Below, in pieces: positions 1-38,386 of a stretch of 38,386 nucleotides of DNA (the first letter of the stretch is position 1; the number at the start of each line of letters is the position of its first letter). The notes beneath the pieces are model-generated. The model ran no database searches and was not told where the DNA came from. It saw nothing but the letters and a program-made list of their open reading frames with translations. Source of the stretch: a virus; IMG/VR virus record IMGVR_UViG_3300034159_000043, positions 1 through 38,386 of that record, one strand, 5' to 3'. The position numbers and the translations under genes were made by a program.

Positions 1-567
1 CACAGCGCCTACCGTGAGCATATTCAACTGGACCCAGCCTTAGCGGCCGAAATTGATAGATTCACGGTCACGCATTTTTCCGGGAAATTCATGATTGCTG
101 TTCACGTGAGGCACCCAAGTCATAGCATCGAACAACCCGGCGGCTCAATTGCCGCTACAAAGGTCTATATCGACTTGGTGAATGAACAGGCAGCGGCCCA
201 TGGCTTTCGCAACTCGGACGATTCGTGGGGGATCTTCTTAGCGACCGACCAAGACGCCGTCGTGAAGCAGTTTACTGACATATTTGGCCCGCGAGTGTCG
301 TTCTTCAACGAAGTTCGACGAACAAGGGAACAAGAAGACAGTCGCTACTCCGCCGGGGACCTCGCTGCGCAAGGGCATCAGGTTCAACACATCGTCGCCT
401 CTGATCAATCTAACTGGTCGACTCGCATGGCGATCGAAGTCGTGCGTGATGCTACAACTATGTCAAGATGCAATTTACTAATTCACATTGTTAGCAATGT
501 ATCAACAGCAATTTCCTACATGAATCCGAACCTTAAGTTAGTGCTTGCTCACCCTAAGGCAAACTAA
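1..567 (+). CDS. NodZ-like fucosyltransferase, C-terminal part
   Basis: The frame is open from the first base, so this is the 3' part of a longer gene; about 188 residues are visible. The segment AVHVRHPSHSIEQPGG resembles the basic nucleotide-sugar binding motif of the GT23 (NodZ/FUT8-like) fucosyltransferases. FLATDQDAVVKQF and a late SNVSTAISY segment also fit the C-terminal half of that fold. Such enzymes move fucose from GDP-fucose onto a glycan; the acceptor cannot be told. Its stop overlaps the start of the epimerase gene (TAATG), so the two are translationally coupled and probably belong to a surface-polysaccharide cluster. Base composition is less GC-rich than in the right-flank host genes. 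Family assignment is by motif memory only. Confidence 0.6.
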   Translation, partial: HSAYREHIQLDPALAAEIDRFTVTHFSGKFMIAVHVRHPSHSIEQPGGSIAATKVYIDLVNEQAAAHGFRNSDDSWGIFLATDQDAVVKQFTDIFGPRVSFFNEVRRTREQEDSRYSAGDLAAQGHQVQHIVASDQSNWSTRMAIEVVRDATTMSRCNLLIHIVSNVSTAISYMNPNLKLVLAHPKAN

Positions 568-1646
568 TGACCACAAAACGAATACTCGTCACCGGCGGCT
601 GCGGCTTTGTCGGACGGCATCTGCTGAACCTTCTCTGCCAGGAACCTCTGAACGAAATCTGGATCGTTGACGATCTTTCAACGGGATTAGCACCGGCGGA
701 TTGGGAAATCCCGAAAGTGCTGGGCTGCGACGAAGTCGAAGGCGTGAGCTCGATATCTCTCGAAGGATTTTCAAATAAGATCTACTTCGTACGCGCTGAT
801 TTTATGGCCGTGACACTCTCCGAGTTGAATCGAGTGCCGGATTTGGGATTGCCGAAACTCCCCTACTTCGACGAGGTGTATCACCTTGCTTCTGTTGTGG
901 GTGGCCGCAACGTGATCGACAACGACCCCCTATCCGTTGGGATTGATCTCGCGATCGATGCCGCGTTCTTTCTTTGGGCTGCCAAAATATCGCGGCCAGG
1001 CCGAATCCTTTACGCATCATCCTCGGCCGCATACCCGATACACCGACAAACTCATGCGTCCGCAGTCGCCCTCAAGGAGACTATGATCGATTTTGGCGAT
1101 ATCCTCGGAAAGCCAGACTATACATATGGCTGGAGTAAATTGACGGGTGAGTATCTTTCGCAAATTGCTGTTAACAAGTACGGCTTGAGCGTTGCGGTCG
1201 TGCGCCCCTTCTCGGGCTATGGGGAGGATCAGGCGCCGGTGTATCCGTTCCCCGCCATCGCACTACGCGTGGCCGCTCACCGAAACCCCGTCATTGTTTG
1301 GGGTGATGGAAAGCAGAGCCGCGATTTCGTCCACATCGACGATGCAGTTCAGGCTTGCGTCCTGGCCTGCCGCAAAATCTCTGACGGAAGTGCCGTAAAT
1401 ATCGGCTATGGGAAGCCGGTCACGTTTCTTGAACTCGCTCGGCTTATGGTCGAAATCGAAAATTATGATGCAGAGATTCGCGGTAAGATCGATAGACCGG
1501 TTGGAGTTGCTGCTCGGTTCTGCGATCCGACCGAGATGAAGAGCGTTCTTGGCTGGGAACCCTCGATCTCTCTTCACGATGGAATTCGAAGGGCGCTCGA
1601 TTATGCCCGCGTACGCCTTGCACAGGGCGTGTTACCAGAGGAATGA
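567..1646 (+). CDS. NAD-dependent sugar epimerase/dehydratase
   Basis: This is a 359-residue extended short-chain dehydrogenase/reductase acting on a nucleotide sugar. Visible features are the N-terminal Rossmann motif GGCGFVG (Gly10, Gly13, Gly16), the acidic end of strand two (VDDLSTG), the DEVYHLASVVGG segment, the active-site serines of YASSSAAYP (near residue 150) and the YGWSK dyad (Tyr187, Lys191). The RDFVHIDDAVQA segment near residue 253 is typical of sugar-nucleotide epimerases. The exact substrate is not evident; GDP-mannose or UDP-sugar epimerases are the nearest types. The start ATG at 567 overlaps the stop of the fucosyltransferase. It converges on the prophage late operon with a 66-bp gap. 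Confidence 0.8.
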   Translation: MTTKRILVTGGCGFVGRHLLNLLCQEPLNEIWIVDDLSTGLAPADWEIPKVLGCDEVEGVSSISLEGFSNKIYFVRADFMAVTLSELNRVPDLGLPKLPYFDEVYHLASVVGGRNVIDNDPLSVGIDLAIDAAFFLWAAKISRPGRILYASSSAAYPIHRQTHASAVALKETMIDFGDILGKPDYTYGWSKLTGEYLSQIAVNKYGLSVAVVRPFSGYGEDQAPVYPFPAIALRVAAHRNPVIVWGDGKQSRDFVHIDDAVQACVLACRKISDGSAVNIGYGKPVTFLELARLMVEIENYDAEIRGKIDRPVGVAARFCDPTEMKSVLGWEPSISLHDGIRRALDYARVRLAQGVLPEE

Positions 1647-1660
1647 CGGGCAACAAATGG

Positions 1661-1695
1661 CATCGAGCCGGCCGGCCGCCGCCACGCGGCCGATG
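1661..1695. terminator. Hairpin between converging operons
   Basis: CATCG-A-GCCG pairs with CGGC-CGATG, giving nine base pairs with one bulged A around a GC-rich loop. It lies between the end of the epimerase gene (plus strand) and the last prophage gene (minus strand). Read on the minus strand it is followed by CCATTTGTTG, a weak U-rich run, so it could end the phage late transcript. There is no strong T-tract on the plus side. Assignment as a terminator is an inference from position and structure. Confidence 0.3.
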
Positions 1696-1712
1696 TCGCG
1701 CATGATGGCGAT

Positions 1713-1928
1713 CTACCGTAGGCACCGCCGCGCCGCCGCGATCTGGGCGGCGGTGAAGCCGTTGCGCACCGCCCACGCCAGCGCCGCCACCTCGTGGGCG
1801 ACGTAGGAGCGGACCAGCGCACAATCGAACGGCGGAAGTTCGGGTGCGGGATCGGCGGCACGGGCGATAAATGCGCCGGCCTGCACCGACAGTGCACAGC
1901 CGGCCGCCGTGGCAGCGGAGCCGGTCAT
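1713..1928 (-). CDS. Small phage protein at the end of the late operon
   Basis: A 71-residue protein of unknown function. The start ATG at 1928 overlaps the stop of the DUF6527-like gene (ATGA), which supports this start over the longer frame. It is rich in Ala, with a C-terminal segment AAQIAAARRCLR that looks helical. The frame stays open past the TAG at 1713-1715 for another 26 codons (to 1632) with protein-like sequence (IAIMRDIGRVAAAGRL). The gene may therefore have been shortened by a nonsense change, or cut at integration. It is the last gene before the chromosome. Confidence 0.5.
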   Translation of the reverse strand: MTGSAATAAGCALSVQAGAFIARAADPAPELPPFDCALVRSYVAHEVAALAWAVRNGFTAAQIAAARRCLR

Positions 1929-2257
1929 TCTGGCAGCTCCGGGAGCGGCACGGTGCGGCCGGCGAGCGCATGGGTGCTGTCGCTGCAGAAATGCAACATA
2001 CCGCCCCACAGATGATAGTGGCAGCAGGAATCGATCGCTTTGCCAGCGGCATCCCGCGCCCATTCTCCGGTCCACTTGCCGCGGGCATCCTTGATCGTCA
2101 GTTTCGCGCTGATCTTGATGCTCGGATTGAACGTCGGCGCGTCGACGTTGCCATCGAATGACCAGTTTTCGAAGATCGTGTGCATCTCACCGCAGTCGGG
2201 GCACCAATGTGCGTAGCCGCGATCGGTGAGCCGCAGAACTGCGCTGACTTTGCTCAT
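1925..2257 (-). CDS. DUF6527-like phage protein
   Basis: A 110-residue protein with the layout seen in the DUF6527 family of phage lysis regions: HWCPDCGEMH near the N-terminus, then DGNVDAPTFNPSI, then CHYHLWGGMLHFCSDSTHALAG and a terminal VPLPELPE. Several paired Cys and His residues suggest a metal site. Phage copies are often mislabelled ammonia monooxygenase; related domains occur in bacterial ubiquitin-like (Bub) operons. The start at 2257 overlaps the stop of the RlpA-like gene (ATGA), and its own stop overlaps the next start, so it is coupled inside the lysis block. The role is unknown. Confidence 0.6.
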   Translation of the reverse strand: MSKVSAVLRLTDRGYAHWCPDCGEMHTIFENWSFDGNVDAPTFNPSIKISAKLTIKDARGKWTGEWARDAAGKAIDSCCHYHLWGGMLHFCSDSTHALAGRTVPLPELPE

Positions 2258-2634
2258 TCCACCCTCACCCGCGCCGTGCCGCCCATGCCGATCGCGTTGG
2301 CGCCGGCGCGGCCGAGGTCGACGCAGCGGCCACGGACGAACGGGCCGCGATCCGAAACCTTCGCTCGGATGCTCCGGCCGTTGGCGAGGTTGGTGACGGT
2401 GACGAACGAGCCGAACGCCCGGCTGCGGTGCGCCAGAGTGTAGGGGCTGGTCGCGTGGGTGTTGAAGCGCTCGCCAGAGGCGGTGCGGCGGCCGTGATAG
2501 CCGTCGCCGACGCCGTACTGGCTGGCGATGCAGGTTTCGGCGCGCGCGTCGCTGGCGAGCACGAGACATGCGGCGGCGATGATCAAGGCAAGCAGATGCG
2601 CGCGGCGAAGCGCCGCCCGGTGGTCGCGGGTCAT
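2254..2634 (-). CDS. RlpA-like double-psi beta-barrel protein, exported
   Basis: This 126-residue protein has a signal peptide (hydrophobic residues 14-27, likely cut after ARA at 30-32) followed by a single RlpA-type domain. Conserved pieces are ASQYG, the TASGERFN loop, LAHRS, VTVTN and SDRGPFVRGRCVDLGRAGA. His69 and Asp95 lie 26 residues apart, the spacing of the catalytic His and Asp in Pseudomonas RlpA. Family members are lytic transglycosylases acting on stem-peptide-free peptidoglycan. No SPOR domain and no lipobox are seen, so it should be a soluble periplasmic protein. It is coupled to the DUF6527-like gene and probably helps in host lysis. Confidence 0.75.
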   Translation of the reverse strand: MTRDHRAALRRAHLLALIIAAACLVLASDARAETCIASQYGVGDGYHGRRTASGERFNTHATSPYTLAHRSRAFGSFVTVTNLANGRSIRAKVSDRGPFVRGRCVDLGRAGANAIGMGGTARVRVE

Positions 2635-2661
2635 AGTGGCCTCGTTGAATGTTGGGAAGGG

Positions 2662-3054
2662 CTAGGCGCCGATCGGCGGGAAGCCGCGTTCGAGCAATTT
2701 GTCGAGCCGCGCAGTGATGCCGCGGAGATCCTCTTTCAGGGCGGAATATTGCGTGTCGTGGTGTTCGGTTGATTCTCTTAGCCGATCACGGTCGACATAT
2801 TCCCGTGCGGCATATTCCTTGAAATTCGACAGCTCCGATCCCAGCGTATCGATCTTGAGATTGGCCTGGACCGCGCGAAGGCCAGAACTCTTGGCTTCGT
2901 CGCTCGCTGTGGCAGCCGCGCTCTTGGCCAATTCGGCTTCGGATTTGGCTTCTGCGATCTGCTTGGCGATGCTCATCCAGAACCCCGCGAAGGTGAGAGA
3001 AAGAACAATCAGCCCGACGATGCCGCCGACCACCTGCCACAAGCCAGATTCCAT
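2662..3054 (-). CDS. Membrane-anchored coiled-coil protein (spanin-like position)
   Basis: A 130-residue protein with one N-terminal membrane segment (about residues 8-28, WQVVGGIVGLIVLSLTFAGF). A long charged helix follows from about residue 30 to 125, with Ala/Glu/Lys heptad-like spacing. This layout, small and directly beside a holin and an endolysin, is that of an inner-membrane spanin subunit. No lipoprotein partner was recognised, although the exported RlpA-like protein lies next to it. Phage proteins of this shape are also called DUF-type holin accessory proteins. The function is inferred from place and topology only. Confidence 0.5.
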   Translation of the reverse strand: MESGLWQVVGGIVGLIVLSLTFAGFWMSIAKQIAEAKSEAELAKSAAATASDEAKSSGLRAVQANLKIDTLGSELSNFKEYAAREYVDRDRLRESTEHHDTQYSALKEDLRGITARLDKLLERGFPPIGA

Positions 3055-3080
3055 TTCCGATGTCCCGACGGTTAGCGTTG

Positions 3081-3698
3081 CTACTTCTTCTTCACGACCG
3101 CAGCGACGCTACCGAGAACGCTGGTGACCGGCTGCCCGGTGATCGCCGTCTGGCGCTCATTGCTGCCGGTCCAGACGTGGACGCCGAGCACGCCGAAGCG
3201 CGCGCCCCACCACACGGTGAGCACGGCCTGCGCCGCAAGGAGATCGCTTGCCTGGCCTTTGAGGATGCACCACACGATTAGTGCGAACCAGAACGGGCAT
3301 TCGAGCGCGAGCTCGTAGGCCATCCATGTCCGCCAGTGCCCCCACCAGCCGTTCGGCGTCGCCGCAACCTCCGAGCGGATCGTCTCGTTGACTTGCTCGA
3401 GCTGCGTCTTGGCGACGTCCGCCTGCACCTCGGCAAGTCGCGTCAGATAGGCGTACTTGTCCGACACCTCGGATTCGGCCGCCGACAGTTGCGCCTTGGC
3501 CAGATCCGGATTGGCCGCGACCGCGTTGTTGACGTCTTCCGGCGACGCCGATTTCGACAGCCCGAGCGCCCGCTTGATGGCGTCGATCGCGAATTGCGAC
3601 ACCGGGCCCGGGACGCCGAGCGCGGTGCCGAGCACCGGCAGGCCGAAGTCGAGCGCCGTCGACGCCAGCCAGCTGTATCGTCCAAGGTCGATCGCCAT
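3081..3698 (-). CDS. Holin, GTA-type 3TM family candidate
   Basis: A 205-residue protein with an amphipathic N-terminal part, a charged helix near residues 50-110 and two clear hydrophobic segments at the C-terminal half (about residues 127-147 and 153-176). The WWGHWRTWMAYEL junction before the first of these resembles the family called holin of 3TMs for gene-transfer release. It would make holes in the inner membrane and release the endolysin. The start at 3698 follows the endolysin stop by one base. Family recognition is moderate; holin role also rests on its position. Confidence 0.6.
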   Translation of the reverse strand: MAIDLGRYSWLASTALDFGLPVLGTALGVPGPVSQFAIDAIKRALGLSKSASPEDVNNAVAANPDLAKAQLSAAESEVSDKYAYLTRLAEVQADVAKTQLEQVNETIRSEVAATPNGWWGHWRTWMAYELALECPFWFALIVWCILKGQASDLLAAQAVLTVWWGARFGVLGVHVWTGSNERQTAITGQPVTSVLGSVAAVVKKK

Positions 3699-3699
3699 T

Positions 3700-4677
3700 T
3701 CAGGCCGCCTTTCGCTGGGGAGATTTGCGCTTGGTCGGCGCCTTCGCCTTGGCTTTCGCCTTGCGGGGCTTCCTGGCGGCCTTCGGCCGCACCGGGATCG
3801 TCACAGCCGCATCGACCGCCGCAAGCGCTGCAGCCTCGGCTGCGGCCCGCGCCGAGGCCGTTTGCCGCCGACGCCACCACCAGACGCCGCCGGCAATCAA
3901 CGCCGCCGCCACCATCACGGCCGCCAGCAGCATCGCCCACGTGCCGAAGCCCCAGCCCTGCTGCACGCCTGTCGCAGTTGCCGCGGCGACCGATGCCACG
4001 CCGACCGCCTTGGCGCTGTCGGCCGTGGTCATCACCGGCTTTTTCGGCGGGATGATCTTCCACGTCTGCGGCCCAACGATGCCGTCCGCAACGATCTTGG
4101 CCTTGATCTGGGCAGCCTTGACCGCGTGTTCGGTGCCGTCGCCGAAGATGCCGTCGACGGTCAATCCGAGCCGTTCCTGTAGATCGCGTACCGCGGCGCC
4201 GGTGCTGCCCTTGCGCAGCGTCACCGGGGCAGCCGGCGCCATCAGGAAGGCGGGAGGCATCGCGCCAGGCACCATGTCGATCGACCAAGCGGCCGTCGAA
4301 TCCCCGCCGGTGCCGGCCACGGCCGAGATGTGGACGTGATGGTCGTGCGGGTTGGAGCCGGTGTATTTGCGCCAGACGCCGGGTTGCGGCCCGGCCGGGC
4401 CGGAGCCGATGCGCCGATTGGAGATGACGTATTTCAGCCGCTTGTCCTGCCGCCGCAGCAGCATGTCGGCGAAGGCATAGCTGTCAAAGCCGTTCTTCGG
4501 ATCATGGGTGATGTCGATCGCCCTCACCACGCCGCCCGGATCCGGGTTGTGATCCGAAGTCCGCGACGAATGGCCTTCGTCGCCGATCGATCCATCGCTG
4601 CTCTTGCTGCGGTTCGGCCACTGCGCATTTACCTGGGAACGCAACTGTTCGAGGCTCTTTGCCAGACGCCAGCCCAT
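3700..4677 (-). CDS. Endolysin: M15 peptidase, PG-binding domain, C-terminal membrane segment
   Basis: A 325-residue endolysin. Residues 34-120 form a zinc D-Ala peptidase of the M15 type: SSRTSDHN (His43), AIDIT (Asp55) and HDHHVHIS (His114/His116) supply the ligands. Residues about 153-207 are a peptidoglycan-binding domain (LRKGSTGAAVRDLQERLG, then VDGIFGDGT). Residues 244-268 are hydrophobic and end in WWW, followed by a tail very rich in Lys, Arg and Ala (298-325). Start ATG at 4677 is chosen because AAAGGAGG lies six bases upstream; the longer frame lacks such a site. A membrane-anchored C-terminus is unusual for an endolysin. Confidence 0.8.
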   Translation of the reverse strand: MGWRLAKSLEQLRSQVNAQWPNRSKSSDGSIGDEGHSSRTSDHNPDPGGVVRAIDITHDPKNGFDSYAFADMLLRRQDKRLKYVISNRRIGSGPAGPQPGVWRKYTGSNPHDHHVHISAVAGTGGDSTAAWSIDMVPGAMPPAFLMAPAAPVTLRKGSTGAAVRDLQERLGLTVDGIFGDGTEHAVKAAQIKAKIVADGIVGPQTWKIIPPKKPVMTTADSAKAVGVASVAAATATGVQQGWGFGTWAMLLAAVMVAAALIAGGVWWWRRRQTASARAAAEAAALAAVDAAVTIPVRPKAARKPRKAKAKAKAPTKRKSPQRKAA

Positions 4678-4679
4678 GG

Positions 4680-4757
4680 TCAGGCCTCCTTTTGCGCGCG
4701 CGGAAATATCGCCCGCCAGTCGGCGGCCGTGAGCTTGATCGGCATGGTGGTCTCCAT
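4680..4757 (-). CDS. Short ORF before the endolysin
   Basis: A 25-codon frame, too short to be found by length alone, whose last codons contain the ribosome-binding site of the endolysin. A nested ATG at 4745 has GGAG upstream and gives 21 residues (MPIKLTAADWRAIFPRAQKEA). The sequence resembles the first residues of GH19/lysozyme-type endolysins, so it may be the remnant of a replaced lysin or a leader peptide tuning endolysin translation. Evidence is limited to the coupling and the protein-like composition. Confidence 0.3.
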   Translation of the reverse strand: METTMPIKLTAADWRAIFPRAQKEA

Positions 4758-4801
4758 CGCTGATGAGAGGCAGGCAGAGCCGCGCGCGGGCGCGACGGTT
4801 G

Positions 4802-6226
4802 TTACACGCCGATGTTGGCGTCGAGCTTGATCGAACCGTCGCCGAGCGAGACAAGCGGGACGCCAGCAGTTGGAAACGTCCCGCTACTAGTGGGGTAAAT
4901 GTTGACGGCCATCTTGGTCGAAAAGTTAGCAGTGACGCCGGTAATCGTCCCAGATGATGATGCCCCGTCCTTGATAGTGATCGGGGTCAACACACTGACG
5001 GTCGGTGCCTTGAACATCCGCGGCGAGATCGCCATTTGCATGCGATCTGGGCCGAAGCCGGATTGCACGACGCCGATCAGCGGCGGCCCGTCGATGACAC
5101 GGTCATAGCGCGAGCACAGCGCGATCTCGTCCTGAATGCTTCGGCGAGCGAACGGGCTCATGATGGCGCCGCGCTCCAACTGCACTTCGGTGAGGTACAA
5201 GGCCGTGCTCTGCGCCTGCGTGGCGTCAGTCCAGAAGAACACCCCGAGATTGTTCATCGACGTCGAAACACTGCCGGATAGCGAAATGCGCGTGAGTGCT
5301 GATGTTGCCGAGAGAGATCCGGTTGCCACCACAGCCAAACTGGCTGACTTGAAGAAATTACCCGTTGTGAACGTCCCAGAAGTCCAATCATTCACAACGT
5401 CTCGGGTAGGAGCATCGGCGGTGCCGGTCCATTCGAGAATGGCGTAGCGAATCGTGGTGCTTGACGAATGGGCTACCAGTGCAGATAGCGTGACGGATTG
5501 CCCGCGAAGGTCGATGACATTCTCAAATTCGATCCACTGTCCGCGCCCGTGGCGCTGCGCAGAGGCATTCGATTGAGTTTGCATCATCATATAGTGGATG
5601 CCAGGGCCGGCAGATGGTGAGACGGCCTCTGTCACCGGGTTAGATTGCGATAACGCAATCCACGAGGTCATCGCCGACATGGCGCCATCTGAAATTGATC
5701 CAGGCGTCACCGGAGCAATAGACCCGCACGGATTGATGATGCGATTGACGAAGCCGAACTCGCCGAGCCCGATCGCGCTGCGCGCCGCTGCGGCATCAGC
5801 GACCGTCGCCAGCGCCTTGCCGGTGGCGGTGAAGCCGAGCGTCGTCATCGCGGCAGCGATATCGGCGGCGCTGCCGGGCGCCTGCACGACGCCCATCGTA
5901 TCCTGATAGATGTTGAGCGCCGCGGCGGCGTCGGCCGCGCCCCAGCCGCACAGCACCGTCATGGTGCCGGACAGGCTGAGATTGGTGCCGGTCGAACTAT
6001 CCCGGAACGCCACCCGCGTCAGGCTGTTGGCGCCGGAATTGTACTGGCCGATGAAGGTCATCCACTTGCCGCCGCCGAACACCGTCACCGGCATCAGGTC
6101 TGCATTGGCGAACTGGCTGCCGAAGGTGGCGTGATCGGTGTCGATCGCGCCGGCGAGACCGATGTCGCCGAGGCCGGTCGTGATGGTGGATTCCGCGACG
6201 CGGTCGGCGAATTTGAGCGCAGCCAT
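4802..6226 (-). CDS. Tail fibre / receptor-binding protein
   Basis: A 474-residue protein. The first 95 residues (FADRVAEST, GLGDIGLAGAID, FGGGKWMTFIGQY) match the adaptor domain often found at the start of phage tail fibres and tailspikes. Residues about 165-365 are Ser/Thr/Gly-rich and beta-like, with an IEFENVIDLRGQSVTLS segment resembling a carbohydrate-binding jelly roll. Residues about 366-474 form a small C-terminal knob after LERGAIMSPFARRS. It would contact the host surface. It is the last gene of the tail block, three bases from its upstream neighbour and directly before the lysis genes. Confidence 0.7.
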   Translation of the reverse strand: MAALKFADRVAESTITTGLGDIGLAGAIDTDHATFGSQFANADLMPVTVFGGGKWMTFIGQYNSGANSLTRVAFRDSSTGTNLSLSGTMTVLCGWGAADAAAALNIYQDTMGVVQAPGSAADIAAAMTTLGFTATGKALATVADAAAARSAIGLGEFGFVNRIINPCGSIAPVTPGSISDGAMSAMTSWIALSQSNPVTEAVSPSAGPGIHYMMMQTQSNASAQRHGRGQWIEFENVIDLRGQSVTLSALVAHSSSTTIRYAILEWTGTADAPTRDVVNDWTSGTFTTGNFFKSASLAVVATGSLSATSALTRISLSGSVSTSMNNLGVFFWTDATQAQSTALYLTEVQLERGAIMSPFARRSIQDEIALCSRYDRVIDGPPLIGVVQSGFGPDRMQMAISPRMFKAPTVSVLTPITIKDGASSSGTITGVTANFSTKMAVNIYPTSSGTFPTAGVPLVSLGDGSIKLDANIGV

Positions 6227-6229
6227 GGG

Positions 6230-6967
6230 TCAGAGCCTCTGTTCGATCGAAAGGGATTTGGTCCAGCGGTCGACGAACTGCTGGGCAACGGGCGAGAGGT
6301 CCGTCATCAGGCCCCAGATCGAGTCCCGCTCGATGTCGGCGCTGTCCGGGTCGGCGATCAGCAGCACGTCGTCGGTGAGGCCGTTGATGCGGTCGATGTC
6401 GTCGGTGAAGCCCGAGGCCTCGGCGTCCGACAGGAATTCGAAGCTCACCGCGAAGGCGCGATATTTCTCGCGGCGATTGATCCGGGTCTGGCCGCCTTCG
6501 GTCTTCTTGCGGTCGCTGGGGTCGATCCATTTGCGCGACCAGCCCCAGGAAAAGTTGATGCCGAAGCCGTGCAGCTCGCCGATGAACAGCCGCCCGGCCC
6601 GGCACACCGAGGGGCTGGTGAGATCGACGCGGACATAGCGCGCGCTGACGCTGCGCAGATCCGTGAAGGTGAGAAAGCGCTGGTCCACCGCCCGGACGCC
6701 GCTGTCGGCGACGTCGCCGGCGGACGGTCCCGCATTCGAGTAACGCACCCGCGCGGTCGCGGCGGTGAGCCCCATCAGCCGGACGCCGTCGATCGGCTGT
6801 TCGGTGCCGAGGTCGGCGACGAACCAGTCCGCGCCCGAGAGGCTCTGCCAGACCACGCCGACATGCGGATCCTGCAGCCGCAGCACCGGCGCCAGCAGCA
6901 CCTGCGAGGACGCTATCAGCGTCGCACCATCCGCCTTGTTGAGATAGCCGATCCGCGCGCCAGCCAT
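6230..6967 (-). CDS. Tail-tip protein with a discoidin-like domain
   Basis: A 245-residue protein whose start overlaps the stop of the hub-like gene by one base. Residues about 30-155 (WQSLSGADWFVADLG, IDGVRLMGL, ARYVRVDL) look like an F5/8 type C (discoidin) fold, which often binds sugars. The rest (RREKYRAFAVSFEFL and DIERDSIWGLMTDLSP) is conserved in tail genes of related prophages as far as I recall. Role is probably at the distal tail, beside hub and fibre. Function is inferred. Confidence 0.55.
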   Translation of the reverse strand: MAGARIGYLNKADGATLIASSQVLLAPVLRLQDPHVGVVWQSLSGADWFVADLGTEQPIDGVRLMGLTAATARVRYSNAGPSAGDVADSGVRAVDQRFLTFTDLRSVSARYVRVDLTSPSVCRAGRLFIGELHGFGINFSWGWSRKWIDPSDRKKTEGGQTRINRREKYRAFAVSFEFLSDAEASGFTDDIDRINGLTDDVLLIADPDSADIERDSIWGLMTDLSPVAQQFVDRWTKSLSIEQRL

Positions 6968-8520
6968 CAGCCGAACGCCTTGATGGTGGCCGATTGCGTG
7001 CTGGCCTTGAGCTGCTTGTCGAAGATCATCATGTAGCGCCCCACGGTGAGATCGCCGCGCGTATGCCGCACGAACACCTGATCGCCGGCGTTGAACAACA
7101 CCGCGTCGCGGTCCGAAACGCCGAATGCGTAGCTGCCGAGCGAGCGGCGCCACAGCGCCAGCCGGCGCGTCGCCTCCGCATCCGCATCGGTCTTGTCGCG
7201 AAAGAAGCCCGGCACCGGGTCCGGATCCTTGCCGAACGGATGATCGAGCCGCACCGAAGGCGCCTCCGCCGTGGCGTAGCGATATTCGGCGGCGAGAAAG
7301 CTGCGGCGATCGTCGCTGACGGCGCCGGCCGGATCGGTCATCACCGTGTAGTTCTTGCGATAGCCGATCAGCCATTTCGCTGGCGGCGGCCAGACCCCGT
7401 CCGGCAGCTTTTGCTTCTGAGGATTGGGATCGAAATTGTACTTGTCGAAGCGCTTGACCGGCGGGCCTTCCGGAAGATCGATGCGCCCGACATAGAACTT
7501 GCCGTCGTGGCGGAAGCCCGCGAAAGCGCCGATCGCGGTGATCAGGCGGCCGACAATGTCCGCGACACTCGGCGTCTCGTCATGGCCGATATAGATCCCG
7601 ACCGGCGCCGGCTGAATGCGGTCCAGCGCGTCCAGTGCGGGCAGATAGAAGTCCCCCGGGTCGGCGACCTCGGTGGCGCGGCCGATCAGCGCGCGGATGA
7701 TGTCGACGGTCGTTTCGGCAAAATCGCCATCGCTGACGTCGCCCTGCAGGTCGGCGGTGACGGCTCCGTTCGGCACCGAATTGAGCCGGAAATAGCCTTG
7801 CGCCAAACAGGTCGCATAGGAGCCGGCCGCGATCGTCGCTGCCCGCAGCGCAGCCGCCGTGGCGTAGTCCGCTCCCGCGGTCAGCAGCACGCCCTGGTCA
7901 TAGACGGCGGTGATCGCCTGCACGGCGCCGTCATGAACCTGGTAGAGCAGTTCGTTCGGCACCACCAAAGGCGGCGCGACATTGAGCACCCAGCCGAAAC
8001 ACAAGGGCAACGGTTTGCCGGCCAGGTCGGCATTGCCGTCGAGCCCGCCGGCGCCGGAATAGACCGCGGCCTGTGCCGGCACGTCGAGCTTGTAGGCGTT
8101 GTCCTCGACGCTGATCTCGAACTTGGCGTCGTCGATGAACTCGCCGGACGACAACCCCTTGAGCACGACCGGCCAAGCCGATTGCGGCAGGCCGACCGCG
8201 CCGAGCCGGATCTCGATCGGCTGCGCGTCCGTGGTGTAGCGCTGGGTCAGCGTATCGTAGCGGCCATCGAGATTGCCCAGCACCGTCGAGCCGCGGCCGG
8301 TGATGAAGCCGCCGGTCAGCGGCAGCGACCAGGTGAAGTCGAGCGCCTCGTCGAGCGTGTCGGCATAAGGCTGCAGCGTCTCCGGATCGATCAGCTCGGC
8401 GGTCGCGACCCGGATCCGATAGGCGAAGTCGATCGACAACCCGAATCCGAAGAACAGGTTGATCGTGGTGCCGCGCTTGTCCGAGAACGCCGCGTCGCCG
8501 AAGGCATGGCCGCCAAACAT
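6967..8520 (-). CDS. Tail hub / baseplate-like protein
   Basis: A 517-residue protein between the repeat protein and the discoidin-like protein. It opens with MFGGHAFGDAAFSD, a tag shared with the upstream repeat protein. The middle (FTWSLPLTGGFITGRGSTVLGN, LKGLSSGEFIDD, KFEISVEDNAYKLDVPAQ) and the C-terminal half (SVADIVGRLITAIGAF, NAGDQVFVRHTRGDLTVGRYMMIF) fit beta-rich tail hub proteins that sit where lambda has its tip genes. No enzymatic motif was seen. Function is inferred from place in the operon, size and composition. Confidence 0.55.
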   Translation of the reverse strand: MFGGHAFGDAAFSDKRGTTINLFFGFGLSIDFAYRIRVATAELIDPETLQPYADTLDEALDFTWSLPLTGGFITGRGSTVLGNLDGRYDTLTQRYTTDAQPIEIRLGAVGLPQSAWPVVLKGLSSGEFIDDAKFEISVEDNAYKLDVPAQAAVYSGAGGLDGNADLAGKPLPLCFGWVLNVAPPLVVPNELLYQVHDGAVQAITAVYDQGVLLTAGADYATAAALRAATIAAGSYATCLAQGYFRLNSVPNGAVTADLQGDVSDGDFAETTVDIIRALIGRATEVADPGDFYLPALDALDRIQPAPVGIYIGHDETPSVADIVGRLITAIGAFAGFRHDGKFYVGRIDLPEGPPVKRFDKYNFDPNPQKQKLPDGVWPPPAKWLIGYRKNYTVMTDPAGAVSDDRRSFLAAEYRYATAEAPSVRLDHPFGKDPDPVPGFFRDKTDADAEATRRLALWRRSLGSYAFGVSDRDAVLFNAGDQVFVRHTRGDLTVGRYMMIFDKQLKASTQSATIKAFG

Positions 8521-8524
8521 CGTC

Positions 8525-9664
8525 TCAGCTCCCGCGGTCCGACAGCAGCCACGGCGCGATCGTCACCGAATAGGCGTAGCGGGCCTTGGCGTCGCTCAAT
8601 GCGCGCTCATCGTTGGTGGTCGGCGCCATCGTCAGGACGAAGCCGAAGGTGATCGACAGCAGGCCCTCCGCGAGCGGCACCGGCTTGTCGACGAACAGCG
8701 AGAAATCGTGATGCGCGGCGAGCAGCGCGCGCGGGAAGCGCACCGGCTGCTGCATCGGCGGATGCCATTTGTCCGCACCAGGTACCTCGGCAAATGGCGG
8801 AAACTGGACGAAGGCCTGAAACTGCTGCTTGCCGGTCGGCAGCGCCCGGGGAAACTTGACCGGGATCTGCAGCGGCGGCACCCAGAAGGTGTCGAACGTC
8901 GTCCTGATATTGAAGGCATGATGCGCGGCCAGCAGCTGGCGCGGAAACCGCACCGGCCCCTGCATCGGCGGGTGCCAGCGATCGGCGGTGACGGCCTCGG
9001 CGAACGGCGCGAACTGGACGAAGGCGGCGAACTGCTGCTTGGCGGTCGGCAGCGCGCGCGGGAATTTGACCGGGATCTGGAGCGGCGGAATCCAGCGATC
9101 GGCGGTGATCGTCTCGGCGAACGGCGCGGCCTGGACGAAGGCTGCGAACTGCTGCCGATAGGTCGGAAGTTGCCGGGCGAACCGCACCGGCTGTTGCAGC
9201 GGCGGCGACCATTTGTCGGCGCCCGGGGTCTCGGCGAACGGGCCGGCCTGCACGAAGGCGGCGAACTGCTGATCGGCCGCCGGCAACTGGCGCGGAAACC
9301 GCACCGGCTGCTGCAGCGGCGGCAGCCATTTGTCGGTGCTGACGACTTCGGCGAACGGCGCCGCCTGAACGAAGGCGGCGAATTGCTGCGACCGGGTCGG
9401 CAGCGCGCGGGCAAAGCGCACCGGCTCGGAGAACGGCTTGAACCAGCGGTCGGCGGTCGTGGCTTCGGCGCGGGTCAAGAGCCCGGCATCGACCGTGAAG
9501 GCCGACCACGCCACCGCCGCGATCACGGCGGCCTGCCGCACCCGATGGAACGACGGGCGCTGCATCGGCGGATGCCAGGAATCGGCAAAGATCGGACGCT
9601 CGACGGCGATCTCGTTGCCGAGGTCGCCGAACGCGCCGCCGCCGAAGCTGTGCCCGCCGAACAT
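8525..9664 (-). CDS. Tail protein with tandem 39-residue repeats
   Basis: A 379-residue protein. Residues 1-14 are MFGGHSFGGGAFGD, close to the start of the next gene. Residues about 28-334 are eight tandem units with the pattern DKW-x-PP-x-Q-x-PVRF-x-R-x-LP, then QQFAAFVQ and PFAE; four full units are 39 residues (117 bp) apart and others are shorter or diverged. The last 45 residues (LLSITFGFVLTMAP onward) are non-repetitive. Trp and Pro at fixed places suggest a repeat fold of short linked modules rather than a coiled coil. It lies in the tail-tip block. I know no named family for it. Confidence 0.6.
   Translation of the reverse strand: MFGGHSFGGGAFGDLGNEIAVERPIFADSWHPPMQRPSFHRVRQAAVIAAVAWSAFTVDAGLLTRAEATTADRWFKPFSEPVRFARALPTRSQQFAAFVQAAPFAEVVSTDKWLPPLQQPVRFPRQLPAADQQFAAFVQAGPFAETPGADKWSPPLQQPVRFARQLPTYRQQFAAFVQAAPFAETITADRWIPPLQIPVKFPRALPTAKQQFAAFVQFAPFAEAVTADRWHPPMQGPVRFPRQLLAAHHAFNIRTTFDTFWVPPLQIPVKFPRALPTGKQQFQAFVQFPPFAEVPGADKWHPPMQQPVRFPRALLAAHHDFSLFVDKPVPLAEGLLSITFGFVLTMAPTTNDERALSDAKARYAYSVTIAPWLLSDRGS
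8663..9583. repeat. Tandem 117-bp coding repeats
   Basis: DNA repeats that encode the eight Trp/Pro-rich units of the tail protein. Neighbouring copies begin with the near-identical CGCACCGGCTG string, for example at about 9183 and 9300, exactly 117 bases apart. Copies differ at many third positions, so they are not a recent expansion. Confidence 0.8.
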
Positions 9665-9674
9665 CGATCAGCCC

Positions 9675-9929
9675 TCAGACGCCATAGGAACGCCGTGCGT
9701 GGTAGCTCGCCTCGGCGCGACGCAGGCGTTCCTCGAACGGGACGCACGCGCCCTGCCCTTCGCAGGCCGCGCACACCGGCTTGTCGCAACACCGGCAGTA
9801 GCCCATCACGAACGCCTCACGCTTCGGCGGCACCACGACGATGGAATTGCAGTGAAAGCAGGTGAACGTGTCCCGCTCCTGCACGCCGGTGTCCGACGTG
9901 CAGATCATGATCCCGCCGGGCTTGCGCAT
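9675..9929 (-). CDS. Small zinc-finger-like tail-region protein
   Basis: An 84-residue protein with seven or more Cys residues in paired motifs: CFHC near residue 24, then CRCCDKPVCAAC near 45-56, and a later Cys in GACVPF. This is a treble-clef or zinc-ribbon layout. The C-terminal third is helical and basic (EERLRRAEASYHARRSY). It lies between two structural genes, so it may be a virion protein or an assembly factor. A second possible start is the Met at residue 8. Function is unknown. Confidence 0.55.
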   Translation of the reverse strand: MRKPGGIMICTSDTGVQERDTFTCFHCNSIVVVPPKREAFVMGYCRCCDKPVCAACEGQGACVPFEERLRRAEASYHARRSYGV

Positions 9930-9937
9930 CGGACGCC

Positions 9938-10411
9938 TTACGGGTTGGCGATGATGGCTTCGCAGACGCCGGTGCCGGTGTAGCCCGGCGACTTGGCGCG
10001 GAAGGCAAAGCCCGCGAGGTTGGTGGCCGGATAGACCAGCTCCTGCCCCGGGAACGCGACCCAGCGATTGGTGGCGCGCTGGTTCGCCGCCCAGCCGCCG
10101 ACGCGGCTGTTCGCCGTCACGGTCGGCTCGGCGGTGTGGTTCGCGGTCGCCGCGCCAAGGAAGGCGCCGTCAGCAGGGTCGAGCTTGTTCGGCGTGATCG
10201 TCGTCGCGGTGCCGTCGGCGCTGATCCGCGAGACGTCGAAGGTCATCGCCTGGTCGGCCGGGGTGCCGTCGGTGCCGAAGGTGAACTCGACGATCTTGCC
10301 GCGCTGGAGCGAGGTGCCGCTCGACGCCATCACGGCGAGCAGGGTCTTGAAGGTGGTGGTGAGGGCCTGCTGGGTGCCGCCGAGCAGGTTCGATGCCGCG
10401 TAGCCGGACAT
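9938..10411 (-). CDS. Tail structural protein, unknown
   Basis: A 157-residue protein with short beta-like segments rich in Gly, Ala and Thr (GKIVEFTFGTDG, QAMTFDVSRISADG, NRWVAFPGQELVYP). It sits in the tail-tip block behind the tape measure, with good spacing to its neighbours. No enzymatic motif is visible. It is probably a minor virion component, but I recognise no family. Confidence 0.5.
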   Translation of the reverse strand: MSGYAASNLLGGTQQALTTTFKTLLAVMASSGTSLQRGKIVEFTFGTDGTPADQAMTFDVSRISADGTATTITPNKLDPADGAFLGAATANHTAEPTVTANSRVGGWAANQRATNRWVAFPGQELVYPATNLAGFAFRAKSPGYTGTGVCEAIIANP

Positions 10412-10477
10412 GGGTCGTTCTCCTGGTAGTTGCGAGGGTGATGCGACGACAGCCCGCCGCGGGCATGGGAATGCGTG

Positions 10478-10879
10478 TTACGAGGTCGGCGTCTTGCCGA
10501 TGGTGAACTGCCCAGGCAGCAGCTGGAATTGCCGGCCCGACGGAATGTCCTGCGCGGTCGACAGCGGGCCGCTCATGATCATGTTGCCGCTGGTCTCAGC
10601 GTCCCAGAATCCCGCATGGGTGATCAGACCCCAATCCACCCCGAGCGGCGGCGGGCCGATATCGACATTGTCGATCAGCGTCGACAAGCCGCTGAACAGA
10701 TCGAACGGCGACATCTTCCCGGCCATGTCGAGCCGCGCGTAGTTGGTGCCGACGGTCGAGACCTCGCTGGCGTCAGACCCGGAATCGGTCGGGTCCGCGG
10801 TGTGCAGCGACATCCAGCGGCCGAGCGCGATGATCTGATCGCCGACGATCTTGTGGGCGTAGAGCGACAATCCGGACAT
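10478..10879 (-). CDS. Tail protein, LHTADP-type
   Basis: A 133-residue protein following the tape measure gene. The N-terminal segment IALGRWMSLHTADPTDSGSD resembles the start of small phage tail proteins that carry an LxLHTADP motif. Later segments (NYARLDMAG, LITHAGFWD, SGPLSTAQDIPSGRQF) have the alternation of a beta-sandwich. It is probably a tail-tip or fibre-attachment protein; assignment rests on one motif and position. Confidence 0.5.
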   Translation of the reverse strand: MSGLSLYAHKIVGDQIIALGRWMSLHTADPTDSGSDASEVSTVGTNYARLDMAGKMSPFDLFSGLSTLIDNVDIGPPPLGVDWGLITHAGFWDAETSGNMIMSGPLSTAQDIPSGRQFQLLPGQFTIGKTPTS

Positions 10880-10888
10880 TTGTGATCC

Positions 10889-13800
10889 CTATGCTGCGCG
10901 GGGCTTCGCGGAAGCGACAAGCCTGCGGGTCGCATCGGCGGTTTTTGCGGGGGCGGTTTCGAGCGCGCCCAGCACCTGATCGAGCTTAGCGATCACACGG
11001 TCCGCATCGGCGCGGTTCCAGCCCGCGAGCGCGCGGATCGCCTCCCGGGTGGATCCGTCGCCGTTGCCGTTCGCCGGTGCGCGACCCGTCCGGTTGATGT
11101 AGTCGAGCACCGGAAGTGTCATGGCGTTGACCGACGGCGCTTGCGTCATAAACTCGCCGCCGGCGAGACCTATCGGCCGGCCGTTCGGCAACCGCGCCAT
11201 CACGCTGTCGACGCCGTAGATGCCGTTGGCGATCACGCCGCCGTCCGCATAGGCCGGGATGCGACCGCCCTGCGCGAAGCCGAGCCAGTCCCACAGAGTG
11301 CCGCCGCCGCTCCCGCCGCTGCCGTTACGCATGATCTGGAACAGATAGGTGCATTCCTGCGACCCGATCTGCGCGGTGATGTCGCCGAGCCCGTTGATCG
11401 CGTTGATGATGCGATCGGCGGTGCCGTTGCCGGACGCCGTCAGGCTGTTGATGGCGCCGAGCAGCGCGGTCTGCGACTGCTGCAACGCGGTTTGCGCCTG
11501 CAGGATGTTGAGCTGCTGCGCGGTGAGATTGTCGTTCGACGCGCTGGCCGTATTGACCGCCGCGACGATCGCTTGCGCATCAGCGCTGGCGACCGTGCCG
11601 GCGGTGATTCCGCTGCCGAGGCCCTGCAGCGCCGACGTCACCTGATCGTAGATCGACGCATAGCCGCCCGACGACGCGTAGAAGCTCTTGGCCTGATCCA
11701 ACAGTGTCTGCGCGACCGCCGTGATACCGCTCAGCGCGTCGCGATTGCCACCCTGCGCCAGCGCAAGTTGCGCCGAGAAATTCGACTGCGCAGCCGCAAG
11801 CTGCTGCTGCGGCGACAGCGTCGAACTGGCGCCGGTCTTGAGGCCTTCGAGATAGGCCTTGATGGTCTTGGCGACGCTAGTGACGAAGGTCTGCAGCTCC
11901 TCTGCGGCCTTCTGAATTTCAGTCGTCGACTGCGTAACGACCCCGGCAAGGTCCGGGAAGATGGTGGTAAATTCGTTGAAGGAGTCCCCGACCAGGCCGG
12001 CATCCTCGACGATCTTCTGGGCCTCCGCGGCGAATACGGTGTTGACCAGCGTCATGTCGAGCCCGAGCCGGGCCGCGTCGGCAATGTCCTGCTGGTGCTG
12101 CGCGATCAGTGTCGCTGTGTCGTTGAGATAGCCTTTTCCCTGCGCGGTATTGAGGCGCGAGGTCAGGCCTTCATCGAACGACTTGCGCAGATCGTCGATC
12201 GCCTTCTGCACCCCCTCTGAGATCGATTTCGCTGCATCAGCGCTCGACATTCCGAGCTGTTCGAGCGCGCCCTGCAGCGCGGCTGCCCGACCCTGAATAT
12301 CGAGCATCTTGGTGGCGACTTCGGACAGTTGCGGCGCCGGCTCAAGTAGCGACAGCAGATAGGTTTTTGCGGCATCCTGTGCCTTGGCGATCTCACCGTT
12401 CATGTAGGCGATCGCAGCCGCGTTGTTGGTCAGCATCAGGGTGTCTTCCGAGAGCGCGCCGCTCAGAAGTCCGCTCGAGGTGCGAACGTCATCGACGAAC
12501 GACTGCACCGATGTGAGCTGATCCTTGACGGTCTGCACGGCTTTCAGGAACGGCGAGTCCGCTCCGAGGCCATCGGACAGCCCCTGCAATGTCGCCCCCA
12601 TGGTCGCGACGAAGTTCTGTGCGGCCTTGTGGTACATCTGCTGATACGCCGTGACGATGCGATTGACGGCTGAGTAGTCGCCGGCATCCCAGGCCTTCTG
12701 CCCAAGGGTCTCCGCACTCGCACGCGCCGATGCGATCTTGTTCATCAGATCGCCCTGCACGCCGCCGGACATCTCGGTGAGGAATTGCTGAAACGCCGGA
12801 CCGGCTTCCTTCCAGACCTTCTGCGCGGCTTCGAGCTTCTTCTTGCTCGCGTCGGCTCCGCCGAACATCTGCGCGAGGATGCCGATGCCGGCCTCGACAT
12901 AGCCAGTGATACTGGTCGGATCCTTGATGATGTTGTTGATGCCGGCCGTGGTGAGCGACTTGCCGAGCGACGTCGCCGCGCCCTGCAGCGATTCCATCGC
13001 GCTCTTGCCCGACATGATGCCGGAGACGAAGTCGTTAGCGAACGACGCCGCCGAACTGCGGATCGTCGAATTGACCTCCGCCAGCATGGTGTTGAACCGC
13101 ATCGCCCCCGCGATCGGCCCGTCCATCATCGATTGCCATTTGTCATTCCCATAGGTCTGACGAAGGATCGATGCGATCTGCTTGTCGGCATCAGATAGAA
13201 ACGTCGTATTCGCGGTGAATTCGATATCGACCTTCAGGCTTTTCTCGGCCGCAACCTGCACCTTTTTGGCGTACTCCGCATTGATCAGCTTCAGCCGTTC
13301 GTATTCTGCGGTATCGAATGCCGTGCGGTTCTGAGATGCCTGCTGCTCCAACGCCTGCCGCGCCTGCAGGTTGGCCCGCATCTCAACCTGCTGACCGATC
13401 GATTTGCCGATCATGTAGATTTCAAGCTGCGCCGACGCAACCGACTGGGTCGCGGATAGCTCCCGCGCGCGGGCCGCCTCGGACAGCGCCGTTCCGCTCT
13501 GCCTCAGCGACAGATTGTAGGCGTCCTGCGCGATCCGCGCTTTCTCGGCCGGATCGATACCGCCGGCCGCGCGATATTGTTCGGTCGCCTGCCGCGCCGC
13601 GATCATCGCCTTGGCGGCCGGGGAGAACGCGGTGACGGCGTCGACGGCAATTTTCGAATTGGCCTGGATTTCCTCGAAGGTGGTTTTGTAGTCACGCTTG
13701 ACCTGATCAAGGATAGCGCGAACACGGTCCGCCTGCTGTTGGCTGATCCCTAGCGACTTCTGCAGCGACGGATCTTCGGATACGGCGCCGGCGACGGACG

Positions 13801-15205
13801 CCTGGTCCGCGAGCGTCTGGCGCTGCGCCACCTCCGGAAGCTGCGCCATTACGGTTTGTTGGGTACGAAGCGACGCCTGTGCCGCAGCGACGTTCTGTGT
13901 AGCCTGACGCTGCACCTCAAGCCGCCTGTTGATCTCGTCAAGTTGCTTGATGACGATTTCACGGTCGGCCTGGGTGCCGAAAATCTTGCCGAGCGTCGAG
14001 TCGTAGCTCGCGAGTTCCTTTTCCAGCCGATCCTTCTGCTGCTGCAGAGATAGATCAAGGCCGAAAATGTGAGCCAATTTCTCGCCTACGGTGTCGAGCG
14101 CATTCGAGGCAGTAGATTTCAAACCGCCCCACACTTGCGACCAAACGCTGGTAACGTCTGCCGTCTTCGCAAGCGAGGATTCAACGCCAGCCAGCAACAC
14201 CTTTTGGGCATCGTAGAGCCTGTTTTGCGCAACTAAACTGGCGATCTGACGCTGCATCGCGGCATCCATGAAGCCGAGACGCTCGTTGAGCTGTTCTGCG
14301 CCCCTCACGGGGTCGGCAAATGATTGCGACAGCATCTTGTTGGCTTCAACGGCGTCGACGCCGAAGGTGGTCGCAAAATCCTTCCCGATCTTCACGATCG
14401 GCAGCAGATTGTCGTTTGCGACTTTGCCGGTCGCCGCCAGTGCTGACGCCAACTCCCGAGCATCAGAGACTGAGAAACCCAGACTCGATCCCGCGCTCGC
14501 AGCCGCGTTGACATTCGCAGCCGTGAGACCAGACCCGCGCCCCATGCCTGTCAGGGCGAGGTTCACCTTCTGCTGCGCGTCGAGGTAACTGAACAGCGCA
14601 GACACCGCCCCACCAATCAGAAGCGTCACGCCACCGAATGCCAGGCGACCAACCGTCAGGAAGCTACCGAGCGCACCTGTCACCTGACCGAAGAAGCCGG
14701 AGATCGTCCCTTTGCTGGACGTGAACACGTCGCCGATCTGTGAGCCCTGCTGGAACAACACCGTAAAGGGCGACTGCCCGCCGGCCAGCGACACCGCAAC
14801 GTCCTGTGCCTGGCGCCCGAGATTGATCAGTTCGTGACGCGCGAGACCCGTCGCCGTCGCGTTGTCGTTGGCGGCGCCGGTGACCTGGTTGAGCCGATCG
14901 CGCGCGGCAGCCAGGACTGCGTTCGCCCGGTCTTGCAGCGCAGGGTTCTGCTGCACGGCCGCATTCACCTGGCGCTGGACCTTGTCGTATTCCTGCTGCG
15001 CGCGGATGGTTGCGTTGTAGCGGCGCTCGATCGAGTCGAAACGCTTCTCCAGTGACAGCGTAGCGCGGCTGGCCTCGTCCGAGGACACGGCGACCCCGCC
15101 CTGCGCTTTCGCGAGGGTGTTGAGATCGGCGGTCGCTTCCTTGACGCCGGTCGACGTCGCCTCGATGCGGAGGCGCCGAACAGCTTCTTGTGCCGTGACT
15201 GCCAT
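10889..15205 (-). CDS. Tail tape measure protein
   Basis: At 1438 residues this is the longest gene of the prophage. The N-terminal 110 residues are helical with a coiled-coil pattern. Residues about 130-350 (RQAQDVAVSLAGGQSPFTVL, FQQGSQIGDVF) match the prophage tail length tape-measure domain of the lambda H type, with membrane-like stretches near 170-205 (LGSFLTVGRLAFGGVTLLIG). Most of the rest is Ala/Gln/Lys-rich helix. The C-terminal 120 residues contain the Gly-rich ADGGVIANGIYGVDSV segment common at tape-measure ends. By the rule of about 0.15 nm per residue the tail would be about 200 nm. Start overlaps the upstream stop by one base. Confidence 0.9.
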   Translation of the reverse strand: MAVTAQEAVRRLRIEATSTGVKEATADLNTLAKAQGGVAVSSDEASRATLSLEKRFDSIERRYNATIRAQQEYDKVQRQVNAAVQQNPALQDRANAVLAAARDRLNQVTGAANDNATATGLARHELINLGRQAQDVAVSLAGGQSPFTVLFQQGSQIGDVFTSSKGTISGFFGQVTGALGSFLTVGRLAFGGVTLLIGGAVSALFSYLDAQQKVNLALTGMGRGSGLTAANVNAAASAGSSLGFSVSDARELASALAATGKVANDNLLPIVKIGKDFATTFGVDAVEANKMLSQSFADPVRGAEQLNERLGFMDAAMQRQIASLVAQNRLYDAQKVLLAGVESSLAKTADVTSVWSQVWGGLKSTASNALDTVGEKLAHIFGLDLSLQQQKDRLEKELASYDSTLGKIFGTQADREIVIKQLDEINRRLEVQRQATQNVAAAQASLRTQQTVMAQLPEVAQRQTLADQASVAGAVSEDPSLQKSLGISQQQADRVRAILDQVKRDYKTTFEEIQANSKIAVDAVTAFSPAAKAMIAARQATEQYRAAGGIDPAEKARIAQDAYNLSLRQSGTALSEAARARELSATQSVASAQLEIYMIGKSIGQQVEMRANLQARQALEQQASQNRTAFDTAEYERLKLINAEYAKKVQVAAEKSLKVDIEFTANTTFLSDADKQIASILRQTYGNDKWQSMMDGPIAGAMRFNTMLAEVNSTIRSSAASFANDFVSGIMSGKSAMESLQGAATSLGKSLTTAGINNIIKDPTSITGYVEAGIGILAQMFGGADASKKKLEAAQKVWKEAGPAFQQFLTEMSGGVQGDLMNKIASARASAETLGQKAWDAGDYSAVNRIVTAYQQMYHKAAQNFVATMGATLQGLSDGLGADSPFLKAVQTVKDQLTSVQSFVDDVRTSSGLLSGALSEDTLMLTNNAAAIAYMNGEIAKAQDAAKTYLLSLLEPAPQLSEVATKMLDIQGRAAALQGALEQLGMSSADAAKSISEGVQKAIDDLRKSFDEGLTSRLNTAQGKGYLNDTATLIAQHQQDIADAARLGLDMTLVNTVFAAEAQKIVEDAGLVGDSFNEFTTIFPDLAGVVTQSTTEIQKAAEELQTFVTSVAKTIKAYLEGLKTGASSTLSPQQQLAAAQSNFSAQLALAQGGNRDALSGITAVAQTLLDQAKSFYASSGGYASIYDQVTSALQGLGSGITAGTVASADAQAIVAAVNTASASNDNLTAQQLNILQAQTALQQSQTALLGAINSLTASGNGTADRIINAINGLGDITAQIGSQECTYLFQIMRNGSGGSGGGTLWDWLGFAQGGRIPAYADGGVIANGIYGVDSVMARLPNGRPIGLAGGEFMTQAPSVNAMTLPVLDYINRTGRAPANGNGDGSTREAIRALAGWNRADADRVIAKLDQVLGALETAPAKTADATRRLVASAKPRAA

Positions 15206-15921
15206 CAGAAGTCCTTCAACGAAATTCGAATTGCTGGCGCGTTCACGGTTGATCCGGCGACGCGATCTGGGCTCTGCCGCTTGCGATAGTTGAAGTGGCC
15301 GCGCCCCTTGTTCCAGGTGCGGTGCTTCTGATCGAACTTCAGGCGATAGGCGCCGATCTGCGTCTCGTAGCCGAAGGTGATCTTTGCCTGATTGCCGAAC
15401 CGCGCCTTGCCGTCCTTGTAGGTCCGCTCGTAGATCCGGTTTGGCACCTGAATGACGAAGTCGCGACCGCTATCGGTTTTCCCGACCTCAATCCTGCGGA
15501 CATACGGAACCAAATTGATGAAGACGAACTCAGTTGCCCCCGCCGGAATCTCGGCTCCGCGCGGCACCTCAACGCCATCTGCGAACAGCGTATGGCCGCG
15601 GATATAGTCGCCGGTCACGCGCGGCGAGCGCTCGATCAGAGTCCTCGCGAACCATTCGAGCAGATCGGTGACGATCTCCCATTCGGTGACGATCGCGCCG
15701 CCTGGCCGGATGGTATCGAGCGCGGCGCCCTCGCTGCCGTTGACCCATGTCCGCCGCGGCGGGACGCGGCCAAGGATGCTGCGGTTAATGTTGTCGGTCT
15801 TAGCAATCTCACCGGACGCATAGGCCGCAATCTCGCGACCCTGCGCTTCCGGCGACAGCATCTCACTGACGATCAGTTGAACGTCGCGCTCGATGCTATC
15901 GATCTTTGCCTTTACCGCCAT
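15205..15921 (-). CDS. HK97-gp10-like tail component
   Basis: A 238-residue protein between the G/GT chaperone and the tape measure. The centre (FARTLIERSPRVTGDYIRGH, then PYVRRIEVG) resembles HK97-gp10-like tail components, where a SPRxTG segment is followed by a Y-x-R-x-E-x-G segment. In HK97-type phages that gene usually lies before the tail terminator, so its place here is unusual. The start at 15921 overlaps the end of the GT frame by 26 bases and the stop overlaps the tape-measure start. Assignment is moderate. Confidence 0.5.
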   Translation of the reverse strand: MAVKAKIDSIERDVQLIVSEMLSPEAQGREIAAYASGEIAKTDNINRSILGRVPPRRTWVNGSEGAALDTIRPGGAIVTEWEIVTDLLEWFARTLIERSPRVTGDYIRGHTLFADGVEVPRGAEIPAGATEFVFINLVPYVRRIEVGKTDSGRDFVIQVPNRIYERTYKDGKARFGNQAKITFGYETQIGAYRLKFDQKHRTWNKGRGHFNYRKRQSPDRVAGSTVNAPAIRISLKDF

Positions 15922-16710
15922 CGCCGCCGTTCTCGTCTTCCGACATGATAGCTGCGCGACTAGCGCCGAGGTCGATAAGCGCCTTCGCCTCCCAGGGCTC
16001 CAGCACCACCCGCATGAACGAAGACCAGGCCTGCAGGGCCTCCCACGTCACCACGGTCGGCCCGAAACCGTTGGACGACAGGCCAGACGCCAATTCGCAA
16101 AACCACTCCCAGAGGTAGGCCAACGCCGCTGGGCATTCGGGTCCCGGTTCGGCAATAGGTGCCGCCGGCGCGATGCCGGCCGCCGCGAAGATTTCGGCGG
16201 CCAGTTCTTCGTGTTCGCCAGCGGATGCGCCGTCCTTCAGGCGCCGCCCGGACCGAAACTGGTGCTCGGCAAAGGCGTGGAGGCCTTCGACGAGCTCTTG
16301 ATAAAATTTGCCGCGTCGTTCGCCGCCACCCAGGGCTGCACGAACAGCCAGTGCATCCCGGGCTCGGTGTAGAGCTCCAGCGCATTCTGACGGTTGCAGG
16401 CAACGTCGATCGGCTCCTTGGTGATCGGATCGACCAGATACCAGCCCTTGGTGAGCGCAGCGCACTTGGCGGCGTTTTCCTCGAACTGATCGACGTCCGG
16501 CACGCCGCCGCGGGTGCGCGCAGCCTTCTTGCGATAGACCTGCGTCCGCTCGCGATCGAAGGCGCGGCCCTCGACGCTGTCGGCGGCCAGCACCTCGATG
16601 TAGGCTTCGCGGCCGTCCTTGTCGCGCAGCACCTCGTCGGTCAGCGCGTCGATGATCGGCACGCGAAATGCCTCCGAGACGTTGGCGGCGAGATTTCCGA
16701 ATTTGCTCAT
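15896..16710 (-). CDS. Tail assembly chaperone fusion made by -1 frameshift (GT-like)
   Basis: The G-like frame can pass into a second open frame by a -1 slip at AAATTTT (16303-16309). The fusion would have 136 residues from the first frame and 135 from the second, 271 in all. The second frame has no good start of its own before the slip site and encodes a compact helical domain (LAYLWEWFCELASGL, VTWEALQAWSSFM, EPWEAKALIDLG). This is the lambda G/GT arrangement found in most siphoviruses before the tape measure. The fusion is expected to be a minor product that links tube protein to tape measure. Confidence 0.8.
16237..16710 (-). CDS. Tail assembly chaperone, zero-frame product (G-like)
   Basis: A 157-residue protein starting at 16710, with AAGGAAA upstream. 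It begins MSKFGNLAANVSEAF and contains EAYIEVLAADSVEGRAFDRE and YLVDPITKEPID, as in the phage tail chaperones next to the tube gene. The last 21 codons after the slippery site (IKSSSKASTPLPSTSF) look like non-domain sequence, as is usual for the zero-frame end of a G gene. It coats the tape measure during tail assembly and is not in the virion. Location between tube and tape measure is canonical. Confidence 0.75.
   Translation of the reverse strand: MSKFGNLAANVSEAFRVPIIDALTDEVLRDKDGREAYIEVLAADSVEGRAFDRERTQVYRKKAARTRGGVPDVDQFEENAAKCAALTKGWYLVDPITKEPIDVACNRQNALELYTEPGMHWLFVQPWVAANDAANFIKSSSKASTPLPSTSFGPGGA
16303..16309 (-). promoter_or_regulatory. -1 ribosomal frameshift slippery heptamer
   Basis: The minus-strand heptamer is A AAT TTT in the zero frame, a perfect X-XXY-YYZ site. 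It lies inside the overlap of the G-like frame and the second frame. After the slip the ribosome reads AAA TTT and continues with TAT CAA GAG. No sharp downstream pseudoknot was worked out by eye. Confidence 0.8.
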
Positions 16711-16823
16711 GGTATGTTTCCTTGGCGGAGGTGAACCGGAGACGCCCGCCAGCGCCCCCGGCTCGATTGCGCAATCACCCGGCGCGAGCCGAGCGGGTTT
16801 CCCCGTAGCGGCGGGGATCAGTA

Positions 16824-18080
16824 TCAGGCGATTTGGGTATCCGTGATCTGCAGCGTCGTGGACTCGACGCCCGGAGCGGTTCCGACATAGCGGCCGGCTT
16901 CGAACGAACACTGGATCGCCTTGGCCTTGTTGGTGTCGGATTCGCTGTTTGAATTGATCTTGATCCGCGGCAGATAGAACGCGTTCGCCGGGGCATCGGC
17001 CGCATTGGTCGACGGCAGATAGGCCAGCAGCGCCAGCTCGGTTTCATTGTCGAAGGCGCTGAGGAACGTGTCGTCCTGCAGAAACACGGTGAAGTCTCCG
17101 CTGCAGACGAAATCCCCGAGCATGATGCCGGCGATCAAGCCCTCGGAGTTCATTGCCTTGGCGGCTTCGGCGCCGAGGTCGACCTTGATGCTCAAGCTGG
17201 TGGCAACGCCCAGGACGCTACCGCCGGACATCAGCAAGCCCTGCATCGCTGTCGGAATGTCGGTCGTGGTCTGGGCGGCCGGCGATGTGAAGAACGGAGC
17301 GGACGATCCGGACAGCACCTTGCGGTTGCGCCCCAGCACCGAGAAGTTCAGGCCAACATTGGCATTCACGCCGATCGACAGATCGAAGCCGGTGATCTTG
17401 GCTTCGGTGAACAGCTTCGACAGGTCGATGTCCGGGTTGTTGGCCTCGAAGGCGACCTTGTACTCGGTGCGGTCGGCCTTGGTCGGCGGATTGATCGCAG
17501 AGGCGCCAGCCTCGGTCACGGTGAAGCCGGTATCGGCAGTCTCGGTTGTCGGCGCCGGGAAGATCGAGACCACGCGGTTGGACCCACCGGAGAAGCCCAG
17601 CACGATGAAATTCTTGTCGTTGTTGTCGGCCGTCGCCAGATTGGCGAATCTGTAGATCCGGCCGACCCGCATCCCGAGCGCGACGGGATCGCCGCCACCG
17701 AACGTCGCCGTCTTGGCCGTGGCGTCGAAGGCGACGCTGGTGAGGTCGGTTTCGTCAAGCTCGACCGGGGTAGTCCAGTCGCTGCGCATGACCGCAGCGA
17801 ACAGATCCTGGTGGGTGCCGGGCGACAGGAAGCCATTGATGGTGCCGGCGACCGAGCGGCTGCCGTGCTTGCCCATCGGCTGTTGCACGTCGTCGCGCTT
17901 CTCGTTCGGCCGATAGCTGTCCTTGCTCAGCGACAGATTGTGCGAGACATGCCGCAGCGACTGCCCGCCGCTGGCACCGGGCGCAACCGACGTGACGAGC
18001 TCGGTCGTGGCATCGATCGCAGCGTCGGCATAAAGCTTGTAGATCAGGCGTTCGGATACGGCTTCGGCAAGACCGGCCAT
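16824..18080 (-). CDS. Major tail tube protein
   Basis: A 418-residue protein placed just before the G/GT chaperone, the usual place of the tail tube gene. It is rich in beta-type segments with Gly, Thr and Asp (GSRSVAGTINGFLSPGTHQD, GMRVGRIYRFANLA, ITGFDLSIGVNANVGLNFSV, GDFVCSGDFTVFL). It ends with ESTTLQITDTQIA. The size is large for a simple tube protein and close to the Phage_TTP_2-like tube proteins. It would form the hexameric rings of the tail. Confidence 0.7.
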   Translation of the reverse strand: MAGLAEAVSERLIYKLYADAAIDATTELVTSVAPGASGGQSLRHVSHNLSLSKDSYRPNEKRDDVQQPMGKHGSRSVAGTINGFLSPGTHQDLFAAVMRSDWTTPVELDETDLTSVAFDATAKTATFGGGDPVALGMRVGRIYRFANLATADNNDKNFIVLGFSGGSNRVVSIFPAPTTETADTGFTVTEAGASAINPPTKADRTEYKVAFEANNPDIDLSKLFTEAKITGFDLSIGVNANVGLNFSVLGRNRKVLSGSSAPFFTSPAAQTTTDIPTAMQGLLMSGGSVLGVATSLSIKVDLGAEAAKAMNSEGLIAGIMLGDFVCSGDFTVFLQDDTFLSAFDNETELALLAYLPSTNAADAPANAFYLPRIKINSNSESDTNKAKAIQCSFEAGRYVGTAPGVESTTLQITDTQIA

Positions 18081-18108
18081 GGCAGGTGCTCCTTTGGGTG
18101 ATGTCGGC

Positions 18109-18576
18109 TCAGCCGATCAGGTCGTGATAAAACTCGACGTCGCAGGCGGACCAGAAGTAGTTCGCGACTTCACTGGACAGACCCGGTACCGAGAGGGCCG
18201 AGCCGGCGCCGCCGGGATAGACGGTGACGCGGTCACTGGTAACACCATCCTGCCGATACGACCGAAACACCGCGGCGAAGCCTTCGGCATAATCCGTCGC
18301 GTATTGCAGCCCCCAGCCGACCGGCACGAAGATCAGGATCTGCGCGGCGCCGAAATTGCGGTGACGGTTGGCGCCGCGCCCGCCGCCGATTTCGATCACG
18401 TCGCTCGGCGCGGCATCGAACACGGTATAGACGAACGGCGACGGCTCATTAGGCAGCACCAACGCGGCTTCGCCGAGCCACCCGAGCGGCAGCGCAGCGT
18501 TCGTCACCGGATGCACCGGGACATTGGCCTCGATTGCCGCGCGGATCGCCGCGATGGCTTCGCTGGCAGTCGTCAT
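18109..18576 (-). CDS. Tail terminator-like protein
   Basis: A 155-residue protein between the head closure gene and the tube gene, the position of the tail terminator (lambda U). It has an N-terminal helix (EAIAAIRAAIEANV) followed by beta strands (SPFVYTVFDAAPSDVIEIGG, AAQILIFVPVGWGLQ) and a helix (DYAEGFAAVFRSY), which fits the DUF4128/terminator fold. The ring it forms would cap the finished tail for joining to the head. Based on position and predicted fold. Confidence 0.6.
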   Translation of the reverse strand: MTTASEAIAAIRAAIEANVPVHPVTNAALPLGWLGEAALVLPNEPSPFVYTVFDAAPSDVIEIGGGRGANRHRNFGAAQILIFVPVGWGLQYATDYAEGFAAVFRSYRQDGVTSDRVTVYPGGAGSALSVPGLSSEVANYFWSACDVEFYHDLIG

Positions 18577-18577
18577 C

Positions 18578-18919
18578 TCAGCCCGCCGCGTGGATTTCGA
18601 GGGCGATCAGCGTGCCGGCGACGACGCGCTTCATCGGGTTCCTGATGGCGAATTCCTTGCCGCCGACCACCAGCTTGTCGTTGGTCGTCACCGGCAGGAT
18701 CGCGGCCAGATCATCCACCAGCGCGATGGCGCGCTGATCGCCATAGGTGATCGCGCCGATGATCTCTTTCGACTCGTAGTTACGGACATAGGCCACGGTC
18801 GACGTGTCGACGAAGGTCCGCGCAGGGCCGGTGCCGGTGTAGCGGCGGATCGCGATGGGCTGGCCGAGATCGCCGATCAACTCGCGATAGTCCGCCAGCG
18901 CCTCTTCGACTTCGGTCAT
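18578..18919 (-). CDS. Head closure / head-tail stopper protein
   Basis: A 113-residue protein directly after the connector gene, overlapping it by four bases (ATGA). Segments IAIRRYTGTGPARTF and DDLAAILPVTTNDKLVVGGKEFAI have the small beta-barrel look of head-closure proteins of the HK97 gp7/SPP1 gp16 type. It would plug the connector after DNA packaging. No catalytic motif is expected. Position gives most of the support. Confidence 0.55.
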   Translation of the reverse strand: MTEVEEALADYRELIGDLGQPIAIRRYTGTGPARTFVDTSTVAYVRNYESKEIIGAITYGDQRAIALVDDLAAILPVTTNDKLVVGGKEFAIRNPMKRVVAGTLIALEIHAAG

Positions 18920-19434
18920 GCGTAGCCCTGATAGGTCGACAACAACTGACCGGCCGCTGTTTTCATCTTGTCGGCAGCGCCGTCCGGCAGCGTGTATTCA
19001 CGCGAACCGACGCCCTCGACAGTCTTTTTCTTGATCGCACCGCCTTCGCTCGGCGTGGCGTCGCGCAGCGCGCCGGCCATCAGGATGATGGCGTGCTTGA
19101 TGCGCCTCGGGACATCGTCGGCCGGCAGCCCGGCGCGATACGTCACAACCCGCGCACAGCCGTCATCCGACGCCACATTACTGATGATCTCGGTCACCGG
19201 ACGGAACGGCAGGCACTCGGCCTGCACGATCGCCGAGGCGGGAATCTCGGTGCGCAGGACCTGCTCACCGATGCTGTAGCGCAGCCAGCCCGGAGGCCCG
19301 TCGATCTCGGACTGCGCGATCTCGAGCAGCATTTCGATATAGATGTCGTCGTCATCGTCCGTGAAGACGCGCGCGTCCCGGGCCTCTTGAGCTGTGACGA
19401 CGGGCTCCGGCGGTTCGATGACGACGACAGTCAT
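18916..19434 (-). CDS. Head-tail connector, gp6-like
   Basis: A 172-residue protein with the helical layout of gp6-like connectors: TAQEARDARVFTDDDDDIYI, EMLLEIAQSEIDGP, then a beta insert and a last helix PRRIKHAIILMAGALRD. The C-terminal GVGSREYTLPDGA segment before the final helix is also usual. It would join the portal and form the ring to which the head closure protein binds. The start ATG at 19434 is chosen because the longer frame is Arg-rich antisense-like sequence. Confidence 0.7.
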   Translation of the reverse strand: MTVVVIEPPEPVVTAQEARDARVFTDDDDDIYIEMLLEIAQSEIDGPPGWLRYSIGEQVLRTEIPASAIVQAECLPFRPVTEIISNVASDDGCARVVTYRAGLPADDVPRRIKHAIILMAGALRDATPSEGGAIKKKTVEGVGSREYTLPDGAADKMKTAAGQLLSTYQGYA

Positions 19435-19442
19435 GGATGATC

Positions 19443-19802
19443 TCAGCCGATCAGGAAGTGGAAGGTACCGCTCTTGGCATTGCCGCCGGCGGCGATCACG
19501 ATCTTGATGCGATCGTTGGCGATGCCGATCGGCTCCAGCGCCGCAACGGTGCCGTCGAGCGTGGCGGCGACGCCGGCCTGGGTATGAGTCGGCTGGCGCG
19601 GCGCCTTCACGGCGGCGGCGTTGACGTTGGATTCGGTCCACAGGCTCTGGCCGGTCTTTTCCGACGTGATGGCGAAGTCCACGCCGTCGGCGAAGTCGAC
19701 CTTGATGTAGTGCATCTGATGGATCAATCCGGACAGCCGCGGGCTGTATGCGGTCGCAGAGCCATCGGCGGACGTGGTGACAGTGATTTCCTGACGACGC
19801 AT
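19443..19802 (-). CDS. Small head-region protein, possibly capsid decoration
   Basis: A 119-residue beta-rich protein between the capsid and connector genes. It begins MRRQEITVTTSADGSATAY and carries GLIHQMHYIKVDFADGVDFA and RIKIVIAAGGNAKSGTFHF. The place and size would fit a decoration or completion protein, but no motif proves it. The start at 19802 lies two bases from the upstream stop, and the ORF upstream of it is Arg-rich noise. Confidence 0.45.
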   Translation of the reverse strand: MRRQEITVTTSADGSATAYSPRLSGLIHQMHYIKVDFADGVDFAITSEKTGQSLWTESNVNAAAVKAPRQPTHTQAGVAATLDGTVAALEPIGIANDRIKIVIAAGGNAKSGTFHFLIG

Positions 19803-19803
19803 T

Positions 19804-20055
19804 TCAGTCTTCCTTTCGATCGGCCGCTCGGCCGGTTGTGGCGGGCTCGCTGTCCCGCCTCTGGTTGCCGGGCCTGACCGGCTTGCGCTTGGCTTGACGG
19901 GCGGGCCTCGGCGTCGGCGACGGCGCAATGCCGTCTGCGCTGGCAAGGCCTCGCTTGATCAGGTCTTTGGCGACCGGATCGGAAACATCGACCGCGATGC
20001 CGCGGCCGAAGGTCGTCGTTCCGAGACGGAACGACCGCATCGCTTTGAGTTTCAT
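19804..20055 (-). CDS. Small phage head-region protein
   Basis: An 83-residue protein. The first 45 residues (MKLKAMRSFRLGTTTFGRGI, then DVSDPVAKDLIKRGLAS) resemble short phage proteins with the pattern of a beta hairpin followed by DDxxAxxLIxxGxA. The rest is a basic, Pro-rich tail (RPARQAKRKPVRPGNQRR). It lies directly behind the capsid gene. Function is unknown. Confidence 0.5.
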   Translation of the reverse strand: MKLKAMRSFRLGTTTFGRGIAVDVSDPVAKDLIKRGLASADGIAPSPTPRPARQAKRKPVRPGNQRRDSEPATTGRAADRKED

Positions 20056-20073
20056 GGTCGATCCTCCGGGAGG

Positions 20074-20101
20074 CGGCCGCAGCGACTATTCGCGGCGGCC
20101 G
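20074..20101 (-). terminator. Strong hairpin behind the capsid gene
   Basis: CGGCCGC and GCGGCCG (7 bp) enclose a mismatch and a second 4-bp stem with a tetraloop. The hairpin begins nine bases past the capsid stop. There is no T-run, so it may act as an attenuator or as a 3' barrier that protects capsid mRNA rather than as a full terminator. Confidence 0.4.
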
Positions 20102-20109
20102 ATTGGCGA

Positions 20110-21324
20110 TCAGCCGCCGGCGGCGGCGGTGCCGAAGGCGCCGGTGACGAAGGCCTCCGGACGCTTGACGGCGAGCGCCGTGCGCTCCTCGCAGCGGACC
20201 GAGATCATGTTCTTCTCGAAGTCGTCGGCGTTCTCGGTCGAGATCACCACATTGGCGTCCTCGCGGTCGAAGAGCTGCGCGCCGGTGCGGAATGCGCCGG
20301 TGAGGAACTCACCTTCGAATTCCGGGATCTCCGTTTCCACCACGGGCTTGCCCCACAAGGTCGGGCCGGCGATGCGCAGCGGGTTCGCCAGGATGTAACC
20401 GCCGGTCGAGTCCTTGGTCAGTTCGATCGCGGCCCAGTCGGTCGAATGCACCACGAAGCCATCCGCAGGCAGGCGAGCGAGCTGAGACTGCAGGATTGCC
20501 AACCGAAGGTCGTCGATGTTGGTGCGCGCGTCCGGCTCGAAGGCGGGCGCGAACTCCGACGCCTGCGGCACAATCCCTTCGATGTTGCCGGCACCGCCGG
20601 CGCCGAACAGGAATTCCTGCTCTTCCACATATTTCAGACCGAAGCGCATTTCGGCGTCGATCGTGGACTGCAGCTGCGCGAAGTCGTCGAGGATCTGCTT
20701 CGACGCCTTGAACATATGGGCGATCGTGACGACCGGCGTGATCTTGGTGGCAAAGGTGATGCTGGAGTAAGGCTTGGCGGTATTCTCGGCCACAACCGCT
20801 GCGGCGTTGGTGAAGCCGGTCTGCTGAACCCAGAAGATCGCCGGAGAGCCGGTGCTACCCGGCGCAATCAGGTCCCGGATGAACAGCCGCTGCTTCGGCA
20901 TGGTGTCGATGCCGGGCAAGCGCTGCGGCTCGACGACACCCTCGGCAACGCCGGAACTGATCAGCACGTTCTTGACCGGCGCGCTAATCCGCTGGCCGGA
21001 ATGGATCGAGGACGACGTCACGCCCTTGAACTTTTCGGAGGCGACGGCCTGGGCGCCCCAGGACTGCGCAGCGCCGTCACCGCCGCCGCGGCGGGCCTTC
21101 TTCTGCTCGACGTCGGCCAGCCGCGCGGTCACGGCTTCGAGCTTGCCGGAGAGTTCGGTCTGCGTGGTCGCGAGCTTGTCGACTTCGGCCTTGGTCTGCT
21201 CGCTGAGCTGGCCGGTGTTCTTCACCTCGGCCAGCGTCGCTTCGGCCTTGCGGGAAAACTCGTCGTTGACGCGCGACAGGTCGTTCGTCACCTGCTTGAG
21301 CAGGTCGCGGATTTCGTCAGCCAT
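20110..21324 (-). CDS. Major capsid protein, HK97 fold
   Basis: A 404-residue protein. Residues 1-75 are a charged coiled coil (DLSRVNDEFSRKAEATLAEV, TARLADVEQKKARR), as in the scaffolding delta domain of HK97-type capsids. The remainder has typical segments: MPKQRLFIRDLIAPGST, FTNAAAVVAENTAKP, VTIAHMFKASKQILDD and LFGAGGAGNIEGIVPQA. The protease gene lies directly upstream, so the delta domain is likely removed during head maturation, near residue 80-100. A hairpin follows its stop. Confidence 0.9.
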   Translation of the reverse strand: MADEIRDLLKQVTNDLSRVNDEFSRKAEATLAEVKNTGQLSEQTKAEVDKLATTQTELSGKLEAVTARLADVEQKKARRGGGDGAAQSWGAQAVASEKFKGVTSSSIHSGQRISAPVKNVLISSGVAEGVVEPQRLPGIDTMPKQRLFIRDLIAPGSTGSPAIFWVQQTGFTNAAAVVAENTAKPYSSITFATKITPVVTIAHMFKASKQILDDFAQLQSTIDAEMRFGLKYVEEQEFLFGAGGAGNIEGIVPQASEFAPAFEPDARTNIDDLRLAILQSQLARLPADGFVVHSTDWAAIELTKDSTGGYILANPLRIAGPTLWGKPVVETEIPEFEGEFLTGAFRTGAQLFDREDANVVISTENADDFEKNMISVRCEERTALAVKRPEAFVTGAFGTAAAGG

Positions 21325-21347
21325 GATCAGCTCCTGATATGTGTGGA

Positions 21348-22214
21348 CTAGGCCCGCAGCAGGCTCATGCGAGCCGCGGCCAGGCGGAGGGAGGCGATGC
21401 CGTCATCGGCATCATCGTCGTCGTCAGCGCGCGGCGTGACGTCCGAGGCAGCGCCCGGCGTGCCTTCGGTGATTTCCTTCATGATGCGACGCCGTTCCGC
21501 GCGCGGCATACCCTGTCGGGTCAAGGCCGCCTCGACCCGGTACAGCGTCGGTGCATGGTTCTTTGCGCCGGCAGATCCCTGCTTCACGTCTGCGGCAAGC
21601 AGAGCATCGGCGAAACCTTCCTCGATCGCCTTCTGGCCGGCGATCCAGTGCTCGACGTCGTTCCAGGCCGCGATCGTTTCGACCGGCTGGCCGGTGCGGT
21701 CCGCATACATCTGGTTCAACGTCGCGTCGAACGTCTCCATGATGTCGCCGGTCTCGCGCATCATGTGCCGATCGCCAACAGCGACCCATTGGGTGTTGTG
21801 GGTCATCACGAACGCGGTCTTGCCGATCTCGATGCGGTCGCCCGCCATGGCGATCATCGAGGCCGCGGATGCCGCAATGCCAATGATCTGGACCGTCACT
21901 TCGGCAGGATGCTGCCTCAACAGATTGTAAATCGCCACGCCCTCGAAAAAGTCTCCGCCCGGCGAATTGATCTGGACGATGACAGGCTTGTCGCCGATCG
22001 CGCGCAGCGCGCCGGCGATGCGCTTGGCGGTGATGCCCTCGCCGGTCCAGAAATCCACCCCGATGACGTCGAGAATGCTGATTACGGCGTTGTCGTCCGC
22101 AGCCGCGGTCGGCATCAGACCCGGCGACCATGCCTGCACGGCCTTCTCGTTCAGCACGAACGACGCCTGCGGCGCGTTCGGCCGATGCAGCTCAGGCAGC
22201 TCTCGGATCGTCAT
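21348..22214 (-). CDS. Head maturation protease, ClpP-like
   Basis: A 288-residue serine peptidase of the S14 type. Oxyanion loop NSPGGDFFEG is at residues 83-92, the nucleophile is Ser119 in SAASMIAMAGD, and the base is probably His139 in VMTHNTQW. The acid may be Asp186 before HWIAGQKAIEEGFAD. The C-terminal region from residue 215 is charged and probably has a targeting role. It would cut the capsid delta domain inside the prohead. The gene overlaps the portal gene by 23 bases. Confidence 0.85.
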   Translation of the reverse strand: MTIRELPELHRPNAPQASFVLNEKAVQAWSPGLMPTAAADDNAVISILDVIGVDFWTGEGITAKRIAGALRAIGDKPVIVQINSPGGDFFEGVAIYNLLRQHPAEVTVQIIGIAASAASMIAMAGDRIEIGKTAFVMTHNTQWVAVGDRHMMRETGDIMETFDATLNQMYADRTGQPVETIAAWNDVEHWIAGQKAIEEGFADALLAADVKQGSAGAKNHAPTLYRVEAALTRQGMPRAERRRIMKEITEGTPGAASDVTPRADDDDDADDGIASLRLAAARMSLLRA

Positions 22215-23454
22215 TATGGTCGTCTCCCAGCGGAATGCCGCCGTTGTTGCTGATCGCCGCCCGCGTGGACGCCTCGGTAATCGGCACGTTCTGCATCTGC
22301 ATACGCGCGACGTCGCCGCCGGCGATTGGCGGCCAGCCTTCCAGCTTTCGGACCTGGTTGATCGTCATGACGCCGGCGTTCAGCATCGCCACATAGAACG
22401 CGGAGCGTGCCGCGGTGTCGCCGCGTAGCAGATCCTCGAAGTTGATCTTGACCGAAAACCGCAGGCGTTCAGCCGGCGTCAGAATTCGTTTGCTGATCGC
22501 CTGTTCGATGCGTTTCAGATCGGTGCGCAAGCCGAACGTGTACCAGGCCTGCATCACCGTCGCGACGCCGGTGCCCCACATCGTCTGGCCCTCGGCGCCG
22601 TGACCGATGATGATCGGCGGAATGCCGAGCCAGCGGCAGACTTCCTCGACGTTGAAGCGCCGGTTCATAATCATCTCGGCGTCGCGCATCGACAGTGAGA
22701 TCGACTTCCAATCGACGCCGCCCTCGAGGAGGCCAGCCCAGGGCGCATTGGGGCCGGCGTTGGCGGCGACCAGATTCTTCTTGGCGTCGGCGCGCTGATC
22801 GTCCGTGAGCGTTTTTGCGCCGGGCGGCATCACGAAGAACCCCTTCGTGCGGCCGCCGCGCGAGAAGGTCTGGCCGGCGAACTTTTCAGTCGCGATCGTC
22901 AGGCTCAGCGTCTGCCGGGCGTAGCCGACCGGCGACATCCCCATGTCGCCATCGCCGAATCCCTTGACGTGAAACACCTTGTCTTCGGGCAAGGTGTCCT
23001 GCTTGCCGCGATCCATGAACCGATAGATCAGCGCACCATCACTGTCGCGCTCGGCGATCGTGCTAGCGGGCATCGGGTTGAGCGCGACGATGCGGTCGCG
23101 CGGCCGGACCTTCTCGGCAAAGCCGTTGCCGCTGGTGCATAGACCTAGCCCGACACCTTCCCAGAACTCGATCGGAGTCTGATCGGCATTCGGGCTGTCG
23201 TCGATCAGCGCCTGCACCGGATGGTCGGCGACCCGGACCTTGGAGCCGTCCTTTTGGGTCTCCATCAGATCGAACGACAGGCTCGCGACCGTCGACGATT
23301 TGATCCGCGCCCCGGCCATGAATGCGGACAGATTGAGCGCGCCCTGCACCGACACGGGCTCGCCAGCCCAGGTCTCGCCGTGGCCCATCAGATCGTAGAG
23401 TTCACGATCCGTCGCCTTGAACGACCGGCCGAACCATCGGTGCCAGAAAGCCAT
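22192..23454 (-). CDS. Portal protein, HK97 type
   Basis: A 420-residue protein between terminase and protease. Recognisable pieces are VSVQGALNLSAFMAGARIKS, EFWEGVGLGLCTSGNGFAE, HVKGFGDGDMGMSPVGYA, GGVDWKSISLSMRDAEMI, VCRWLGIPPIIIGH and LTPAERLRFSVKINFEDLLRGD, all usual in HK97-family portals. It forms the dodecamer through which DNA is pumped and to which connector gp6 binds. The start overlaps the stop of the restored terminase frame (TAATG), a sign that the ancestral terminase ended at 23454. Confidence 0.9.
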   Translation of the reverse strand: MAFWHRWFGRSFKATDRELYDLMGHGETWAGEPVSVQGALNLSAFMAGARIKSSTVASLSFDLMETQKDGSKVRVADHPVQALIDDSPNADQTPIEFWEGVGLGLCTSGNGFAEKVRPRDRIVALNPMPASTIAERDSDGALIYRFMDRGKQDTLPEDKVFHVKGFGDGDMGMSPVGYARQTLSLTIATEKFAGQTFSRGGRTKGFFVMPPGAKTLTDDQRADAKKNLVAANAGPNAPWAGLLEGGVDWKSISLSMRDAEMIMNRRFNVEEVCRWLGIPPIIIGHGAEGQTMWGTGVATVMQAWYTFGLRTDLKRIEQAISKRILTPAERLRFSVKINFEDLLRGDTAARSAFYVAMLNAGVMTINQVRKLEGWPPIAGGDVARMQMQNVPITEASTRAAISNNGGIPLGDDHNDDPRAA

Positions 23455-23743
23455 TATGCGGTCACCGCGTTCTTAAGGAAGTCGCCAAGATCGTTGCCCG
23501 CCATAAACTCGCCGTCGGCGGCACCCACGACCATTGCTGTGGTGACCAGACCATCTATGCGACCTCGCGACCGCGCTTTATCGAAGCACCTATTATCTTG
23601 GCCGTCGCGATCCACGTAAGCATTCGCCGCACACATATAGGTCACCGGCGAGTCGTCGATTGTGATGGTGCCGTCAAGAACGTGATCCTCGAGCTTTTCG
23701 ATCGAGGTTGGCATCGTGAGCTGCTTCTCTTCGAAACCCGCCG
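23454..23743 (-). pseudogene. Detached C-terminal part of the large terminase
   Basis: The -1 frame carries the expected end of an HK97-type large terminase: an EKQLTMPTSIEKLEDHVLDG helix, TITIDDSPVTYMCAANAYVD, then RSRGRIDGLVTTAMVVGA. In this family the Asp of the xIDG segment binds the nuclease metal together with the two aspartates of the upstream frame. An internal Met (23714) could in principle give an 86-residue piece, but there is no reason to expect separate expression. Stop TAA overlaps the portal ATG. Confidence 0.8.
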
Positions 23744-25324
23744 TTTGCCCTGATTGTGCGGGACCAGCTTCAGTCCATATCCTTCCGGCTTATTCGGACC
23801 CTCGAATTTCCAGACTGGAAAGCCGCTCGTTTCACACGCAGTGATGAAGTCCGCCATGCCGGCGACATCAAACGCAAGGAACTGCACGTCGTGCTCAGCA
23901 ACCAAACGGGCGACTTCGGCGGCCGCGAACGTCTTGTCGATGGTCGCGCCCGACACCGCCGTGAAATCGATATCTGGGTCGTCGGCCCACTCGACGTATT
24001 TCGCGAGATCCCGCCGCGCGCGGTCGGAAAGTCCGTCCTGCACGGTCCAGTACCAAGTCTTCACAAACAGATGGCGTTCACCATCCTTCTCGCCTTCCCA
24101 GCACGCCGATAGCGCCGTCAAATCGTTCTTCTTCGACAGATCGAGCGACAGCCAGCACTTCTCGCCTTTGTGCTCGTCGGGATCAACTTTGGCCTGCACC
24201 GCAGCCCAAGGTTCCTCCGCCATCCAGAAATCGACGACTCCAAGAGGAATTCCGAAGTACAGACGCTTGGTCGACAGCGCTTTCGACGCTCGCTCGCGCG
24301 CCGTGTTCACTTCGCCGCGGACGTTCTCAATGGGGAATGTGATGCCGAGCGCCGGAAGCGACTTGATCCAGCACGCCTCGTTTTCAAAGACCGTGTCTCT
24401 ATCCGCCTTATCGACGCGGGCGATGAAAGCAAAAGCCTGGTCGTCGATGAACTCGCCCTTCACCACACTCTGGTAGAAATTCGAATATTCGGTACCGACG
24501 ATCTGCGTTGACGCCGGGGTGTTGGTTCCCATCAACATCAGGGCATCGCCGGGCATTTTCGCGATTGCGGCCTGCCACGTTTCAAGCGACGCACTGCTCT
24601 TGAATTCGTGGATCTCGTCGGCTGAGACGAGCGTCGGTCGCGGCCCGGAGATCGATTCTCCGTTCGCGAGCGACTGGAATACCGAGTTCGTCGCCGGGTG
24701 CTCGATCTTGAAGGCGTTGTCGAGAAACCCGCGGATCACCACCTCGCCGAGAGATTCGAGCGTGTGGCCGTCTTCAGGATCACTCCCCGGAATCGGCGCC
24801 CGGCACATCGCCGCGGCATCCTTGAACAGCACGTTCGCCGTCGCCTTGTCCTGGCCGATCGCAAAGACCTTGGCGCGCGGGATGCCGTAATAGCCCATCA
24901 TGTAGAGGCCGGTGGCCGCCATGAACGGGGATTTCGCAGAACCCTTGCCTGCCTCAAGCCAACCGGATCGGTAGCGCATCCGCCCGCTGGATGTTCGCCA
25001 GCCAAACAGGTTTCCAGCTGTGAACGTGTGCCACGGCAAGAGGTTGAACGGCTTGCCGACCAACGCCCCTTCGGTGATGGACAGGACGCTCGGATAGAAC
25101 TTCAAGGCGGGTTCGGCGCGCTCCGGTGCCCAATAGATGTCGCGGCGCGATCCCTCCAGAATGTCCTTCAGATGTCGTTCGGCCGCGTAGCAGGCCAACT
25201 CACCAGACACGATCTTGCCGTCGACGACATCGCGCGCGTATCGCGTCGTCGGATCATTTGGGAACCGATCTGAGGAAGCCGCCACCGATCGGCGACTGCT
25301 TTTGCCTTTGGACTTTTCCACCAT
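23642..25324 (-). CDS. Terminase large subunit, shortened by a -1 frameshift
   Basis: The open frame gives 560 residues. Walker A is EAGKGSAKS (residues 124-132), Walker B is TLVSADEIHE (Asp236, Glu237), and two nuclease aspartates are Asp395 (LSLDLS) and Asp486 (LAFDVAG). After PHNQGK (residue 527) the frame turns to Arg/Ser-rich nonsense. Adding one base at the AAA run (23744-23746) restores a frame that continues TAGFEEKQLT and runs to 23454, giving 623 residues and the third nuclease Asp in GRIDGLV. As written, motor motifs remain but the nuclease site is incomplete. The start overlaps the small subunit gene by 71 bases. Confidence 0.85.
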   Translation of the reverse strand: MVEKSKGKSSRRSVAASSDRFPNDPTTRYARDVVDGKIVSGELACYAAERHLKDILEGSRRDIYWAPERAEPALKFYPSVLSITEGALVGKPFNLLPWHTFTAGNLFGWRTSSGRMRYRSGWLEAGKGSAKSPFMAATGLYMMGYYGIPRAKVFAIGQDKATANVLFKDAAAMCRAPIPGSDPEDGHTLESLGEVVIRGFLDNAFKIEHPATNSVFQSLANGESISGPRPTLVSADEIHEFKSSASLETWQAAIAKMPGDALMLMGTNTPASTQIVGTEYSNFYQSVVKGEFIDDQAFAFIARVDKADRDTVFENEACWIKSLPALGITFPIENVRGEVNTARERASKALSTKRLYFGIPLGVVDFWMAEEPWAAVQAKVDPDEHKGEKCWLSLDLSKKNDLTALSACWEGEKDGERHLFVKTWYWTVQDGLSDRARRDLAKYVEWADDPDIDFTAVSGATIDKTFAAAEVARLVAEHDVQFLAFDVAGMADFITACETSGFPVWKFEGPNKPEGYGLKLVPHNQGKRRVSKRSSSRCQPRSKSSRITFLTAPSQSTTRR

Positions 25325-25769
25325 TGTTGCGCCGCCGTGGCGTGATCGTCAGCTCTGCCTCGGCGGCCGACGCCATCGCATTCGCGTCCTTCAAGACTGT
25401 GAACCAGGGATTGTACGCGGGCTGCTTCTTGCCCTTGCGTGGGTATACCGCCCCCTCATCCGCGACGTGCCGCATCGCGATCTCGTACAGCACGTAGGCG
25501 TCAACCAGGCGCTTGACCTGGCGCTCGTTGGCGTTGGCCAGCTTCTCGGACGTTCGCAGCTCGCCAATGATGATGCGCCACTGCCGGCGCGCGAGATCCT
25601 GGTCGAGCTCGTCGGTGAACTGTGCGGACCACTGAGGCTCGCTCAATCCGTCGACGACCGACGGCTCCGGATGCGTCGAGGTCGGCGCGGGCGGCACAAC
25701 CTTGAGCGTCGGCGGGGCCTTTGCGCTGGGTTTTCGCCCTGCCCCTTCGCGCTTTCCACCTCTCGGCAT
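25254..25769 (-). CDS. Terminase small subunit
   Basis: A 171-residue protein, basic at both ends, beginning MPRGGKREGAGRKPSAKAPP, a start common in P27/Terminase_4-type small subunits. The middle (WSAQFTDELDQDLARRQW, IGELRTSEKLANANERQV, KRLVDAYVLYEIAMRHVADE) is a helical bundle as in this family. It would bind the packaging start site and load the large subunit. It lies directly between the candidate cos region and the large subunit gene. Confidence 0.75.
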   Translation of the reverse strand: MPRGGKREGAGRKPSAKAPPTLKVVPPAPTSTHPEPSVVDGLSEPQWSAQFTDELDQDLARRQWRIIIGELRTSEKLANANERQVKRLVDAYVLYEIAMRHVADEGAVYPRKGKKQPAYNPWFTVLKDANAMASAAEAELTITPRRRNNGGKVQRQKQSPIGGGFLRSVPK

Positions 25770-25943
25770 AACGTTTGATTTTCCAGAGAATTCAAACAGT
25801 CGAAATTACTGAATAGTATCAGACCGATATCAGGTCGCCTGATCACCTCATATCGATGGGTCGCCTTTGATTTTTGGTCTCAGTGCGAAGGGCGGCCCCA
25901 TGCCGGTGTCCGCTCCCTGGACGCTGGAGTTTGGGGTCGCCCC
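25770..25943. other. Candidate cos / packaging region
   Basis: A 174-bp gap between the HNH gene and the small terminase gene. In HK97 the cos site lies exactly between the HNH gene gp74 and the small terminase gene once the genome is circular. The gap holds a perfect palindrome ATCAGG-TCG-CCTGAT (25829-25843) and an imperfect inverted repeat GGGCGGCCCC / GGGGTCGCCC (25890-25899 and 25933-25942). No convincing open frame is present. The cos identity is inferred from position and structure. Confidence 0.45.
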
Positions 25944-26285
25944 CTACCCCTTCTTGCCCTTCTTGTTCCAAGGATGGTCAGGCGCGAGCGGACGGCCGTT
26001 GATGTCCGCCCCATGAACAACTCGCTGTCCGAACTGCTCGGCGGTCCTGATCTTGTGGCAAGGCTCGCACAAGCAGCGGATGTTGCTATCGTCGTCGGTG
26101 CCGCCGCGCGCCAGCGGGATGATGTGGTCGGGGACCGTCGAGGGGGTGAGGATTCCCCTCGCCAGACAGTCGCGGCACAGCGGCTCCGCCTTCAGTCGTC
26201 GCAGGCGCTGAGCTACACCGCGTCGGCCGCGAAGGCGGTTAGGCTCAGGATCCCTGTTTCGGTATTGATGCTGTGGCTCAACCAC
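25944..26285 (-). CDS. HNH endonuclease next to terminase
   Basis: A 113-residue protein with a GTG start set directly behind the TGA of the upstream gene. Zinc pairs are Cys37/Cys40 (CRDC) and Cys73/Cys76 (CEPC). The HNH residues are Asp53-His54 (VPDHIIPLARGG), Asn68 and His77 (CHKI). HNH proteins beside terminase genes, such as HK97 gp74, stimulate cos cutting by the terminase and are needed for packaging in such phages. The C-terminal tail is basic (HPWNKKGKKG). Confidence 0.85.
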   Translation of the reverse strand: MVEPQHQYRNRDPEPNRLRGRRGVAQRLRRLKAEPLCRDCLARGILTPSTVPDHIIPLARGGTDDDSNIRCLCEPCHKIRTAEQFGQRVVHGADINGRPLAPDHPWNKKGKKG

Positions 26286-26468
26286 TCACGCGCAGTCCTG
26301 ATCCGGCGCGACGCATTCATGGTGCTCATCGACAACAACCGCGGTCGGCTTGACGCCGGACAGCGGGACGTTCGTCTCGACCGAGAGTAGGCCACGGCGA
26401 CATCGGATGCATCTCTTGCCTCCACCCGAGATGACCCGACCGAATGACAGCGTGACCACGTTGTTCAT
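26286..26468 (-). CDS. Small Cys/His protein before the HNH gene
   Basis: A 60-residue protein with GGGGGA nine bases before its ATG, ending directly before the GTG of the HNH gene. It has CIRC near residue 20, DEHHEC near residue 48 and a terminal Asp-Cys, so it could bind one zinc. No family is recognised. Tight spacing to the HNH gene suggests joint translation. Confidence 0.5.
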   Translation of the reverse strand: MNNVVTLSFGRVISGGGKRCIRCRRGLLSVETNVPLSGVKPTAVVVDEHHECVAPDQDCA

Positions 26469-26492
26469 TCACATTCCCCCACGAAATGGGAA

Positions 26493-26523
26493 GCCCGCCG
26501 CGGCACGCTGGCGCCGGGCGGGC
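26493..26523. terminator. GC-rich hairpin between early and late genes
   Basis: GCCCGCC (26493-26499) pairs with GGCGGGC (26517-26523) around a GC-rich loop. On the plus strand GTTTCTCTT follows; on the minus strand TTCCCATTT follows. It lies in the 132-bp gap 26469-26600, the only clear break between early and packaging genes, so it could be the point where leftward transcripts stop unless antiterminated. The rest of the gap shows no gene. Confidence 0.45.
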
Positions 26524-26600
26524 GTTTCTCTTACGGACTTCCGATGGTTGGAGGCATGTCAAGCTTGCCACCGCAAGTCAACACCTATCTCGTTGCTACT

Positions 26601-27041
26601 TCATACTTTCTGCAACTTCTGTTTTCGTTCGCGCAGAGCCCCGTATTCGCGATCGTCGGACCTCGACTCGGTTCGAGGATTGAAGCGCTGGCGCTGCTGC
26701 CGATAGGCTGGTGAGCGGTCATGCCCGACCGACGCCCAAGCCTTCTTGAGGGCGTCATGGAAGCTGCTCAAGCCGCCGTGCTTGCTGATGGCACCGATCG
26801 GCGCTACGTGGCAGCAGAAGTCCTCGATCGAGGTTATCTCATCCAGGCCGAGACGCTTAACTAATTCGAGTGAAGATTCCCGCGTCACGACGATAAAGGC
26901 CACCGACCGCTTGCCGTGGGCGCATTTCCAGAAGTCCCGGCCGATGGATCGCTCGATCGGCTTCAACGCATAGCCGGCGTGTTCGAGCTCGAACTTGAAT
27001 TCGATCCGCAGCAGTAGTGGTGTCCTGGCTCGTTCACTCAT
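26601..27041 (-). CDS. Unknown early-region protein
   Basis: A 146-residue protein. The start at 27041 overlaps the stop of the upstream gene (ATGA), which decides it over the longer, Arg-rich frame. The first 95 residues look folded (LLRIEFKFELEHAGYALKPI, WKCAHGKRSVAFIVVTRESS, LELVKRLGLDEITSIEDF), and the last 40 are basic and probably disordered (RQQRQRFNPRTESRSDDRE). No known domain is recognised. Confidence 0.5.
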   Translation of the reverse strand: MSERARTPLLLRIEFKFELEHAGYALKPIERSIGRDFWKCAHGKRSVAFIVVTRESSLELVKRLGLDEITSIEDFCCHVAPIGAISKHGGLSSFHDALKKAWASVGHDRSPAYRQQRQRFNPRTESRSDDREYGALRERKQKLQKV

Positions 27042-27955
27042 TGCGAGACCTCGCCAGTTTGTGTCATTTCGAGTAGATAGCGCACCGGCCCAGCCCCCGG
27101 TCTCCGAAACGGTGACAACATCCGACCGCGGCGCGGCGCGAGCGGGAGGGGCTGCAGCGGCCCTGCAGGCGGCACGTGAATGACGTCGCCTGCGCCGCCG
27201 TCGGTTTCCCCTCGCCACGGTGCTGCGGGTGCCCGCGGTGGCAACAGGGTGAACTTTGACAGCTGCGCGATCTCCACCACCTTGTGCAGCGACTCCCACC
27301 AAACCGCGTATTCTGCTCGAGCGGTGATCGCCGCCAAAGGGGATGGCTCCCACTGTAGGGGGCAGAACGACCCCAAAGAATATCGGTTCTTGCCCTCGCA
27401 CTCGCCGACCACCTTCGCATGTTGGCCCTTGTCCGCCTGCACGCGGTAGGGACGCGGCGGATCTTCACGCCAATCCGGTCGACAGCCACGCGCGGCATAC
27501 ATCGTAACAAGCGCCTTCGTTCGAAATGCACCGAGCATCAGCATGTCGCGAGGCCGGCTTTCCGCCTCACTCCACTTGCCCGTCCGCTTGTCGGTCCACC
27601 CTGCCCGCGTCACCTTCCCTGAATCGCCTGATGAACGCTTCGAAAAATCGTTGACCGACACAAGGCCTGACAGTTCGCCTGCAATCGCACCCAGGCTCTG
27701 GGACCAGTCGATCACAACGTCGTCCAACTGAGCGACGGCCCGCTCTAATGCCTCGGCGTCGGGGTCCGGCAGCCCGAAATGCGAGTACCGCTGCGCGGCG
27801 CCGTGCCCCGGATCGATGCCACCACGCTGGCCGTATTCCTCGATCTGGGACCATATCCCCTCCGCTGCAGAAGTCTGGCGCTTTGACAGTTCGTCGCGCC
27901 ACGCCCAACGCAGCGCCATCTCCACGTCGATCTCTGTCTTCGTACCGCCCGTCAT
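27038..27955 (-). CDS. Unknown early-region protein
   Basis: A 305-residue protein. I chose the Met at 27955 because it precedes the first protein-like segment (EIDVEMALRWAWRDELSKRQ) and the longer frame overlaps the upstream gene. Segments such as EALERAVAQLDDVVIDWSQS and DMLMLGAFRTKALVTMYAA are helical; the C-terminal 60 residues are Pro/Arg-rich. Position at the end of the early operon would suit a late regulator, but nothing in the sequence shows that. Confidence 0.5.
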   Translation of the reverse strand: MTGGTKTEIDVEMALRWAWRDELSKRQTSAAEGIWSQIEEYGQRGGIDPGHGAAQRYSHFGLPDPDAEALERAVAQLDDVVIDWSQSLGAIAGELSGLVSVNDFSKRSSGDSGKVTRAGWTDKRTGKWSEAESRPRDMLMLGAFRTKALVTMYAARGCRPDWREDPPRPYRVQADKGQHAKVVGECEGKNRYSLGSFCPLQWEPSPLAAITARAEYAVWWESLHKVVEIAQLSKFTLLPPRAPAAPWRGETDGGAGDVIHVPPAGPLQPLPLAPRRGRMLSPFRRPGAGPVRYLLEMTQTGEVSQ

Positions 27956-27959
27956 GCTT

Positions 27960-28292
27960 TCAGCCCCCAACTTCGCCGCGCCCATGCAACCCAGCGCCTC
28001 GGTGGACCGAAGCGGCGTACACCACCGCCGTGTCACTGAGCGCACGCCATTCCTTGATAGTTCGTATCATCGGGTAACAGCCAGGCCTGCGCACCAAAAC
28101 GAAACCGCCGCCAGCGGCCAACATCTCGATCCTGCCGACATCATCGAATTTGGTAGCTGGGATATCCATGACCATTACCTTGGGGTTAACCCCCGATCCC
28201 GGCGCAGCGCCGATCTGCAGTGGGCAATTGTCGGCGTGTTCGAAGAAGAAGCCATGCACATCGTTGTGCGGGTAGACGCCCTTCAGGGTCAT
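27960..28292 (-). CDS. Unknown early-region protein
   Basis: A 110-residue protein starting at 28292, one base after the stop of the ParB-like gene. The N-terminal half is compact (MTLKGVYPHNDVHGFFFEHA, DNCPLQIGAAPGSGVNP), and the second half carries FVLVRRPGCYPMIRTIKEW. It has no motif I know. The long frame starting at 28397 is rejected since it overlaps the upstream gene in a noise-like sequence. Confidence 0.5.
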   Translation of the reverse strand: MTLKGVYPHNDVHGFFFEHADNCPLQIGAAPGSGVNPKVMVMDIPATKFDDVGRIEMLAAGGGFVLVRRPGCYPMIRTIKEWRALSDTAVVYAASVHRGAGLHGRGEVGG

Positions 28293-28293
28293 T

Positions 28294-28563
28294 TCAGCGC
28301 CTCGCGATGCTGGTGCACTGGCCGTCGATGAGTTCGATACCGGCATCGGTAAGCACGCCAATCGGGCATTTAAACCGCGCCCAATCCCATCCGGCAACGA
28401 TGCGACGGTTCAGCGCCAGGCTGCGGCGACTGAGGTCGCGCTGATAGCCGGCATCGACCAGCAGTGCGGCCGGATCCACCCACTCGAAGATCGGCAATAC
28501 ACGCGGCGTGCCGCCCGGCTCAAAACCGTTGATTTCGATCGGGGCGATCGGGCGATGGGTCAC
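28294..28563 (-). CDS. Short ParB/Srx-like domain protein
   Basis: An 89-residue protein that reads like the start of a ParB N-terminal (sulfiredoxin-fold) domain: FEWVDPAALLVDAGYQRDLS, a helix SRRSLALNRRIVAGWDWARF, then GVLTDAGIELIDGQ. In the full family the last motif is GQH followed by about 40 more residues; here it is GQC and the frame ends seven residues later. The key His is missing and the fold is cut short. The stop of the upstream gene overlaps its ATG. It may be a remnant or a reduced DNA-binding piece. Confidence 0.5.
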   Translation of the reverse strand: MTHRPIAPIEINGFEPGGTPRVLPIFEWVDPAALLVDAGYQRDLSRRSLALNRRIVAGWDWARFKCPIGVLTDAGIELIDGQCTSIARR

Positions 28564-29339
28564 CGGACGCCAGCCTGCAGGTGATCATAACCTTCCTCGT
28601 GCGCCGGAGCGACCGTTACGGTGTCGCCACCCGCAACGTTACGGTCATCGTTACCGTCGACCGCCACCGGCAGTTTGCGCGCCTTGTAGATCTCGCGCAG
28701 TTGTTCCAGCGTCGGGGCTTTCCACTGCGATTCCACCGGCACCCGCGGCCGCCGGTCGGCGTCGGTGTATTCCTGGAGCTGGGCCGACAGCTTCTTGAGG
28801 CCGTCCTGGACGGTCCTGCTCACCCGTTCCGCCATCTCTGGATTGTCCGGCGGCACCAGCGGCGCCTGGAGCAATTGCTTGATGTCGCGCGCCTCCTTGT
28901 GGATCGCCGACACGTAGCCGTCGACAAGCTGCCGCAGCCGCGCTGACGACGGGGCAAAGTCGGGATTGATGTCCGGCACGGCGCCGCGGGCGATGGCCTT
29001 GCAGGCGTCCCGGATGGCCCAGAGCGGCACGCCGGCCAGCGCCTCGGCGTACTGGTAGACCATTGCTTTCGCGTCGGTGTCGGACGACCCCCGCAGCGAC
29101 GGGTAGCTCGTCATCAGTTTCGCAACCTCGGTCTCGATCTGCTCGGCGGCGGCCTGCTTGGCGCATCCCCGGAGCAGGTCCAGACGCATGCCCAGCCTGC
29201 CCCGTGTCATCACCGACAGAGGCTCGGTCAGGCAGGCGTCATCGCGCATCGACGAGCGCAGCGCCGCAATCGTGCGCGCCAGCTCAGGATCGGCCGGGGG
29301 CGAATTCGTGATCGTCGTGGTCGATAGTGACTGAGCCAT
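28560..29339 (-). CDS. Possible helicase-loader partner (P-like position)
   Basis: A 259-residue mostly helical protein immediately downstream of the O-like replication gene, overlapping it by 56 bases. Segments KAMVYQYAEALAGVPLWAIR and DACKAIARGAVPDINPDFAP (residues about 90-130) resemble phage replication accessory proteins that bind or load the host helicase. No Walker motif is present, so it is not a DnaC-type ATPase. In lambda the gene after O is P, the helicase loader; this role is inferred from order alone. Confidence 0.45.
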   Translation of the reverse strand: MAQSLSTTTITNSPPADPELARTIAALRSSMRDDACLTEPLSVMTRGRLGMRLDLLRGCAKQAAAEQIETEVAKLMTSYPSLRGSSDTDAKAMVYQYAEALAGVPLWAIRDACKAIARGAVPDINPDFAPSSARLRQLVDGYVSAIHKEARDIKQLLQAPLVPPDNPEMAERVSRTVQDGLKKLSAQLQEYTDADRRPRVPVESQWKAPTLEQLREIYKARKLPVAVDGNDDRNVAGGDTVTVAPAHEEGYDHLQAGVR

Positions 29340-30207
29340 TGGTCTGCTCCGCTCGGTTTACGAGGAATTGGGTGAACCCGCCGTTGGCGCGTTGACCGGC
29401 GCCACCACCACCAGGCTTGCTGTTGAATTTGATGCTATTGCGCAGCCATGTGCGGCCGGCGGCGTGCCAGTCGGCGAACACGCTGCCCTTGGCACGGTGG
29501 TGGTCGACGAAGCGGCTGAATTCGTTCTCCGCGTCGGCAACGCGAAGCTTGCGTGCGCTGTCGATGAACAGGTCGTGCATCGATCGGAACTCTAGTTTCG
29601 ACTCGTCCGGCATGGGACTGCTCGCCGCACGCTTCGGTTTCGCCAGCGCTTTCGATTTTTGAGTTGCAGACCCATCCGAAGGATGGGTGGTGTCGGTGAC
29701 AGTGTTGGTGACAGTGACAGTGGCTTCGAGGGGGCTTTCTGCGATCTCAGAAGCCCCTTCGAAGGGACTTCCTGTTTCCGCAATCTCAGATGGTTCAACT
29801 AACTGGTAGGCCGAGCCGTACTTGTCGAAAAACGCCCGCTTGATGCGGGGATTTTCAATTTCGTTGAAGAACCTCGCGACGTGTTTGACCCGCTTATCGG
29901 CGCCTTTCAGCACCTCGCCGATCTGAAATCGCGCCATTTCGTGAACCCAGACGGTTTCCGTCTCCGAATCCACCGTGCAGAAGCCCATGGCAACGAGCTT
30001 CAGAAGCCCCTTCGAAGCCCCTTCGAAGGGCCTTCCTGTTTCCGCTGCGATGTATCCGATGGGGCATCTGAACACGCCGATGATGTTCGCGTGCGGCGAC
30101 GTCATCAGGTACAGCGCGACCACCTGCGCGTCGACGTCGTGCCGCAGCGCGCGGCCGGTAGCGCCGGTCCAGAACGATGGTTTAACGACGCCGTAGTTCA
30201 TGCTCAT
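29284..30207 (-). CDS. O-like phage replication protein
   Basis: A 307-residue protein. The N-terminal 130 residues (NYGVVKPSFWTGATGRALRH, AQVVALYLMTSPHANIIGVF) belong to a widespread phage replication-initiation type with a winged-helix-like domain. Residues 140-200 are a low-complexity linker, and 205-265 form a second helical domain (FSRFVDHHRAKGSVFADWHA, WLRNSIKF). The linker DNA holds palindromes and iterons, a candidate origin, as the lambda origin lies within gene O. The peptide ETGxPFEGAS occurs twice (residues 56-64 and 144-152) because of a DNA repeat. Confidence 0.65.
   Translation of the reverse strand: MSMNYGVVKPSFWTGATGRALRHDVDAQVVALYLMTSPHANIIGVFRCPIGYIAAETGRPFEGASKGLLKLVAMGFCTVDSETETVWVHEMARFQIGEVLKGADKRVKHVARFFNEIENPRIKRAFFDKYGSAYQLVEPSEIAETGSPFEGASEIAESPLEATVTVTNTVTDTTHPSDGSATQKSKALAKPKRAASSPMPDESKLEFRSMHDLFIDSARKLRVADAENEFSRFVDHHRAKGSVFADWHAAGRTWLRNSIKFNSKPGGGGAGQRANGGFTQFLVNRAEQTNGSVTIDHDDHEFAPGRS
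29645..29790. other. Candidate replication origin inside the O-like gene
   Basis: Within about 145 bp lie an 8+3+8 perfect inverted repeat (ACCCATCC-GAA-GGATGGGT, 29670-29688) and iterons GGTGACAGTG at 29695 and 29707 plus TGACAGTG at 29715. A long imperfect hairpin (29723-29766) and the 12-bp palindrome CCCTTCGAAGGG (29755-29766) follow. A T-rich GATTTTTGAG precedes them. Lambda-type phages keep their origin within the initiator gene. Confidence 0.45.
29750..29781. repeat. 32-bp repeat, copy 1
   Basis: Matches 30014-30045 at 31 of 32 bases. It contains the palindrome CCCTTCGAAGGG and encodes part of ETGSPFEGAS in the O-like protein. Confidence 0.85.
30014..30045. repeat. 32-bp repeat, copy 2
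   Basis: Second copy of the 32-bp repeat, with CCCTTCGAAGGG at 30019-30030; it encodes ETGRPFEGAS. A further partial unit (CCCTTCGAAG) lies just before it at 30008-30017. Confidence 0.85.
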
Positions 30208-30241
30208 GGCATCACCACCGCGATGCTTGAAGCAATGCTAA

Positions 30242-30841
30242 TCATCGGCCGCGCCCTCCTGCTCGCATTCCGGCCGCGGGGATTTTCGCTTTGACAGCGG
30301 TCGCAGCCATGGGGCTAACCACAGCGCCGTTGCCGTTCTGAAGAAGAATGCCCAGGGCGGTTTCTTGCTCGGCGCGGGCGGCGCTGAGATTTCGGTCGGC
30401 ATCGATAACCCTCTTCATTTTTCGGCGGTCTTGTCGGGCCATTGGCGCGTTGTCGAGCGCCATGGCGCGTTGCTGCAGCTGCGCCTGCTCGGCGCGGATG
30501 CGCGTCAGCTCGATCGTCTTTCGGATGTCTCGCCACCACCGCGGCTCGGCATCGGCCATGAGAATATCGAGCACCTCTTGGCCGTTCTCGCTCTGCAGGA
30601 GCAGCCGAATTTCCTCGACCGTGTAGTCCCGATGGTTCGCAGCGCGGTGCTTCGCCGTGTGCTCGCCGATGCGAAGCGTCTCGGCGATTAACGCCCATGT
30701 TTTGCGGGGTTGCAGCCGAATAAAGATCGCGGTGACGGCTGCATGGACGTTCGAAACCGAGCACGATGCGTCAAAATCGTATCCGTTTTGGATAGGTGTA
30801 TTTTTGGCGTTTCGACCGGTTCCTGCGAATGCTTGCGTCAT
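30242..30841 (-). CDS. Unknown early protein, possible DNA-binding
   Basis: A 199-residue basic protein between the Cro-like gene and the O-like gene. Residues 48-80 (TWALIAETLRIGEHTAKHRA, then YTVEEIRLLLQ) could form a helix-turn-helix, similar in place to lambda CII. Residues 110-165 form a long charged helix (RKTIELTRIRAEQAQLQQRA). The C-terminal 35 residues are Gly/Ala/Lys-rich. No family is recognised, and a regulator role is only an inference. Confidence 0.5.
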   Translation of the reverse strand: MTQAFAGTGRNAKNTPIQNGYDFDASCSVSNVHAAVTAIFIRLQPRKTWALIAETLRIGEHTAKHRAANHRDYTVEEIRLLLQSENGQEVLDILMADAEPRWWRDIRKTIELTRIRAEQAQLQQRAMALDNAPMARQDRRKMKRVIDADRNLSAARAEQETALGILLQNGNGAVVSPMAATAVKAKIPAAGMRAGGRGR

Positions 30842-30914
30842 CGATCACCACCACGGGACACGGTCAAAATGCGGACTACAGGCACAGACCAGCGCGCACG
30901 CCGGACGCAGACGA

Positions 30915-31259
30915 TCAGCCGCCCGAGGGCGCCGGCGTCACAGAGCGATCGCGGACAGTGCGAGCGCGCTGAGGCGATTGCGAGGTTTCAGGAATGGGAT
31001 CGGGCGATGCAGCGGGCTCATGGCGCGCTGTATCATCGGGCGATGGGATGGTCGGTGCATTAGGTTCCGGACCGTAAATGTCAGGCCTAATCTCGTACCG
31101 AGTTATCCGAAGAAACGCTTCCGCAGCCAAAACCCGACTGGCAGGAATTCGGCGCCACTGGCTCGCGGCTTGAACCGTCACACCAATGGCCCGCGCCAAG
31201 GCTGACAGCCGTCTGGCATCGACCTCACGTTTCAGGACATCGTCGCGGGGTAAGCTCAT
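30915..31259 (-). CDS. Cro-like regulator, YdaS-type HTH
   Basis: A 114-residue protein divergent from the repressor. Residues 17-60 form a YdaS/Cro-type helix-turn-helix (LSALARAIGVTVQAASQW, then RRIPASRVLAAEAFLRIT), and the rest is a Pro/Ser-rich tail. It is the first gene of the leftward early operon and would compete with the CI-like repressor for the operators beside it. The -10 box of its promoter ends only seven bases before the ATG, so its mRNA is probably leaderless or nearly so. Confidence 0.75.
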   Translation of the reverse strand: MSLPRDDVLKREVDARRLSALARAIGVTVQAASQWRRIPASRVLAAEAFLRITRYEIRPDIYGPEPNAPTIPSPDDTARHEPAASPDPIPETSQSPQRARTVRDRSVTPAPSGG

Positions 31260-31265
31260 CTGACC

Positions 31266-31288
31266 TTCATAAAGCTACACTTTATGAA
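31266..31288. promoter_or_regulatory. Operator 1 (over leftward -10 region)
   Basis: A perfect inverted repeat with arms TTCATAAAG and CTTTATGAA and a 5-bp spacer. It covers the space between the -35 and -10 boxes of the leftward promoter, so a bound repressor would block it. It has the AAG-N5-CTT core seen at the other sites. Confidence 0.8.
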
Positions 31289-31295
31289 CCGTCAA
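31266..31295 (-). promoter_or_regulatory. Leftward early promoter
   Basis: Minus strand -35 box TTGACG (31290-31295) and -10 box TATGAA (31266-31271) with an 18-bp spacer. Transcription would start about base 31259-31260, at or next to the Cro-like start codon (31259). Two operators overlap it. Confidence 0.6.
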
Positions 31296-31306
31296 GTGAA
31301 ACCTGA
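31292..31306. promoter_or_regulatory. Operator 2 (over leftward -35 box)
   Basis: TCAAG-TGAAA-CCTGA, an imperfect palindrome (four of five arm pairs) with the same 5-bp spacer. Its centre is 22 bp from operator 1, about two helical turns, and it overlaps the leftward -35 box. Confidence 0.5.
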
Positions 31307-31316
31307 TGTTCTTACC

Positions 31317-31332
31317 TTAAGTCCTGCTTTAA
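31317..31332. promoter_or_regulatory. Operator 3 (at the repressor promoter)
   Basis: TTAAG-TCCTG-CTTTAA, with the AAG-N5-CTT core at 31319-31329. It overlaps a likely -10 box of the repressor gene (TAATAT, 31330-31335), which fits autoregulation as at lambda OR3. No good -35 box was found for that promoter. Confidence 0.55.
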
Positions 31333-31352
31333 TATGGCAGTAGGGGGCTCAA

Positions 31353-32123
31353 ATGGCTGAAAAATTACCCACGACTGCTATTGGCGCAAATATCAAGGCG
31401 GCTCGTGAAGCAAAAAGGTGGAGCCAGGGGGACCTCAGCAGTTCACTTCGCGTTTCCGTGCAGGCGATCTCTCAGTGGGAAACGGGAAAAACACTACCTT
31501 CCCTCGACAATATCATGGCCGCGGCAGCTCTTTTGAGTGTTCATCCGGGCGTCCTGTTGTGGGGCGAGGCCTTCGTGTCAGAGGCGGTTGCCAGCCAGCA
31601 TTATTGGCCGCGCGTGCCTATCATTTGGTGGGATGCGGTCCCCAAGATCGATATCGATTCGGATTCGTGGAAGTCAGCGATAAAGGGAAGAATCTCCGGG
31701 TATATCACTCCCACCAGTCGCCGAATGGCAGGCGAGTTTGCACTTCAAGTTGACGATTTCAGTATGGTGCCGGAATTTCGGCAAGGGGATCACCTGCTCA
31801 TTGAATTTGCCCACAGCAGCCCGCTGCCGGGAGACTACGTCATCGCGGTAGTCCCGCCCGATTTCTCGAACGTTAACCCGCACGCAATTTTGCGAAAGCT
31901 TCAAATTCAATACGAAGGAAAGAAGGTCATCTATCGGTTGGTCCCCGCCAACGAAGATTTCCCGATCGTAGAGATCAGAGGTCCGAAGGACGGCTATATA
32001 GCTGGGGTGGTCGTGGAGCAGCGAAGGTATCACAAGACGATCGAGCAGATCCTTGGAATGAGCGACGAGGATCTTGATCGAGAGGAGCGCGACGCTGAAA
32101 ACCCCATCGCCACCATCAAGTAA
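31353..32123 (+). CDS. CI-like repressor, HTH plus S24 domain
   Basis: A 256-residue protein. Residues 8-65 are an HTH_3 DNA-binding domain (ANIKAAREAKRWSQGDLSSS, VSVQAISQWETGKTLPS). The C-terminal S24/LexA-like domain has the nucleophile Ser137 (QVDDFSMVP) and probable base Lys182 (ILRKLQI). The linker pattern VPIIWWDAV stands where related phage repressors have VPxxSWxxAG, so the scissile Gly is Val96 and no other Ala-Gly or Cys-Gly lies at a suitable distance. RBS AGGGGG precedes the ATG. It should hold both early operons silent through the AAG-N5-CTT operators. Confidence 0.85.
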   Translation: MAEKLPTTAIGANIKAAREAKRWSQGDLSSSLRVSVQAISQWETGKTLPSLDNIMAAAALLSVHPGVLLWGEAFVSEAVASQHYWPRVPIIWWDAVPKIDIDSDSWKSAIKGRISGYITPTSRRMAGEFALQVDDFSMVPEFRQGDHLLIEFAHSSPLPGDYVIAVVPPDFSNVNPHAILRKLQIQYEGKKVIYRLVPANEDFPIVEIRGPKDGYIAGVVVEQRRYHKTIEQILGMSDEDLDREERDAENPIATIK

Positions 32124-32130
32124 CGCTTGA
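32116..32130. promoter_or_regulatory. Operator 4 (behind the repressor gene)
   Basis: A perfect palindrome TCAAG-TAACG-CTTGA that includes the repressor stop codon and the first bases of the rightward -35 box. Same core and spacer length as the operators between cro and cI. Confidence 0.7.
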
Positions 32131-32156
32131 CGAGCATCCTAAAGTAACGCTTTATG
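32127..32156 (+). promoter_or_regulatory. Rightward promoter of the antirepressor-integrase operon
   Basis: TTGACG at 32127-32132 is identical to the -35 box of the leftward promoter; TTTATG (32151-32156) with an 18-bp spacer is a weak -10. Operator 4 overlaps the -35 and operator 5 fills the spacer, the same plan as at the leftward promoter. Confidence 0.45.
32140..32154. promoter_or_regulatory. Operator 5 (behind the repressor gene)
   Basis: TAAAG-TAACG-CTTTA, a perfect palindrome whose spacer TAACG is identical to that of operator 4. The 11-base string AAGTAACGCTT occurs in both, 24 bases apart. Confidence 0.7.
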
Positions 32157-32184
32157 GCTCCCGTCACCACCGGGAGCCGCCGCC

Positions 32185-32556
32185 TTGTCGACCTTGCCCG
32201 CCACCGCCAAGCCCGCGAACGTTCAAGATCAGAACGTTCGCCTTGCCGCCCCGGCCGCGCCCGCCTGCGCCGTCGACATCGTTCCGCAGCAGAACGATAT
32301 CCCGCCGGAGTGGACCGGCCGCGGCAACAGCGCCGGCCATGACCTGCAGCTCGGCCTGCTGCGCATTTCCACGACCAATCAGACCTACCGCGGCTGCGGC
32401 TGGGTCTGGCACGTCACCGCCGAGCACAGCTACGGCAATGACGCCCTCGCCCAGAACGGCGACTGCGCCACCGAGGCCGAGGCGCAGGCCGCTGGCATCG
32501 CATGGGTTCGCCATCACTGCGAGGAGACGCTCGCTGCCCTGAAGGCGGTGGTGTGA
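32185..32556 (+). CDS. Unknown protein, first gene of the rightward operon
   Basis: A 123-residue protein with a TTG start; no ATG or GTG exists in frame upstream, and GGGAG lies about ten bases before. The N-terminal 35 residues are Ala/Pro-rich. The rest has conserved-looking segments GNSAGHDLQLGLLRISTTNQ, GCGWVWHVTAEHSYGND and AQAAGIAWVRHHCEETLAAL. The stop overlaps the antirepressor start (TGATG). I recognise no family. Confidence 0.55.
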   Translation: MSTLPATAKPANVQDQNVRLAAPAAPACAVDIVPQQNDIPPEWTGRGNSAGHDLQLGLLRISTTNQTYRGCGWVWHVTAEHSYGNDALAQNGDCATEAEAQAAGIAWVRHHCEETLAALKAVV

Positions 32557-33341
32557 TGGCATCGCTTCACCTTCCGGCCGGTAAAAGCGTCAGCCCGTTC
32601 GGCGCCGGCTCCGAGCCGACCATGTCGTCGCGCGAGATCGCCGACCTTTGCGGCGCCCGGCACAACGACGTTGTCGAAACCATCCTGCGCCTATTCGAAA
32701 AGGGGGTTTTACGGGAAAGTCGTAATACTCCTCGGTCGCACCAGCCGCCCGGCGGCGGGCGCCCCACTGAGGTCTATGACCTCACTAAGCGCGACACGCT
32801 GGTTGTGGTGTCGGGCTATAGCGATGAAGTCCGCGCTCGGATCATCGATCGCTGGATGGAGCTCGAGGCCGGCCTTCCAGCCCTGCCCCGCGACTATCCA
32901 TCAGCACTCCGGCAACTTGCTTCGGCCGCGGAACAGATCGGTCAGCAAAGCGCGCTCATCACCACGATGGCGCCGAAGGCAGCCGCCTATGATCAGATGT
33001 CGGGCGTTGCGGGCTCGATGCCGATCCGTCATTCCGCAAAATTGATCGGCCTGGGGCCTGCAGGCCGTGGAGCGAACAGCATCTTCCTCAAGATGCGCGC
33101 CATCGACTGGATACACAAGGAAAAGAAGGACGGCCCCTGGATCGCGAGTCAGCCGCAGATCAACAAGGGGTACCTCGTTCAGAAAGCCCGCACTGTCAAG
33201 GACCAGGACGGCAACCTTGTTTTGCGTGAGCAGTGCCGCATCACACTCCTGGGCGTTCGCGAGCTTGCGAAGAAGCTTGGCCTGACCTTTGACCCCTCTC
33301 TCGTCACCGACGCCGATTTCGGAGACGACGATGACGAATAG
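32556..33341 (+). CDS. Phage antirepressor, Rha plus KilAC type
   Basis: A 261-residue protein. Residues 22-105 are an N-terminal Rha-type domain (MSSREIADLCGARHNDVVET, VYDLTKRDTLVVVSGYSDEV, RARIIDRWMELE). Residues 140-250 form the KilAC/ANT C-terminal domain (GLGPAGRGANSIFLKMRAID, INKGYLVQKARTV, ITLLGVRELAKKLG). Such proteins counter phage repressors or interfere with host regulation. The operator pair ahead of the operon means it should be silent in the lysogen. Start at 32556 is coupled to the upstream stop. Confidence 0.8.
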   Translation: MASLHLPAGKSVSPFGAGSEPTMSSREIADLCGARHNDVVETILRLFEKGVLRESRNTPRSHQPPGGGRPTEVYDLTKRDTLVVVSGYSDEVRARIIDRWMELEAGLPALPRDYPSALRQLASAAEQIGQQSALITTMAPKAAAYDQMSGVAGSMPIRHSAKLIGLGPAGRGANSIFLKMRAIDWIHKEKKDGPWIASQPQINKGYLVQKARTVKDQDGNLVLREQCRITLLGVRELAKKLGLTFDPSLVTDADFGDDDDE

Positions 33342-33600
33342 CACTTTGATCATCGAAATCGACATCACCGGAGCGTCTGCCGACGGCGTGATGCACGTCA
33401 CCGCGATAAGCCCATCCGAAATAGCCACAACGATGTTCGAGCTCGAACGCGTGCTCGTGCGCAACCCGGCGGAAGTCATGCGAGCAACGCGCATCACCCG
33501 GTCTGAGGTCGGGCGCGACTTGCTGCTTCACGAGCTATCCCGCGAAATTCGGAAAATGATCAAACAAGAACGCGACCGCTCCAGCCCAGGATATCACTGA
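33331..33600 (+). CDS. Unknown small protein
   Basis: An 89-residue protein whose ATG at 33331 lies within the last codons of the antirepressor gene (11-bp overlap). It has a beta-like start (TLIIEIDITGASADGVMHV) and a helical, charged end (LLLHELSREIRKMIKQERDR). No family is recognised. The stop overlaps the next start (TGATG), so it is coupled on both sides. Confidence 0.5.
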   Translation: MTNSTLIIEIDITGASADGVMHVTAISPSEIATTMFELERVLVRNPAEVMRATRITRSEVGRDLLLHELSREIRKMIKQERDRSSPGYH

Positions 33601-34214
33601 TGCTTGAGACAATCAGATTGCTTTCCATTGAGGCGGAAGAAGGCGGCTTTCATCCGGAGATCGTTTGGCCCGCCGATGGCCCCCGCTATTTGGTTTTCCA
33701 GCTGGTCGGCGATACGACAGCACGAGGCCTTGCCGCAGCAATTGAGTTGCGCGAGACCTTCAACCGCAGCGCCGAGGCTGCTGACGCGCTATTCGCGGAC
33801 TTCATGTCTATGGGCGCGGTGCTCCATTATGTGAGCGATCCGCAGAAACTGTTCCCGATTGTCGATGACCCGGGCAGCAGTGATCCGCCGTCCGTCGGTG
33901 ACGAAGTGATCTTCCTGCACGACGGCCCGGACGGCTGGGCGGTGCTCGCGAAGGTCGAGCACATCGAGCATGGCGGTCTTATCCGCTTCGACGTGCCCGC
34001 GGGTGTCTATTTATTCGCCGGCGACGGCGGGCTGCAGAAGGCCCTACAGCGACCGGATACCAGCGACGCGGCGACGCTTGATACCTGGCTCATGCCGGCG
34101 AGCAAGACCAACCGCGCAATCTATCTGTCTCGTGAATACGCCGCCGGCACGCCACCCGACCAGATGGAGAAGCTCATCCGCCACTCCCCGCCGAACGGGA
34201 GGGCGATGCAATGA
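33600..34214 (+). CDS. Unknown protein
   Basis: A 204-residue acidic protein. The first 100 residues (EEGGFHPEIVWPADGPRYLV, GLAAAIELRETFNRSAEAAD) look like one alpha/beta domain. Residues 98-150 (GDEVIFLHDGPDGWAVLAKV, GGLIRFDVPAGVYLFAGD) resemble a small SH3-like barrel. No motif shows a function. It is coupled to the upstream gene by TGATG and to the downstream gene by ATGA. Confidence 0.5.
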   Translation: MLETIRLLSIEAEEGGFHPEIVWPADGPRYLVFQLVGDTTARGLAAAIELRETFNRSAEAADALFADFMSMGAVLHYVSDPQKLFPIVDDPGSSDPPSVGDEVIFLHDGPDGWAVLAKVEHIEHGGLIRFDVPAGVYLFAGDGGLQKALQRPDTSDAATLDTWLMPASKTNRAIYLSREYAAGTPPDQMEKLIRHSPPNGRAMQ

Positions 34215-34327
34215 GCACCACCTCAATGAACAAGATCCGCACCATGGTCGGCGACCTCGCGACCTTCGCCGCAATCGCACTATTTCTTTCAATCGTTGTA
34301 ACTACCACCGCAATTTGCGGGGCGTGA
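34211..34327 (+). CDS. 38-residue membrane peptide
   Basis: A short frame overlapping the upstream stop (ATGA), too short for most ORF lists. After a polar start with an internal MNKIR, residues 13-36 are hydrophobic (LATFAAIALFLSIVVTTTAI), a single membrane span. The gene order and overlap support translation. Role unknown; small membrane peptides of this kind in phage early operons can act in exclusion or lysis control. Confidence 0.45.
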   Translation: MSTTSMNKIRTMVGDLATFAAIALFLSIVVTTTAICGA

Positions 34328-34355
34328 TCGGCGCGTCCGATCGGGAGTATTTGGA

Positions 34356-34841
34356 ATGCTTCAATTACCGACTAGGCGTTCGCCACATCGCGCTCCAGCC
34401 ATCAAGCGAGGCTCGACTAAGGGCTTGCCCGACATCAAGCCCTACAATTGCCCCGTGTTGGCGCTCGCGGTGAAGTACGAACGGACAGTCCTGGCCTTGA
34501 ATCAGGTTGACGCAAGCGCTCCAGGTAGACCGGGGGCGCTCGATCGGTTCTATAACCGACTGGATAAGATCGTCGACCAAGCCAGTCGGCTAAGGCCCCA
34601 ATCGTTCGAAGGGGCGGCGTTTCAGATCATGCTGGCGTCTGCGCAGCCGAGCATCGTCCTCAACGGCAGCACACCAAAAATCCAAGCCGAGGCAGCAGAC
34701 AGAATCGAGCGATTGCTGCACAACGCCCTCCACCGACTTGAACTGACATCCTCGGACATCTTCCCGGCGGCGATGAGGTACATGCTCCCGGCCGAGATGC
34801 ATCTCGGAACAAGGCCGTCCTCTATTGGGGAGGCTTGTTGA
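34356..34841 (+). CDS. Unknown protein
   Basis: A 161-residue protein with GGGAG about nine bases before the ATG. The first 30 residues are basic and probably disordered; residues 35-150 are helical (LALAVKYERTVLALNQVDAS, YNRLDKIVDQASRLRPQSF, RIERLLHNALHRLELTSSD). It resembles small helical-bundle proteins, but no family is recognised. The next gene starts two bases after its stop. Confidence 0.5.
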   Translation: MLQLPTRRSPHRAPAIKRGSTKGLPDIKPYNCPVLALAVKYERTVLALNQVDASAPGRPGALDRFYNRLDKIVDQASRLRPQSFEGAAFQIMLASAQPSIVLNGSTPKIQAEAADRIERLLHNALHRLELTSSDIFPAAMRYMLPAEMHLGTRPSSIGEAC

Positions 34842-34842
34842 T

Positions 34843-35358
34843 ATGTTCAAGCCATCGACGAATCCACCGCAAATTTTCGCACAGCTACATCCGGCAGCGC
34901 CGGGCAACCTGCCGTCGGCCCTTTACGTCATCAACGCGAACATCCATCCGATCGACCGCGAGCCGGATCTGCTTAACGCCCTTTGTTGCTTGAAGGATGC
35001 AAACGATATTCGAGGGATGGTGGGTTTGTACGATTACTTCGTTGCGGTGGCCGCCGCCGCTCTGAATGTCACGAACCGCCCGCGCACGACAGATGCCGCC
35101 GCAGACCACCTCTCGCGCGAGAGTGACCACGCTCTGGCCAAGGCCTACTTGGTCGCGGATTTCCTGAAAGAGATGCGCCCCAATAACGCGCTCGACGCTG
35201 AACTATACGCCGAGGTCATGTTCGGCTGCGCGCTTGCCATGGGAAACACACTTTCTGAAGCGGCCGCCGTCGTCAGAGAGATTTCCTCGTGGGGCTTGCG
35301 AGGCGCGTCGTCGCAAGGCGAGCAACTGGATCGCCCCAGCGAAGCGCCGGCTTGCTGA
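34843..35358 (+). CDS. Unknown protein
   Basis: A 171-residue protein with GGGGAGG nine bases before its ATG, which favours 34843 over the upstream Met at 34825. It is helical, with LYVINANIHPIDREPDLLNA, NDIRGMVGLYDYFVAVAAA, and YAEVMFGCALAMGNTLSEAA. No motif is recognised. It ends with TGATG, overlapping a tiny frame. Confidence 0.5.
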   Translation: MFKPSTNPPQIFAQLHPAAPGNLPSALYVINANIHPIDREPDLLNALCCLKDANDIRGMVGLYDYFVAVAAAALNVTNRPRTTDAAADHLSRESDHALAKAYLVADFLKEMRPNNALDAELYAEVMFGCALAMGNTLSEAAAVVREISSWGLRGASSQGEQLDRPSEAPAC

Positions 35359-35429
35359 TGAGTATAGCAACCGGCTTGGCGATATTGGTTGGAGGGGCCC
35401 GGCGCGCATCGGAGGCGCTGTTCGGATGA
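35358..35429 (+). CDS. 23-residue hydrophobic peptide
   Basis: A short frame beginning in the TGATG overlap at 35358: SIATGLAILVGGARRASEAL. It ends in an ATGA overlap with another tiny frame. The two overlaps are the main support; expression is uncertain. Confidence 0.3.
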   Translation: MSIATGLAILVGGARRASEALFG

Positions 35430-35488
35430 GCCTGGAGCCGTCGCAGATTCCGTCGGCGACCACCGCCATGCTTGACCTGGCGAGGTGA
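35426..35488 (+). CDS. 20-residue peptide before the excisionase-like gene
   Basis: Reads MSLEPSQIPSATTAMLDLAR, starting in an ATGA overlap. GAGGTGA at its end serves as the ribosome-binding site of the next gene, so it may be a leader peptide. Weak support. Confidence 0.25.
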   Translation: MSLEPSQIPSATTAMLDLAR

Positions 35489-35495
35489 CAGCCCA

Positions 35496-35792
35496 ATGGC
35501 CGCGCGGTTCAAAACCCTCGACGATCTGCCGGCCTTTGCGAGCGAGGACGATCTCGCCGCCGCACTCATGGGCAAAGGGAGAACCGGAGAGTTCCGGCAG
35601 ATGGTGCCTTTACTTGAGGCGCGCGGATTCCCTAAGGTCGACGGCCTGATGGGTGGTCGGTACGTTCCTGCCGTCAGAGCGTTCTTCGACCGCGAATACC
35701 GCGTCAGAGGCGATCAGCAGATCGCCGCGCCGCATGGACCGGCAATGCTGGGGGCGTACAGTGGACGACGAAAAGCGGGCGCCGGGACTTAG
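35496..35792 (+). CDS. Excisionase-like small protein
   Basis: A 98-residue protein directly before and overlapping the integrase. GAGGTGA lies eight bases before the ATG. The segment GRTGEFRQMVPLLEARGFPK with VDGLMGGRYVPAVRAFFDRE fits a small winged helix of the type seen in proteins encoded ahead of integrases. An excisionase or directionality role follows from the place. The family was not confirmed. Confidence 0.5.
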   Translation: MAARFKTLDDLPAFASEDDLAAALMGKGRTGEFRQMVPLLEARGFPKVDGLMGGRYVPAVRAFFDREYRVRGDQQIAAPHGPAMLGAYSGRRKAGAGT

Positions 35793-36969
35793 GTTCGATA
35801 AGCGTGGCCGCCCGTTCTGGCGCGCGACCAAGGACGCCGTGAAAGCCGGGTATCCGGTGAAAAACGTCAACCTGTCCGGCATGACGGGAGACGACCGAGC
35901 CATCGCCGGCCGCTGCACCAGGCTGCAGCTGGAAATGACCGAATGGCTGGCCGGCGGCGGCGCAAAGCGCAAGCCGGTCTTCAACGGCACGTTCGGGAGC
36001 CTGCTTGATCTCTACGAGACCAACCCGAAAAGCCCGTTCTTCAAATTGAAACACGCCTCCCGGCATCCCTACACTGTTTACCTCCGGATGCTGCACGCCG
36101 AGATTGGCCAGTGCCGGATCGACAGCACGGACGGCACCGACGCCGAGACATGGTTCGATTTCTGGTCCGCCGCGGGGAAAAGTGGAAAGCGTCACGTCGC
36201 GAAGGCGCGGACGGCAATCGCCGTGCTCAAGGCGGCGGTCCGCTTCGGCATCATGTCCCGGTTGCCGGGATGCGCCGAGTTCAAGGCTGTGCTGTCGGCG
36301 TGCCGGTTTGAGGGCCTGCAGCCCCGTCAGGCCGTCATCGGCGCTGATCAGGTCATTGCAGCCCGAGCCGCGGCGCACGCTCTGGGGCACCCTGGCGCGG
36401 CCCTCTGCTACGCCATGCAGTTCGAAGGCACCGGGCGGCAGTGGGACATGCGCGGCCAATGGGTGCCGATCGCCGACCCGGCGCCGTCTGCGGTCATTTC
36501 GGGCGGGCTGAAATGGATCGGTCCGACCTGGGCGAACATCGACGCGAACCTGATCCTGCGGTTCACGCCTTCAAAGACGCAGGCCACCACCGGGCAAGCC
36601 GTCGTCGTCGATCTGCGGGCTTGCCCGATGGCGCTCGAGGAAATCGAGAAGGTGCCGGAGGCTGCCCGGGTCGGGCCGCTGATCGTCGATCCGACCACTG
36701 GGCTCCCCTACCGTGACGCCAAATTCGCGAAGGTGTGGCGGGCCGTCAGAACCCGCGCGGGCATTGCCGCCGACGTCTGGAATCGCGACCTGCGGAAATC
36801 CGGCGCGACCGAGGCGCGAGCGGCCGGCGGCGCTACCGACGACCTGCAAAAGCTGATGGGGCACGCGCCAGGGTCCAAAGTCACCGGGAAGGTTTACGAC
36901 CAAGCCGCGTTGGAGGCTCACCGGCGGCTGGCGAAGGTGCGCAAGGCCCACCGAGAACGGAAGGAGTAG
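35761..36969 (+). CDS. Tyrosine site-specific integrase
   Basis: A 402-residue recombinase from a GTG start with GGGGG six bases upstream; ATG at 35734 is the alternative. The N-terminal 60 residues are a small arm-binding-like domain, then a SAM-like core-binding domain follows. The catalytic part has Arg226 (EGTGRQWDM), Arg345 (RDLRKSGATEARA), His368 (LMGHAPG) and the nucleophile Tyr379 (KVYDQ). In the HxxR box the usual His is Arg (RDLR). It inserts and excises the prophage, and its operon is under the repressor-controlled rightward promoter. Confidence 0.85.
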   Translation: MDDEKRAPGLRFDKRGRPFWRATKDAVKAGYPVKNVNLSGMTGDDRAIAGRCTRLQLEMTEWLAGGGAKRKPVFNGTFGSLLDLYETNPKSPFFKLKHASRHPYTVYLRMLHAEIGQCRIDSTDGTDAETWFDFWSAAGKSGKRHVAKARTAIAVLKAAVRFGIMSRLPGCAEFKAVLSACRFEGLQPRQAVIGADQVIAARAAAHALGHPGAALCYAMQFEGTGRQWDMRGQWVPIADPAPSAVISGGLKWIGPTWANIDANLILRFTPSKTQATTGQAVVVDLRACPMALEEIEKVPEAARVGPLIVDPTTGLPYRDAKFAKVWRAVRTRAGIAADVWNRDLRKSGATEARAAGGATDDLQKLMGHAPGSKVTGKVYDQAALEAHRRLAKVRKAHRERKE

Positions 36970-37003
36970 GCCCGGCGCATCGCCAGCGCATTTTACGCAT
37001 CGC

Positions 37004-37028
37004 GTCTAACAACATCAGATAGTTAGAC
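37004..37028. repeat. Inverted repeat behind the integrase gene
   Basis: Arms GTCTAAC and GTTAGAC with an 11-bp spacer, in the 80-bp gap between integrase and the host ATP12 gene. It could be a recombinase core (attR) or a terminator stem; no T-run follows and no partner copy was found at the left end. The rest of the gap shows nothing else. Confidence 0.4.
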
Positions 37029-37049
37029 CCCTATCACGCAACCCCCTCG

Positions 37050-37847
37050 TTAACTTCCAGCCAAACTTTCAGCCGCCGAAAGCGCGGCCAGCACCTGCGC
37101 CGCGGCCTTGAACTCGACCTGCCGCGCCGCGCGCCGCGCTGCGACCTCTTCATCCACCCCCCAGCGCTCGATGTTCCAGTCCTCGTCGACATGCGCTGCG
37201 GTCCAGACCTGATCCGGATCGAGCCGGCTTTGCGCCAGCGCCAACGCCAGCAGCGCCGAGCCGGTGATCGTCGTCACCACATGAAAGGCGCCGACCGACC
37301 AAGGGTCTTGCGGGATCGCATCGCGCGCCGCGGCGATCGCGGGTTCGGGCTGACTGACATGCATGATGCCCTGCGCGAGGATGAAATGCGCGCCGAATTC
37401 GTCGGCGGCCCAGAACAGCACCGGGTCCCAATGCTGCGCCTCGCGCGCGATCAGTTCGTCCGGATGGCCGGCGCGATAGAACAACAGATCCGAGCCGAAG
37501 TACTTGGCGACGTCGTCGACGACATCGTCGATGCGGCCGACCACGCCGTCGATCACGCTGTTGGCCAATCGCGTCAGCGGCATCGTGGTCGGATCGATGA
37601 TCTCGGCCTGCGCCTGCCATTCGGCGGCGATCGCTTCGGCGAGTTCGCGCGTCGGCGCCGTGAGCGCGTTGCGCGACGGCGTCTTCACGCCGCGGCCGTC
37701 GAGCGTGATCGCAAAGCCCTCGGGCGTCTCGCTGATCGCAGCCGTCGTATAGAACCGCTTCGGCAGCGCGGTGCGCGTCGTGCGCCGCACCGCTTCTTCG
37801 GGGTCGAGTAGCGACTTGCCGGCGACGTCTTCGAACAACTCACGCAT
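37050..37847 (-). CDS. ATP12-family F1-ATPase assembly chaperone
   Basis: A 265-residue host protein. ATP12 proteins, found in mitochondria and alphaproteobacteria, hold the F1 alpha subunit during ATP synthase assembly. Visible features are the N-terminal KRFYTTAAISETPEGFAITL and GRGVKTPSRNAL, the AIAAEWQAQAEIIDPTTMPL segment (with LTRLANSVIDGV), and DLLFYRAGHPDELIARE. The usual WDPVLFWAADEFG and HVDEDWNIERWG segments are also present. The gene is intact and runs toward the prophage. It marks the right chromosomal flank. Confidence 0.9.
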   Translation of the reverse strand: MRELFEDVAGKSLLDPEEAVRRTTRTALPKRFYTTAAISETPEGFAITLDGRGVKTPSRNALTAPTRELAEAIAAEWQAQAEIIDPTTMPLTRLANSVIDGVVGRIDDVVDDVAKYFGSDLLFYRAGHPDELIAREAQHWDPVLFWAADEFGAHFILAQGIMHVSQPEPAIAAARDAIPQDPWSVGAFHVVTTITGSALLALALAQSRLDPDQVWTAAHVDEDWNIERWGVDEEVAARRAARQVEFKAAAQVLAALSAAESLAGS

Positions 37848-37865
37848 CTCGATGGGTCCGTTGAA

Positions 37866-38180
37866 CTACTGATTGGCGCAGGCGCGCGAATAGGCCGCGC
37901 GCGCGTTCGGGCCGAGCCGCGCCGCATTGGGATCGGTGAGGCAATCGGTGACGCGGTCGCCGAACGAGCGGCGCTGGTTCGGCAGCTGGGCCCGGGGGGT
38001 GGGTGCGGTGGCGTCGAGCTTCGGCACCTCCGGAACATACACCCGCGGCGGCGGGATCGGCGGCGGCAGCGGCAGCGTCGAGGGCACCGGCCCCTGGATC
38101 AGCTGGGCGCGGACGGCGCCGGCTGGAACAACGAGAGCCGCGGCGAGTAGCAAGGTCACGATCGGTTTCATCCTGATCAT
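37866..38180 (-). CDS. Exported Pro-rich protein of unknown function
   Basis: A 104-residue protein with a signal peptide (hydrophobic 7-19, likely cut after VRAQ near 26). A Pro-rich region follows (PSTLPLPPPIPPPRVYVPEV), and the C-terminal segment RVTDCLTDPNAARLGPNARA, with two Cys, may form a disulfide. Upstream of the ATP12 gene by 18 bases and likely co-transcribed. Function unknown; such small periplasmic proteins are common in Rhizobiales. Confidence 0.6.
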   Translation of the reverse strand: MIRMKPIVTLLLAAALVVPAGAVRAQLIQGPVPSTLPLPPPIPPPRVYVPEVPKLDATAPTPRAQLPNQRRSFGDRVTDCLTDPNAARLGPNARAAYSRACANQ

Positions 38181-38218
38181 GTCGGGATCGCGCGCGCGTC
38201 TCGCAAGCCGCTGCGCGA

Positions 38219-38386
38219 TTATTCCTCCGGCGCATGCTCGATCGGATCGAACCGGTCGTGCTCCAGCCCGAGCAGGTTCCAGGACTGCAGCATATGCGGC
38301 GGCAGCGGCGCCGAGACGTCGATGACGCCGCCGCGCGGATGCGGGATGACGATCCGCCGCGCCAACAGATGCAGCCGGTTCTGCAA
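38219..38386 (-). CDS. RluC/RluD-type pseudouridine synthase, C-terminal end
   Basis: The last 55 residues of a gene that continues past the window. RLHLLARRIVIPHPRGG followed by VIDVSAPLPPHML is the conserved ending of RluC/RluD-family 23S rRNA pseudouridine synthases. The catalytic domain lies outside the window. It reads in the same direction as the exported protein and ATP12, so the three may form one operon. Confidence 0.75.
   Translation of the reverse strand: MQNRLHLLARRIVIPHPRGGVIDVSAPLPPHMLQSWNLLGLEHDRFDPIEHAPEE

Follow-up and report, generated by a model that had tools for sequence, protein, structure and literature searches.

The terminase locus and its prophage

The 38386 bases analysed here, referred to as the window, make up one entire virus record, in which the large terminase (TerL) gene lies between intact portal and small terminase genes (Table 1). 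Beyond the small terminase follows an HNH endonuclease which, by its position and family, is likely the counterpart of HK97 gp74, a protein with a role in cos cleavage (PMC9410871). The window also encodes an S24-type repressor and an antirepressor; taken with the integrase and the apparent host genes at both ends, they make it most likely that the record is an integrated prophage flanked by chromosomal DNA. Two relatives are located in Xanthobacteraceae and Tardiphaga genomes, which suggests that the host is alphaproteobacterial. A tRNA scan and an Rfam scan of the window gave no matches.

Two repeat-bearing regions were observed elsewhere in the window. Tandem 117-base repeats, 64-71% alike, occupy 8717-9511 inside a minus-strand ORF (8525-9664) that is located between tail genes; the 379 aa encoded by this ORF match no protein family. 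A short element containing the palindrome CCCTTCGAAGGG occurs in near-identical copies at 29747-29781 and 30000-30045, inside the replication-protein ORF 29284-30207, and these copies are possibly replication-origin repeats.

Table 1. Coordinates of the features discussed in the text
Feature	Position	Strand	Remarks
NAD-dependent epimerase, host-like	567-1646	plus	left end
Tail-chaperone second frame	15896 to about 16309	minus	Phage_TAC_18 domain
Tail assembly chaperone ORF	16237-16911	minus	A-AAT-TTT at 16309
Portal protein	22192-23454	minus	420 aa, intact
Detached TerL C-terminal part	23454-23735	minus, -1 frame	FEEKQL... to stop; includes GRIDG
Junction	23733-23737	minus	family sequence moves from zero frame to -1 frame; window 1 nt short
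TerL zero-frame ORF	23642-25324	minus	560 aa; ATPase domain and nuclease domain with first two catalytic Asps
Small terminase	25254-25769	minus	171 aa, PF05119, intact
HNH endonuclease	25944-26285	minus	113 aa
Integrase	35653-36969		adjoins ATP12 gene
ATP12 F1-ATPase assembly chaperone, host-like	37050-37847	minus	right end

A terminase divided between two frames

The original prediction described an HK97-type large terminase with ATPase motifs and two nuclease aspartates in the minus frame, and profile searches bear this out: the zero-frame ORF 25324-23642 matches the TerL ATPase domain PF03354 (E = 1.5e-11) and positions 4-200 of the TerL nuclease domain PF20441, both above the cut-off. The zero-frame product follows the family sequence as far as GKRRV, after which come about 30 out-of-family residues. 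The downstream -1 frame matches positions 216-282 of PF20441, completing the nuclease domain, as well as positions 225-294 of phrog_2699; phrog_2699 and phrog_9 both span the two frames. Because these domain and phrog matches run on in the -1 frame, the record does contain the frame break, far beyond chance. The tail frame has no internal stop between 23753 and the portal ATG, and the predicted overlap between its stop and that ATG amounts to a single base, the last base of the TAA being the first base of the ATG at 23454. A rejoined protein of about 623 aa, the full form that had been anticipated, fits the length of the relatives' terminases given below.

The structure of HK97 TerL shows three catalytic Asps, D302, D388 and D471 (PMC9410871). 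When the TerL of the closest relative was aligned with HK97 TerL (6z6d), these residues were found at chain positions 312, 398 and 481, as counted from the alignment and converted to the published numbering by a constant offset of ten. The Asp of GRIDG, proposed from the outset as the third metal-binding Asp, aligns with D471 and is indeed encoded in the -1 frame only. The zero-frame product lacks this residue and also the lysine corresponding to K463. All three catalytic Asps are carried by one polypeptide at 95 of 95 related loci, and not in the window.

Intact terminases in relatives, and the place of the break

Alignment with related terminases had been suggested as a check, and it gave one intact frame at every locus and no relative with the same split. 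The first 17 relatives, obtained by a pattern search and tblastn, are 68-88% identical, and all 17 have a single open frame of 616-628 aa. A profile search widened the set to 95 loci, equal to 83 distinct contigs once twice-fetched contigs were removed; these are about 62-88% identical, and TerL is in one open frame at all of them and split at none. A script scored 92 of the 95 as intact and flagged three with an in-frame stop within the aligned span; each of these three has one open frame of 608-617 codons with the Walker A and GRIDG motifs. Because the ranking of loci by match quality favours intact genes, 0 split contigs out of 83 is a biased rate.

Near-identical copies were sought as well. 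Megablast gave no hit in phages, and a 26-base stretch had no exact match in viral contigs. A 16-base pattern occurred in eight viral contigs, which were taken as chance since none of the eight matches the window by blastn at E <= 1e-10. Among 398 genomes drawn from the order of one relative's host, the search returned that relative and weaker or chance matches.

The relatives also correct the place of the break. It had been put at the AAA run 23744-23746, with one missing A to explain everything; the net change of one nucleotide stands, and the place does not. At the junction, the closest relatives read QGKRRVFEEKQL, and the zero frame of the window still encodes GKRRV, hence the frame switch is at 23737-23733, about ten bases downstream of the proposed run, with which the seventeen first relatives disagree. 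The junction sequence of the closest ones is QGKRRVFEEKQLTMP, and the other frame is needed in the window only from FEEKQL onward. When the DNA is aligned, every relative has one nucleotide more than the window at 23737-23733. Exact placement of such a junction thus requires relatives, as the reading of a single sequence missed the frame switch by about ten bases.

Is the split gene recoded?

Programmed -1 ribosomal frameshifting could yield some full-length terminase from the split gene. It might be considered because the TerL tail frame remains open to the portal ATG and is still conserved, because recoding has been put forward for the terminase of Streptomyces phage Hau3 (PMC5009743), and because -1 shifting appears to operate in this prophage's own tail-chaperone gene. 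This last gene likely has a genuine programmed -1 frameshift: the window has the canonical A-AAT-TTT at 16309, and the closest relative (L035, at 2824) has T-TTT-TTG at the corresponding place. It is a known kind of signal and serves as an internal control for the TerL junction. However, the TerL gene has only one in-phase X-XXY-YYZ heptamer, at 25262, and none in the overlap; the claim that the junction has no such site holds throughout the interval from 23753 to the zero-frame stop. RNA structure does not provide a stimulatory element either: the RNA downstream of the junction folds at -24.8 kcal/mol, whereas shuffled sequences average -26.06 (z = 0.46), so it is not unusually stable. With no slippery heptamer, no unusual RNA structure and no second example among the 95 loci on 83 contigs, programmed shifting is very unlikely. 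The earlier preference for a mutation or a sequencing error over programmed shifting is therefore upheld by the lack of a slippery site and by the intact genes at all 95 loci.

Other routes to a functional protein fare no better. The event proposed for the Hau3 terminase is a bypassing that involves a UUA codon (PMC5009743), and bypassing of this type was rejected for the window, where no zero-frame codon between 23764 and the stop is TTA. Low-level frameshifting with no signal, by which most of the terminase made would be nuclease-dead and a small share full-length, perhaps as a way to balance cutting against packaging, is highly improbable. Finally, the terminase might be a split, two-protein enzyme whose tail is translated separately from an ATG at 23714, as an ATG-started ORF of 86 aa (23714-23454) is present in the tail frame. 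However, the codon specifies a Met that is normally internal in the family (LTMPTS), the first ORF runs on past it, and 0 of 95 loci show a two-protein split, so this arrangement is extremely improbable.

Origin and age of the lesion

In the main reading, with a probability of about 0.94, the terL gene of an integrated HK97-type prophage has lost one nucleotide at 23737-23733 in a single, non-programmed event, and the terminase is truncated. None of the 83 related contigs examined has the break, which is therefore a chance mutation of an ordinary kind or a slip in sequencing; no new gene-expression trick is called for. The loss would leave a truncated terminase that keeps the ATPase domain and two nuclease Asps and lacks the conserved C-terminal part with the third catalytic Asp. 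Such a zero-frame product would be expected to have lost cos cutting, as its sequence suggests, and, provided that the cell really carries the lesion, both processing and packaging of DNA by the prophage should fail.

The age of the base loss can be bounded by comparison with the closest relative, from which the tail differs by 36 synonymous and 8 nonsynonymous codon changes and the head by 200 and 61 (Fisher p = 0.56), a test that argues only against an old lesion, because most of this divergence predates any lesion. The detached tail is thus as constrained as the head, and the lesion is either recent or an artefact; an old decaying pseudogene was discarded, since the tail is constrained to this degree and is free of stops.

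Between a mutation and an artefact, the base loss is somewhat more likely to be a recent genuine mutation. A sequencing or assembly (consensus) error, in which case the terminase of the phage would be intact, is a less probable but serious alternative: the break is a singleton among intact relatives, the detached tail is no less constrained than the head, and a published survey of prokaryotic frame breaks ascribes singletons with intact homologues mainly to errors in sequencing or to recent indels, the former being expected for the majority (PMC3711429). However, no other frame break was found among the genes comparable with the closest relative. When the ORFs of that relative were compared with the window, no recognisable gene except the terminase was broken across frames; the remaining multi-frame matches were plus-strand ORFs antisense to genes. 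Furthermore, the break site has no long homopolymer, as only a short run, and no run of four or more identical bases, occurs within 23700-23760. Long homopolymers are more typical places for sequencing indels than short runs. What was found at the locus, namely a singleton break, intact relatives and a detached part free of decay, is the pattern of a recent pseudogene or a consensus error.

If the lesion is genuine, a prophage incapable of packaging, with its other comparable genes intact, would represent an early step of prophage decay. The finding is an ordinary one and matters little beyond annotation.

Comparison with known systems

HK97 TerL (6z6d; PMC9410871) has the same layout of ATPase and RNase H-like nuclease as the TerL of the window, and D302 and D388 align with the two zero-frame Asps as D471 does with that of GRIDG; in both, small terminase, HNH endonuclease and portal genes are neighbours. 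In the window, by contrast, the portion bearing the third Asp has fallen out of frame. The alphaproteobacterial prophage TerLs (L002-L018, L037-L114) are 62-88% identical and have the same surrounding gene order, and gp29 of Azospirillum phage Cd is 44-46% identical to the TerL of the window; unlike the latter, all of these are in one open frame.

Among systems with a shifted frame, the tail assembly chaperone shift of the lambda gpG-gpGT type resembles the TerL halves in that one ORF overlaps another in its -1 frame, whereas the TerL junction lacks both a slippery heptamer and conservation. The Hau3 terminase (PMC5009743) resembles the TerL of the window in the break of its reading frame, and differs in that a UUA codon is involved, the junction of the window being devoid of TTA. 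The singleton frame-broken genes of the prokaryotic survey (PMC3711429) share with the TerL of the window one break, intact homologues and the lack of a recoding signal, and nothing tested separates this gene from them.
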